A stretch of 41,636 nt of DNA from an uncultured Pelagibacteraceae bacterium. GTDB taxonomy: Bacteria > Pseudomonadota > Alphaproteobacteria > Pelagibacterales > Pelagibacteraceae. Below, piece after piece: positions 1 through 41,636 of the stretch. How positions within the stretch are numbered: the first letter of the stretch is position 1; each line of letters starts with the position of its first letter. The DNA lies in contig CABYLY010000002.1 of assembly GCA_902519945.1 (NCBI GenBank), positions 109,356 to 150,991 of the forward strand. The letters run 5' to 3'. The notes under the pieces were generated by a model. That model saw only the letters and a list, made by a program, of their open reading frames with translations, did no database searches and was not told where the DNA came from. The position numbers and the translations under genes are program-made.

Positions 1-514
1 CTCTAGTAAAAGGAACTACACAAAAGTGGCAAAATTTATCACAACCTTCTTGAATAGTTAAAAAAGAAGAAACTTTACTAGATGAATTTTTAATTTTGTC
101 TAAATAATCAAATTTAGAAATGGCATCGAACTCTGTCTCCTCAATTTTTTTTTGTTTATTAAAGTATTCCTTAATTTTATCATTAATTTTATGATAAGCC
201 TGAGGCCCTATTACTATATCTATATAAGGCTCTCTTTTTAACATTTCCTCGTTTTCTGCTTGTGCAACGCAACCAGCGACTATTACGAGAGGTTTTTTTT
301 TTGACTTAAAATTTTTTTTTACTCTTCCAATTTCATGATAAACTTTTTCTTTTGCTTTATCTCTTATATGACAAGTATTTAATAAAAAACAATCTGTATT
401 ATTTAAATTTTCAGTTTTAAAAAAACCTATTTCTTTCACTGTATCAATTATACGATTAGAATCATATTCATTCATTTGGCAACCAAATGTTTTAATATAT
501 ATTTTCTTACTCAT
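1..514 (-). CDS. miaB: tRNA-2-methylthio-N6-dimethylallyladenosine synthase, partial (C-terminal part cut by window edge)
   Basis: Radical-SAM methylthiotransferase that converts i6A37 to ms2i6A37 in tRNAs reading UNN codons. The visible 171 codons hold the N-terminal UPF0004 domain, starting MSKKIYIKTFGCQMNEYDS, with its cluster cysteines (GCQMN, LNTCHIRDKA, VAGCVAQ). They also hold the radical-SAM motif GCDKFCHFCVVPFTR (CxxxCxxC), where the window ends. The ATG at 514-512 overlaps the stop codon of the upstream fur gene by 8 bp, so the two are translationally linked. Fur next to MiaB is a common alphaproteobacterial arrangement. Identification is secure; the TRAM domain lies outside the window. 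Confidence 0.95.
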   Translation of the reverse strand, partial: MSKKIYIKTFGCQMNEYDSNRIIDTVKEIGFFKTENLNNTDCFLLNTCHIRDKAKEKVYHEIGRVKKNFKSKKKPLVIVAGCVAQAENEEMLKREPYIDIVIGPQAYHKINDKIKEYFNKQKKIEETEFDAISKFDYLDKIKNSSSKVSSFLTIQEGCDKFCHFCVVPFTR

Positions 515-950
515 TTTTAGAGTTAACTTTTACACCGTACAGCTCAAGTTTATGATCAACTAATTTATAGCCGTATTTTTCAGCAACTTTTTTTTGTAAT
601 TTTTCGATTTCTTCATCAACGAACTCGATTATTTCTCCAGATTTAATGTCAATTAAATGATCGTGATGACTTTCGATCATGGCTTCGTACCTTGCTTTAC
701 CACCTTTAAAATCATGTTTCGTGAGAATTCCTGCTTCCTCGAAAAGTTTTACTGTTCTGTATACTGTAGCTATACTTATCTTGGGATCAACTTTTGACAC
801 TCTACTGTACAATTCATCAACATCTGGGTGATCAGACTCACCATATTCTTTTTTAGACTCAGAAATTATCTTTGCGATAATTCTTCTTTGATCAGTAAGT
901 TTGACACCTTTTGACAAACACTTTTGCTCTATAGTTTCAGACATATTCAA
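507..950 (-). CDS. fur: Fur-family metal-responsive transcriptional regulator (alphaproteobacterial Fur/Mur type)
   Basis: Dimeric DNA-binding repressor sensing iron or manganese. The 147-residue protein has an N-terminal winged helix with the recognition segment SIATVYRTVKLFEEAG (about residues 59-74). The metal-binding/dimerisation domain starts at ESHHDHLID (about 94-101). The CxxC structural-zinc motif of enterobacterial Fur is absent (DIKSGEIIEF in its place), as in alphaproteobacterial Fur/Mur proteins. Whether the effector is Fe or Mn cannot be decided from sequence. Two starts are possible, Met1 (950) or Met3 (944). The gene lies 2 bp downstream of tsaB and overlaps miaB, so it is probably co-transcribed with both. 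No clear Fur operator was recognised nearby. Confidence 0.92.
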   Translation of the reverse strand: MNMSETIEQKCLSKGVKLTDQRRIIAKIISESKKEYGESDHPDVDELYSRVSKVDPKISIATVYRTVKLFEEAGILTKHDFKGGKARYEAMIESHHDHLIDIKSGEIIEFVDEEIEKLQKKVAEKYGYKLVDHKLELYGVKVNSKNE

Positions 951-952
951 TT

Positions 953-1339
953 TTAACTCATATAACCAGGATTAATCAAATTTTTTTTGATCTTAAATTT
1001 TTCGCATAGACTGGGTATATCCTCGTAATTTATCTTATTTTCACCTTTAAAATCAGCAAAACTATAACAATAATAATCAATTTTTTTAGTTAAACGTAAT
1101 GCTTTCACGACCGACAATGAGTTTCTAATTCCTGCAAAACTCCCTGGGCCACGATTTACATAAATTTCTGAAACTTGATTGAAACCTAAATTTATAGACT
1201 TTAAAAAATCATCAATAAGAATGATCAACTTTTCATAGTTATTTTTACTGTTTTCATGAGTTATATTATAATTATTATGATCACTAATGATCATAAAAAA
1301 AAGTTTATTATTAGCTGCATCAATTATAAGTTTTTTCAT
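953..1339 (-). CDS. tsaB: TsaB, tRNA threonylcarbamoyladenosine partner protein, half-size
   Basis: TsaB (YeaZ) is the inactive ASKHA-fold partner that activates TsaD in t6A37 tRNA synthesis. The N-terminus MKKLIIDAANNKLFF and the hallmark GPGSFAGIRNSLSVVKAL (about residues 66-83) are clear family signatures. At 128 residues it is much shorter than the usual 200-230: the second lobe is almost gone. The end (LINPGYMS) still resembles the family's terminal P-x-Y-L strand, which suggests an internal deletion rather than a nonsense truncation. rimI, which usually follows tsaB in this neighbourhood, is missing. The first 53 bp are antisense to the signal-peptide coding region of the divergent deacetylase gene. 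Confidence 0.85.
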   Translation of the reverse strand: MKKLIIDAANNKLFFMIISDHNNYNITHENSKNNYEKLIILIDDFLKSINLGFNQVSEIYVNRGPGSFAGIRNSLSVVKALRLTKKIDYYCYSFADFKGENKINYEDIPSLCEKFKIKKNLINPGYMS

Positions 1340-2348
1340 TTTACAGTTATTATTTTTATCTCATTCTAAATCACAAGAAAATAATAGTAAACATTACGCA
1401 AATGATAGTGGTATTTTATCAATAATGTATCACCGATTTAACGAAAACAAATATCCCTCCACAAATATAAAAATGGATGTCTTTGATCAGCAAATGAAAA
1501 TTATAACTGAGCTGGGATATAAATTTTACAATCCAAAAAAGTTTTTAGAGGAGTTTGATAGACCAAAAAAAGAGAAAAAAATTCTCATAACAATAGATGA
1601 TGGATTTAAATCATTTTATAACGAAGCTTGGCCTTATTTAAAAAAAAATCAAATACCGTTTATTCTCTTTGTATCAACTGAGCCTGTGGGAAAAAACGGA
1701 TATATGACCTGGGATGAAATCAAAGAGATAGCTAATTCTAATATAGGATTTATCGGTCACCACTCACATACTCATGAATATCTAATTGATATGAGTAATT
1801 CCGAATTTATAAAAGATATTGAAATTTCATCAAAAATTTTTAAAGAAAAATTAGGCTACGTTCCTCAAATTTTTTCTTATCCATTTGGTGAATATTCACT
1901 TTTTATGAAAAATTATATTTCAAAAAATTTTAAAGTCGCTTTTGGACAACATTCTGGTGTAATTGATATCAATAAAGATAAATTTGAATTACCAAGATTT
2001 CCTATAAATGAAAAATATGGTAAATTAAAAAGATTTAAATCTTTGATAAATTATTTTCCTTTGGAATATAAGTCACTAGAGCCTGAGGAAAAAAAAATCG
2101 AAAATAACAATAATCCACCAAGTTTAGTTGTTGAGTTTTTTAATGAACAACAAAATATTAATAATATAAATTGCTATTCTAATGATGGTGGGAACTGGAA
2201 AAAATCCAATTTAATATTTAAAAAGAATAAATTAATTATTAATTTTGAGGAAAAATTTCTACCAAGAAGAGGTAGGATAAATTGTTCTCTTAATGACAAC
2301 GGTAAATGGCGGTGGTTTGGTACACAATTTGTGGTAAAAAAAAACTAA
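1287..2348 (+). CDS. Secreted polysaccharide deacetylase (NodB/CE4 family)
   Basis: Probable metal-dependent N-deacetylase of cell-wall or exopolysaccharide amino sugars. Residues 1-30 form an N-terminal signal peptide or anchor (KK, then a long Leu/Ile/Phe stretch, then SHSKSQ). Residues about 43-165 carry NodB-type motifs: LSIMYHRF, ITIDDGF (metal-binding Asp pair, about 101-107) and GHHSHTHEYL (His ligands, about 157-166). A C-terminal domain of about 100 residues, with two short Cys/Trp-containing repeats (NCYSNDGGNWKKS, NCSLNDNGKWRW), looks like a beta-rich accessory module. The ATG at 1287 is chosen because it supplies the signal peptide, although it overlaps tsaB antisense. The substrate is unknown. 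The stop codon overlaps that of the convergent glucosaminidase gene. Confidence 0.85.
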   Translation: MIIKKSLLLAASIISFFILQLLFLSHSKSQENNSKHYANDSGILSIMYHRFNENKYPSTNIKMDVFDQQMKIITELGYKFYNPKKFLEEFDRPKKEKKILITIDDGFKSFYNEAWPYLKKNQIPFILFVSTEPVGKNGYMTWDEIKEIANSNIGFIGHHSHTHEYLIDMSNSEFIKDIEISSKIFKEKLGYVPQIFSYPFGEYSLFMKNYISKNFKVAFGQHSGVIDINKDKFELPRFPINEKYGKLKRFKSLINYFPLEYKSLEPEEKKIENNNNPPSLVVEFFNEQQNINNINCYSNDGGNWKKSNLIFKKNKLIINFEEKFLPRRGRINCSLNDNGKWRWFGTQFVVKKN

Positions 2349-3421
2349 ATTAAACTCTCAAGTTCTATGCTTGAAGGTAATAACTTTGCATCATCAAAAT
2401 CTTTTAAACTATTTTGAGCAATTATCTTTTTTAAAACTTCCACATACTTATCTCCTGTCTCAGCATACTTATCCAAATATTCTGCAAGAATAAGACTATC
2501 TAAAGGTTTTCCATTATCTCTTAGCTCGGCTCTTGCTTTTCTAAAATCTTTGTAAGAAGAATGTGTGTTTAAATTTCTTTGATAGGCTCTTACCGATGCC
2601 TGCAAAACATTAAATTTCATTACTTTATGTCCCTCATTTTTATCCGATTCTTTCGGTCTTAAACCCTCTCCAGACCATGTCCATTGACCAAATAAAGCAT
2701 TGCCCTCCAATGCAAACCTTGAAGTACCCCAGCCTGTTTCCTTGGCAGCTTGAGCCAAAGCCAATGATACAGGGACCTCATCCATCCGGATTTTTAAAGT
2801 TGATAGATCTTTAGAGGGAATTCCGTACTGTTTATATTTTTTAGCTAACCATTTTTTTTCTAAATCTGAATTATTGCTTTTATTAATTATGCTAAATAAT
2901 CTTTTTCGATCGATCCGAATATTATTATTTTCTTTCAAAATTAAAGGTAAAACAATTTGAATAAAAAATTCTTTTCTTTTTTTTGTGCTTTCAATCATTT
3001 TTATTTCATTAGGTAACAAAGTTAAAGCAACTGGTTTTACAAGTTTCTTTTCTCTAACATCCTCTAATTTATATTTTGTATCCTCAAATAATTGTTTTAT
3101 TGTGGATGCATTTAATCTTACCGTATCAACTTCTAGGTCATTCAGACTAAAAATATCGACTAACAAGTCCTTTTCATCAAGTAATTCAGTTTTTTCTTCA
3201 GCACCATTATTTTTACTATTTAAAGTGTAGGCTAAAACTGCTTTTGAATTATTTTGAAATTCTAAATTATCTTTATTTACAAAGGTAATAAAAATTGGCA
3301 TAGAATAAAAAAAGAAAATCAAAATTAAAGATGATATAAAAATTCTTGGAATAGAGCCTAGCTCATTTTTGTCAAAAAACTTAAAAAATTTAACTTTATT
3401 ATTAAATACTCTTTTCCTCAT
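2345..3421 (-). CDS. Bax-like glucosaminidase-domain protein (putative peptidoglycan hydrolase)
   Basis: 358-residue membrane-anchored protein. A basic N-terminus and one membrane segment (about residues 25-48) precede a low-complexity linker region and a C-terminal GH73/FlgJ-like glucosaminidase domain. The signature LALAQAAKETGWGTSRFA, with the putative catalytic Glu at about 228, and GNALFGQWTW match the E. coli Bax protein family. Members are expected to cleave beta-N-acetylglucosaminyl bonds in peptidoglycan in the periplasm. The protein is longer than E. coli Bax because of the N-terminal extension. It lies 1 bp downstream of nfu on the same strand and converges with a polysaccharide deacetylase, so two envelope-glycan genes meet tail to tail. 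Domain call is firm; exact substrate is inference. Confidence 0.87.
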   Translation of the reverse strand: MRKRVFNNKVKFFKFFDKNELGSIPRIFISSLILIFFFYSMPIFITFVNKDNLEFQNNSKAVLAYTLNSKNNGAEEKTELLDEKDLLVDIFSLNDLEVDTVRLNASTIKQLFEDTKYKLEDVREKKLVKPVALTLLPNEIKMIESTKKRKEFFIQIVLPLILKENNNIRIDRKRLFSIINKSNNSDLEKKWLAKKYKQYGIPSKDLSTLKIRMDEVPVSLALAQAAKETGWGTSRFALEGNALFGQWTWSGEGLRPKESDKNEGHKVMKFNVLQASVRAYQRNLNTHSSYKDFRKARAELRDNGKPLDSLILAEYLDKYAETGDKYVEVLKKIIAQNSLKDFDDAKLLPSSIELESLI

Positions 3422-3422
3422 T

Positions 3423-3962
3423 TCAAATTGCTTGGACCTCCTTTACCTCTGGAATATAGTGACGTAAGAGATTTTGAACACCTTGCTTAAGAGTCATGGT
3501 TGAGCTTGGGCATCCGGAACAACTTCCTTGTAATTGTACTTTTACAATACCATCTTTAAATTCTTTAAATTTAATATCTCCACCATCTTTAGCTACTGCA
3601 GGTCTTATTTTTTGTTCTAAAATCTTAACAATTTTTTTTTCTATATCTTTTAAATCCTCTGTAGTTTCGTTATCATTTTTATCGATTACAAACTCTTTTC
3701 CAGTTGCATAGAAGTCATTAATTAATGAGATAACAATATGTTTTATATCATCCCAAGAAAAATCATCATGCTTGTTTATTGATATAAAATCTTTGCCCAA
3801 GAAAATTCCTTCTACTCCATTAACTGACAGCAAGTTTTTGATTAGCTCATTATTAATCTCATCTTTTCTTGTAACTTCAAAAGACCCAGAATTTGAAACT
3901 ATTTTACCAGGTAAAAACTTTATAGAGTTTGGATTTGGAGTTGCTTCTGTTTGAACGAACAT
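3423..3962 (-). CDS. nfuA: Nfu-type iron-sulfur cluster carrier protein
   Basis: Delivers assembled Fe-S clusters to apoproteins in the cytoplasm. Two domains are visible. The Nfu N-terminal domain (about residues 1-88) begins MFVQTEATPNPNSIKFLPG, a family hallmark. The NifU C-terminal domain (about 105-179) has RPAVAKDGGDI and the cluster-binding CSGCPSS (Cys148, Cys151). This is the alphaproteobacterial/mitochondrial Nfu1 arrangement, not the A-type-domain fusion seen in E. coli NfuA. It is downstream of trpS (52-bp gap) and immediately upstream of the Bax-like gene. The murJ-trpS-nfu order is conserved in many Alphaproteobacteria. Complete length for the family. Confidence 0.93.
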   Translation of the reverse strand: MFVQTEATPNPNSIKFLPGKIVSNSGSFEVTRKDEINNELIKNLLSVNGVEGIFLGKDFISINKHDDFSWDDIKHIVISLINDFYATGKEFVIDKNDNETTEDLKDIEKKIVKILEQKIRPAVAKDGGDIKFKEFKDGIVKVQLQGSCSGCPSSTMTLKQGVQNLLRHYIPEVKEVQAI

Positions 3963-4014
3963 GTTTTATATATAATAGATATTTATCAAAATTAAACTTG
4001 ATAATAAATTTTTT

Positions 4015-5016
4015 TTAAAAACCTACTATTTTATGAATTTCTTTAATTTTTTTTGAAGCTATTTCATTAGCTTTTTTTGACCCCTCGTCAAGAATTTGTT
4101 CAATGTAAGATCTGTCATTTAACAATTTTTTAATTTCTTTCGTTATAGGCTCAATTTTATCAACCAAAACTTGTGATAAAGACTCTTTAAATTCTGAAAA
4201 GTTTTTGCCAGATAAGATCTCAATATTTTGTTCTATCTTTGTGTTAGTCAAACTTGAATATATACTAATTAAATTTCTTGCTTCTGGTCTGCTTTCTAAT
4301 TCTTCAGTATCTTTAGGCATTGGGAAAGTATCAGTCTTTGCTTTTTTTATTTTATTTATTATTTGATCTTTATTATCAGTTAAATTAATTCTACTAGCAT
4401 CAGATGAGTCTGATTTACTCATTTTTCTTAAACCATCTTTAAGACTCATAATTCTTGAAAATTCTTTTTGGATTAATGGATCAGGTATTTTAAAAAAATT
4501 TTCAATCTCAAACTCATTATTAAATTTTTGAGCAATGTCTCTGGACAATTCAAGATGTTGCTTTTGATCATCCCCAACTGGTACATGTGTTGCATCATAA
4601 AGTAAGATATCCGCAGCCATTAAAATTGGGTACGAATATAATCCTACACTTGCTTTTTCTTTATCTTTACCGGCCTTTTCTTTAAATTGGGTCATCCTAT
4701 TTAACCATCCCATTCTAGCCACACAACTTAAAATCCATGCTGCCTCTGAATGTGCTGGAACTCTTGACTGGTTAAAGATTATATTTTTTTTTGGATCGAT
4801 GCCACTTGCAATAAAACTTGCAACTGTCTCATTAATATTGTCTCTTAATTTTTTTGGATCTTGTTTCGTTGTAATTGAATGAAGATCAACTACACAAAAA
4901 ATACATTGATTTTTATTATCTTTACTAAGCTCAACAAAATTTTTAATTGCACCAAGGTAATTCCCTAAATGTAAATTACCTGTAGGCTGAACTCCTGAAA
5001 ATATTTTTTTACTCAT
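4015..5016 (-). CDS. trpS: Tryptophan-tRNA ligase
   Basis: Class I aminoacyl-tRNA synthetase charging tRNA-Trp. The HIGH-like motif is GVQPTGNLHLGNYLGA (about residues 8-23) and the KMSKS loop is LRKMSKSDSSD (198-202). Further TrpRS signatures are LYDATHVPVGDDQKQHLEL and FNQSRVPAHSEAAWIL. The 333 residues are normal for the bacterial enzyme. It starts 2 bp after the murJ stop and is therefore almost certainly in one operon with it. No attenuator-like leader was seen, and none would be expected at an internal operon position. Confidence 0.97.
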   Translation of the reverse strand: MSKKIFSGVQPTGNLHLGNYLGAIKNFVELSKDNKNQCIFCVVDLHSITTKQDPKKLRDNINETVASFIASGIDPKKNIIFNQSRVPAHSEAAWILSCVARMGWLNRMTQFKEKAGKDKEKASVGLYSYPILMAADILLYDATHVPVGDDQKQHLELSRDIAQKFNNEFEIENFFKIPDPLIQKEFSRIMSLKDGLRKMSKSDSSDASRINLTDNKDQIINKIKKAKTDTFPMPKDTEELESRPEARNLISIYSSLTNTKIEQNIEILSGKNFSEFKESLSQVLVDKIEPITKEIKKLLNDRSYIEQILDEGSKKANEIASKKIKEIHKIVGF

Positions 5017-5018
5017 TG

Positions 5019-6548
5019 TTAATACTTTAATTTAATATCATCAATTTTAAAAGCTTTGATAAGAAATGATGTAAATACATAAAATACAATGCACAATAAA
5101 ACTGTAATTATTAAATAAACTGATTTAAGATAATATTCAAAACTCAATTGATTTTCAAAAACCGATATCAAAAACTTAAAGAATACAGCCATTAAAAAAG
5201 AAACAAAAATTATTTTGAAGAATCTTGATATAAAAATTTTATTAAATTTAAATAACTTACTTTTTTTTAAATAAATAAATAAAACAATTGAATTAAACCA
5301 TGAGGAAATAGTTGTTGCAATTGGAATTATAATAAATCCAATACTTTTAAAATAATAAATACTTATTATTATATTTAAAATTACAGATATAAGTGAAATA
5401 TAAAAAGGTGTTTTAGTATCGTGCTTAGCAAAGAAAAAACTTGAAAAAACCTTAATTAATGCAAACGCTGGAAGTCCCAATCCAAAAAAATAAAGTGCTC
5501 TTGCAGAATTTTCTACTGACACCGTTGAAAAAGATCCATAACCAAATAAACCAGATATAATTTCATTAGATCCAACAAATAATGCTGCCGTTGCCGGAAG
5601 ACTCAAAAACATGCTTAATTCCAAAGCTTTATTTTGAATTATAGTGATCTTATTTTTATTTCTTAAAGCCATGTATTTCGAAAGCTGAGGTAAAACAACA
5701 ACACTAATAGCAATTCCAGCGATTGCTAAATTTATCTGATAAATCCTGTCTGCATAATACAAATATGAAACAGCACTAGCCTGAAAGGATGCAATTATTG
5801 TACCAACTAAAATATTTATTTGTGTAACACCTGACGAAAAAATACTTGGTAAAAGTTTGTTAAAAAAAAATCTTATATCTTTATTTAATTTAATCTTAAA
5901 ATTAAATTTTGGTGAGTAATGTTTAATTACAAATTTGTAAAGAAAGATTAATTGTATTAAACCACCTAGTGAAACTCCGTAGGAAAGATAATAAACAAGT
6001 TCGTCATTAATAAACTTTCCGAAAAGCAAAACAACAATTAGGACTACATTTAAAATAATTGGAGCTGCAGATGCAGCAGCGAATTTATTATGTGAATTTA
6101 AAATGGCTGAAAAAAAAGAGGATAGGCAAACAAGCATTAAAAAAGGAAAGGTAATTCTCGTTAATTTTGTTGCTAATTCGATTTTTTCTGAATTTTCAAC
6201 AAATCCAGGGGCAAGAAGACCTACAAGTCCTGGCATAAAAATTTGCGCTACAAGTGTCAAGATAAGCAAAATCAAAAATAAAATATTAAAAACTTCATTT
6301 GCAAACTTGTTAGATTGATTTTTTCCCTTAATAAGCTTTGAGGTATAATTTGGAACAAAAGCCGCATTAAATGTTCCTTCAGCAAATAGTCGCCTAAATG
6401 TATTAGGTATTCTAAATGCAACAAAAAATACGTCTGCTAAAAAACTTGTTCCAAGAAATACAGCAATCATAATATCTCTGAAATAACCAAGTATTCTGCT
6501 GATTATAGTATAAAAACTAAAAGTCCCTGTTGACTTAATCAAATTCAT
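5019..6548 (-). CDS. murJ: Lipid II flippase MurJ (MviN)
   Basis: Inner-membrane MOP-superfamily flippase that moves lipid II to the periplasmic face for peptidoglycan synthesis. The 509-residue polytopic protein (many hydrophobic segments, consistent with 14 helices) starts with typical family sequence: RILGYFRDIMIAVFLG and FRIPNTFRRLFAEGTFNAAFVPNY. The conserved Arg and Glu residues of this region are present. It is the first gene of the minus-strand run murJ-trpS-nfu-bax. The 50-bp divergent gap to maeB (6549-6598) must hold its promoter; TAATAT at about 6557 on the minus strand is a possible -10, with weak support. Confidence 0.96.
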   Translation of the reverse strand: MNLIKSTGTFSFYTIISRILGYFRDIMIAVFLGTSFLADVFFVAFRIPNTFRRLFAEGTFNAAFVPNYTSKLIKGKNQSNKFANEVFNILFLILLILTLVAQIFMPGLVGLLAPGFVENSEKIELATKLTRITFPFLMLVCLSSFFSAILNSHNKFAAASAAPIILNVVLIVVLLFGKFINDELVYYLSYGVSLGGLIQLIFLYKFVIKHYSPKFNFKIKLNKDIRFFFNKLLPSIFSSGVTQINILVGTIIASFQASAVSYLYYADRIYQINLAIAGIAISVVVLPQLSKYMALRNKNKITIIQNKALELSMFLSLPATAALFVGSNEIISGLFGYGSFSTVSVENSARALYFFGLGLPAFALIKVFSSFFFAKHDTKTPFYISLISVILNIIISIYYFKSIGFIIIPIATTISSWFNSIVLFIYLKKSKLFKFNKIFISRFFKIIFVSFLMAVFFKFLISVFENQLSFEYYLKSVYLIITVLLCIVFYVFTSFLIKAFKIDDIKLKY

Positions 6549-6598
6549 AAATCATATTAGTCTTAATTCTACCTCATTTGTACACCTAATTAACAAAA

Positions 6599-8881
6599 AT
6601 GAAAAAAACAAAAGTTGATCATTATACAGATAAAGAAGCTTTAGAATTTCACAGCCATAAAAAACCTGGGAAGATTGAGATTTCATCTTCAAAAAATATG
6701 ACTACAAAAAGGGATCTGGCGTTAGCATATTCACCTGGTGTAGCGGCACCGGTCAGAGCAATAAGTGAAAATCCTGAAGCTGCATTTGATTATACTAGCA
6801 AAGGTAATCTTGTCGCTGTAATAAGTAATGGATCAGCTATTTTAGGAATGGGGAACCTAGGTGCTTTAGCATCAAAACCGGTTATGGAAGGAAAAGCAGT
6901 TTTATTTAAAAGATTTGCTGATATAGACTCGATTGATCTTGAAATTGATGCCTCTGACCCGAATGAAATAATTAATAGTATTAAAAACTTTGCACCCAGT
7001 TTTGGAGGTATAAATCTTGAAGATATTGCTGCACCTGACTGTTTTATAATAGAAGATAAACTTAAAGAAATTTTAGATATTCCAGTTTTTCACGACGATC
7101 AGCATGGAACTGCAATAATCACTACGGCGGCCTTAATCAATGCTTTGGATATTACAAAAAAAAAAATTAGTAAAATTAAAGTCGTTGTTAACGGAGCTGG
7201 AGCATCAGCGATGGCGTGTGCTAACTTATTTAAAAACAGTGGAGTACTTCAGGAAAATTTAACAATGGTTGATCGTAAAGGGGTCATATATGAGGGCCGA
7301 GAAAATCTTAATCAATGGAAATCTGCTTTCGCTATTGAGACTTCAGCACGAACATTAAGTGATGCAATTGATAATGCTGACGTATTTTTAGGTCTTTCCG
7401 TCAAAGGTGCTTTAACAAAAGATATGGTAAAAAAAATGGCAAAAAATCCTATAATTTTTGCTTGTGCAAACCCTGATCCAGAAATTACACCTGAGGAAAT
7501 TGAGGAAGTGAGAAATGATGCAATCATTGCAACAGGAAGATCAGATTATCCCAATCAAGTTAATAATCTTATTGGTTTTCCATATATATTCAGGGGTGCA
7601 CTTGATGTGAGGTCAAAAACTATCAATGAAGAAATGAAAGTGGCTGCGGCACATGCAATTGCTAACTTAGCAAAAGAGGAAGTACCTGACGAAGTGGTCG
7701 CGGCAATGGGAGGAGAAAGACCCCATTATGGTAAAGATTACATAATACCATCTACATTTGATCCCAGATTAATAAGTGTTATTCCTGCAGCTGTAGCCAA
7801 TGCAGCTATGCAAACTGGCGTAGCAAGAGTTAAAATTGACAATTTTGATACATATAAGGATCAACTTAAACAAAGGTTAGATCCAACTGTAACAATCATG
7901 CAAGGTATAAATGATTATATTAAGAAAAAGCCAAAAAAAGTTATTTTTGCAGATGGTGAAGACGAAAACATGCTTAAAGCAGCAATTGCCTTTAAAAACT
8001 CAAAATTAGGAACACCTATTTTAATTGGAAAAGAAGAAAAGATAAAAGAACAAATTAAAAAAATTGGTTACAATGAGAACTTTGACATCAAAATTGTAAA
8101 CTCCAAAGATAATTCAAGTAGAAAGAAATATACAAAGTATCTATTTGAAAAACTTCAAAGAGAAAAAGGTATGCTTGAGTGGGACTGCGATAGATTGGTT
8201 AAGAATGACAGAGTAATTTGGTCATCTTGTATGGTCGCCTGTGAAGATGCAGATGCAATGGTAACAGGAAATACAAGACGATATTCCTCATCATTAGAAA
8301 AAATAGTAAAAGTCGTTGATCCAAGACCTGGTGAAATAATGTTCGGTTTAAATCTAGTTGTAAACAGAGGAAAAACAATTTTTATTTGTGACACCTCTGT
8401 AATTGAGTACCCTGATGCTAATCAGCTTGCGGATATGGCGACTTCAGCAGCAAGAGTTGTGAGACTTTTTGGTTTTGACCCTAAAGTTGCTTTTTTATCT
8501 CACTCAACTTTTGGCGAGCCCGCAACAGATAGAACCAAAAGAATAAGTGATGCAGTAAAAATATTAAAAGAGAAAAAAGTTAACTTTAAATTTGATGGTG
8601 AAATGCAGCCAGATGTTGCGCTAGAGGAAATTTACAAAGATCTGTATCCCTTTTCTGAAATAGTGGGAAATTCAAATGTTTTAATAATGCCCAGTCAACA
8701 TAGTGCAGCTATTTCATATAAAATGATTAAATCTATGAGTAGAGCCAAGGTGATAGGCCCTTTACTTATTGGTTTAGGGCTACCTATTGAAATTGCTCCT
8801 TTGAGAAGTTCAACTTCAGAAATTTTAAATTTAGCTTCTATTGCAGCTTATTCTGCTGACGTTATTGATTATAAAAAATAG
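6599..8881 (+). CDS. maeB: NADP-dependent malic enzyme with C-terminal phosphotransacetylase-like domain
   Basis: Oxidatively decarboxylates malate to pyruvate, supplying pyruvate and NADPH. 760 residues make up the MaeB-type hybrid. The malic domain (about 1-425) shows LALAYSPGVAAPV, MGNLGALASKPVMEGKA, FHDDQHGTA (metal/substrate site, about 165-172) and the Rossmann motif VNGAGASAMACA. The PTA_PTB domain (about 430-760) has KVIFADGEDENM and VIGPLLIGLGLPI. In characterised hybrids the PTA part lacks transacetylase activity and acts as an allosteric acetyl-CoA sensor; this is assumed here. It converges on the BON-domain gene with a 1-bp gap. ATG at 6599 follows an A-rich stretch without a clear Shine-Dalgarno. 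Confidence 0.96.
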   Translation: MKKTKVDHYTDKEALEFHSHKKPGKIEISSSKNMTTKRDLALAYSPGVAAPVRAISENPEAAFDYTSKGNLVAVISNGSAILGMGNLGALASKPVMEGKAVLFKRFADIDSIDLEIDASDPNEIINSIKNFAPSFGGINLEDIAAPDCFIIEDKLKEILDIPVFHDDQHGTAIITTAALINALDITKKKISKIKVVVNGAGASAMACANLFKNSGVLQENLTMVDRKGVIYEGRENLNQWKSAFAIETSARTLSDAIDNADVFLGLSVKGALTKDMVKKMAKNPIIFACANPDPEITPEEIEEVRNDAIIATGRSDYPNQVNNLIGFPYIFRGALDVRSKTINEEMKVAAAHAIANLAKEEVPDEVVAAMGGERPHYGKDYIIPSTFDPRLISVIPAAVANAAMQTGVARVKIDNFDTYKDQLKQRLDPTVTIMQGINDYIKKKPKKVIFADGEDENMLKAAIAFKNSKLGTPILIGKEEKIKEQIKKIGYNENFDIKIVNSKDNSSRKKYTKYLFEKLQREKGMLEWDCDRLVKNDRVIWSSCMVACEDADAMVTGNTRRYSSSLEKIVKVVDPRPGEIMFGLNLVVNRGKTIFICDTSVIEYPDANQLADMATSAARVVRLFGFDPKVAFLSHSTFGEPATDRTKRISDAVKILKEKKVNFKFDGEMQPDVALEEIYKDLYPFSEIVGNSNVLIMPSQHSAAISYKMIKSMSRAKVIGPLLIGLGLPIEIAPLRSSTSEILNLASIAAYSADVIDYKK

Positions 8882-8882
8882 T

Positions 8883-9476
8883 TTAATTTTTTTGTATTCG
8901 TAAATCCTCAACTAATAAAATACTAGCAATAACATCTCCTACATCTAATATTTCTCTTGCTTCCTCAAGCACAAGATCTCTCTCATCAGATGTAATTGCG
9001 ATTCCATAAATATAAATCTTTTTTTTGTAAGTATCGATTTGATAATTGGTTGCTTTGATATTTTTATTCATTATTAGTGCTGTTCTTAACTGCGATGTAA
9101 TCAAAATGTCTTTTGCAGATTGCTGAAAGTTAAATTTTTCTTTTACCTTTATATCATTTCTCACTGACCTAACACCCTCTATTTCCCACGCTAATTTTGT
9201 TAACTTTAATTTTTCCTCTGGGTTGTCCACTTTACCTGTTAAAAAAATCCTACCATCTAATACTTTTGAATTAACAGATAAAATATAACTTTTATCTAAC
9301 AAAACAATTTTTGTTGATAATGTTTTTTGCATAATGGAGTCATCGATTTGAGTACCTACAGATCTTGGGTCGAAAGCGATACTAACACCAGTTCCAAAAA
9401 TACCTTTGGAAGAAACACCAGCACATCCAAATAGTAATAAAGATAAACAAAGTATTAATATTATTCTATTTTTCAT
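8883..9476 (-). CDS. BON-domain outer-membrane lipoprotein (YraP/DolP-like)
   Basis: 197-residue lipoprotein. The signal peptide ends in the lipobox LLFGC with Cys18 as the lipidated residue. Two BON domains follow (about residues 50-112 and 115-190), recognisable by SKVLDGRIFLTGKVDNPEEK and KKIYIYGIAITSDERDLVLEEA. The E. coli relative DolP (YraP) is an outer-membrane-associated phospholipid-binding protein needed for envelope integrity. The start overlaps the 3' end of rsmI by 11 bp, and the rsmI/BON pairing is common in Proteobacteria. yraN, which often sits between them, is absent here. Confidence 0.88.
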   Translation of the reverse strand: MKNRIILILCLSLLLFGCAGVSSKGIFGTGVSIAFDPRSVGTQIDDSIMQKTLSTKIVLLDKSYILSVNSKVLDGRIFLTGKVDNPEEKLKLTKLAWEIEGVRSVRNDIKVKEKFNFQQSAKDILITSQLRTALIMNKNIKATNYQIDTYKKKIYIYGIAITSDERDLVLEEAREILDVGDVIASILLVEDLRIQKN

Positions 9477-10332
9477 TTTTTATTTTTAAACAATAGTTGT
9501 AAACTTCTTTTTTTGAAATTTTGGTATTTTTGCTTATAATTTCTGAGATTTCTTTTGTAGTAAATTTATTTATCATTTTATTTATCATATACTTATCTGA
9601 TTCAGATAAAAAATGTGAGTTATTTTCTTTTATTTTTTTTTCAGACAGTACTAGTGTAAGTTCACCTTTTAATTCGAAATTAGTTTCTTCAATATTGTTT
9701 ACGTCGGCGCGTATATATTGCTCATAATATTTTGTCATTTCTTTACAAATTACAATTTGGCGATTTGGAAAATATTTTTTTAAAAATGGTATGATTTTTT
9801 TGAATTTTTTAGAGGATATAAAAAATATAATTGATGTGTCCAAATTAGATAAAACACTTATATCTTTAGCAATTATTCCTTTATTTTCCGGAAAAAATCC
9901 ATAAAAGAAAAATTTTCCTACAAAACCACTAATTGAGGCTGCTAAAGAAACTGAGGATGCGCCCGGCAAAGGAATTACATCAATCTTATTTTTTATGCAT
10001 TCATTTATAAGAATATTCCCTGGATCAGAAATTGTTGGAGTTCCAGCATCACAAATCAAAGAGACCAAGGATCCCTTGGTAAGAATGTCTAAGAATTTTA
10101 ACAAGTTTTTTTTTTCATTAAACTTATGATTTGTTAATAGTTTTGATTGGATTGCGTACTTATTTAATAAGATTTTTGATACTCGAGTATCCTCACATAA
10201 AATATATTCAGATTTTTTTAGTATATCAATTGCTCGCAAGGTAATATCACCCATATTCCCTAATGGGGTGGGGACTAAATAAAGCCCTTTTTTAGTTTTA
10301 TTATTATTGTAGAGTTTAGAACTTATGGGCAT
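9466..10332 (-). CDS. rsmI: 16S rRNA (cytidine(1402)-2'-O)-methyltransferase
   Basis: SAM-dependent tetrapyrrole-methylase-fold enzyme that 2'-O-methylates C1402 in the decoding centre of 16S rRNA. Family motifs: GLYLVPTPLGNMGDITLRAI (about residues 16-35), CEDTRVSKILLNKY, SLICDAGTPTISDPG (about 111-125) and PLPGASSVSLAASISG. 288 residues is normal. The last 11 bp overlap the downstream lipoprotein gene. It is divergent from the LpoA-like gene with a 32-bp gap (10333-10364), which leaves very little room for two promoters. Confidence 0.96.
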   Translation of the reverse strand: MPISSKLYNNNKTKKGLYLVPTPLGNMGDITLRAIDILKKSEYILCEDTRVSKILLNKYAIQSKLLTNHKFNEKKNLLKFLDILTKGSLVSLICDAGTPTISDPGNILINECIKNKIDVIPLPGASSVSLAASISGFVGKFFFYGFFPENKGIIAKDISVLSNLDTSIIFFISSKKFKKIIPFLKKYFPNRQIVICKEMTKYYEQYIRADVNNIEETNFELKGELTLVLSEKKIKENNSHFLSESDKYMINKMINKFTTKEISEIISKNTKISKKEVYNYCLKIKNEK

Positions 10333-10364
10333 AATTTTTAATAAAATAATACACTATCACTAAA

Positions 10365-11519
10365 ATGGTTAAATTTTTTAAAATTTTACTTATCACTTTT
10401 ATTTTTTTAACTAACTTTAATTTATTAGCTTATTCTGAGGATCCAAAAATCAGAGTTGGCTTATTAGTGCCTATGACTGGTGAAAATAAAAGTCTTGGTC
10501 AGCAATTGATAAAATCTACCAGAATCGCGTTAAAAGATATTGGCTCAAACAAACTTGAACTTTATCCAAAGGATAGTGGATCTGATGCTAATCAGAGTTT
10601 GAGGTCTGCATCAGAGCTCAAAGATATGGGAATAAAAATTATTATAGGACCTGTTTTTTATGAAAGTTTAACTTATTTAGATAAAGTAGAAGATGTAATT
10701 TTTATCTCCTTTACAAATAAAACTAAAAATATTCCTAATAATGTTATCAGTAGCGGTATTAATGCAACTTCACAATTGAACGCTATCAAAAAGTTTATTA
10801 AATCTAATGAAATTAACAAAACTATATTTCTTACACCAAAGATTGGATATGAAATAGAAATAAAAGATGCAATTAAAAAATCTAAATTAAATATATTCAA
10901 ACATTATATCTATGATACTGAGCCTACTAAACTCACAGCACAAATTGAGAAAATAACAAATTATAAAATTAGAAAACAAAATTTATTGGATGAAATTGAA
11001 AGAGTAGAAAATTCAGATCTTCCAAATAAAGAAATGCAATTAAAAAAGCTTGAAAAAAAATACACCATAGGAAATGTAAAATTTGACTCAGTCATTATTT
11101 CAGACTTTGATCAAAGCCTAAAGAGTGTGATTACCTCACTTTTATATACTGATGTTTCTCCAAAAGATAAGTATATAATATCTTTCAATCAATGGTTTGA
11201 TAAAAGCATTTTAGAAGAAACGAGCATACAACCAATTTTCTATCCATCAATAAATAAAAAAAACTTAGAGGATTTTGAAATCAAATATTATAAAGAATTT
11301 AAGGAGCAACCTAGTTATTTAGCATTATTAAATTACGATCTGGTAGGACTAATATATTATTTAACAATTAAAAATGGTCTCTCAGATATCGAAAAATTAT
11401 TTAAGAAAGAAACTTCCTTTAAAGGAAAAATTGGTATTTTTGACATAGAAAATAATAAGATTAATCACAGATTAAATTTTTACAAGATTGATAATGGTAA
11501 AATTAAAAAAATTTTTTGA
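10365..11519 (+). CDS. LpoA-like periplasmic binding-fold protein (penicillin-binding protein activator family)
   Basis: 384-residue exported protein: signal peptide of about 24 residues, then a type-I periplasmic-binding fold starting RVGLLVPMTGENKSLGQQLI. The dominant motif KIIIGPVFYESL is like that of LppC/LpoA and of branched-chain amino-acid binding proteins. Its position divergent from rsmI is the standard place for the alphaproteobacterial LppC/LpoA-like gene, which favours a peptidoglycan-synthase activator role over nutrient uptake; no transporter genes are nearby. No Cys lipobox is visible at the cleavage site (LLAYSED), so it looks soluble rather than a lipoprotein. The 3' end overlaps the convergent rdgB gene by 17 bp. 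Function is inference; fold and export are well supported. Confidence 0.75.
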   Translation: MVKFFKILLITFIFLTNFNLLAYSEDPKIRVGLLVPMTGENKSLGQQLIKSTRIALKDIGSNKLELYPKDSGSDANQSLRSASELKDMGIKIIIGPVFYESLTYLDKVEDVIFISFTNKTKNIPNNVISSGINATSQLNAIKKFIKSNEINKTIFLTPKIGYEIEIKDAIKKSKLNIFKHYIYDTEPTKLTAQIEKITNYKIRKQNLLDEIERVENSDLPNKEMQLKKLEKKYTIGNVKFDSVIISDFDQSLKSVITSLLYTDVSPKDKYIISFNQWFDKSILEETSIQPIFYPSINKKNLEDFEIKYYKEFKEQPSYLALLNYDLVGLIYYLTIKNGLSDIEKLFKKETSFKGKIGIFDIENNKINHRLNFYKIDNGKIKKIF

Positions 11520-12105
11520 TTTTCTTAAAAGCATTATATCTATGGTCTAATTTATATTTTTTTTCTGGTTTCATTTGACCAAAGGTTAAGTTACTTTTGT
11601 TAGGAATAAAAATTGGATCATATCCAAAACCATTAAAGCCTTTTGGCTCTTTTGAAATTGTACCCTCAACTTTACCAATTACACATGCTATTTTTTTTTT
11701 GAAATTAAAAATTGACAGAGCGCAAATGAAACGGGCTTTTATCTTTTTCTTTTTCCAGTTTTTGTCTTTTTTATCCAATTCTTTATAAACTCTTTTGATG
11801 GCTTTCTTAAAATCACTTTTTGCGCCTCCCCATCTTGCAGATTTTACACCAGGCCTTTTATTCAAAATATCTATCTCTAACCCAGAGTCATCTGCCAAAC
11901 AGATTAAATTAGATTTTTTAGAAAAGTATTTCGATTTAATTAAAGAGTTTTGTTCAAAGGTTTTGCCAGTTTCTCGTGGACTTTTTAAATTAAATTTTGC
12001 TGTGGAAAAAATTTTAATTTCTTTAGGCAATAAATTCCTTATTTCCCTCAATTTTCCCTTATTATTCGTACCTATTAAAAGTTTCCTAATTTTTTTTTTT
12101 GACAT
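11503..12105 (-). CDS. rdgB: RdgB/HAM1 family non-canonical purine NTP pyrophosphatase
   Basis: Hydrolyses XTP, dITP and ITP to monophosphates, cleaning the nucleotide pool. Signatures: LLIGTNNKGKLREIRNLLP (about residues 8-26), CLADDSGLEID (catalytic Asp), RPGVKSARWGG, GFGYDPIFIP, and a C-terminal LDHRYNAFKKI in place of the usual SHR motif. 200 residues is standard. It lies divergent from grpE with a 36-bp gap. In many Alphaproteobacteria rph and hrcA lie in this interval; both are missing here. Confidence 0.94.
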   Translation of the reverse strand: MSKKKIRKLLIGTNNKGKLREIRNLLPKEIKIFSTAKFNLKSPRETGKTFEQNSLIKSKYFSKKSNLICLADDSGLEIDILNKRPGVKSARWGGAKSDFKKAIKRVYKELDKKDKNWKKKKIKARFICALSIFNFKKKIACVIGKVEGTISKEPKGFNGFGYDPIFIPNKSNLTFGQMKPEKKYKLDHRYNAFKKIKKFF

Positions 12106-12141
12106 CTAGAAATTTTTGATTTTCTTACCATATAAGCTCAT

Positions 12142-12789
12142 ATGGAAAAAGAAGAAAACCAAAGCATAAAAGAAGATAATATTGATCAAGAGAAAAATCA
12201 GACAACTGATCCACAGTCAAATCTTGAAGATATAGAAGTCAAAAAAGATAGTGATGAGCAAAAATCAGAGAAAACTCCAGAGGAAAAAATTTTAGAACTT
12301 GAAGATAAAATTACTAGAACTTTTGCTGAAATGGAAAATCAAAGAAGGAGATATGAAAAAGAAAAAGATGAGGCTTTTGAGTATGGAGGTTTTGTTTTTG
12401 CAAAAGAAGCTCTCGCTTTAATAGATAATCTTGAGAGATCAAAACAAATTTTAAAAAATGATAATGCGTTAAAAGATACTGAGGCTTTAAAAAAGACCTT
12501 AGAACATTTTGAAATTATTAATAAAGATTTATTATCAATCTTTTCAAAAAACAATATTGAGCAAATTGAATGTCTAAATAAAAAACTAGATCCAAATTTG
12601 CATCAAGCAATGTTAGAGATAGAAGATGATCAAAAGGAACCTGGTACAATTATCCAAGAAATACAAAAAGGTTTTAAGATAAAAGACAGACTATTAAGAC
12701 CTTCGCTTGTTGGCGTTTCGAAAAAACCTGACAATAAGGACAAAAAAAATGAGGAAAATAAAGAAAAATCTGACGGAAATAATGATTAG
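12142..12789 (+). CDS. grpE: GrpE nucleotide exchange factor for DnaK
   Basis: Homodimeric co-chaperone that releases ADP from DnaK. 215 residues: an acidic disordered N-terminus (1-45), a long coiled coil (about 48-105, EKILELEDKITRTFAEMENQ), and the C-terminal beta domain with DPNLHQAMLEIEDDQKEPGTI and RLLRPSLVGVSKK, then a charged tail. First gene of grpE-dnaK-dnaJ. The upstream gap holds TATAAG at 12131-12136, only 5 bp before the ATG. If it is a -10 element the mRNA would be nearly leaderless; otherwise the promoter lies within rdgB. Identification is secure. Confidence 0.96.
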   Translation: MEKEENQSIKEDNIDQEKNQTTDPQSNLEDIEVKKDSDEQKSEKTPEEKILELEDKITRTFAEMENQRRRYEKEKDEAFEYGGFVFAKEALALIDNLERSKQILKNDNALKDTEALKKTLEHFEIINKDLLSIFSKNNIEQIECLNKKLDPNLHQAMLEIEDDQKEPGTIIQEIQKGFKIKDRLLRPSLVGVSKKPDNKDKKNEENKEKSDGNND

Positions 12790-12794
12790 TTCAA

Positions 12795-12822
12795 CTTGTA
12801 GAATTAAATTTAACACCTATAT
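12795..12822 (+). promoter_or_regulatory. Probable RpoH (sigma-32) heat-shock promoter of dnaK
   Basis: CTTG at 12795-12798, exactly 17 bp of spacer, then CCTATAT at 12816-12822. This fits the alphaproteobacterial RpoH consensus CTTG-N17/18-CYTATNT at every specified position. Transcription would start near 12829, giving a leader of about 16 nt that contains an AGGT ribosome-binding motif (12833-12836) before the dnaK ATG at 12845. No CIRCE inverted repeat (the HrcA operator) is visible here or upstream of grpE. Confidence 0.7.
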
Positions 12823-12844
12823 GGAGATTAATAGGTAACAAAAT

Positions 12845-14770
12845 ATGAGCAAAATAATTGGTATAGATTTAGGAACAACAAACTCTTGTGTTGCTATTAT
12901 GGAAGGTAGCCAGGCTAAGGTTTTGGAGAATGCTGAAGGGGCAAGAACAACTCCGTCTGTTGTAGCTTTTACAGAAGAAAATGAAAAATTAATTGGTCAA
13001 CCAGCCAAAAGACAAGCCGTTACAAATCCAGAGAATACTATATTTGCAGTAAAAAGATTGATAGGAAGAAACTTTGAAGACTCCACTGTTAAAAAAGATA
13101 TTGAAGCAGCGCCATTTAAAATTGTAAATTCTGAAAAGGGAGATGCGTGGATTGAGGCTAAGGGTGAAAAATATTCACCATCCCAAATCTCAGCTTTTAT
13201 ACTTCAAAAAATGAAAGAGACAGCTGAAAAATATTTAGGTCAAGCTGTTACAAAGGCAGTAATTACAGTTCCTGCATATTTTAATGACGCACAAAGACAA
13301 GCGACTAAGGATGCGGGAAAAATTGCTGGTTTAGAAGTTCTTAGAATTATTAATGAACCTACTGCAGCGTCTTTAGCGTATGGCTTAGATAAAAAACAAA
13401 ATAAAAAAATTGCAGTGTATGATTTAGGTGGAGGAACTTTTGACGTATCAATACTTGAATTAGGAGATGGTGTATTTGAAGTTAAATCTACAAATGGTGA
13501 TACTTTTTTAGGTGGTGAAGATTTTGATAATGCTATCGTTGAATATTTAATTAATGAGTTTAAAAAAGATAGTGGTATTGATTTAAAATCAGATAAACTA
13601 GCTTTACAGAGATTAAAAGAGGCTGCTGAAAAAGCAAAAATTGAACTATCTGCAGCTGAACAAACAGATATAAACTTACCTTTTATAACTGCTGATAAAA
13701 CAGGTCCAAAACATATTAATCTTAAAATGACTAGAGCAAAACTTGAAGCGCTAGTTGAGGATTTGATAGCTAGAACAATTCCACCTTGTAAAACTGCTCT
13801 TAAAGATGCTGGAATTTCAGCAAGCGATGTTGATGAAGTAGTTATGGTTGGTGGTATGACTAGAATGCCAAAAGTTATCGATGAAGTAAAAAATTTTTTT
13901 GGTAAAGAACCAAATAAAAGTGTTAACCCTGATGAAGTTGTTGCAATGGGAGCTGCCATTCAGGCAGGAGTTTTACAAGGTGATGTAAAAGATGTTCTGT
14001 TGTTAGATGTAACTCCTTTATCTTTAGGAATCGAAACTTTAGGTGGAGTATCAACAAAACTTATTGATAAAAACACAACTATTCCGACGAAAAAAAGTCA
14101 GGTATTTTCTACCGCTGAAGACAACCAACCAGCTGTTTCTATAAGAGTTCTTCAAGGGGAAAGGGAAATGGCAACCGATAACAAATTATTAGGTAATTTC
14201 GAGCTAGTTGGTATTGCACCAGCTCCAAGGGGGGTACCACAAATTGAGGTTACTTTTGATATTGATGCTAATGGAATTGTTAATGTTTCAGCAAAAGATA
14301 AAGGGACTGGTAAAGAACAAAAAATTCAAATTCAAGCTTCAGGTGGTTTAAGTGACGAGGAAATCGAGAAAATGGTTAAAGACGCAGAAGCTAATAAAGA
14401 AGCAGACAAAAAGAAAAGAGAGTCTGTTGATGTAAGAAATCAAGCTGATACTTTAATTCATTCAACAGAAAAAAATCTTAAAGAGCATGGATCTAAAATT
14501 TCAGATGCAGATAAAAAGGCAATTGAAGATGGATCTAGTGCGTTGAAAGAAGCATTAAAAGGTGAAGATACTGAAGATATTAAGAAAAAAACTGAAACGC
14601 TAGTACAAGCTTCAATGAAACTTGGTGAAGCTATTTATAAATCACAACAAAGCACTAAACCTGATTCTAAAAAAGATGATGGTAATGATGAAAAGGGAAA
14701 AAAAGACGATAATGTTGTCGATGCGGATTTTGAGGAAGTAAAAGACGAAAATAAAGAAAAAAGCGCTTAA
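12845..14770 (+). CDS. dnaK: Molecular chaperone DnaK (Hsp70)
   Basis: ATP-dependent Hsp70 chaperone. 641 residues: the ATPase domain begins [14 protein letters not shown] (about 4-17) and contains [12 protein letters not shown] and [13 protein letters not shown]. The substrate-binding domain (about 390-510) starts near [14 protein letters not shown]. The helical lid is followed by an acidic tail ending [13 protein letters not shown], the conserved co-chaperone-interacting end. Preceded by its own heat-shock-type promoter within the 55-bp grpE-dnaK gap and followed after 28 bp by dnaJ. A long open frame antisense to it is a codon-bias shadow. Confidence 0.99.
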
Positions 14771-14798
14771 CTGACATCTATCTGTCCAGGTTATAGAC

Positions 14799-15938
14799 AT
14801 GGCAAAAAGAGATTATTATGATGTCTTAGGTGTTAACAAAAGCGCAAGCCCAGAAGAATTAAAATCAGCCTACAGAAAATTAGCAGTAAAATACCACCCT
14901 GATAAAAATCCAGGTGACAAAGTCGCCGAAGATAAATTTAAAGAAGCTAGTGAAGCCTACGGTGTCCTTTCTGATAAATCAAAAAAAGAAAACTATGATA
15001 ATTTTGGTCACGCTGCTTTTGAAAATGGTGGTGGTGGTCGAGGTGGTTTTGGAGGTTTTGGTGGTTTTAGCGGAGCTGATTTCTCTGACATTTTTGAGGA
15101 TTTTTTTGGCGATTTCGGCGGTGGCGGAAGAAGAAGTTCTAGAGGAAGAAACTCAAATAATAGAGGCTCAGATTTAAGATACGATCTTTCTATAACATTG
15201 GAAGAAGCATATTCAGGAAAAAAACAAAATATACAATTTTCGACATCTGAAAAATGTAATACCTGTAAGGGTAATGGATCAAAACCAGGATATAGTCCAG
15301 ATAGATGTACATATTGTGGAGGAAATGGAAGAGTCCGTTCTAATCAAGGATTTTTTACTGTACAACAAACATGTCCTCAATGTGCTGGAAGTGGTGAAGA
15401 AATTACTAACCCTTGTACAGATTGTAGTGGACAAGGAAACAAACAAACTTCTAAAAAAGTTTCAGTTACTATTCCTAAAGGTGTCGACGATGGTACAAGA
15501 ATAAGACTTGCTGGAAAAGGTGAAGCTGGAACAAGAGGAGGTGCTAGCGGAGACTTATATTTATTTATCAACGTTAAAAATCACGACTTATTTAAGAGAT
15601 CAGATGTAAATCTTTTTTTTGAATTTCCAATCTCAATTGCAGATGCAGCATTAGGGACAACAATTGAAATTCCAACAATTGATGGAAAAAAAGCAAAGAT
15701 TAAAATTCCTGATGGCACTCAAGATGGTAAACAATTTAGATTAAAAGGAAAAGGAATGCCTTTCATGAGACGTGGTGATTATGGAGACTTATATGTACAA
15801 GTCAAAACAGAAGTTCCAGTATATTTAAATAAAGAGCAAAAAGAGTTATTGGAAAAATTCAGAAAAATTGAAAATGAAAAGTCTAATCCAACAATTAAAA
15901 AATTTTTTCAAAAGGCTAAAAGTTTCTGGAATAGTTAA
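14799..15938 (+). CDS. dnaJ: Chaperone protein DnaJ (Hsp40, type I)
   Basis: Stimulates DnaK ATPase and delivers unfolded substrates. 379 residues in the full type-I architecture. The J domain (1-70) has YHPDKNP. A Gly/Phe-rich linker (about 75-115) is followed by the zinc domain with four CxxCxGxG repeats ([32 protein letters not shown]). Two beta-barrel substrate domains then end near KSFWNS. Third gene of the grpE-dnaK-dnaJ set. The 88 bp that follow separate it from dapB and contain a possible dapB promoter. Confidence 0.98.
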
Positions 15939-15981
15939 AAACCAACTTAACTCCAATTTTTAAAAAAATATTTATTTAGCC

Positions 15982-15987
15982 TATAAT
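15982..15987 (+). promoter_or_regulatory. Possible -10 element for the dapB operon
   Basis: Perfect TATAAT in the 88-bp dnaJ-dapB gap, 40 bp before the dapB ATG. The hexamer at the matching -35 position (15959-15964, TTTAAA) is poor, so this is only a plausible sigma-70 promoter. It would start the dapB-nth-kinase-oxygenase run independently of the heat-shock genes. Confidence 0.35.
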
Positions 15988-16026
15988 ACTTGCTACTATT
16001 GTGATAGCTTCTTATCTTATCTAAAG

Positions 16027-16803
16027 ATGAGAAAAATTAATTTAGCTATCACTGGATGTATGGGCCGAATGGGTCAACAAATACTAAGATCAGCAAATTC
16101 AGATAAAGACTTCAACATATCAGCTCTCACAGAAAGTAGAGAAGTAAATAAAAAAATAAATCGAATAAAAATTGAAAATAATTCAGAAGTTTCCTTCAAG
16201 AAATCTGATTTAATAATAGATTTTACAGTTCCTAAATGTACTTTTGAAGTGTTGAACATTGCATCAAAATTAAAAAAAAGAGTTGTGATAGGAACAACAG
16301 GTTTTACAAAGAAAGAGGAAAATTTAATTAAAAAATTCTCTAAAAAAATACCTATTCTTAAAGCTGGAAACATGAGTTTAGGTATAAATCTTTTAATGTA
16401 CCTAACAGAAATTACCTCTGGTTCCCTTGGAAAAAATTTTAAAAGTAAGATATTTGAGGTTCATCACAAACATAAAAAAGATTATCCTTCAGGAACCGCT
16501 TTAATGTTAGGCAAAGGAATTGCTGTCGGCAAAAATAAAAACTTTTACGATTTAATTGGAAAAAAATATTTGAATAAAAAAAATTTTCCATATGGAAATA
16601 AAATTAATTTTAATTCACTAAGAAGAGGTGAGATTATTGGTGAACATGAAGTAAAATTTTCAAGTGGAAAAGAAATTATAACATTAAACCATGAGGCTTT
16701 TGATAGAGCTCTATATTCAGAGGGTGCTTTATCTGCAGCAAAATGGTTAATGAATAAAAAACCTGGTCTATATTCAATGAGAGATTTAATGAATTTCAAG
16801 TAA
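16027..16803 (+). CDS. dapB: 4-hydroxy-tetrahydrodipicolinate reductase
   Basis: NAD(P)H-dependent reductase of the diaminopimelate/lysine pathway. The Rossmann motif is AITGCMGRMGQQI (about residues 7-19). Further motifs are VVIGTTGFT, LKAGNMSLGINLL and the catalytic/substrate segment EVHHKHKKDYPSGTA (His pair and Lys). 258 residues is normal. The stop overlaps the nth start by 1 bp (TAATG), so translation is coupled. Four tightly packed plus-strand genes follow from here. Confidence 0.96.
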   Translation: MRKINLAITGCMGRMGQQILRSANSDKDFNISALTESREVNKKINRIKIENNSEVSFKKSDLIIDFTVPKCTFEVLNIASKLKKRVVIGTTGFTKKEENLIKKFSKKIPILKAGNMSLGINLLMYLTEITSGSLGKNFKSKIFEVHHKHKKDYPSGTALMLGKGIAVGKNKNFYDLIGKKYLNKKNFPYGNKINFNSLRRGEIIGEHEVKFSSGKEIITLNHEAFDRALYSEGALSAAKWLMNKKPGLYSMRDLMNFK

Positions 16804-17456
16804 TGAACGAAGTTCAAAGAGCAAAAATTGTTTTAAAACTTTTAAATAAAACTTATCCAAAAATAAAGGTCCCTTTAAAAAGTAGAAATGTTTTCACTCT
16901 ATTAATTTCTGTGCTACTTTCAGCACAGTGTACTGATGTAAATGTAAATAATGTTACCAGAAATATTTACCCAAAATATTATAAACCTATTCATTTTAAA
17001 AAATTAGGTCGAAAAAAAATTGAAAAATTAATTAAAAAGATTGGAATTTTTAGGATTAAAGCAAAAAGTATTTATAATCTCTCAAAATTGTTAATTGAAA
17101 ATCACTCAGGTAGAGTTCCAAAAACATTTGAAGAGTTAGAGAAACTTCCTGGTGTTGGTCACAAAACAGCGAGTGTAGTGATGTCTCAAGGTTTTGGTTA
17201 TCCCGCTTTTCCAATTGATACTCATATTCACAGACTTGCCCAAAGATGGGGTTTAACCAATGGAAAAAATGTTGTGCAAACAGAGAAGGATTTAAAGAGA
17301 CTTTTTCCAAAAAAAAATTGGAACAAATTACATCTCCAAATAATTTATTATGGCAGAGAATATTGTAAAGCAAGAGATTGTTTTGGAATATCTTGTAAAA
17401 TTTGTACCACTTGTTATCCTAATAGGAAAAAACCTCTTAAGACAAAAAAAGCTTAA
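16803..17456 (+). CDS. nth: Endonuclease III (DNA glycosylase/AP lyase) with atypical Fe-S cysteine spacing
   Basis: Bifunctional base-excision-repair glycosylase for oxidised pyrimidines. The helix-hairpin-helix LPGVGHKTASVV (catalytic Lys near 122) and IDTHIHRLAQ (catalytic Asp near 139) are intact, as is LLSAQCTDVNVN. The C-terminal [4Fe-4S] region carries five cysteines (about 188, 193, 198, 201, 204), spaced C-x4-C-x4-C-x2-C-x2-C. The E. coli spacing is C-x6-C-x2-C-x5-C, although the total span of 16 is the same. Starts inside the dapB stop; followed after 1 bp by the kinase gene. Confidence 0.93.
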   Translation: MNEVQRAKIVLKLLNKTYPKIKVPLKSRNVFTLLISVLLSAQCTDVNVNNVTRNIYPKYYKPIHFKKLGRKKIEKLIKKIGIFRIKAKSIYNLSKLLIENHSGRVPKTFEELEKLPGVGHKTASVVMSQGFGYPAFPIDTHIHRLAQRWGLTNGKNVVQTEKDLKRLFPKKNWNKLHLQIIYYGREYCKARDCFGISCKICTTCYPNRKKPLKTKKA

Positions 17457-17457
17457 T

Positions 17458-18387
17458 ATGAGAATTTTAGGAATAGGCAATGCTATTGTTGATGTAATTT
17501 GTAAAGTACAGGATGATTTTATCAAAAGAAATAAATTAACCAAAAGTACGATGAAACTCATTTTTGATGAAAGTGAATTCAAAAAATTATTATCAGAATT
17601 AACAATTGAAAAAACTGTATCAGGTGGATCTGTTGCAAATTCTATTGTTGGATTATCCCAACTAGGTAATGAAGTTGGTTTTATTGGAAAAATTTCTGAT
17701 GATAATCTAGGAATAAAATATGAAGAGGGATTAATCAAAGAAAAAGTTGAATATCTGTATAAAAAGAAAAAAGAAATATTACCTACAGGCACCTGCTTAA
17801 TACTAATTACTCCTGACTCTGAAAGGACAATGATTACATACTTAGGCACAGCTAGCAAAATAAATGAAAAAGATATTGATGGGGATATAGTCAATAAAGC
17901 TGAAATTACTTTATTAGAAGGTTATCTTTGGGATGAAGGTGAACCAAAAAAAGCATTTGATAAAGCAATTCAAAACTCGAATATAACTGCGATGTCTTTA
18001 TCAGACTTGTTTTGTGTAGATAGGCATAGAGATAATTTCTTGGATCTTGTTAAAAATAAATTAGACATTGTTTTTGCTAATGAACAAGAGATAATGTCTT
18101 TAATTAACGCTCAAAAATTTGATGAGGTAATTTCTTTTGCAAAAACCTTAAACAAAGTTATAATTATCACTAGAGGTGCAAATGGGTCAATGGGAATAAA
18201 AAATGATAAAGTTTTTGAGTTTCCGGCTAAAGAAAACTTGAATATAATTGACTTAACAGGCGCAGGTGATTTATTTGCAGCTGGATTTTTAAGTGAATAT
18301 ATAAAAAAAAAGGAAATTAATGAATGTTTAAAACAAGGTACAGAACTTTCCTCAAAAATAATTCAAATTTTAGGTGCTAGGATTTAA
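17458..18387 (+). CDS. PfkB-family carbohydrate kinase, adenosine-kinase-like
   Basis: Ribokinase-fold kinase. The glycine motif GGSVANSIVGLSQLG (about residues 59-73) and the PfkB signature DLTGAGDLFAAGFL (about 265-278, with catalytic Asp in GAGD) are complete. Alphaproteobacterial relatives are usually labelled adenosine kinase, but nucleoside, sugar or inosine substrates cannot be told apart by eye. The open frame extends 36 codons upstream, to 17350 inside nth. I choose ATG 17458 (MRILGIGNAIVDV) because the family starts there and it lies 1 bp after the nth stop. Complete, 309 residues. Confidence 0.88.
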   Translation: MRILGIGNAIVDVICKVQDDFIKRNKLTKSTMKLIFDESEFKKLLSELTIEKTVSGGSVANSIVGLSQLGNEVGFIGKISDDNLGIKYEEGLIKEKVEYLYKKKKEILPTGTCLILITPDSERTMITYLGTASKINEKDIDGDIVNKAEITLLEGYLWDEGEPKKAFDKAIQNSNITAMSLSDLFCVDRHRDNFLDLVKNKLDIVFANEQEIMSLINAQKFDEVISFAKTLNKVIIITRGANGSMGIKNDKVFEFPAKENLNIIDLTGAGDLFAAGFLSEYIKKKEINECLKQGTELSSKIIQILGARI

Positions 18388-18388
18388 A

Positions 18389-19000
18389 ATGCCCGAAAGA
18401 AGAATACATAAACTTTTCCCTACACCAATATTTGAGTGCAAAATTGAAAGTTATAAGGAATTAAATAAAGATTTAGAAAATTATATTTATAATCTTGAGA
18501 AAGAAGATGCAAAGGGTGTTAAGGCCTCTAATGAGGGAGGATGGCATTCCCCATATTGGCAAATTGCAAAAAGCCCAGAAGCAAGAAAATTTGTCGATGC
18601 AGTATCTCCAGTTCTATATGAAATTATAACAAAAGATTATGCATGGAAATGTAAGCCAGAGCATATTACATTTGAAGGCATGTGGTCTATTATTAATAGA
18701 AAAAATTCACTTAATATGAGGCACTTTCATCCTAATTGTCATTTAAGTGCAGCATATTATGTGAAAGCAAAAGAAAATTGTGGGAAAATAAAGTTTTATG
18801 ATCCGCTCGATCAAAGGTTAATTAAAGCACCAAGAAAATCTGTCCAAAACGATTTAAATATTGAAGCCGTGACCTTTACACCTCAGGAAGGTGATTTACT
18901 TATTTTTCCATCTTATTTCCATCACTCTGTTGAAGAAAACTTATCTGGAGAGGATAGAATAGTCATAAGTTTTAACGTTGAAATTCAAAAAATTTCTTAA
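18389..19000 (+). CDS. Putative 2-oxoglutarate/Fe(II) oxygenase (TIGR02466-type)
   Basis: 203-residue protein starting MPERRIHKLFPTPIF, the typical opening of this family of putative 2OG-Fe(II) oxygenases. Putative iron ligands are His in MRHFHPNCHLSAAYYV and His in PSYFHHSVEEN; the 2-oxoglutarate-binding Arg would be in EDRIVISFNV. Substrate unknown. An upstream GTG (18374) overlapping the kinase gene is possible, but ATG 18389 is 1 bp after the kinase stop and fits the family start. It is the last gene of the dapB run; its stop abuts the convergent regulator gene. Confidence 0.8.
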   Translation: MPERRIHKLFPTPIFECKIESYKELNKDLENYIYNLEKEDAKGVKASNEGGWHSPYWQIAKSPEARKFVDAVSPVLYEIITKDYAWKCKPEHITFEGMWSIINRKNSLNMRHFHPNCHLSAAYYVKAKENCGKIKFYDPLDQRLIKAPRKSVQNDLNIEAVTFTPQEGDLLIFPSYFHHSVEENLSGEDRIVISFNVEIQKIS

Positions 19001-19582
19001 TCAGAGAGAATAACCTTTTTTGTTACTTTTAATAAATTGTTTGTCATTAAATTCTTTTTGGATTTTCTTTCTTAATCTATAAATGTGAGTTTCTACTGTG
19101 TGAGTTTCTAAATCTTTATTGTAACCCCAAATTTCATTTTGCAATTTAATAATATTCTGAGGGTCTTTTTTAAAATCAAGATATAAAATTAATTGTAACT
19201 CTTTCTCTGTTAATTTTACTTTCTTTTCTTTTTTAAAAATTGTCCTATCATTTAAATCAAAGTAATAATCTTTAATTTTTTTTTTTGATTGTGTTTGGAA
19301 ACTTTCCTTTAAAATAAAAATATTAATTTTTTCAATCAATTTTTTAATTGGAATTGGAATTTCGTCAATTACCAAAACTTTTGCAAAATCTATGTATGGA
19401 TTTTTCTTTAAATCTTTAAGGTCATTAGTTAATAGTATATAATTCTTATAGTCATCAAACGTATTTTTATTCAAATCTTTTTCATTCATATGCAATATAT
19501 TAAAATTTAATAGATTTTTAAGTTCAATTAAAATGTCGTACAATGTTCTTGAATTAAGAATAAAAATATTTTGACTTAACAT
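19001..19582 (-). CDS. OmpR/PhoB-type winged-helix regulator with degenerate receiver-like N-terminus
   Basis: 193 residues. The C-terminal half (about 105-193) is a clear Trans_reg_C domain: KVKLTEKELQLILYL, IIKLQNEIWGYN, HTVETHIYRLRKKIQ and FIKSNKKGYSL. The N-terminal 100 residues have the size and alternating hydrophobic pattern of a receiver domain. I cannot find the acidic pocket, the phosphoacceptor Asp in usual context or the switch Thr-Lys pattern, so phosphorylation is doubtful. No histidine kinase is nearby. It is divergent, with only 8 bp between starts, from an L,D-transpeptidase, which makes that gene a candidate target. Confidence 0.82.
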   Translation of the reverse strand: MLSQNIFILNSRTLYDILIELKNLLNFNILHMNEKDLNKNTFDDYKNYILLTNDLKDLKKNPYIDFAKVLVIDEIPIPIKKLIEKINIFILKESFQTQSKKKIKDYYFDLNDRTIFKKEKKVKLTEKELQLILYLDFKKDPQNIIKLQNEIWGYNKDLETHTVETHIYRLRKKIQKEFNDKQFIKSNKKGYSL

Positions 19583-19590
19583 AAATTAAT

Positions 19591-20085
19591 ATGATTATTA
19601 GAGTTAGAAACAAACATATACTTGAAATCGATGATTTTCAATTCAGATGTTGTGTCGGTAAAAATGGACTTACAAATAATAAAATTGAAGGTGATAAATG
19701 TACACCCAAAGGGAAGTTCAGGTTAAATAGAATATTTTATAGAGCAGATCGAATTTTAAAATTCAAATCAAAAATTGAAAAAATCAAAATAAAAAAAAAT
19801 ATGGGTTGGTGTGATGATCCAAAAAGTAGACATTACAATCAACTGATTTATATTTCTAAGAAAAAAATAAAATGCGAAAAGCTTTACAGAAAGGACCATA
19901 AGTACGACATCTTAATCGAATTAGATTATAATAGAAAAAAAATAATTCCGCGTAAAGGCAGTGCCATTTTTCTACATCTTACAAATAATTATAAACCTAC
20001 AGCAGGGTGTATGGCTATTTCTGAAAATGACATGAAAATTTTGATAAAAATTCTAAACAAAAAAAATTATATAAAGATAGACTAA
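19591..20085 (+). CDS. YkuD-domain L,D-transpeptidase family protein without signal peptide
   Basis: 164 residues. The YkuD signature is present at the C-terminal side: FLHLTNNYKPTAGCMAIS, with His129 and catalytic Cys140. CTPKGKFRL and MGWCDDPKSRHYN are typical of the proteobacterial subgroup of short YkuD proteins. YkuD enzymes form 3-3 cross-links or attach lipoproteins to peptidoglycan in the periplasm. Here no signal peptide or membrane segment is visible, a common puzzle in this subgroup, so location and substrate are open. Very basic protein. Divergent from the winged-helix gene; 3' end overlaps yggS by 4 bp. Confidence 0.85.
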   Translation: MIIRVRNKHILEIDDFQFRCCVGKNGLTNNKIEGDKCTPKGKFRLNRIFYRADRILKFKSKIEKIKIKKNMGWCDDPKSRHYNQLIYISKKKIKCEKLYRKDHKYDILIELDYNRKKIIPRKGSAIFLHLTNNYKPTAGCMAISENDMKILIKILNKKNYIKID

Positions 20086-20738
20086 CCTCTTTCACCAAAG
20101 ATCTTTGTTCCAATTCTCAAAAAAGTAGAGCCGAATTTACAGGCCACATCGTAGTCATTTGACATTCCCATGCTTAAATCTTTCAATCCAAACTTATCTG
20201 AACATTCTTTCAGTTTTTGAAAAAATTTTTCAGGGTTCTCATTTTGTGGAGGAAGACACATCAAGCCAATAATATCTAAGTTAAGATTTTTTTTACACTC
20301 ATAATAAAAATTATCAAAATCTTTTAAGTTTATTCCATTTTTTTGCTCTTCTTCTCCAAGATTAACTTGAATAAAAATTTTTATTTTTTTATTTTTTTTT
20401 ACTTCTTCTTTGGAAATTTTTTCAGCTAATTTTAAATTATCTAATGAATGTAAATAATCAAATAAAGGTATTAAAAATTTTACCTTATTTGTTTGAACTT
20501 TACCAAGCATATGAAGTTTAATGTCTATGTGTTCTTTTTTAACATCAGTCCATTTAGAGATCGCTTCTTGTATTTTATTTTCACCAAAGTTTTTGTGACC
20601 ATACTCTAAAACTGGTTTTATATGTTCAATATCAAATGTTTTACTTACAGCTATTATTTCTGGTTTTCTTATTTTTTGATCAACCAAAACATTTAATTTA
20701 TTTTCAATATCGATTAAGTTAGTAACTGAACTATGCAT
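20082..20738 (-). CDS. YggS-family pyridoxal phosphate homeostasis protein
   Basis: PLP-binding TIM-barrel protein of the YggS/PLPBP family, involved in B6 vitamer and amino-acid balance rather than catalysis. PLP Lys is in IIAVSKTFD (Lys33). Other motifs are FGENKIQEA, LHMLGKVQTNKVKFL (HxxGxxQxNK), LGLMCLPP-like GLMCLPPQN, and the phosphate-binding LSMGMSNDYDVACKFGSTFLRIG. 218 residues is complete. Its ATG (20738-20736) shares a 6-bp palindrome with the start of the divergent ThiE-like gene. Confidence 0.93.
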   Translation of the reverse strand: MHSSVTNLIDIENKLNVLVDQKIRKPEIIAVSKTFDIEHIKPVLEYGHKNFGENKIQEAISKWTDVKKEHIDIKLHMLGKVQTNKVKFLIPLFDYLHSLDNLKLAEKISKEEVKKNKKIKIFIQVNLGEEEQKNGINLKDFDNFYYECKKNLNLDIIGLMCLPPQNENPEKFFQKLKECSDKFGLKDLSMGMSNDYDVACKFGSTFLRIGTKIFGERG

Positions 20739-21272
20739 AATAAATCTTTAAAACTTTTTTGTTACATTGATAAATTTGACAATATTTTAATTAATAATTT
20801 ACCAAAAAAAACACACGTAATATATAGAAATTACAAAGAAACCCCTAACCTTGAAAAAATTTTAAAAATTAAGAAAGCTTGTAATAATAAAGGATTAAAA
20901 TTTTTTTTAAGCAATAATATAAAGTTGGCGATGCGACTTAAGCTTGATGGAGCTTATATTCCATCCTTTAATAAGGAGTTAAATTTCAATTCATATAATT
21001 TGAATAAAAAATTTAAGTTGTTAGGATCTGCACATAACTTAAAAGAAATTAGAATCAAAGAAATGCAAAAAATCGAGTATATATTCTTATCACCATTGTT
21101 TCCTTCCATTAAAAACAAAAATTACTTAGGAATATATAAATTTTTTAATTTGATGAAGAAAACAAAAAAAAAAGTTGTATGTCTTGGTGGAATAACTAAA
21201 TCTAATATTAAGACTTTAAAAAATCTTAATTTGTACGGAATGGCATCAATTTCATATTTTAAAGTTAATTAA
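20733..21272 (+). CDS. ThiE/TenI-fold protein, divergent thiamine-phosphate-synthase-like
   Basis: 179 residues with the pattern of a short TMP-synthase/TenI barrel: RLKLDGAYIPSFN, LLGSAHNLKEI, EYIFLSPLFPS, YLGIYKF, KVVCLGGITKSNI and YGMASISYF. In genuine ThiE the segment after DG is VHLGQ-x-D and the N-terminus holds QxR/K pyrimidine-pyrophosphate contacts. Here the former reads AYIPSFN and the latter is not recognisable, so catalytic ThiE activity is doubtful. It may be a degenerate or repurposed homologue. The ATG lies within ATGCAT, shared with yggS. The TPR-sulfotransferase gene follows after 1 bp. Confidence 0.7.
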   Translation: MHNKSLKLFCYIDKFDNILINNLPKKTHVIYRNYKETPNLEKILKIKKACNNKGLKFFLSNNIKLAMRLKLDGAYIPSFNKELNFNSYNLNKKFKLLGSAHNLKEIRIKEMQKIEYIFLSPLFPSIKNKNYLGIYKFFNLMKKTKKKVVCLGGITKSNIKTLKNLNLYGMASISYFKVN

Positions 21273-21273
21273 C

Positions 21274-22824
21274 ATGGTCAAAAAATTAGATATTCAATTT
21301 ATTAAATCTGAATTAAAAAAAATTAATAATCTTTTTTTATCCGGTCGTTATGAAAAAGTTATAGAGAAAACGAAAGTTTTATTAAAAAAAGATCCTACTC
21401 AAACACCATTTTATAATTTTATTGGTCTATCATACAAACAATTAAACAATGTTGGTATGGCTGAGAGCACATTTAAATCTGGCATAAATATAAGACCAGA
21501 TGCTTATAGCTTATTGTGTAATTTAGGTGCTTTATACAGAACTACAGAAAGATTTGAAGAAGCTGAAGAATTATTTAAAAAAGCTATAAAATTACATCCA
21601 AAAAATTTAAGTGTTCTTGTCAATTATGCAAATCTCAAAAGTGACTTGAACCAAATAGATGAAGCAATAGCATTATATAAAGCAGGATTTGAAATTAACA
21701 ATAACCATGAAACTTTATTAATTAATTATGCTGGAGCATTTTCAATTAAAGGAGACTTTGAAAACTCAAAAAAAATTTTGAAAATATTACATGAAAAATT
21801 TCCAAACAATATTATTGCGCACAAAATGTACAGTAGTATCAATAATTATGACAAAGATACTGAACATCAAACTGTGATGCAAAATAAACTTAAAGATGAA
21901 AAATTAACTTATTTTGATAAAGCAAAATTATGTTTTGCGCTAGCCAAATCCTATACTGACCAAAAAAATCATAAAGAGTCGTCTAATTATTTTATTAAAG
22001 GAAATGAAAATATGTTTAAGACTTATAAAGATGCAAATATAAATAATCAAATCAAGCTTTTTCAAAAAATTAAAAATGAATTTAAATTGCATAACTTTGA
22101 AAATAAAAATCAAAATGACGAACCAAGGTTGATTTTCATTGTTGGCCTCCCAAGATCTGGCACAACACTTACACATCAAATTATTTCTTCACATTCAAAA
22201 GTATATGGTGCTGGAGAGCTTCCAGTTCTTAAAAATGCATTCCTTAAAAATAATCAATTAGAGTTAAAGGAAAATGCACTCATAAAAAATTTAAATGTTG
22301 AAGAATTTTCTTCAAAAATCTTAAGTAAATTTATGATTTATGACAAAAACTCAATAATTTTAGACAAAGCACCTTTAAATTTCATGTGGATTGGACATAT
22401 ACACTTATTATTCCCTGACGCCAAAATAATACATATTAATAGAAATATTAAAGATACAGCTCTATCCATTTATAAAAATATGTTTGATGCCTCTGCACTT
22501 ACTTGGACTTATAATCAAGAACACTTGATTAAATTTATTGAACTTTACAAGGATTTGATGAAATTTTGGAAACTCAAATTACCAAATTTAATTTACGAAT
22601 GTAATTATGAAAAATTAGTAAATGATCAAGAAAATGAAACAAAAAAATTAATCAAATTTTGTAATTTAGATTGGGAAGATAATTGTATTGATCATACTAA
22701 AAATAAAACTGGTATTAAAACTGTAAGTCTAGCTCAAGCTAGGAAACCTGTTTATAAAAGTTCCATAAATTTATATGAAACCTATATTGAATACTTACCT
22801 TTTTTAAATCAAATAAAAGAATAA
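21274..22824 (+). CDS. TPR-containing sulfotransferase family protein
   Basis: 516 residues in two parts. Residues about 15-250 are tetratricopeptide-like helical repeats (FEEAEELFKKAIKLHPKNLSVLVNYANLK is one repeat unit, cited here in part). Residues about 283-516 are a sulfotransferase domain. Its PAPS 5'-phosphosulfate loop is GLPRSGTTLTHQIISSH (291 onward), the 3'-phosphate segment is KIIHINRNIKDTALSIYKN, and LDKAPLNFMWIG lies between them. Such fusions are frequent in marine bacteria; acceptors are mostly unknown (glycan, lipid or protein tyrosine). No signal peptide. It ends just before a strong hairpin terminator shared with the convergent porin gene. Confidence 0.87.
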   Translation: MVKKLDIQFIKSELKKINNLFLSGRYEKVIEKTKVLLKKDPTQTPFYNFIGLSYKQLNNVGMAESTFKSGINIRPDAYSLLCNLGALYRTTERFEEAEELFKKAIKLHPKNLSVLVNYANLKSDLNQIDEAIALYKAGFEINNNHETLLINYAGAFSIKGDFENSKKILKILHEKFPNNIIAHKMYSSINNYDKDTEHQTVMQNKLKDEKLTYFDKAKLCFALAKSYTDQKNHKESSNYFIKGNENMFKTYKDANINNQIKLFQKIKNEFKLHNFENKNQNDEPRLIFIVGLPRSGTTLTHQIISSHSKVYGAGELPVLKNAFLKNNQLELKENALIKNLNVEEFSSKILSKFMIYDKNSIILDKAPLNFMWIGHIHLLFPDAKIIHINRNIKDTALSIYKNMFDASALTWTYNQEHLIKFIELYKDLMKFWKLKLPNLIYECNYEKLVNDQENETKKLIKFCNLDWEDNCIDHTKNKTGIKTVSLAQARKPVYKSSINLYETYIEYLPFLNQIKE

Positions 22825-22855
22825 AAAAAAAGGCCCCATAAAATGGGGCCCTTTT
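22823..22855. terminator. Bidirectional intrinsic terminator between sulfotransferase and porin genes
   Basis: Stem GGCCCCAT (22832-22839) and ATGGGGCC (22843-22850) with an AAA loop. Flanks are a run of nine A on the left and CTTTT on the right. Read on the minus strand, the GC-rich stem is followed by nine T, a textbook terminator for the porin mRNA; on the plus strand the T-run is shorter. It is by far the most GC-rich hairpin in the window and the only convincing intrinsic terminator I found. Confidence 0.9.
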
Positions 22856-22875
22856 AATAATTGAGTAATTTCTAA

Positions 22876-23865
22876 TTAAAACGCGAAGTTTAAAGAAATT
22901 TCTGTATGAGTAGACTCTCTTGCTGCTGTGTTAGAAAGGTTTGTACCTTCGTTAGCATGAGCTGCAATTGACATTGAACCCATTGAGTAAGCAATTGACA
23001 TACCTTCAAGTTCTTGGTCAGTAGAAGAAGTTTCAGCTTCTGTTTCTGATTCACCGTAAGAGATTGATAAGTCATCATTTACTTGGAACGCAATACCAAA
23101 CGTATCAGTTTCTAAATCGTTGCTAGTTGTAGCAGCGAAATCGATTTCTGCATGTTGGTAACCAATAGTTAATGGACCGAATGCATATTTAAAGCCATAT
23201 AGATCCATGTCGTCTTCTTGTGTTCCTGTACCTTTATCACCAGTACCACCGTACACTGTTAGACCGTCCATTGGAGTTGCAGTAATCGCAATTGATGTAG
23301 ATGATTTTTTACCACCAGCACCAGAGTTTGAACCATCATCGTTGTTACCAGATGTAGTTTTTGGTGAGTAACCTAATTGAATTGTCGCCATGTCCATTGA
23401 ATAAGCATAGTTAAATCCAGTCATACCAGTGTCAACTTTTCCAACTACAGACTCGTTTGACGAATCAGCATCTGCATCTAGACCATTCCATATCTCTTCT
23501 TCAGCAGTTGGCGTTAAGTCATCGATTTTACCTAGACCTACGTCACCTGAATCTTCAGAGTATGTAATTGAACCTAAATCACCCATATCGTACTTAAGTA
23601 CAGAAGTTGATAATGAAGATCCTGCAGCCATGTTGTGTGTTAATGTAACTGTGTGACCATTGTCCATTTCACCTGAACCGCTGAATGAAATAGATTTTTG
23701 CATACCAAATCTATTACCGTCAGTTTCTAAGTCCTCGTTACCATCACTTGCAGCGTAACCAAACTTAGCTCCACCACTTACTGATAATTCACCAGCGTTA
23801 GCAGCAGAAACAGCTACAAGAGAACCAGCTAGAGCTGTAAGCCCTATCTTTTTAATGTTATCCAT
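22876..23865 (-). CDS. Outer-membrane porin
   Basis: 329-residue exported beta-barrel. The signal peptide (KKIGLTALAGSLVAVSAANA, cleavage before GELSVSGGAKFGYA) leads into alternating polar/aromatic strands rich in Gly, Ser, Asp and Thr. The protein ends in Phe (ISLNFAF), the outer-membrane assembly signal. Surface-loop-like acidic and Gly/Asn/Asp-rich stretches (GNNDDGSNSGAGG) are visible. Composition is unlike its neighbours: low Lys, high Gly/Asp/Thr and less AT-rich codons, as expected for a highly expressed gene. A full Shine-Dalgarno (AAGGAGA) precedes the ATG. The 185-bp upstream region has two inverted repeats. Substrate specificity is unknown. Confidence 0.87.
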   Translation of the reverse strand: MDNIKKIGLTALAGSLVAVSAANAGELSVSGGAKFGYAASDGNEDLETDGNRFGMQKSISFSGSGEMDNGHTVTLTHNMAAGSSLSTSVLKYDMGDLGSITYSEDSGDVGLGKIDDLTPTAEEEIWNGLDADADSSNESVVGKVDTGMTGFNYAYSMDMATIQLGYSPKTTSGNNDDGSNSGAGGKKSSTSIAITATPMDGLTVYGGTGDKGTGTQEDDMDLYGFKYAFGPLTIGYQHAEIDFAATTSNDLETDTFGIAFQVNDDLSISYGESETEAETSSTDQELEGMSIAYSMGSMSIAAHANEGTNLSNTAARESTHTEISLNFAF

Positions 23866-23870
23866 ATTTT

Positions 23871-23878
23871 CTCCTTGT
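23871..23878 (-). promoter_or_regulatory. Strong Shine-Dalgarno of the porin gene
   Basis: On the minus strand AAGGAGA stands about 5 nt before the porin ATG (23865). It is the clearest full-length ribosome-binding site in the window; most other starts have at best AGG or AAAG. It fixes the porin start and suggests very high translation. Confidence 0.8.
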
Positions 23879-23899
23879 TAAAATTATTAATATTAATAA

Positions 23900-23924
23900 C
23901 AGCGAATAATTAGCATAATCGCTG
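23900..23924 (-). promoter_or_regulatory. Inverted repeat in porin upstream/leader region
   Basis: Arms CAGCGA (23900-23905) and TCGCTG (23919-23924) enclose a 13-nt spacer, 35-59 nt upstream of the porin ATG. If transcription starts further upstream this forms a stem-loop in the 5' leader; otherwise it may be an operator. Function unproven. Confidence 0.45.
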
Positions 23925-23940
23925 CTTTTTGAGCCTTATC

Positions 23941-23970
23941 GTATTAAATAAGACTAATTTTTTGATCAAT
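23941..23970 (-). promoter_or_regulatory. Possible porin promoter
   Basis: On the minus strand TTGATC (23968-23963) is followed after 17 bp by TAATAC (23945-23940, approximate), a moderate sigma-70 match. It would start a leader of about 65-75 nt containing the CAGCGA inverted repeat, and the upstream TGTTGCA palindrome would abut its -35. An alternative -10 (TATTTA) lies a few bases closer. Low confidence. Confidence 0.35.
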
Positions 23971-23988
23971 TGTTGCATTTTTGCAACA
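23971..23988. promoter_or_regulatory. Perfect 18-bp inverted repeat upstream of porin, candidate operator
   Basis: TGTTGCA (23971-23977), TTTT, TGCAACA (23982-23988): perfect 7-bp arms in the 185-bp divergent region between the porin and the DUF3576 lipoprotein gene. It sits directly upstream of the proposed porin -35 and has neither a T-run suitable for termination nor a nearby gene end. A transcription-factor binding site is the simplest reading. Confidence 0.5.
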
Positions 23989-24050
23989 CAATTTAATGTT
24001 TTTTTACCCAATTTTGGTGATATTTAAACTTTAGTAATTAATAATCTATT

Positions 24051-24629
24051 ATGATACTGAAATCAAAATTCCACTTAGTCATTTTCAATTCAATCTTAAT
24101 CTTATGTTTTTTTCTTACAACTAATTGTGGGATCTATAAACCAGTAGATGCAAGAAAAATCGATCCCAATGTAAACGAAAGAGTTAAAAAAAATATTGAG
24201 GAAGGTAGAGGATTTAGAGTTATGGGTGGTAAAAAAAATCAAGGTGGCACATTTGAATTTGCTTCCTCAAATGCAATGTGGAGAGCATCATTAGATCTAT
24301 TGGATTTTACACCTTTGAGTAACGTCGATTATTCTGGTGGCATTATTATAACTGATTGGTTTGCAGATGAAAATTCATCAGTAGATGAATCTTTAAAATT
24401 AACAGTAAAATTTTTATCAAATGAGATTAGGGCAGATGGTATAAATGTAATTATACATAAAAAAACCTGTGAAGAAAAAAATAAATGTATTATCAAAAAA
24501 ATAGACTCAACTCTTGCAGGGGAAATTAAATTAGCAATATTAAGAGAGGCTGCAATTTTAAGTCAACAAGATATCGAAAAAAATAAAGTACCATACAGTA
24601 TGCCTGGTGTTTTTAAAAGTGAAAGGTGA
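24051..24629 (+). CDS. DUF3576 family lipoprotein
   Basis: 192 residues. The signal peptide ends in a lipobox-like TTNCG with the lipidated Cys about residue 26. The mature part contains the family core SSNAMWRASLDLLDFTPLSNVDYSGGIIITDWF. The family is typical of Alphaproteobacteria and often sits upstream of leuS, exactly as here (46-bp gap). Molecular function is not known. Association with leuS-lptE suggests an envelope role in lipopolysaccharide or outer-membrane assembly, but this is only context. Divergent from the porin gene. Confidence 0.85.
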   Translation: MILKSKFHLVIFNSILILCFFLTTNCGIYKPVDARKIDPNVNERVKKNIEEGRGFRVMGGKKNQGGTFEFASSNAMWRASLDLLDFTPLSNVDYSGGIIITDWFADENSSVDESLKLTVKFLSNEIRADGINVIIHKKTCEEKNKCIIKKIDSTLAGEIKLAILREAAILSQQDIEKNKVPYSMPGVFKSER

Positions 24630-24675
24630 TTTCCTCAACCTAAACCAACGTATTAATTAGAATATTAATTAAATC

Positions 24676-27237
24676 ATGGAAAAATATAATTTCAAAGTTA
24701 TTGAGAATAAATGGCAAACATACTGGGATAAAAATAAAAGTTTTAAAACAAGCTCTGATAAGTCAAAAAAAAAATTTTATTGTTTAGAAATGTTTCCCTA
24801 TCCATCTGGCAAAATTCATATGGGACATGTGAGGAATTATACAATTGGAGATGTTTTAGCTCGTTATAAATCCCTTCAAGGATTTAATGTTTTGCATCCA
24901 ATGGGCTGGGACTCATTTGGTATGCCAGCTGAAAATGCTGCAAGACAAAATAATCTAGATCCTGCAACATGGACTGAAAAGAACATCACTGTTATGAAAT
25001 CTCAACTTAAAAAATTAGGTTTATCTATTGATTGGGATCGAGAAATATCCACATGTTCCAAGGATTATTACAGACATCAACAAACTTTTTTTCTAGAAAT
25101 GTTTGATAAAGGACTTGTTTATAGAAAAGAAAACTATGTGAACTGGGATCCAGTTGATCAAACCGTATTAGCAAATGAACAAGTGATTGATGGAAAGGGA
25201 TGGCGTTCTGGTGCCCCTGTTGAAAGAAAAAAATTAAATCAGTGGTTTTTTAATATAACTAAATTTTCTGAGGACCTTCTTAAAAGCTTAGATACATTGG
25301 ATAAATGGCCAAACAAAGTTAAGATAATGCAAAAAAATTGGATTGGAAAATCATTTGGTTGTGAGGTTAAATTTGAAATCACTGGTTCAAAAGATGTAAA
25401 AATTGTTGAGTGTTATACAACAAGACCAGATACTCTTTTTGGTATGTCTTTTCTTGCGCTCTCTGTTGATCATCCAGTAGCTAAACTTTACGAAAATGAC
25501 AAAACATTTTTGAAATTTAAAGATGAATGTTCAAAAACTGGTACTACAGAAGAATCGATTGCCGTTGCAGAAAAACTTGGTTTTAAAACAGATTTATTAG
25601 CAATAAATCCACTAAATAAAGAAATAAAAGTTCCTGTTTATTTTGCTAATTTTGTTTTAATGGATTATGGATTAGGCGCTGTATTTGGTTGTCCTGCTCA
25701 TGATCAAAGAGACCTTGATTTTGCAAGAAAATATAATTTATCTGTTACACCTGTTGTGGAACCCTTGGATAAATCTGGCCATCAATATGACGATAAAACA
25801 AATCAATTAATTATTGAAAATGAAGCTTACACAGGACCAGGTAAAATTTTTAATTCTCAATTTTTGGATGGTTTAAAATGTCCAGAAGACTCAATACCAA
25901 AAACTATCGAATATTTAGAAAAAAATAAATTAGGAAAAAAGAAAGTTAATTTTAGACTTAAAGATTGGGGGGTATCAAGACAAAGATATTGGGGTTGCCC
26001 AATACCAATAATGTACGACGAAAATAATAATCCTAAAAAAATACCTTTAGAACTACTACCCGTTGAGCTACCAAAAATTGATAAATTTGAAACTTCAGGA
26101 AATCCTTTAAATGAAAATAAAGACTGGAAAAATATCATTATAAATGGAAAAAAATATACAAGAGAAACAGATACTCTTGATACATTTGTAGACTCTTCTT
26201 GGTATTTTTTAAGATTTTGTAGTCCTGATAAGAATGATCGTGGATTTGATATTGATGAAGTCAAATATTGGATGCCAGTAGATCAATACATTGGAGGAGT
26301 CGAGCATGCAATTTTACACCTTTTATACTCAAGATTTTTTATGAACGCTTTATCATACAAAAATAAAAACTTTGATATTACTGAACCTTTTGACGGTTTA
26401 TTCACCCAAGGAATGGTTTGCCATGAAACCTATAAAGACAAATCCGGAAATTGGATAAGTCCAGATGAAATTATTACATTAAACGGAAAAAAATTTTTAG
26501 TGAATGATAAAGAAAATGAAATTAAAATTGGCCCCTCAGAGTCAATGTCAAAATCAAAAAGAAATATAATTGATCCAGAAAAAATTATAATCAATTACGG
26601 TGCAGATGCTGCAAGACTTTTTATATTATCTGACAGTCCACCTGAAAAAGATGTTCAGTGGTCAGATGAAGGTATTGCTGCATCTTATAAGTTTATTCAA
26701 AAAATCTGGAATTTAAACTTTATTATTTTAAATAAAATAAAAGAAAACTCTGAGGAGAATGCTAATAATGAATTAGATAAAATAACAAATAGGTTTATTA
26801 ACAATGTAACAAATAATTTAATCAATTTTAGTTATAATAAGATAATTGCTAATTTTCATGAAATTTATTCAGAATTACTAACTAAACTTAAAAATAATTA
26901 TAAAAAAGAAAACTTAATAAATAATTACTCCAAAATACTCATAACTATGATGCCTGTTATTCCTCACTTTGCAAGTGAGAGTTTAGAATTAATTGATTAT
27001 AAAGGCGAAATTAAATGGCCAAGTGTAGAAAAAGAATTATTATTAGAAGAAAATATAAATTATGTAATTCAAATTAATGGAAAAAAAAGGGGTTTAGTGA
27101 CTGCAAAAAGAAATTTAACTGAGAACAACTTAATAGAATTGATTAAAGATAAACATGAAATAATTAAGTTCATAAAAGACCAGAAAATCAAAAAACAAAT
27201 TTTTGTGCCCAACAAACTGTTAAACATTATTCTATGA
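24676..27237 (+). CDS. leuS: Leucine-tRNA ligase
   Basis: Class I synthetase charging tRNA-Leu. 853 residues: [20 protein letters not shown] gives the HIGH motif (48-51). The CP1 editing domain includes [10 protein letters not shown] and the [13 protein letters not shown] region. The zinc/linker region, the KMSKS variant SMSKSKRN (about residue 624) and the C-terminal anticodon-binding domain follow. Typical bacterial length. Its last 4 bases overlap the lptE start (ATGA). Confidence 0.98.
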
Positions 27238-27689
27238 AATTGAAGTTTTTTTTTATTACAATAATTTTATTTTTGAATAGTTGTGGTTATACACCGATGT
27301 ACTCCTCTGTTAACAAAACAGATTTTTATTTGGAAAAAATAAATTTGAATGGTGATGAGTTTATAATAAATAATATTACTAAAAATTTAAGTAATTTCAG
27401 CAAAACAAACAGTAATAAAAACGTTATTATTGAGGGAAAAATTCTATACCAAAAAACTTCTCAGACAAAAAACTTGGCAGGAGATACTACTCAATATAGG
27501 CTCAAAACAACCTCAGATTTGACTATTAAAACATCTAATCAAGAAGTCAAATTTAAAACGAGTGAAAATTTTGATATGAAAAATCTTGATGATGAATTCG
27601 AGGAGAGAAAGTACGAAAAAACAATTAAAGAAAATTTTGCAAGGTCAATTAATAGTCAAATAATTTTACAAATTTCTAAAGTTGAATGA
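27234..27689 (+). CDS. lptE: LPS assembly lipoprotein LptE
   Basis: 151-residue lipoprotein that plugs the LptD barrel in LPS transport. Evidence: signal peptide with lipobox [11 protein letters not shown] (Cys about 17), the family's GY-P-Y/M start of the mature protein, the typical sequence [17 protein letters not shown], and the conserved leuS-lptE-holA operon order. ATGA overlaps link it to leuS upstream and holA downstream. Sequence conservation of LptE is low, so context carries much of the call. Confidence 0.85.
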
Positions 27690-28663
27690 TTATAAAATCG
27701 TTTGAAATTAACAAAATTGATCCTTTAAAAAATAATCTAATTCTTTTTTATGGTCAAAACGAAGGGTTAAAAGACGAAAATATTCTTAAACTTTCCTCTA
27801 AATTTCACAATATAATCAAATACCATGAGCGAGAAATTTTAGAAAACCAAGATGATTTTTTTGAGAGTGTATTTTCTGGTTCTTTATTCGACGAGGATAA
27901 GTTTGTAATTATTAATCAAGCAACAGACAAAATTGTCAAAATTATTGAAATCCTGATTGAAAAAAAAGAAAAGATAAAAGAAATTGCAATATTGTTAAAT
28001 GCAAACTCTTTAGAAAAAAAATCAAAACTTAGGTCAATTTTTGAAAAAAATTTATTATGTGTACCATTTTATATTGATAATAATGAAACATTATTCAAAT
28101 TTACTGAAACTTTTCTAAAACAAAAAAAAATTAATATTTCGCCTTTAAATATAAATTTTTTAGTTAACAAGTGTAATGGTGATAGAAGAAATTTAAAAAA
28201 TGAACTACACAAAATCGAAATGTTTTGCCTAAACAAAAGAAATATCAAAGATGAAGAATTACAAAAATTAGTTTGTCTAAGTGAAAATAAAAATATTAGT
28301 GAATTAATTGACTGTTGCTTGGTAAAAGATGAGAAAAATACCATCAATATTCTTAATGATAATATTTTCAACAATGATGATAGTATTTTAATTACTAGAA
28401 CTTTTTTAAATAAATTAAAAAAAATTCGTAAACTAATTTTAAGTTATGAGAAAAACAAGAACCTAAATGAAACTATTCAAAATGCTAAACCACCTATATT
28501 TTGGAAAGATAAACCAATTGTAGAAAAACAAATCAGAACTTGGAAACCAGACCTTATTGAGAAACTTATAATTGATATAAATAAAATTGAACTTCAAATT
28601 AAAAGAAATAACACAAACTCAATAAATTTAATTTCTGATTTTATTTTAAATACGGCTAATTGA
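27686..28663 (+). CDS. holA: DNA polymerase III subunit delta
   Basis: Clamp-loader wrench subunit. 325 residues with the family pattern: N-terminal LILFYGQNEGLKDENI (Walker-A-like but degenerate), VFSGSLFDEDKFVIINQATDK, NFLVNKCNGDRRNLKNELHKIEMF (cited in part), and a C-terminal helical domain ending INLISDFILNTAN. Overlaps lptE by 4 bp. It converges on parB with a 3-bp gap and no terminator hairpin. Confidence 0.9.
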   Translation: MIIKSFEINKIDPLKNNLILFYGQNEGLKDENILKLSSKFHNIIKYHEREILENQDDFFESVFSGSLFDEDKFVIINQATDKIVKIIEILIEKKEKIKEIAILLNANSLEKKSKLRSIFEKNLLCVPFYIDNNETLFKFTETFLKQKKINISPLNINFLVNKCNGDRRNLKNELHKIEMFCLNKRNIKDEELQKLVCLSENKNISELIDCCLVKDEKNTINILNDNIFNNDDSILITRTFLNKLKKIRKLILSYEKNKNLNETIQNAKPPIFWKDKPIVEKQIRTWKPDLIEKLIIDINKIELQIKRNNTNSINLISDFILNTAN

Positions 28664-28666
28664 TAA

Positions 28667-29509
28667 TTAATAATTGTTTTTAATGATATCTATCAATTTG
28701 TTAAGTTGGTCCAAATCTTTATATTCTATTGAGATTACACCCTTATTTCTTTTTGAATTCTTGATCAAAACATTTAAACCTATTTTGCTTGATATAGAAT
28801 TTTCTAAATTTACTAAATTTGGATCTTTATGATTAGGCTTAGACCCTCCTCGTTTTTTAAAGATCTTAACAAAGTTTTCTGATTGTCTAACTGAAAGGTT
28901 TTTTTCTATGATTTTATTTGCTACAAATTCTGCATTATCTAAACCAACTAAAATTTTCGCATGACCGGCAGTGATTTTTTTTTCCTTTACTAATTTTAAA
29001 ACTTCTCTTGGTAAGCTTAAAATTCTAAGTGAATTAGTTATATAACTTCGACTTTTCCCAATAAATTTAGAAACCTTGTCTTGGTCATATGAAAAATCGT
29101 CTATAAGTCTTTTGTAACCTTCGGCTTCTTCAAGAGGATTTAAATCATTACGTTGAACATTTTCTACGATAGCGAACTCTAGCGATTTTAAATCATCGAC
29201 ATCTGTAACAACAACAGGTATGTCGTGTAAGCCAGCTTTTTGTGCTGCTAACCATCTTCTCTCTCCAGCTATAATTTCATATTTTGAATTATCAGTTTCA
29301 GATTTTCTGACTATTATTGGTTGAATTACTCCTCTTTCTCTAATTGAATTTGCCAAATCATTTAAATTATCTTGATCAAAATTTTTCCTAGGTTGATACC
29401 TATTTGGTATAATTTCACTTAATGATAATTTATTTATTCTAGTTTCAACTTTCGTTTCACCAATTAAAGATGATAATCCTCTACCCAATCCTTTTTTTAT
29501 TTTATTCAT
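28667..29509 (-). CDS. parB: Chromosome partitioning protein ParB
   Basis: CTP-dependent clamp that loads at parS and spreads on origin-proximal DNA. 280 residues: the N-terminal GLGRGLSSLIGE motif interacts with ParA. IIPNRYQPRKNFD, ELA-type NDLANSIRERGVIQPI and the CTP-binding IIAGERRWLAAQKAG follow. A helix-turn-helix region (KVSKFIGKSRSYITNSLRIL) and a C-terminal dimerisation domain complete it. Downstream of parA with a 1-bp overlap. The likely parS site is 1.4 kb upstream inside rsmG. Confidence 0.97.
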   Translation of the reverse strand: MNKIKKGLGRGLSSLIGETKVETRINKLSLSEIIPNRYQPRKNFDQDNLNDLANSIRERGVIQPIIVRKSETDNSKYEIIAGERRWLAAQKAGLHDIPVVVTDVDDLKSLEFAIVENVQRNDLNPLEEAEGYKRLIDDFSYDQDKVSKFIGKSRSYITNSLRILSLPREVLKLVKEKKITAGHAKILVGLDNAEFVANKIIEKNLSVRQSENFVKIFKKRGGSKPNHKDPNLVNLENSISSKIGLNVLIKNSKRNKGVISIEYKDLDQLNKLIDIIKNNY

Positions 29510-30306
29510 TATGCAGCACTCCCTATTTTGTTTTCCTGATTAATAAATTCATCTGTGAAACTAAAATAAGACTTACTGCCTGGACAATTCTTATCGTATA
29601 TTAAAACAGGAACGCCATGGGATGGCGCTTCTGACAACCTTACATTTCTTGGGATAACTGTTTGGTAAACTTTATCCTTAAAATAATCTCTTGCCTCTTT
29701 TTCAACTTGAGAAGATAACTTATTTCTTTTATCATACATTGTTAAAAGTATTCCCTGTATCTTTAATTCAGGATTTAGATTAATTTTTATTCTTTCAATA
29801 GTTTTCATTAATTGTGTAAGGCCTTCTAATGCAAAGAATTCCGTCTGAAGTGGAACTAAAAGTGAGTTAGAACAAACAAGTGCCATTACTGTTAACAAAC
29901 TTAAAGATGGTGGACAATCTATTAGTATATAATCATAGAATCCTCCAGAATCATTCAAATATGCGGTTAATTTAGCCTTCAAAATAAATGCTCTATCACT
30001 ATCTCCGGCTGTCTCAACCTCCAAACCGGACAAATCTACATTTGAAGTAATTAAATCAAGTTTATTAAACTTGGTTTTTTTGATTACCTCTGAAATTGAC
30101 TTAGTTCCATTCAAAATTCCATAAATGGTCTCATCAGACCGCTCTAAATTTGATAAACCCAGCCCAGTTGTAGCATTACCTTGGGGATCTAAATCAATAA
30201 CTAAAATTTTTTTTCCAAGTTGAGTTAAAGCAGAAGCAAGATTGATTACTGTAGTTGTTTTTCCAACTCCACCCTTCTGATTAATGATAGAAATAATTTT
30301 CATCAA
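29509..30306 (-). CDS. parA: Chromosome partitioning ATPase ParA (Soj)
   Basis: Deviant Walker-A ATPase that moves ParB-parS complexes. 265 residues with INQKGGVGKTTTVINLASAL (P-loop 10-17), VIDLDPQGNATTGLG, ILIDCPPSLSLLTVMAL and the C-terminal SEAPSHGVPVLIYD. No N-terminal DNA-binding extension, so it is the chromosomal Soj type. Overlaps rsmG by 4 bp and parB by 1 bp, as in many bacterial origin regions. Confidence 0.98.
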   Translation of the reverse strand: MMKIISIINQKGGVGKTTTVINLASALTQLGKKILVIDLDPQGNATTGLGLSNLERSDETIYGILNGTKSISEVIKKTKFNKLDLITSNVDLSGLEVETAGDSDRAFILKAKLTAYLNDSGGFYDYILIDCPPSLSLLTVMALVCSNSLLVPLQTEFFALEGLTQLMKTIERIKINLNPELKIQGILLTMYDKRNKLSSQVEKEARDYFKDKVYQTVIPRNVRLSEAPSHGVPVLIYDKNCPGSKSYFSFTDEFINQENKIGSAA

Positions 30307-30947
30307 TTTTTTCTTTCCATTTTTTTGATACTCAACAAAAATGAATTTTCATTGGTTAAACTTTTTTTTTCTTCATAATCTAAATTCCAATTTTTAAGAG
30401 ATTCATTTAAAATTTTTCTTCCACTTTCGCCCATAAATAAAACTAAATTTTTATACTTCTTAAAATTCTTATGAACCAAATCTAAAATTACTGGCATGGG
30501 TTTGAAAGCTCTGGACATAATTGTTCCAGTCTCTATATTTTTAATCTCGAAAATATCTTTTTGAATTATTTCTGTATTCAATCTTAACTTTTTTGATACC
30601 TCCCTTAAAAAAACACATTTATGGTAACTTTTTTCATAGAGTTTTATTTTCATTCTGTTTTTTATTTTTTTCATCAAGATTGCAACAATAAGCCCTGGCA
30701 TTCCACCACCAGATCCTAAATCTGAGGTTGTATTGCTATTTAAATCAATAAAATCAACAATTTGTGCAGAATCAATTATATGTCTATGCCTAATAGCCTC
30801 TTTTTCTGATGTTTTTTTACTAATTATATTGATTTCACGATTTTTTTCTTGGATCATCTTTATTAAGCTCTCAAGCTCATTACAAGTTTCACGTGAAACA
30901 TTAAAGTTGGGAATTTGAGAATAATTTTGTAAAATTATCGAATCCAT
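30303..30947 (-). CDS. rsmG: 16S rRNA (guanine(527)-N(7))-methyltransferase
   Basis: SAM-dependent methyltransferase (GidB) for G527 of 16S rRNA; loss gives low-level streptomycin resistance in other bacteria. 214 residues: NVSRETCNELESL at the N-terminus, INIISKKTSEKEAIRHRHIIDSAQ (cited in part), the SAM motif SDLGSGGGMPGLIVAI, and MSRAFKPMP. The codons for NVSRETC contain the parS palindrome. Overlaps mnmG by 1 bp and parA by 4 bp. Confidence 0.96.
   Translation of the reverse strand: MDSIILQNYSQIPNFNVSRETCNELESLIKMIQEKNREINIISKKTSEKEAIRHRHIIDSAQIVDFIDLNSNTTSDLGSGGGMPGLIVAILMKKIKNRMKIKLYEKSYHKCVFLREVSKKLRLNTEIIQKDIFEIKNIETGTIMSRAFKPMPVILDLVHKNFKKYKNLVLFMGESGRKILNESLKNWNLDYEEKKSLTNENSFLLSIKKMERKN
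30885..30900. other. parS centromere-like site (ParB binding) inside rsmG
   Basis: AGTTTCACGTGAAACA at 30885-30900 matches the universal parS TGTTTCACGTGAAACA at 15 of 16 positions (only the first differs), with a perfect 14-bp palindromic core. It lies in the 5' coding part of rsmG, next to parA/parB and about 8 kb from the proposed oriC. Other alphaproteobacterial rsmG genes carry parS-like sequence in the same VSRET codons. No second copy was seen in the window. Confidence 0.88.
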
Positions 30948-32818
30948 TAAGCTATATGCTTAATAGACTTTCTTTTTACATGTGACAACAAAATATATAC
31001 AGCAGCTGGGGTTATTCCATCAATTCTCAATGCTTGACCCATTGTTTTAGGCCTTATTTTCTTGAATTTAGCTTTTACCTCGTTTGATAATCCAGAAAAT
31101 TGATCATAATCAATATTATCAGGGATAATAAGATTTTCATCACGTTTAAATGCTAAAATATCAGCATTTTGTTTTTTCAAATAACCTCTATAATGTGAAT
31201 TAATTTCTATTTGCTCATCAATTTCAGGTCCAAAATCATTAATTTCAGGCCAAATTTTCCTCATTTTATTCATATCAGCACCTTTTTGTGCCAGGATCTC
31301 CTCAGCAGATCTCAAAACACCATCTTTTGCAATTTTGATACCAAATTTATCTGCTTTTGTTGGTGAAATACTGATATTTGACATTTGAAAGGAAATCTGG
31401 CTTAATTTGTCAAACTTATCTTCAAATTTAACTTTTCTATTTTCTGAAATCAGGCCAATTTGAATTCCTTTATTAGTAAGTCGTAAATCAGCGTTATCTG
31501 ATCTAAGACTTAATCTGTATTCAGCTCTTGAAGTAAACATCCTATATGGCTCTGCAACACCCTTAGTAACTAAATCATCTATCATTACACCTATATATGC
31601 ATCAGACCTGTCTAGGATGAATGGCTCCATGTTTTTTAATGATAAGGCAGCATTTATTCCAGCTATTAAGCCTTGGGCAGCAGCTTCCTCATATCCAGTA
31701 GTTCCATTTATTTGACCCGCTAAATATAAGTTCTTTATTTTTTTAGTTTCTAGAGTAAGAAATAGCTCCCTAGGGTCAATATAATCATATTCTATAGCAT
31801 ATCCTGGTCTAATCATTTTTACATTCTCTAAACCATTGATATTGTTAAGTATTTCTGATTGTACTACCTCAGGTAGAGAGGTTGAGATGCCATTTGGGTA
31901 AATTGTGTGATCTTTAAGACCCTCAGGCTCTAAAAATATTTGATGTCTGTTTTTTTCGGAGAATTTTACAATCTTGTCTTCTATAGATGGGCAATATCTA
32001 GGACCCACTCCTTGGATACTTCCAGAATACATCGCACTTTTAGATAAATTCTTCTCAATGATCTTGTGCACTTTTTCATTGGTGTATGTCATTGAACAAG
32101 ACACCTGTTTGTTAGATGTTGCCTTCGTTAAAAAAGAAAAAAAATAAGGATTCTCATCTGCTGATTGTTTTTCCAAATTTTTAAAATTAATAGTTCTAGC
32201 ATCAAGTCTTGGTGGAGTACCTGTTTTTAGCCTTCCAATTTTAAATTTATATTTTTCCAATTGTTCAGTTAAACCTGTGCTTGGTTTTTCGTTATATCTT
32301 CCAGCTGGAGTACGTTTATCACCAATATGGATCAGGCCATTTAAAAATGTTCCTGTTGTTAGAATTAATTTATTACAATTTATTTTATAGCCTTTTAACG
32401 TTAAAAAGCCGTTTATAGCATTATTTGAAAAAATAAACTTAATTACAGGATCAGAAAAAATGCTTAAATTACAGTAGTTTACAAGTTTTTCTTGCATAAA
32501 TTTCTTATATAATGATCTGTCAGATTGAGTTCGTGGACCTCTTACAGCCGGTCCTCTACTTCTATTTAAAAGCCTAAATTGAATGCCCGACTTATCTGCA
32601 ACTTCCCCCATAACACCATCGAGCGCATCTATCTCTCGTACTAAATGACCTTTACCCAAACCACCAATAGCAGGGTTACATGACATTTCACCAATCGTAT
32701 TTTTATCATAGGTAAAAAGAGCTGTATTGACACCTAAACGTGCTGAGGCTGCAGCTGCCTCACAGCCAGCATGGCCTCCTCCTATAACCACTACTTCAAA
32801 GAATAAATCTTTTTTCAT
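30947..32818 (-). CDS. mnmG: tRNA uridine 5-carboxymethylaminomethyl modification enzyme MnmG (GidA)
   Basis: FAD-dependent partner of MnmE in forming cmnm5U34 at the wobble position of tRNAs. 623 residues with the FAD dinucleotide fold [14 protein letters not shown] (9-22), the family signatures [15 protein letters not shown] and [34 protein letters not shown], and the C-terminal helical MnmE-binding domain ending near LLSHVKRK. Starts 92 bp downstream of mnmE; its stop overlaps rsmG by 1 bp. The 92-bp gap contains a weak TGTGT/ACACA inverted repeat (32873-32890). Confidence 0.98.
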
Positions 32819-32910
32819 GATATGAATTTATATTCGATTACAATATTTACAAGTTTTGAGTTTCTTTATTAATGTGTATCTATAAACACAGTAAAATTAA
32901 CAAAATAGTT

Positions 32911-34242
32911 CTATTTTCCTATGCAAAAATCGTTGAAAATACTGCCTAATATTTCCTCAACATCAACTTTTCCAACGATCATGCCTAAATGTCTTGTGGC
33001 TAATCTCAAATCTTCGGCTGCTTTGTCAAAATCCTTTTTTTCATTTTTTAATAAAAATTCTTTTAAAAAATTTACACACTGTTCCAAATGTTGTCGATGT
33101 CTCTCCCTAGTAATAAGAATATCTTCTTCAGATATAAATTTATTTTTTAAATTATTTTTTATTTTTGAAATTAAGATATCTATGTTTGTATTATTTTTTA
33201 ACGAAATTAATACTGGATTTAGTTTTGAAACTTCTACGTCTAATTTTTCATTTAGAAGATCTGATTTATTAACAACCAGTATCGCATTGTTTTTTAATAA
33301 ATCATTCAAATAACCGCTTAAATCAACGTTTTTAGCATCAACTACCACTAATTTAAGATCCGCGTTTTCGGCTTTTTTTAGAGATAAGCGAATACCTTTT
33401 TTTTCAATTTCATCTTTTGAGTCTCTTATACCTGCCGTATCAGACATAATAACTGGATAACCATCAATATTTAAGTGTGTTTCAACAACATCTCTCGTTG
33501 TACCAGCGATTTCAGAAACAATTGCCACTTCTCTGTTTGATAGATTATTTATGAGACTTGATTTACCAGCATTCGTCGGACCTATAATTGCGATTTTAAA
33601 ACCTTCTCTTGTTATCTCTCCAACTTTTTGATCGTTTAAAATTTTATTTATTTCATTAAGTACTTCTGAGCAGTCATTTTTAATTTTTTTTAAATTTTCT
33701 TCCGGTAAATCTTCCTCTGGAAAATCAATTTTAGCTTCCATAAATGATAAAACTTTTAATAGCTTTTCTCGAAGCTCATTAAATTTAGCAGAAGATTTGC
33801 CTTCCATTATTTTAATGGCTTGAAGTCTTTGAATCTCGGTTTCTGCCGATATCAAATCAGCTATACTCTCAGCTTTAAGTAAATTTATTTTTCCGTTCTG
33901 AAAAGCAAGTTTTGTAAATTCGCCTGGCTCTGCCAATCTACAATTTTTGATTTTTACAATCTCTTTCTGAAGAGCCAAAACCACAGCCTTGCCACCATGA
34001 ACATGAATTTCAGCCATATCCTCGCCTGTGTAGCTCTCAGGCCCCGGAAACCACAATATAATTCCTTCATCTATAAGCTCAGATGTGTTGATATTGTTTA
34101 TTTTTCGAAGGGTAGCCATTCTTGGCTTTGGCAAATCTTTCTTGGTAAGTGACTTGATCACCTCAGAAGTTTCAGAACCAGAAATTCTTATAATTGCAAC
34201 ACCAGAAACTCCAGGTCCAGAAGATAGTGCATATATAGTCAT
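32911..34242 (-). CDS. mnmE: tRNA modification GTPase MnmE (TrmE)
   Basis: GTPase partner of MnmG. 443 residues: a folate/THF-binding N-terminal domain (MTIYALSSGPGVSGVAIIRI), a helical domain, and an embedded G domain with GPTNAGKSSLINNL (221-234), DTAGIRD and NKSD. The essential C-terminal CIGK is at the very end. The start is fixed by the family N-terminus; the ATG at 34242 coincides with the start predicted from a mirrored -10, so the mRNA may be leaderless. It is divergent from a sulfotransferase gene that separates it from rho. Confidence 0.98.
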   Translation of the reverse strand: MTIYALSSGPGVSGVAIIRISGSETSEVIKSLTKKDLPKPRMATLRKINNINTSELIDEGIILWFPGPESYTGEDMAEIHVHGGKAVVLALQKEIVKIKNCRLAEPGEFTKLAFQNGKINLLKAESIADLISAETEIQRLQAIKIMEGKSSAKFNELREKLLKVLSFMEAKIDFPEEDLPEENLKKIKNDCSEVLNEINKILNDQKVGEITREGFKIAIIGPTNAGKSSLINNLSNREVAIVSEIAGTTRDVVETHLNIDGYPVIMSDTAGIRDSKDEIEKKGIRLSLKKAENADLKLVVVDAKNVDLSGYLNDLLKNNAILVVNKSDLLNEKLDVEVSKLNPVLISLKNNTNIDILISKIKNNLKNKFISEEDILITRERHRQHLEQCVNFLKEFLLKNEKKDFDKAAEDLRLATRHLGMIVGKVDVEEILGSIFNDFCIGK

Positions 34243-34248
34243 TAATTT

Positions 34249-34280
34249 ATTATATCCTGAATTATTTTATTGGATATAAT
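34249..34280. promoter_or_regulatory. Mirrored divergent promoters for mnmE and the sulfotransferase
   Basis: A 9-bp inverted repeat, ATTATATCC (34249-34257) and GGATATAAT (34272-34280), is separated by 14 bp in the 48-bp divergent gap. Each arm contains a perfect TATAAT pointing outward: plus strand 34275-34280 and minus strand 34254-34249. Expected starts are near 34287 (sulfotransferase ATG at 34291) and 34242 (mnmE ATG), giving near-leaderless mRNAs. The two promoters would overlap each other's -35 region. Confidence 0.5.
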
Positions 34281-34290
34281 TAAAATTTTT

Positions 34291-35130
34291 ATGATTATAT
34301 GGATAGCATCGTACCCCAAAAGTGGAAATACATGGTTAAGATCAATCATAGCATCTTTGTTATATACGAATGATGGTATTTTTGACTTTAATTTAATAAA
34401 AAAAATAAAACAATTTCCAACTAGAAACTATTTTTTAGGTTTCACGAAAAATTTTAATGATATTAATGAAATATCTAAATTCTGGTTGTTGGCACAGGAT
34501 AAAATAAACCTTACCAAAGAAATAAAGTTTTTTAAGACTCATAATTTAAATTGTGCGGTAAATAATAATTCTTTTACAAATAGGTCACACACTTTAGGAA
34601 CTATTTACGTAGTAAGAGATCCAAGAAATTTGGTTGATTCAATTAAAAATCATTATAACAAAGATAATGATGAAGATGCAAAAAATTTTTTAATTTCTCA
34701 AAAAATTTTGTCAAGAGTGCCAAGAGATAATGATGATGCTGATATAGCTACATTATTAGGATCATGGTCTGATCATTATAATTTTTGGACAAAAAAAAAT
34801 TCGAACTTATTGTTAATCAAATATGAAGATCTAATTTCAAATACCGAGAGTGTAATGGAAAGAATTGTTATCTTTTTAAGAAAATTTATGACAGTTGAAG
34901 TCAGTCCAGAAAAAATCAAAAATATTATAAGAACGACCTCATTTAACAATTTAAAAAATTTAGAGGAGAAAGGATTATTTGGTGAAAATGTATATGACAC
35001 AAGTAAAAACAAAATTAGATTTTTTAACAAAGGTCCGAGTAACGATTGGACAAAAGTATTAGATAAAAAAATTCAGGATGATATTGAAAAGGTATTTGGC
35101 AAAGAAATGAAGGAATTGGGTTATATTTAG
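34291..35130 (+). CDS. Sulfotransferase domain protein (Sulfotransfer_1 type)
   Basis: Cytosolic-type PAPS-dependent sulfotransferase, 279 residues from ATG 34291. The PAPS 5'-phosphosulfate loop is IASYPKSGNTWLRSII (5-20), the 3'-phosphate segment is TIYVVRDPRNLVDSIKNHY, and the C-terminal GPSNDWTKVL corresponds to the RKGxxGDWK motif. An upstream in-frame TTG (34270) is less likely because it lies upstream of the predicted transcription start and the family begins near IIWIASYPKSG. It sits alone on the plus strand between mnmE and rho, which are normally near neighbours in this conserved block, so it looks inserted. Acceptor unknown; surface glycan or lipid sulfation is possible. Confidence 0.88.
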   Translation: MIIWIASYPKSGNTWLRSIIASLLYTNDGIFDFNLIKKIKQFPTRNYFLGFTKNFNDINEISKFWLLAQDKINLTKEIKFFKTHNLNCAVNNNSFTNRSHTLGTIYVVRDPRNLVDSIKNHYNKDNDEDAKNFLISQKILSRVPRDNDDADIATLLGSWSDHYNFWTKKNSNLLLIKYEDLISNTESVMERIVIFLRKFMTVEVSPEKIKNIIRTTSFNNLKNLEEKGLFGENVYDTSKNKIRFFNKGPSNDWTKVLDKKIQDDIEKVFGKEMKELGYI

Positions 35131-35134
35131 AATT

Positions 35135-36403
35135 TTAAGCTGGTTTATTCATTGAATTGAAGAACTCAGCATTATTTTTGGTATCCTTTAATTTTGAGCT
35201 TATAAATTCAATTGCATCCATCGTTCCCATTGGGGCAATAATTCTTCTTAGGACATTCATTTTTTGAAGATCATTTTTATCAAAAAGTAATTCTTCTCTT
35301 CTAGTCCCTGATTTTGTAATGTCTATTGCAGGATAAATTCTTTTATCCGCTATTTTTCTGTCTAATACAGTTTCGCTATTACCTGTGCCTTTAAATTCCT
35401 CAAAAATTACCTCATCCATTCTACTTCCAGTATCAATCAAAGCCGTGGAAATAATTGTAAGTGAACCACCTTCCTCTATATTTCTTGCAGCACCAAAAAA
35501 TCTTTTTGGTCTCTGCAAAGCGTTAGCATCAACACCACCTGTCAGGACTTTACCTGAGCTAGGTATAACAGCATTGTAAGCTCTTCCGAGTCTTGTGATC
35601 GAATCTAGCAATATAACAACATCCTTTTTATGTTCTGTTAATCTTTTGGCCTTTTCTATTACCATTTCAGCGACAGCTACGTGACGTTGAGCTGGTTCAT
35701 CAAAAGTTGAGCTTATAACTTCTCCCTTAACAGTTCGCTGCATATCGGTCACTTCCTCAGGTCTCTCATCAATTAATAAAACAATTAAATAACATTCAGG
35801 ATAATTTTTTGCTATTGAGTTCGCTATGCTCTGTAAAATCATAGTTTTACCGGCTTTGGGAGGTGAGATAATAATTGATCTTTGGCCTTTACCAATAGGG
35901 CTAACCAAATCTATAAGTCTTGGAGTTAAATCTTGTTTTTTTTCCGGTTTAACTTGTTCAACTTCCATAACAAGTTGCTTATCAGGATACAAAGGAGTTA
36001 AGTTATCGAATGCAATTTTATGCCTAGACTTGTCAGGCTCTTCAAAATTTATTTTACTTACCTGCAATAACGCAAAATATCTCTCTCCTTCTTTTGGAGC
36101 TCTTACTGGTCCTTCAACAGTATCACCTGTTCTTAATCCAAATTTTCTAATCTGACTTGGGCTAACATAAATGTCATCTGGACCCGGGAGATAATTTGAC
36201 TCCATCGCTCTTAAAAAACCAAAGCCGTCTTGAAGTAATTGAAGCACTCCTGCGCCAGTAATTTCCTCTTTTTCTGCAACTTTCTTCAAAATTGCAAAAA
36301 GTATCTCTTGTTTTCTTAAGGTACTTGCATTTTCAATACCAAGTTCTTCTGCTTGAGTAATAAGCTGTTCAGATGATTTAAGTTTTAGTTCTTGTATGTT
36401 CAT
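35135..36403 (-). CDS. rho: Transcription termination factor Rho
   Basis: Hexameric RNA helicase. 422 residues in three domains: Rho N-terminal helix-extended-loop-helix (about 1-47), cold-shock-like primary RNA-binding domain (about 50-125, with GFGFLRA), and RecA-like ATPase with P-loop [11 protein letters not shown] (near 184). [14 protein letters not shown], the Q-loop/R-loop region and [20 protein letters not shown] follow. It lies 62 bp downstream of hemJ, with a possible promoter and palindrome in that gap. Convergent with the sulfotransferase gene (4-bp gap). Confidence 0.98.
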
Positions 36404-36408
36404 GAAAT

Positions 36409-36430
36409 TATTATTAAGGACTTAATAATA
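36409..36430. promoter_or_regulatory. 10-bp-arm palindrome directly upstream of rho
   Basis: TATTATTAAG (36409-36418) and CTTAATAATA (36421-36430) are perfect inverted repeats with a 2-nt spacer, 6-27 nt upstream of the rho ATG (36403). Upstream on the minus strand lie TTGAAT (36463-36458) and TATTAT (36439-36434), 18 bp apart. A start near 36427 would fall inside the palindrome. It could be an operator over the start site or, with a start further upstream, a hairpin next to the initiation codon. No Shine-Dalgarno is visible. Confidence 0.5.
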
Positions 36431-36465
36431 CGTATAATATATATACTAATAAAATTTATTCAACC

Positions 36466-36903
36466 CTAGATAGGTTTAAAAATAACAACAAAAATGATCA
36501 AAATCAGCAATAATGTCGGTATTTCATTAATATATCTATAAAATTTATGAGAGTGCCTATTCATGTCTATTTTAAATTGCCCCAAAATTCTACCTAGGTA
36601 AAAATGATATAAAGTTAAAATTACCACGAAAACTAATTTAAAAATCATCCATTTTTGCCCTAACTGGCTAAAACCTATTTCGTGAATTAGTAATAATCCA
36701 AATATCCAAGACAATGTCATTGCTGGTGTCATAATGTAAAAAAATAATTTTTTTTCCATAACTTTAAACACCTCGGATACTAATGGTTTGTCATTGTTTT
36801 GTGAGTGATAAACAAAAATTCTTGGAAGATATAAAAGACCAGCCATCCAAGAAATTACAGCTATCAAATGTAGGGATTTGAAAAGTAAATATGTATTCAT
36901 CAA
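36466..36903 (-). CDS. hemJ: HemJ-type protoporphyrinogen oxidase
   Basis: Membrane enzyme oxidising protoporphyrinogen IX to protoporphyrin IX, the penultimate step of heme synthesis. 145 residues, four hydrophobic segments, and the family start LFKSLHLIAVISWMAGLLYLPRIFVYH, cited here in part, with conserved His13 and Arg. The LGRILGQFKIDMNRHSHKFYRYINEIPTLLL region is also typical. It is located 0 bp after hemH (ends 36904) in a hemE-hemH-hemJ run, which strongly supports the assignment over the related CopD family. Confidence 0.92.
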   Translation of the reverse strand: MMNTYLLFKSLHLIAVISWMAGLLYLPRIFVYHSQNNDKPLVSEVFKVMEKKLFFYIMTPAMTLSWIFGLLLIHEIGFSQLGQKWMIFKLVFVVILTLYHFYLGRILGQFKIDMNRHSHKFYRYINEIPTLLLILIIFVVIFKPI

Positions 36904-37902
36904 TTATATATTTTTTTGAACTAATGATTTTAATAGAGCTATATGATCATCACTGTCATTCAAACATGGAACCATATCGAAATTTTCTCCTCCAGACTCT
37001 AAAAAGCTTTCTTTGCCCTGAATAAGTATTTCCTCTAAAGTTTCTACACAATCTGAAGCAAAGCCAGGACATATTGCTAGAACATTTTTTTTACCTTCAC
37101 TCGGTAATTTCTCTAAAGTCTTATCGGTATAAGGTTCAAGCCATTTTTGGGGTCCAAATCTTGACTGAAAGGTTGTCTTAAGCTCAATTGAGTTAAACTT
37201 TTCTGAAATTAGTCTTGTAGTCTTTTGACAATAGCAATGATATGGATCTCCTTTATCAAAGTATTTTTGAGGTATACCATGATAAGATACCAATATTAAA
37301 TCCGGCTTCCAGTTTATTTGTTTAATTTTTTTATTTAATGAGTTCACCAGTGCATCTATGTACAAAGGATGTGCCTCATAGTGTGGTATTATTTTTATTG
37401 ATGGTTGCCACCGCATTTTCATAAGTGTTCTATATACTTCGTCACAAACAGTTGCCGTTGTTGCTGCTGCATACTGAGGGTATAGCGGCAGTATAACTAA
37501 ATTTTCACAACCTTTTTCATGTAAATTTTTTATTTTACTTTTTATACTCGGGTTCCCATACCTCATAGCATAATCAATAATTACATTTTTTTCAGTTATT
37601 GATTTTGATAATTTATCTGCCTGCTGTCGAGTGTAATATAATAATGGTGATATGTTTTCTTCTTTCATCCAAATTTCTTTATATGCTTTAGCGGTTTTAG
37701 ATGGCCTTAAATTTAATATAAAAACATTCAATATTATTTGCCAAAGCAAAGGATTTACCTCAATAACTCTTTTATCAGATAAGAATTCCTTTAAATATTT
37801 CCTAATATCAAGCCAGCTTGTTGAGTCTGGTGTGCCCAAATTAATTATTAGAACACCTGTTTTGCCAAAATTTACCGGTGGGTGATTAAGTTCTTTTTTC
37901 AT
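36904..37902 (-). CDS. hemH: Ferrochelatase
   Basis: Inserts Fe(II) into protoporphyrin IX. 332 residues: GVLIINLGTPDSTSWLDIRKYL near the N-terminus (cited in part), DYAMRYGNPSI, LPLYPQYAAATTA, the active-site SYHGIPQKYFDKGDPYHCYC (His near 208), FQSRFGPQKWLEPYT, and the catalytic Glu in CPGFASDCVETLEEI. Overlaps hemE by 4 bp and adjoins hemJ, so the final heme steps are co-expressed. Confidence 0.97.
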   Translation of the reverse strand: MKKELNHPPVNFGKTGVLIINLGTPDSTSWLDIRKYLKEFLSDKRVIEVNPLLWQIILNVFILNLRPSKTAKAYKEIWMKEENISPLLYYTRQQADKLSKSITEKNVIIDYAMRYGNPSIKSKIKNLHEKGCENLVILPLYPQYAAATTATVCDEVYRTLMKMRWQPSIKIIPHYEAHPLYIDALVNSLNKKIKQINWKPDLILVSYHGIPQKYFDKGDPYHCYCQKTTRLISEKFNSIELKTTFQSRFGPQKWLEPYTDKTLEKLPSEGKKNVLAICPGFASDCVETLEEILIQGKESFLESGGENFDMVPCLNDSDDHIALLKSLVQKNI

Positions 37903-38903
37903 TGATAATTTTTTACAGTTTTAACTAAATAATCCATTAGATTTGGATCTGTCTCTGGTAAAACTCCATGACCCAGATTAAATATATATGGATGATTTTT
38001 AAAGATATCTAAATATTTCTCTGCCTCTTTTTTAAGGTTTTCTTTATCAGTAAGTAAAATTTTGGGATCCATGCCTCCTTGTACAGGAATAGATATTTCT
38101 TTTTCAATTCTTAATGGGTCCACATTATAATCAATACAAATCACATCTGGTTTAACAATTTCACAATATTTTTTATAGTTTTTAATGTTTCTTGGGAAAC
38201 ATATTACCGGAATTTTTAAAGATTTTACAAAACTTACCAAAGAGTATGTCGGATTATAAACATAAAAATCAAGATCTTTATCACTTAATAATCCTGCCCA
38301 ACTATCAAAAATTTGGATTATTTCAGCACCGTTATTAATTTGATTTTTAATGTGAACCATTAAAAATTTTTCAATAATTTTTAACGTCTGCTGAATTAAA
38401 GCTTTATCTTTAAAAAAATCATTATTTAGACTTAACTTAGGTGATTGTTTGTTAATCATGTAAACCAATAATGTCCAAGGCGCCCCCACAAAACCGATAG
38501 TGCTTTTATTTTCAGTAAGTTTATCATTTTTAACTAAATTAATTGCTTCATAAACAGGGCTAACTTTTGAAGTAAAATCGCTTTCAGTTAACTTAGATAA
38601 ATCATCTAAATTTAAATCACCAAGCATAGGACCAAAATTTTTTTTTAACTCAACTTTTTGGTTGCAGCCATAAGGTAATATCAGAATATCTGAGAATATT
38701 ATTGCAGCATCTAAATTAAATCTTTTTAATGGCTGAAGTGTAATTTCGGCTGCCAATTTAGAATTTAAACATAATTTTATAAAATCTGGATTAGATTTTC
38801 GTATTTTCCTAAATTCCGATAAATATCTACCTGCTTGCCTCATAATCCAAATAGGATTTAATGAAGTTTTTTTATTGATGATCACTTCTTCAATGGGTGT
38901 CAT
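37899..38903 (-). CDS. hemE: Uroporphyrinogen decarboxylase
   Basis: Decarboxylates uroporphyrinogen III to coproporphyrinogen III. 334 residues with NPIWIMRQAGRYLSEFRKIR (active-site Arg pair), IIFSDILILP (catalytic Asp), GFVGAPWTLLVYM, IQIFDSWAGLLS and FNLGHGVLPETDP. First gene of hemE-hemH-hemJ-rho. It borders the gap proposed as oriC, the same position hemE has in Caulobacter and Rickettsia. Confidence 0.97.
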   Translation of the reverse strand: MTPIEEVIINKKTSLNPIWIMRQAGRYLSEFRKIRKSNPDFIKLCLNSKLAAEITLQPLKRFNLDAAIIFSDILILPYGCNQKVELKKNFGPMLGDLNLDDLSKLTESDFTSKVSPVYEAINLVKNDKLTENKSTIGFVGAPWTLLVYMINKQSPKLSLNNDFFKDKALIQQTLKIIEKFLMVHIKNQINNGAEIIQIFDSWAGLLSDKDLDFYVYNPTYSLVSFVKSLKIPVICFPRNIKNYKKYCEIVKPDVICIDYNVDPLRIEKEISIPVQGGMDPKILLTDKENLKKEAEKYLDIFKNHPYIFNLGHGVLPETDPNLMDYLVKTVKNYQ

Positions 38904-38944
38904 ATTAATAATTAAATATAATTAATAGTATTATTAGTATATTC

Positions 38945-38953
38945 TGTGAATAA
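38945..38953 (-). other. DnaA box (perfect TTATTCACA)
   Basis: TGTGAATAA on the plus strand, i.e. TTATTCACA on the minus strand, matching the 9-mer consensus TTATNCACA. It lies 42 bp from the hemE start, next to the AT-rich repeat stretch. Confidence 0.75.
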
Positions 38954-38970
38954 TGATGATTAAATTTTGT

Positions 38971-39003
38971 AAACATTTTTTAAACATTTTATTAACATTT
39001 AAA
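38971..39003 (+). repeat. Three 11-bp-phased AT-rich repeats in the proposed oriC
   Basis: AAACATTTTTT, AAACATTTTAT and TAACATTTAAA follow one another with the central C at 38974, 38985 and 38996, exactly 11 bp apart and so on one DNA face. Placed beside a DnaA box, this is a candidate DNA-unwinding element or weak-iteron array. Confidence 0.55.
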
Positions 39004-39091
39004 GCTTATAATTGATAAATTATACATGAAAAATTGTAGCTTATTGACAAATTTTATAAGTCTAAGGAATATAAATACACATGTTTATTTT

Positions 39092-39100
39092 TGTGAATAA
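39092..39100 (-). other. DnaA box (perfect TTATTCACA)
   Basis: Second exact copy of TGTGAATAA (TTATTCACA on the minus strand), in the same orientation as the box at 38945 and 147 bp from it. A partial CACA-containing box-like sequence (AAATACACA) overlaps 39072-39081 nearby. Confidence 0.75.
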
Positions 39101-39157
39101 AGCTCTTGTTTTACAACAAAAATTTTAAAATGTTTAATAAATTGAATATGATTAGAA

Positions 39158-39173
39158 TAGTAAAATTTTACTA
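39158..39173. promoter_or_regulatory. 16-bp perfect palindrome upstream of the PPSR gene
   Basis: TAGTAAAATTTTACTA, a perfect palindrome 12-27 bp before the ATG at 39185. Too close and too AT-rich to be a terminator, it may be an operator for the ppsR-maf-aroE-coaE operon or part of the origin architecture. Confidence 0.45.
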
Positions 39174-39184
39174 ACAGTTTATAC

Positions 39185-40009
39185 ATGAGTAATACATATC
39201 AAATTTATTTAATTTCAGACTCTACAGGTGAAACTTTAGACAGAATTTTTACAGCAATTAAGGCTCAGTTTAAAAATATAGATTATAAAATTCATACGTA
39301 TTCTTTTACGAGAACCGAGAACCAAATTTTTAAAATATTGTCTGATGCAGAGAAACACCTTAATTCAATAATTTTATACTCAATTGTTGATAGCAATTTA
39401 GCTAAATTTTTAGCTAATACCAGCGAGGATAAAAAAATACCATGTTTTGGAGTTTTGGGAGATTTGATTTTAAGCTTTTCCAAATTATTAAATCAAAAAG
39501 CATCTCATCAACCAAGTGGCCAATACGCTTTAAATGATGAATATTACAAAAGAATTGCGGCCATACAATTTACAATGAATCATGATGATGGAAATTTAGT
39601 TAAAGAATTAAATAAATCTGATATAATTTTATTAGGTGTAAGTCGAACGAGCAAAACCCCTACAGCAATTTATTTAGCAAACAAAGGCTTTAAAACATCA
39701 AACATACCTTTAGTAAATGAAAATTCTATACCACAAACTTTGAAAGAAAATCCAAAAATGGCTTGTGTTATTGGTTTAAATACTGAGCCAGAAAGACTGG
39801 TAGATATAAGAAAAAATAGGATGAATTCATTAAAAGAATCTGAAAATAAATCTTACACAGATATCGAAAATATTAGAAAAGAGGTTGATGAAGCTAAGAA
39901 TACTTTTAGAAAATACAATTGGCCAGTAATTGATGTTACTAGAAAGTCTGTAGAAGAAACAGCGGCCTCTGTAATAAAAATTTACGAAATATACAAGAAT
40001 AATGACTAA
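39185..40009 (+). CDS. ppsR: Pyruvate, phosphate dikinase regulatory protein (DUF299)
   Basis: Bifunctional ADP-dependent kinase/Pi-dependent pyrophosphorylase that inactivates and reactivates PPDK or PEP synthetase by threonine phosphorylation. 274 residues starting YQIYLISDSTGETLDRI. The hallmark P-loop is LLGVSRTSKTPTAIYLANKG (about 149-168), with DVTRKSVEETAASVIKIY near the C-terminus. Whether the target is PPDK or PpsA cannot be read here. It is the gene on the far side of the proposed origin (the RP001/duf299 position) and overlaps maf by 8 bp. Confidence 0.94.
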   Translation: MSNTYQIYLISDSTGETLDRIFTAIKAQFKNIDYKIHTYSFTRTENQIFKILSDAEKHLNSIILYSIVDSNLAKFLANTSEDKKIPCFGVLGDLILSFSKLLNQKASHQPSGQYALNDEYYKRIAAIQFTMNHDDGNLVKELNKSDIILLGVSRTSKTPTAIYLANKGFKTSNIPLVNENSIPQTLKENPKMACVIGLNTEPERLVDIRKNRMNSLKESENKSYTDIENIRKEVDEAKNTFRKYNWPVIDVTRKSVEETAASVIKIYEIYKNND

Positions 40010-40586
40010 ACTTATTCTTGCTTCAAAGAGTAAAGTTCGTAAACAAATACTAGATAATAATAATATAGCTTCTAGTGTTGAACCCTCAAATTTGGATGAA
40101 GATGTTGTGAAAGAAAGCTTATTAAAAGAAAAAGCTTCACCAGAATTAATTTCAATAAGTTTAGCAGAATTAAAAGCAAACAAAGTAAGCCAAAAAAAAA
40201 ATGATGTTTTAGTTCTTGGAGCAGACAGTGTGATTGATTTAGATGGTGAGATAATTTCAAAACCGGGAAATAGGGAAGAAGCAATGAAAATTTTAAGAAA
40301 ATTAAATGGAAAAAGCCATAATTTAATTAGCTCAGTATGTATTTCTAAAAATGGATCTATGATTTGGAAACATACCGATAAAGCTACTTTGACAATGAAA
40401 AATATGACTGAAAATGATCTTAAAGATTATTTAGCAAAAATTTCAGATGATAAACTATTTGCCTATAATGTTTACCAAATTGAAGGAGAGGGCAGAAAAC
40501 TATTTTCAAGTATTGAGGGAGATGAAAATACAATTATGGGTCTTCCAATTATGAAGATAAAAGAATATCTAAGTAATTATAATTAA
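40002..40586 (+). CDS. maf: Maf-family nucleoside triphosphate pyrophosphatase
   Basis: House-cleaning nucleotide pyrophosphatase acting on modified NTPs, linked to septum control in some bacteria. 194 residues: LILASKSKVRKQIL (variant of the S-x-R-R motif; the second basic position is shifted) and LGADSVIDLDGEIISKPGNREEA (catalytic Asp). The C-terminal half has AYNVYQIEGEGRKLFSSIEGDEN (cited in part), as in Maf proteins of the YhdE/Maf-2 type. Overlaps ppsR by 8 bp; aroE begins 2 bp later. Confidence 0.93.
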   Translation: MTKLILASKSKVRKQILDNNNIASSVEPSNLDEDVVKESLLKEKASPELISISLAELKANKVSQKKNDVLVLGADSVIDLDGEIISKPGNREEAMKILRKLNGKSHNLISSVCISKNGSMIWKHTDKATLTMKNMTENDLKDYLAKISDDKLFAYNVYQIEGEGRKLFSSIEGDENTIMGLPIMKIKEYLSNYN

Positions 40587-40588
40587 AT

Positions 40589-41380
40589 ATGAAAAAATAT
40601 TTAGTAATAGGAAATCCAATCGATCACTCTTTATCCCCACAATTACACAACCACTGGATAAAAGTTAATAAAATTGAGGCTGTTTATGAAAAAAAAAAGA
40701 TTAATCAAAATGAAATTAAAGACTTAATTCGTGATGTTAAAGACAAAAAAATTTCTGGAATAAATGTTACAGTACCTTTTAAACAAGAAGTCATTACATA
40801 TTTGGATGAACTAACAGACCAAGCTCAAAAAACACAGTCAGTTAATACAATATACTTAGGGACTAATGGAGTGATTGGACATAATACAGATGTTGATGGC
40901 TTTGAAAGCAGTCTCAAAGATGAATACGATCCAAAAAATAAAAATATTTTAATATTAGGTGCTGGTGGAGTAGTGCCATCCATAATTTTTGCACTTAAAA
41001 ATATGAAAGCTGAAAGTATAACAATAAGTAATAGAACTCGAGAAAAAGCAGAAAATTTAAAAAAAAATTTTGGAAACATAAAAATTGTGAATTGGGGACA
41101 AATTACTAATTTTGATATGATTATTAATGCTACTAGTGTTGGATTGAACGCTGAGGATGAAATAAACTTGGATTTTTCAAAAACTAACAATAAATTTTTT
41201 TATGATGTAATATATAATCCAACGGAAACTAATTTTTTAAAGGCCGGCAAAAAGTTTGGAAATAAAATTCTAAATGGAAAATTAATGTTTATTTATCAAG
41301 CATATTACGCATTTAAAATATGGCATAAGCTTTTACCAAAAGTTGATGGCGAAGTTATAAAACTTTTAGATAATGATTAA
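40589..41380 (+). CDS. aroE: Shikimate dehydrogenase
   Basis: NADPH-dependent reduction of 3-dehydroshikimate in aromatic amino-acid synthesis. 263 residues: VIGNPIDHSLSPQLHNHW (substrate Ser pair), NVTVPFKQEV (catalytic Lys), NTDVDGF (catalytic Asp), the cofactor loop LGAGGVVPSIIFAL with SNRTREKA, and INATSVGL. The maf-aroE-coaE order is the usual one beside alphaproteobacterial origins. The stop overlaps the coaE start by 8 bp. Confidence 0.97.
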   Translation: MKKYLVIGNPIDHSLSPQLHNHWIKVNKIEAVYEKKKINQNEIKDLIRDVKDKKISGINVTVPFKQEVITYLDELTDQAQKTQSVNTIYLGTNGVIGHNTDVDGFESSLKDEYDPKNKNILILGAGGVVPSIIFALKNMKAESITISNRTREKAENLKKNFGNIKIVNWGQITNFDMIINATSVGLNAEDEINLDFSKTNNKFFYDVIYNPTETNFLKAGKKFGNKILNGKLMFIYQAYYAFKIWHKLLPKVDGEVIKLLDND

Positions 41381-41636
41381 AATTGGAATTTTAGGTGATA
41401 TTGGATCTGGCAAAAGTTATGTTGCTCAGAGTTTTGGTTATCCAGTATTTGACGCTGATAGAGAAGTAAGTAAATTATATAAAACTGATAAAAAAACTTT
41501 TAATAATTTAAAAAAAATCTTACCAGATTATTTTGATAAATTTCCTATAGAAAAAAAGTATGTTTTAGAAGCAATTCTCGATAAAAAAGGAAACTTAAAA
41601 AAAATTGTAAAAATTATTCATAAAGAGATCAGAAAG
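41373..41636 (+). CDS. coaE: Dephospho-CoA kinase, partial (3' end cut by window edge)
   Basis: Phosphorylates dephospho-CoA in the last step of CoA synthesis. 88 codons are visible from ATG 41373, inside the end of aroE. MIKIGILGDIGSGKSYVA contains the P-loop, and YPVFDADREVSKLYK is the substrate-binding Asp-Ala-Asp segment. The usual next gene in this block is dnaQ, outside the window. Confidence 0.93.
   Translation, partial: MIKIGILGDIGSGKSYVAQSFGYPVFDADREVSKLYKTDKKTFNNLKKILPDYFDKFPIEKKYVLEAILDKKGNLKKIVKIIHKEIRK

Follow-up and report, generated by a model that had tools for sequence, protein, structure and literature searches.

Does the non-coding gap between hemE and ppsR in a member of the SAR11 bacteria mark the place where the chromosome starts to replicate? 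SAR11 bacteria rank among the most numerous cells of the ocean. Their replication in situ has been estimated from origin-to-terminus read coverage, which is V-shaped with one origin (PMC9589681). Alignments of SAR11 genomes begin at DnaA, and regions flanking the origin are mentioned in the same work (PMC12421898). Furthermore, oriC of Pelagibacter ubique HTCC1062 is called “manually identified” in a figure legend (PMC4033161), and the origin of a Pelagibacter MAG was set from GC skew, with a growing isolate showing an origin-to-terminus gradient of GANTC methylation (PMC9516812). A description of the SAR11 oriC sequence itself was not found in the open literature that was searched; DoriC, which lay outside that search, may hold a prediction. 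The stretch of DNA analysed here, in the following called the window, comprises 41,636 nucleotides (bases 109,356-150,991 of a 151-kb contig, whose end is also the end of the window) and comes from a genome assembled into 36 contigs with 1.008 Mb at 78% completeness. Among the matches listed, the closest relatives by ppsR are Pelagibacteraceae single-cell genomes with 91% identity. A first-pass annotation of the window, made from the letters alone, had proposed that the hemE-ppsR gap is oriC.

The gap has 281 bp and is, as had been noticed before, the largest between those ORFs of the window that were taken as genes, the runner-up having 185 bp. Its AT content of 0.84 compares with an average of 0.708 in the relative G003 and with 0.66-0.74 in the adjacent 1-kb blocks of the window. 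The gap and the genes that serve as its markers are the following:

38904-39184, no strand assigned: putative oriC, the whole hemE-ppsR non-coding gap, 281 bp, 84% AT, conserved in length
37899-38903, minus strand: hemE, uroporphyrinogen decarboxylase, flanking marker (TIGR01464, E 4e-94)
39185-40009, plus strand: ppsR, the COG1806/DUF299 PPDK regulator, flanking marker (PF03618, E 2e-88; NF003742)
28667-30306, minus strand: parB (28667-29509) and parA (29509-30306) (Pfam ParB_N, HTH_ParB, AAA_31)
30885-30900, no strand assigned: parS-like site AGTTTCACGTGAAACA within rsmG/gidB, differing from the consensus at one position

The parS-like site belongs to the coding sequence of rsmG/gidB and sits directly upstream of parAB. 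The outward transcription proposed for both sides holds for hemE (minus) and ppsR (plus), but the leftward block from hemE to parB is not continuous, as a sulfotransferase gene on the plus strand (PF00685, 34270-35130) breaks it between mnmE and rho. In G003, three ORFs with a similar start (MIIW.ASYPK.GNTW) lie at most about 21 kb from the gap. On the right, coaE starts at 41373 and is only partially contained in the window; its name was assigned by eye, on the basis of the P-loop at its start and its position behind aroE. No Rfam family was found at the gathering threshold between 38000 and 40200.

The gap was compared across the order. A ppsR gene was found in 90 of the 147 genomes drawn from it, the window's own included, and these 90 loci gave 84 clean hemE-ppsR gaps, again with the window's own (L002). 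Two loci were left out as unparsed (L029, L165) and two because of a miscalled hemE start (L147, L166), and two with a different neighbour were treated apart (L195, L196). The 84 aligned gaps are 261-289 bp long. In a second set, which overlaps with the first and consists of the best 80 of 583 relatives, the hemE-ppsR gap is present in 80/80 with 264-283 bp (median 282). Four genomes of the same genus (G072, G082, G123, G139), 92-96% complete, yielded neither ppsR nor hemE, which is probably due to assembly gaps at the origin, or else to a moved or lost locus. The alignment revealed a conserved layout of four DnaA-trios, box R1, three weak boxes at 11 bp, and the boxes R2 and R3. The boxes in the window are:

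38945-38953, minus strand: DnaA box R1, TTATTCACA, exact match; core G and T in 84/84 aligned gaps
38967-38975, plus strand: weak phased box TTGTAAACA, from the alignment, 11-bp period
38978-38986, plus strand: weak phased box TTTTAAACA, from the alignment, 11-bp period
38989-38997, plus strand: phased box TTATTAACA, a conserved near-box, 11-bp period
39092-39100, minus strand: DnaA box R2, TTATTCACA in the window, with A at position 6 in most relatives
39168-39176, plus strand: box R3, TTACTAACA, 8 bp before the ppsR start; core C in 81/84

R1 and R2 are the two perfect boxes seen by the first-pass annotation; they share the minus orientation and are the sole exact TTATNCACA sites in the 41.6-kb window. 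The AT-rich phased repeats described there were likewise recovered, as three units of the TTNTNAACA type that follow each other at exactly 11 bp (38967, 38978, 38989). Two near-boxes were found, where that annotation had one; TTATTAACA at 38989 is conserved and TTATTGACA at 39041 is not. Both R3 and the DnaA-trios had been overlooked. Counting TTATTAACA-type and phased weak sites, about six sites are conserved, and the “unusually small DnaA-box set” of the first-pass annotation calls for correction.

It has to be considered that such a box pattern arises by chance in AT-rich DNA. The source genome contains 42 exact TTATNCACA sites (19 forward, 23 reverse), compared to 20 and 17 for the reversed control, and hence shows no genome-wide enrichment of the exact box over this control. 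Boxes with up to one mismatch are even fewer in the window than expected by chance (58 vs 68.7), and the pattern TTATNMACA is not enriched in G003 either (216 sites vs 268 for the reversed pattern). The two sites in the gap are the only pair less than 300 bp apart among the 42, and 0.012 exact sites are expected in 281 bp at the genome rate; since about 0.5 close pairs are expected by chance somewhere in the genome, the pair alone is not decisive for an origin. Against chance stand the aligned gaps, in which the register is held across all 84 and exact boxes are about 30-fold more frequent than in shuffled gaps, with a mean per gap of 0.62 vs 0.021 for TTATNCACA and of 1.39 vs 0.040 for TTATTAACA. 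We therefore regard chance as hardly credible as the source of the pattern.

What is conserved are the positions of the boxes rather than their exact letters. The core G of R2 is present in 79/84 gaps, and the core C of the phased units at 38967, 38978, and 38989 in 73/84, 63/84, and 48/84, respectively. Box position 6 switches between C and A: R1 has C in 48 and A in 34 of the 84 gaps, R2 has A in 70 and C in 6, and R3 has A in 69 and C in 8. Accordingly, the exact TTATNCACA occurs at R1 in 30, at R2 in 4, and at R3 in 5 of the 84, whereas the exact TTATNMACA occurs at R1 in 45/84 and at R1, R2 or R3 at least once in 74/84 (none in 10/84). Anywhere in the gap, no, one or two copies of TTATNCACA are found in 40, 36, and 8 of the 84 gaps and in 21, 43, and 16 of the 80 loci of the second set; at least one copy of TTATTAACA is found in 69/84 and 78/80, respectively. 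The conservation of the two perfect boxes, which had been named as a check on the origin, thus holds for their positions and fails for their letters, as R1 and R2 are both exact in only 4/84 gaps, the window among them. Two exact boxes in one gap are unusual (8/84, window included), and the two of the window are one variant of a broader, position-conserved pattern. Since the two letters replace each other at the same conserved positions, the DnaA of SAR11 probably recognises boxes with either C or A at position 6. In domain IV of DnaA (L197-L215), RDHTT is kept in 19/19, and GRDHTT is changed to NRDHTT in the genera g1, g5, and g6. We considered this change as tied to the drift of the boxes and rejected it, because A-type boxes occur in genera with either form.

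Two further motifs were counted in the 84 gaps. GANTC, the site of CcrM, is almost absent: two gaps have one and the window has none, with 0.34 per gap after shuffling. A CcrM homologue is reported in SAR11 (PMC3973325), and the scarcity of its site may mean that the firing of the SAR11 origin is exempt from control by CcrM. The CtrA motif TTAA-N7-TTAA occurs 0.42 times per gap vs 0.22 in shuffled gaps, with no clear CtrA array.

Beside R1, the gap contains a second element of bacterial origins:

38926-38937, minus strand: DnaA-trio array CTA-ATA-ATA-CTA (3'-GAT/TAT-5' type), on the same strand as box R1 and separated from it by 7 nt, on the hemE side

Read on the strand of R1 towards hemE, the order is TTATTCACA-GAATATA-CTA-ATA-ATA-CTA. 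Trios have the consensus 3'-GAT-5' and start at most 16 bp from the box (PMC8287927), and in Helicobacter pylori an array of 5'-CTA-3' trios, in which the middle T is strictly conserved, lies downstream of the DUE-proximal boxes (PMC8235120). In sequence, R1 and the trios together correspond to the basal unwinding system (BUS) of bacterial origins, with at least three trios (3'-NAN-5') within 16 bp of a DnaA box and in the correct polarity. The GC-rich spacer of 4-5 bp known from the BUS is absent, as the spacer GAATATA is AT-rich; such a spacer is not present in all bacteria and is not crucial for unwinding in H. pylori (PMC8235120). R1 ranks first among the 198 box-plus-trio candidates of the window. 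The best box-plus-trio score anywhere in a stretch turned out to be a weak test (10.9 in the gaps vs 6.5 when shuffled, sd 3.5, and 0-14 upstream of dnaA), and for this reason a trio score anchored at R1, with a control flank, was adopted. Over the 84 gaps, which are related sequences and therefore not independent trials, this score has a mean of 10.9 vs 6.0 with the same flank shuffled, with P<0.05 in 48/84. The opposite flank of R1 reaches P<0.05 in 2/84, and the flank of R2 has a median P of 0.76.

Conserved intergenic DNA is often promoter DNA, and with divergent genes starting at both ends the gap could be a mere two-way promoter or regulatory region for hemE and ppsR, perhaps regulated by DnaA, with R3, 8 bp before the ppsR start, as a regulatory site. 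The loci where the neighbour genes change bear on this reading. None of the 16 listed genomes of the sister family f2 yielded a ppsR gene, and hemE was found in 13 of the 14 f2 genomes searched, two of them above the family cut-off. The five fully parsed f2 loci have hemE, a gap of 271-280 bp, and a maf-like gene (by eye). At the hemE-side end of the f2 gaps an ACA-core box, GG (AA in L225), and a CTA-containing tract follow each other in 13/13, with L228 having CAACAACAA instead; runs of at least two CTA separated by CTA/ATA alone are clear in 5/13 (L216, L217, L223, L226, L227) and weaker in 8/13. Conversely, in both genomes of genus g2 (G001, G007; L229, L230) a rho-like gene (by eye) adjoins ppsR, and the best hemE match, well below the family cut-off, is hundreds of kb away; hemE may have been replaced by a divergent copy there. 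The 353-bp gaps of g2 contain TTATAAACA-(TGAC or TTCC)-CTA-ATA-(ACA or ATA)-AAA-CTA, with another box directly in front of ppsR. Thus, the module of R1 and trios is kept both in genomes without a detected ppsR and in those with a distant hemE, a persistence that a hemE/ppsR promoter alone would not need. Moreover, the trios are confined to one flank of R1, and nowhere else in G003 are as many boxes found, so that a promoter function as the whole explanation is highly improbable.

The comparison with G003 rests on 1,199,990 bp in one contig, whose closure is not shown, with the gap at 66,836-67,117. This gap is the densest 285-bp cluster of TTATNMACA on the chromosome (4 sites) and comes first among the 127 stretches outside ORFs that have 150 bp or more. 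The result hinges on the A variant, as the G003 gap has one exact TTATNCACA, and it is not fully independent because the C/A pattern was read from these same gaps. The first-pass annotation had referred to parS and parAB as lying near origins, and a parS-like site was found near the gap in four genomes. The sole parS-like site with at most one mismatch lies 8 kb from the gap both in G003 and on the 151-kb contig of the window, and in the stretches of 200 kb and 170 kb read around the gap the distance to such a site is 9 kb in G013 and 17 kb in G009.

The most serious competitor is an origin at or near dnaA, a gene that often serves as origin marker, about 62 kb off, in which case the gap would be something else. 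The start of SAR11 whole-genome alignments is indeed set at dnaA (PMC12421898), and the best box-plus-trio score upstream of this gene (0-14, often 12) is no lower than the typical best score of a gap. In 17 of 19 genomes searched, dnaA shares a contig with the gap, always at a distance of 60-73 kb, which lies inside the blur of the skew. In the upstream stretches of dnaA no exact DnaA box was found in 17 of the 18 that are readable (L198, with 9 bp, was excluded), and the parS-like site is near the gap and not near dnaA. A weak second match to the DnaA model is present in 19/19 genomes (E 7e-13 to 1e-4); as a guess, it is an Hda-like inactivator.

Base composition, which is not decisive on its own, narrows the origin down to a region that includes the gap as well as dnaA. 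The first-pass annotation had named a cumulative GC-skew minimum in the gap as a check, and this was not borne out: the minimum is 31 kb from the gap in G003, read as a whole, and 31 kb and 18 kb away in the stretches read of G013 and G009, respectively. In G003 it lies half-way between the gap and dnaA, with the skew maximum 50.7% of the way round from the gap, and the window's own minimum is near 6 kb. Raw GC skew was dismissed as a decider, being weak and dominated by gene strand, with minima 18-31 kb off. Neither the offset of the skew nor the unconserved box letters were taken as a refutation of the gap as origin, because skew follows gene strand and C and A alternate at the same sites. 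A strand-corrected GC3 fit in G003 placed the origin at 65 kb vs 67 kb for the gap, and the same strand/replichore fit on purines placed it at 35 kb, with the gap 0.9-1.4 log units worse. A fit on 4-fold GC sites had its sign reversed and gave no usable location. A classifier of leading- and lagging-strand genes (AUC 0.69) separated all 12 right-arm and 13 left-arm windows of 62 kb, which overlap, in G003; when tried on synthetic junctions, it erred by a median of 4.7 kb, and by about 12 kb or more in 24% of cases. By this classifier, the gap scored better than dnaA in G003 (by 8.5 log units) and in G009 (by 10.9), but worse in G013 (by 5.7). Its best points were at 55 kb in G003 (gap at 67 kb; 10.4 log units above the gap), at 1,094.6 kb in G009 (gap at 1,090.2 kb), and at 180 kb in G013 (gap at 234 kb, dnaA at 171 kb). 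On the window's contig the sum between dnaA and the gap is +2.5, where an origin in the gap predicts a negative value, and thus leans slightly to dnaA. Within the genus the classifier is taken as neutral between these two positions.

dnaA is directed away from the gap in 17/17 genomes. In the window's genus it is found on the hemE side (12/12), and the other five genomes have it on the ppsR/maf side. Comparing G003 with the 190 kb read of G009, 166 orthologues lie within 200 kb, 42 of them on the same side of the gap and 124 on the opposite side; the strand is kept in 42/42 of the former and flipped in 124/124 of the latter. The distance from the gap correlates with 0.88 between the two genomes, the signed position with -0.32. 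This order is what nested inversions around a replication origin would leave, with the hemE/ppsR block unmoved; as few events are involved, it is supportive and not conclusive. The inversions span about 90 kb on either side of the origin. Inversions pivoting on the gap account for dnaA being on different sides between genera, and the gap rather than dnaA is the pivot, because dnaA swapped sides yet kept its distance and outward direction. Taken together, an origin at dnaA is very unlikely. The hemE-ppsR gap is, on these comparative grounds, very probably the chromosomal origin of SAR11, as the first-pass annotation had proposed, because its box-trio layout is conserved and is kept when the neighbours change, its boxes are the densest in G003, parS is near, and inversions pivot on it.

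For such an origin the following mechanism can be assumed. DnaA would bind R1, predicted to be its strongest site from the observed match to the box. DnaA-ATP bound at R1 would seed a filament on the single-strand trio array CTA-ATA-ATA-CTA, and by analogy to the BUS of Bacillus subtilis and H. pylori this filament would melt the hemE-proximal AT-rich stretch. The three weak boxes spaced by 11 bp, together with R2 and R3, may load more DnaA-ATP and set the timing, as might be expected from the 2-bp-spaced arrays of Escherichia coli, and R2 and R3 may also help to assemble the complex. Two forks would then depart, one via ppsR-maf-aroE and one via hemE-rho-parAB. Beyond the position of the origin, we lean slightly towards a more specific reading, namely a relaxed or shifted box TTATTMACA, with TTATTAACA instead of TTATNCACA as the usual form, in a minimal, CtrA-free and nearly GANTC-free origin of about 280 bp with one BUS, three phased weak sites, and two outlying boxes. 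If the relaxed box is true, finders that count the exact TTATNCACA might miss the origin in up to about half of the SAR11 genomes. An exact origin would anchor coverage-based estimates of replication and make them testable, compared to a start at dnaA or a fitted coverage minimum. As a small, natural minimal origin it would further allow trios, phased weak boxes, and relaxed box recognition to be tested separately, and a replicating plasmid for SAR11 might be built on the gap.

The order of box, spacer, and trios is the same as in the BUS of B. subtilis and H. pylori, and the polarity is that of the 5'-CTA-3' trios of H. pylori (PMC8287927, PMC8235120). In contrast to the BUS, the window has an AT-rich spacer and a single R1, whereas in several f2 loci two ACA-core boxes adjoin each other and the spacers are GG (by eye). 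The phased units resemble the low-affinity DnaA-ATP arrays of E. coli oriC, in which weak sites also share their orientation, are separated by 2 bp (11-bp period), and have a stronger box nearby (PMC6070618). SAR11 has three conserved units, predicted to be weak, and E. coli oriC two groups of four. The gap also shares features with origins of the same class of bacteria: in line with the first-pass annotation, those of Caulobacter crescentus (Cori) and Rickettsia prowazekii (384 bp) sit between hemE and COG1806 (ppsR), and they are also AT-rich with DnaA boxes (PMC1914354, where Pelagibacter is not mentioned). Class-wide, in the best 30 of 68 genomes with ppsR (among 115), hemE is beside ppsR in 19/30, and the hemE end of several of these 19 loci carries a CCTGTG-like box along with repeats of the TAG or TTG type (L237, L254; by eye). 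Compared to the Caulobacter and Rickettsia origins, the gap of SAR11 is shorter (281 bp) and has no clear CtrA array; ctrA is reported as absent in Pelagibacter (PMC2877005). Moreover, the SAR11 boxes drift to TTATTAACA, whereas the G-box of Caulobacter is TGATCCACA (PMC4285127). The gap is thus very probably a compact and strongly conserved member of the hemE/COG1806 class of origins known from Caulobacter and Rickettsia, of which the drift of the boxes and the lack of CtrA are variations.
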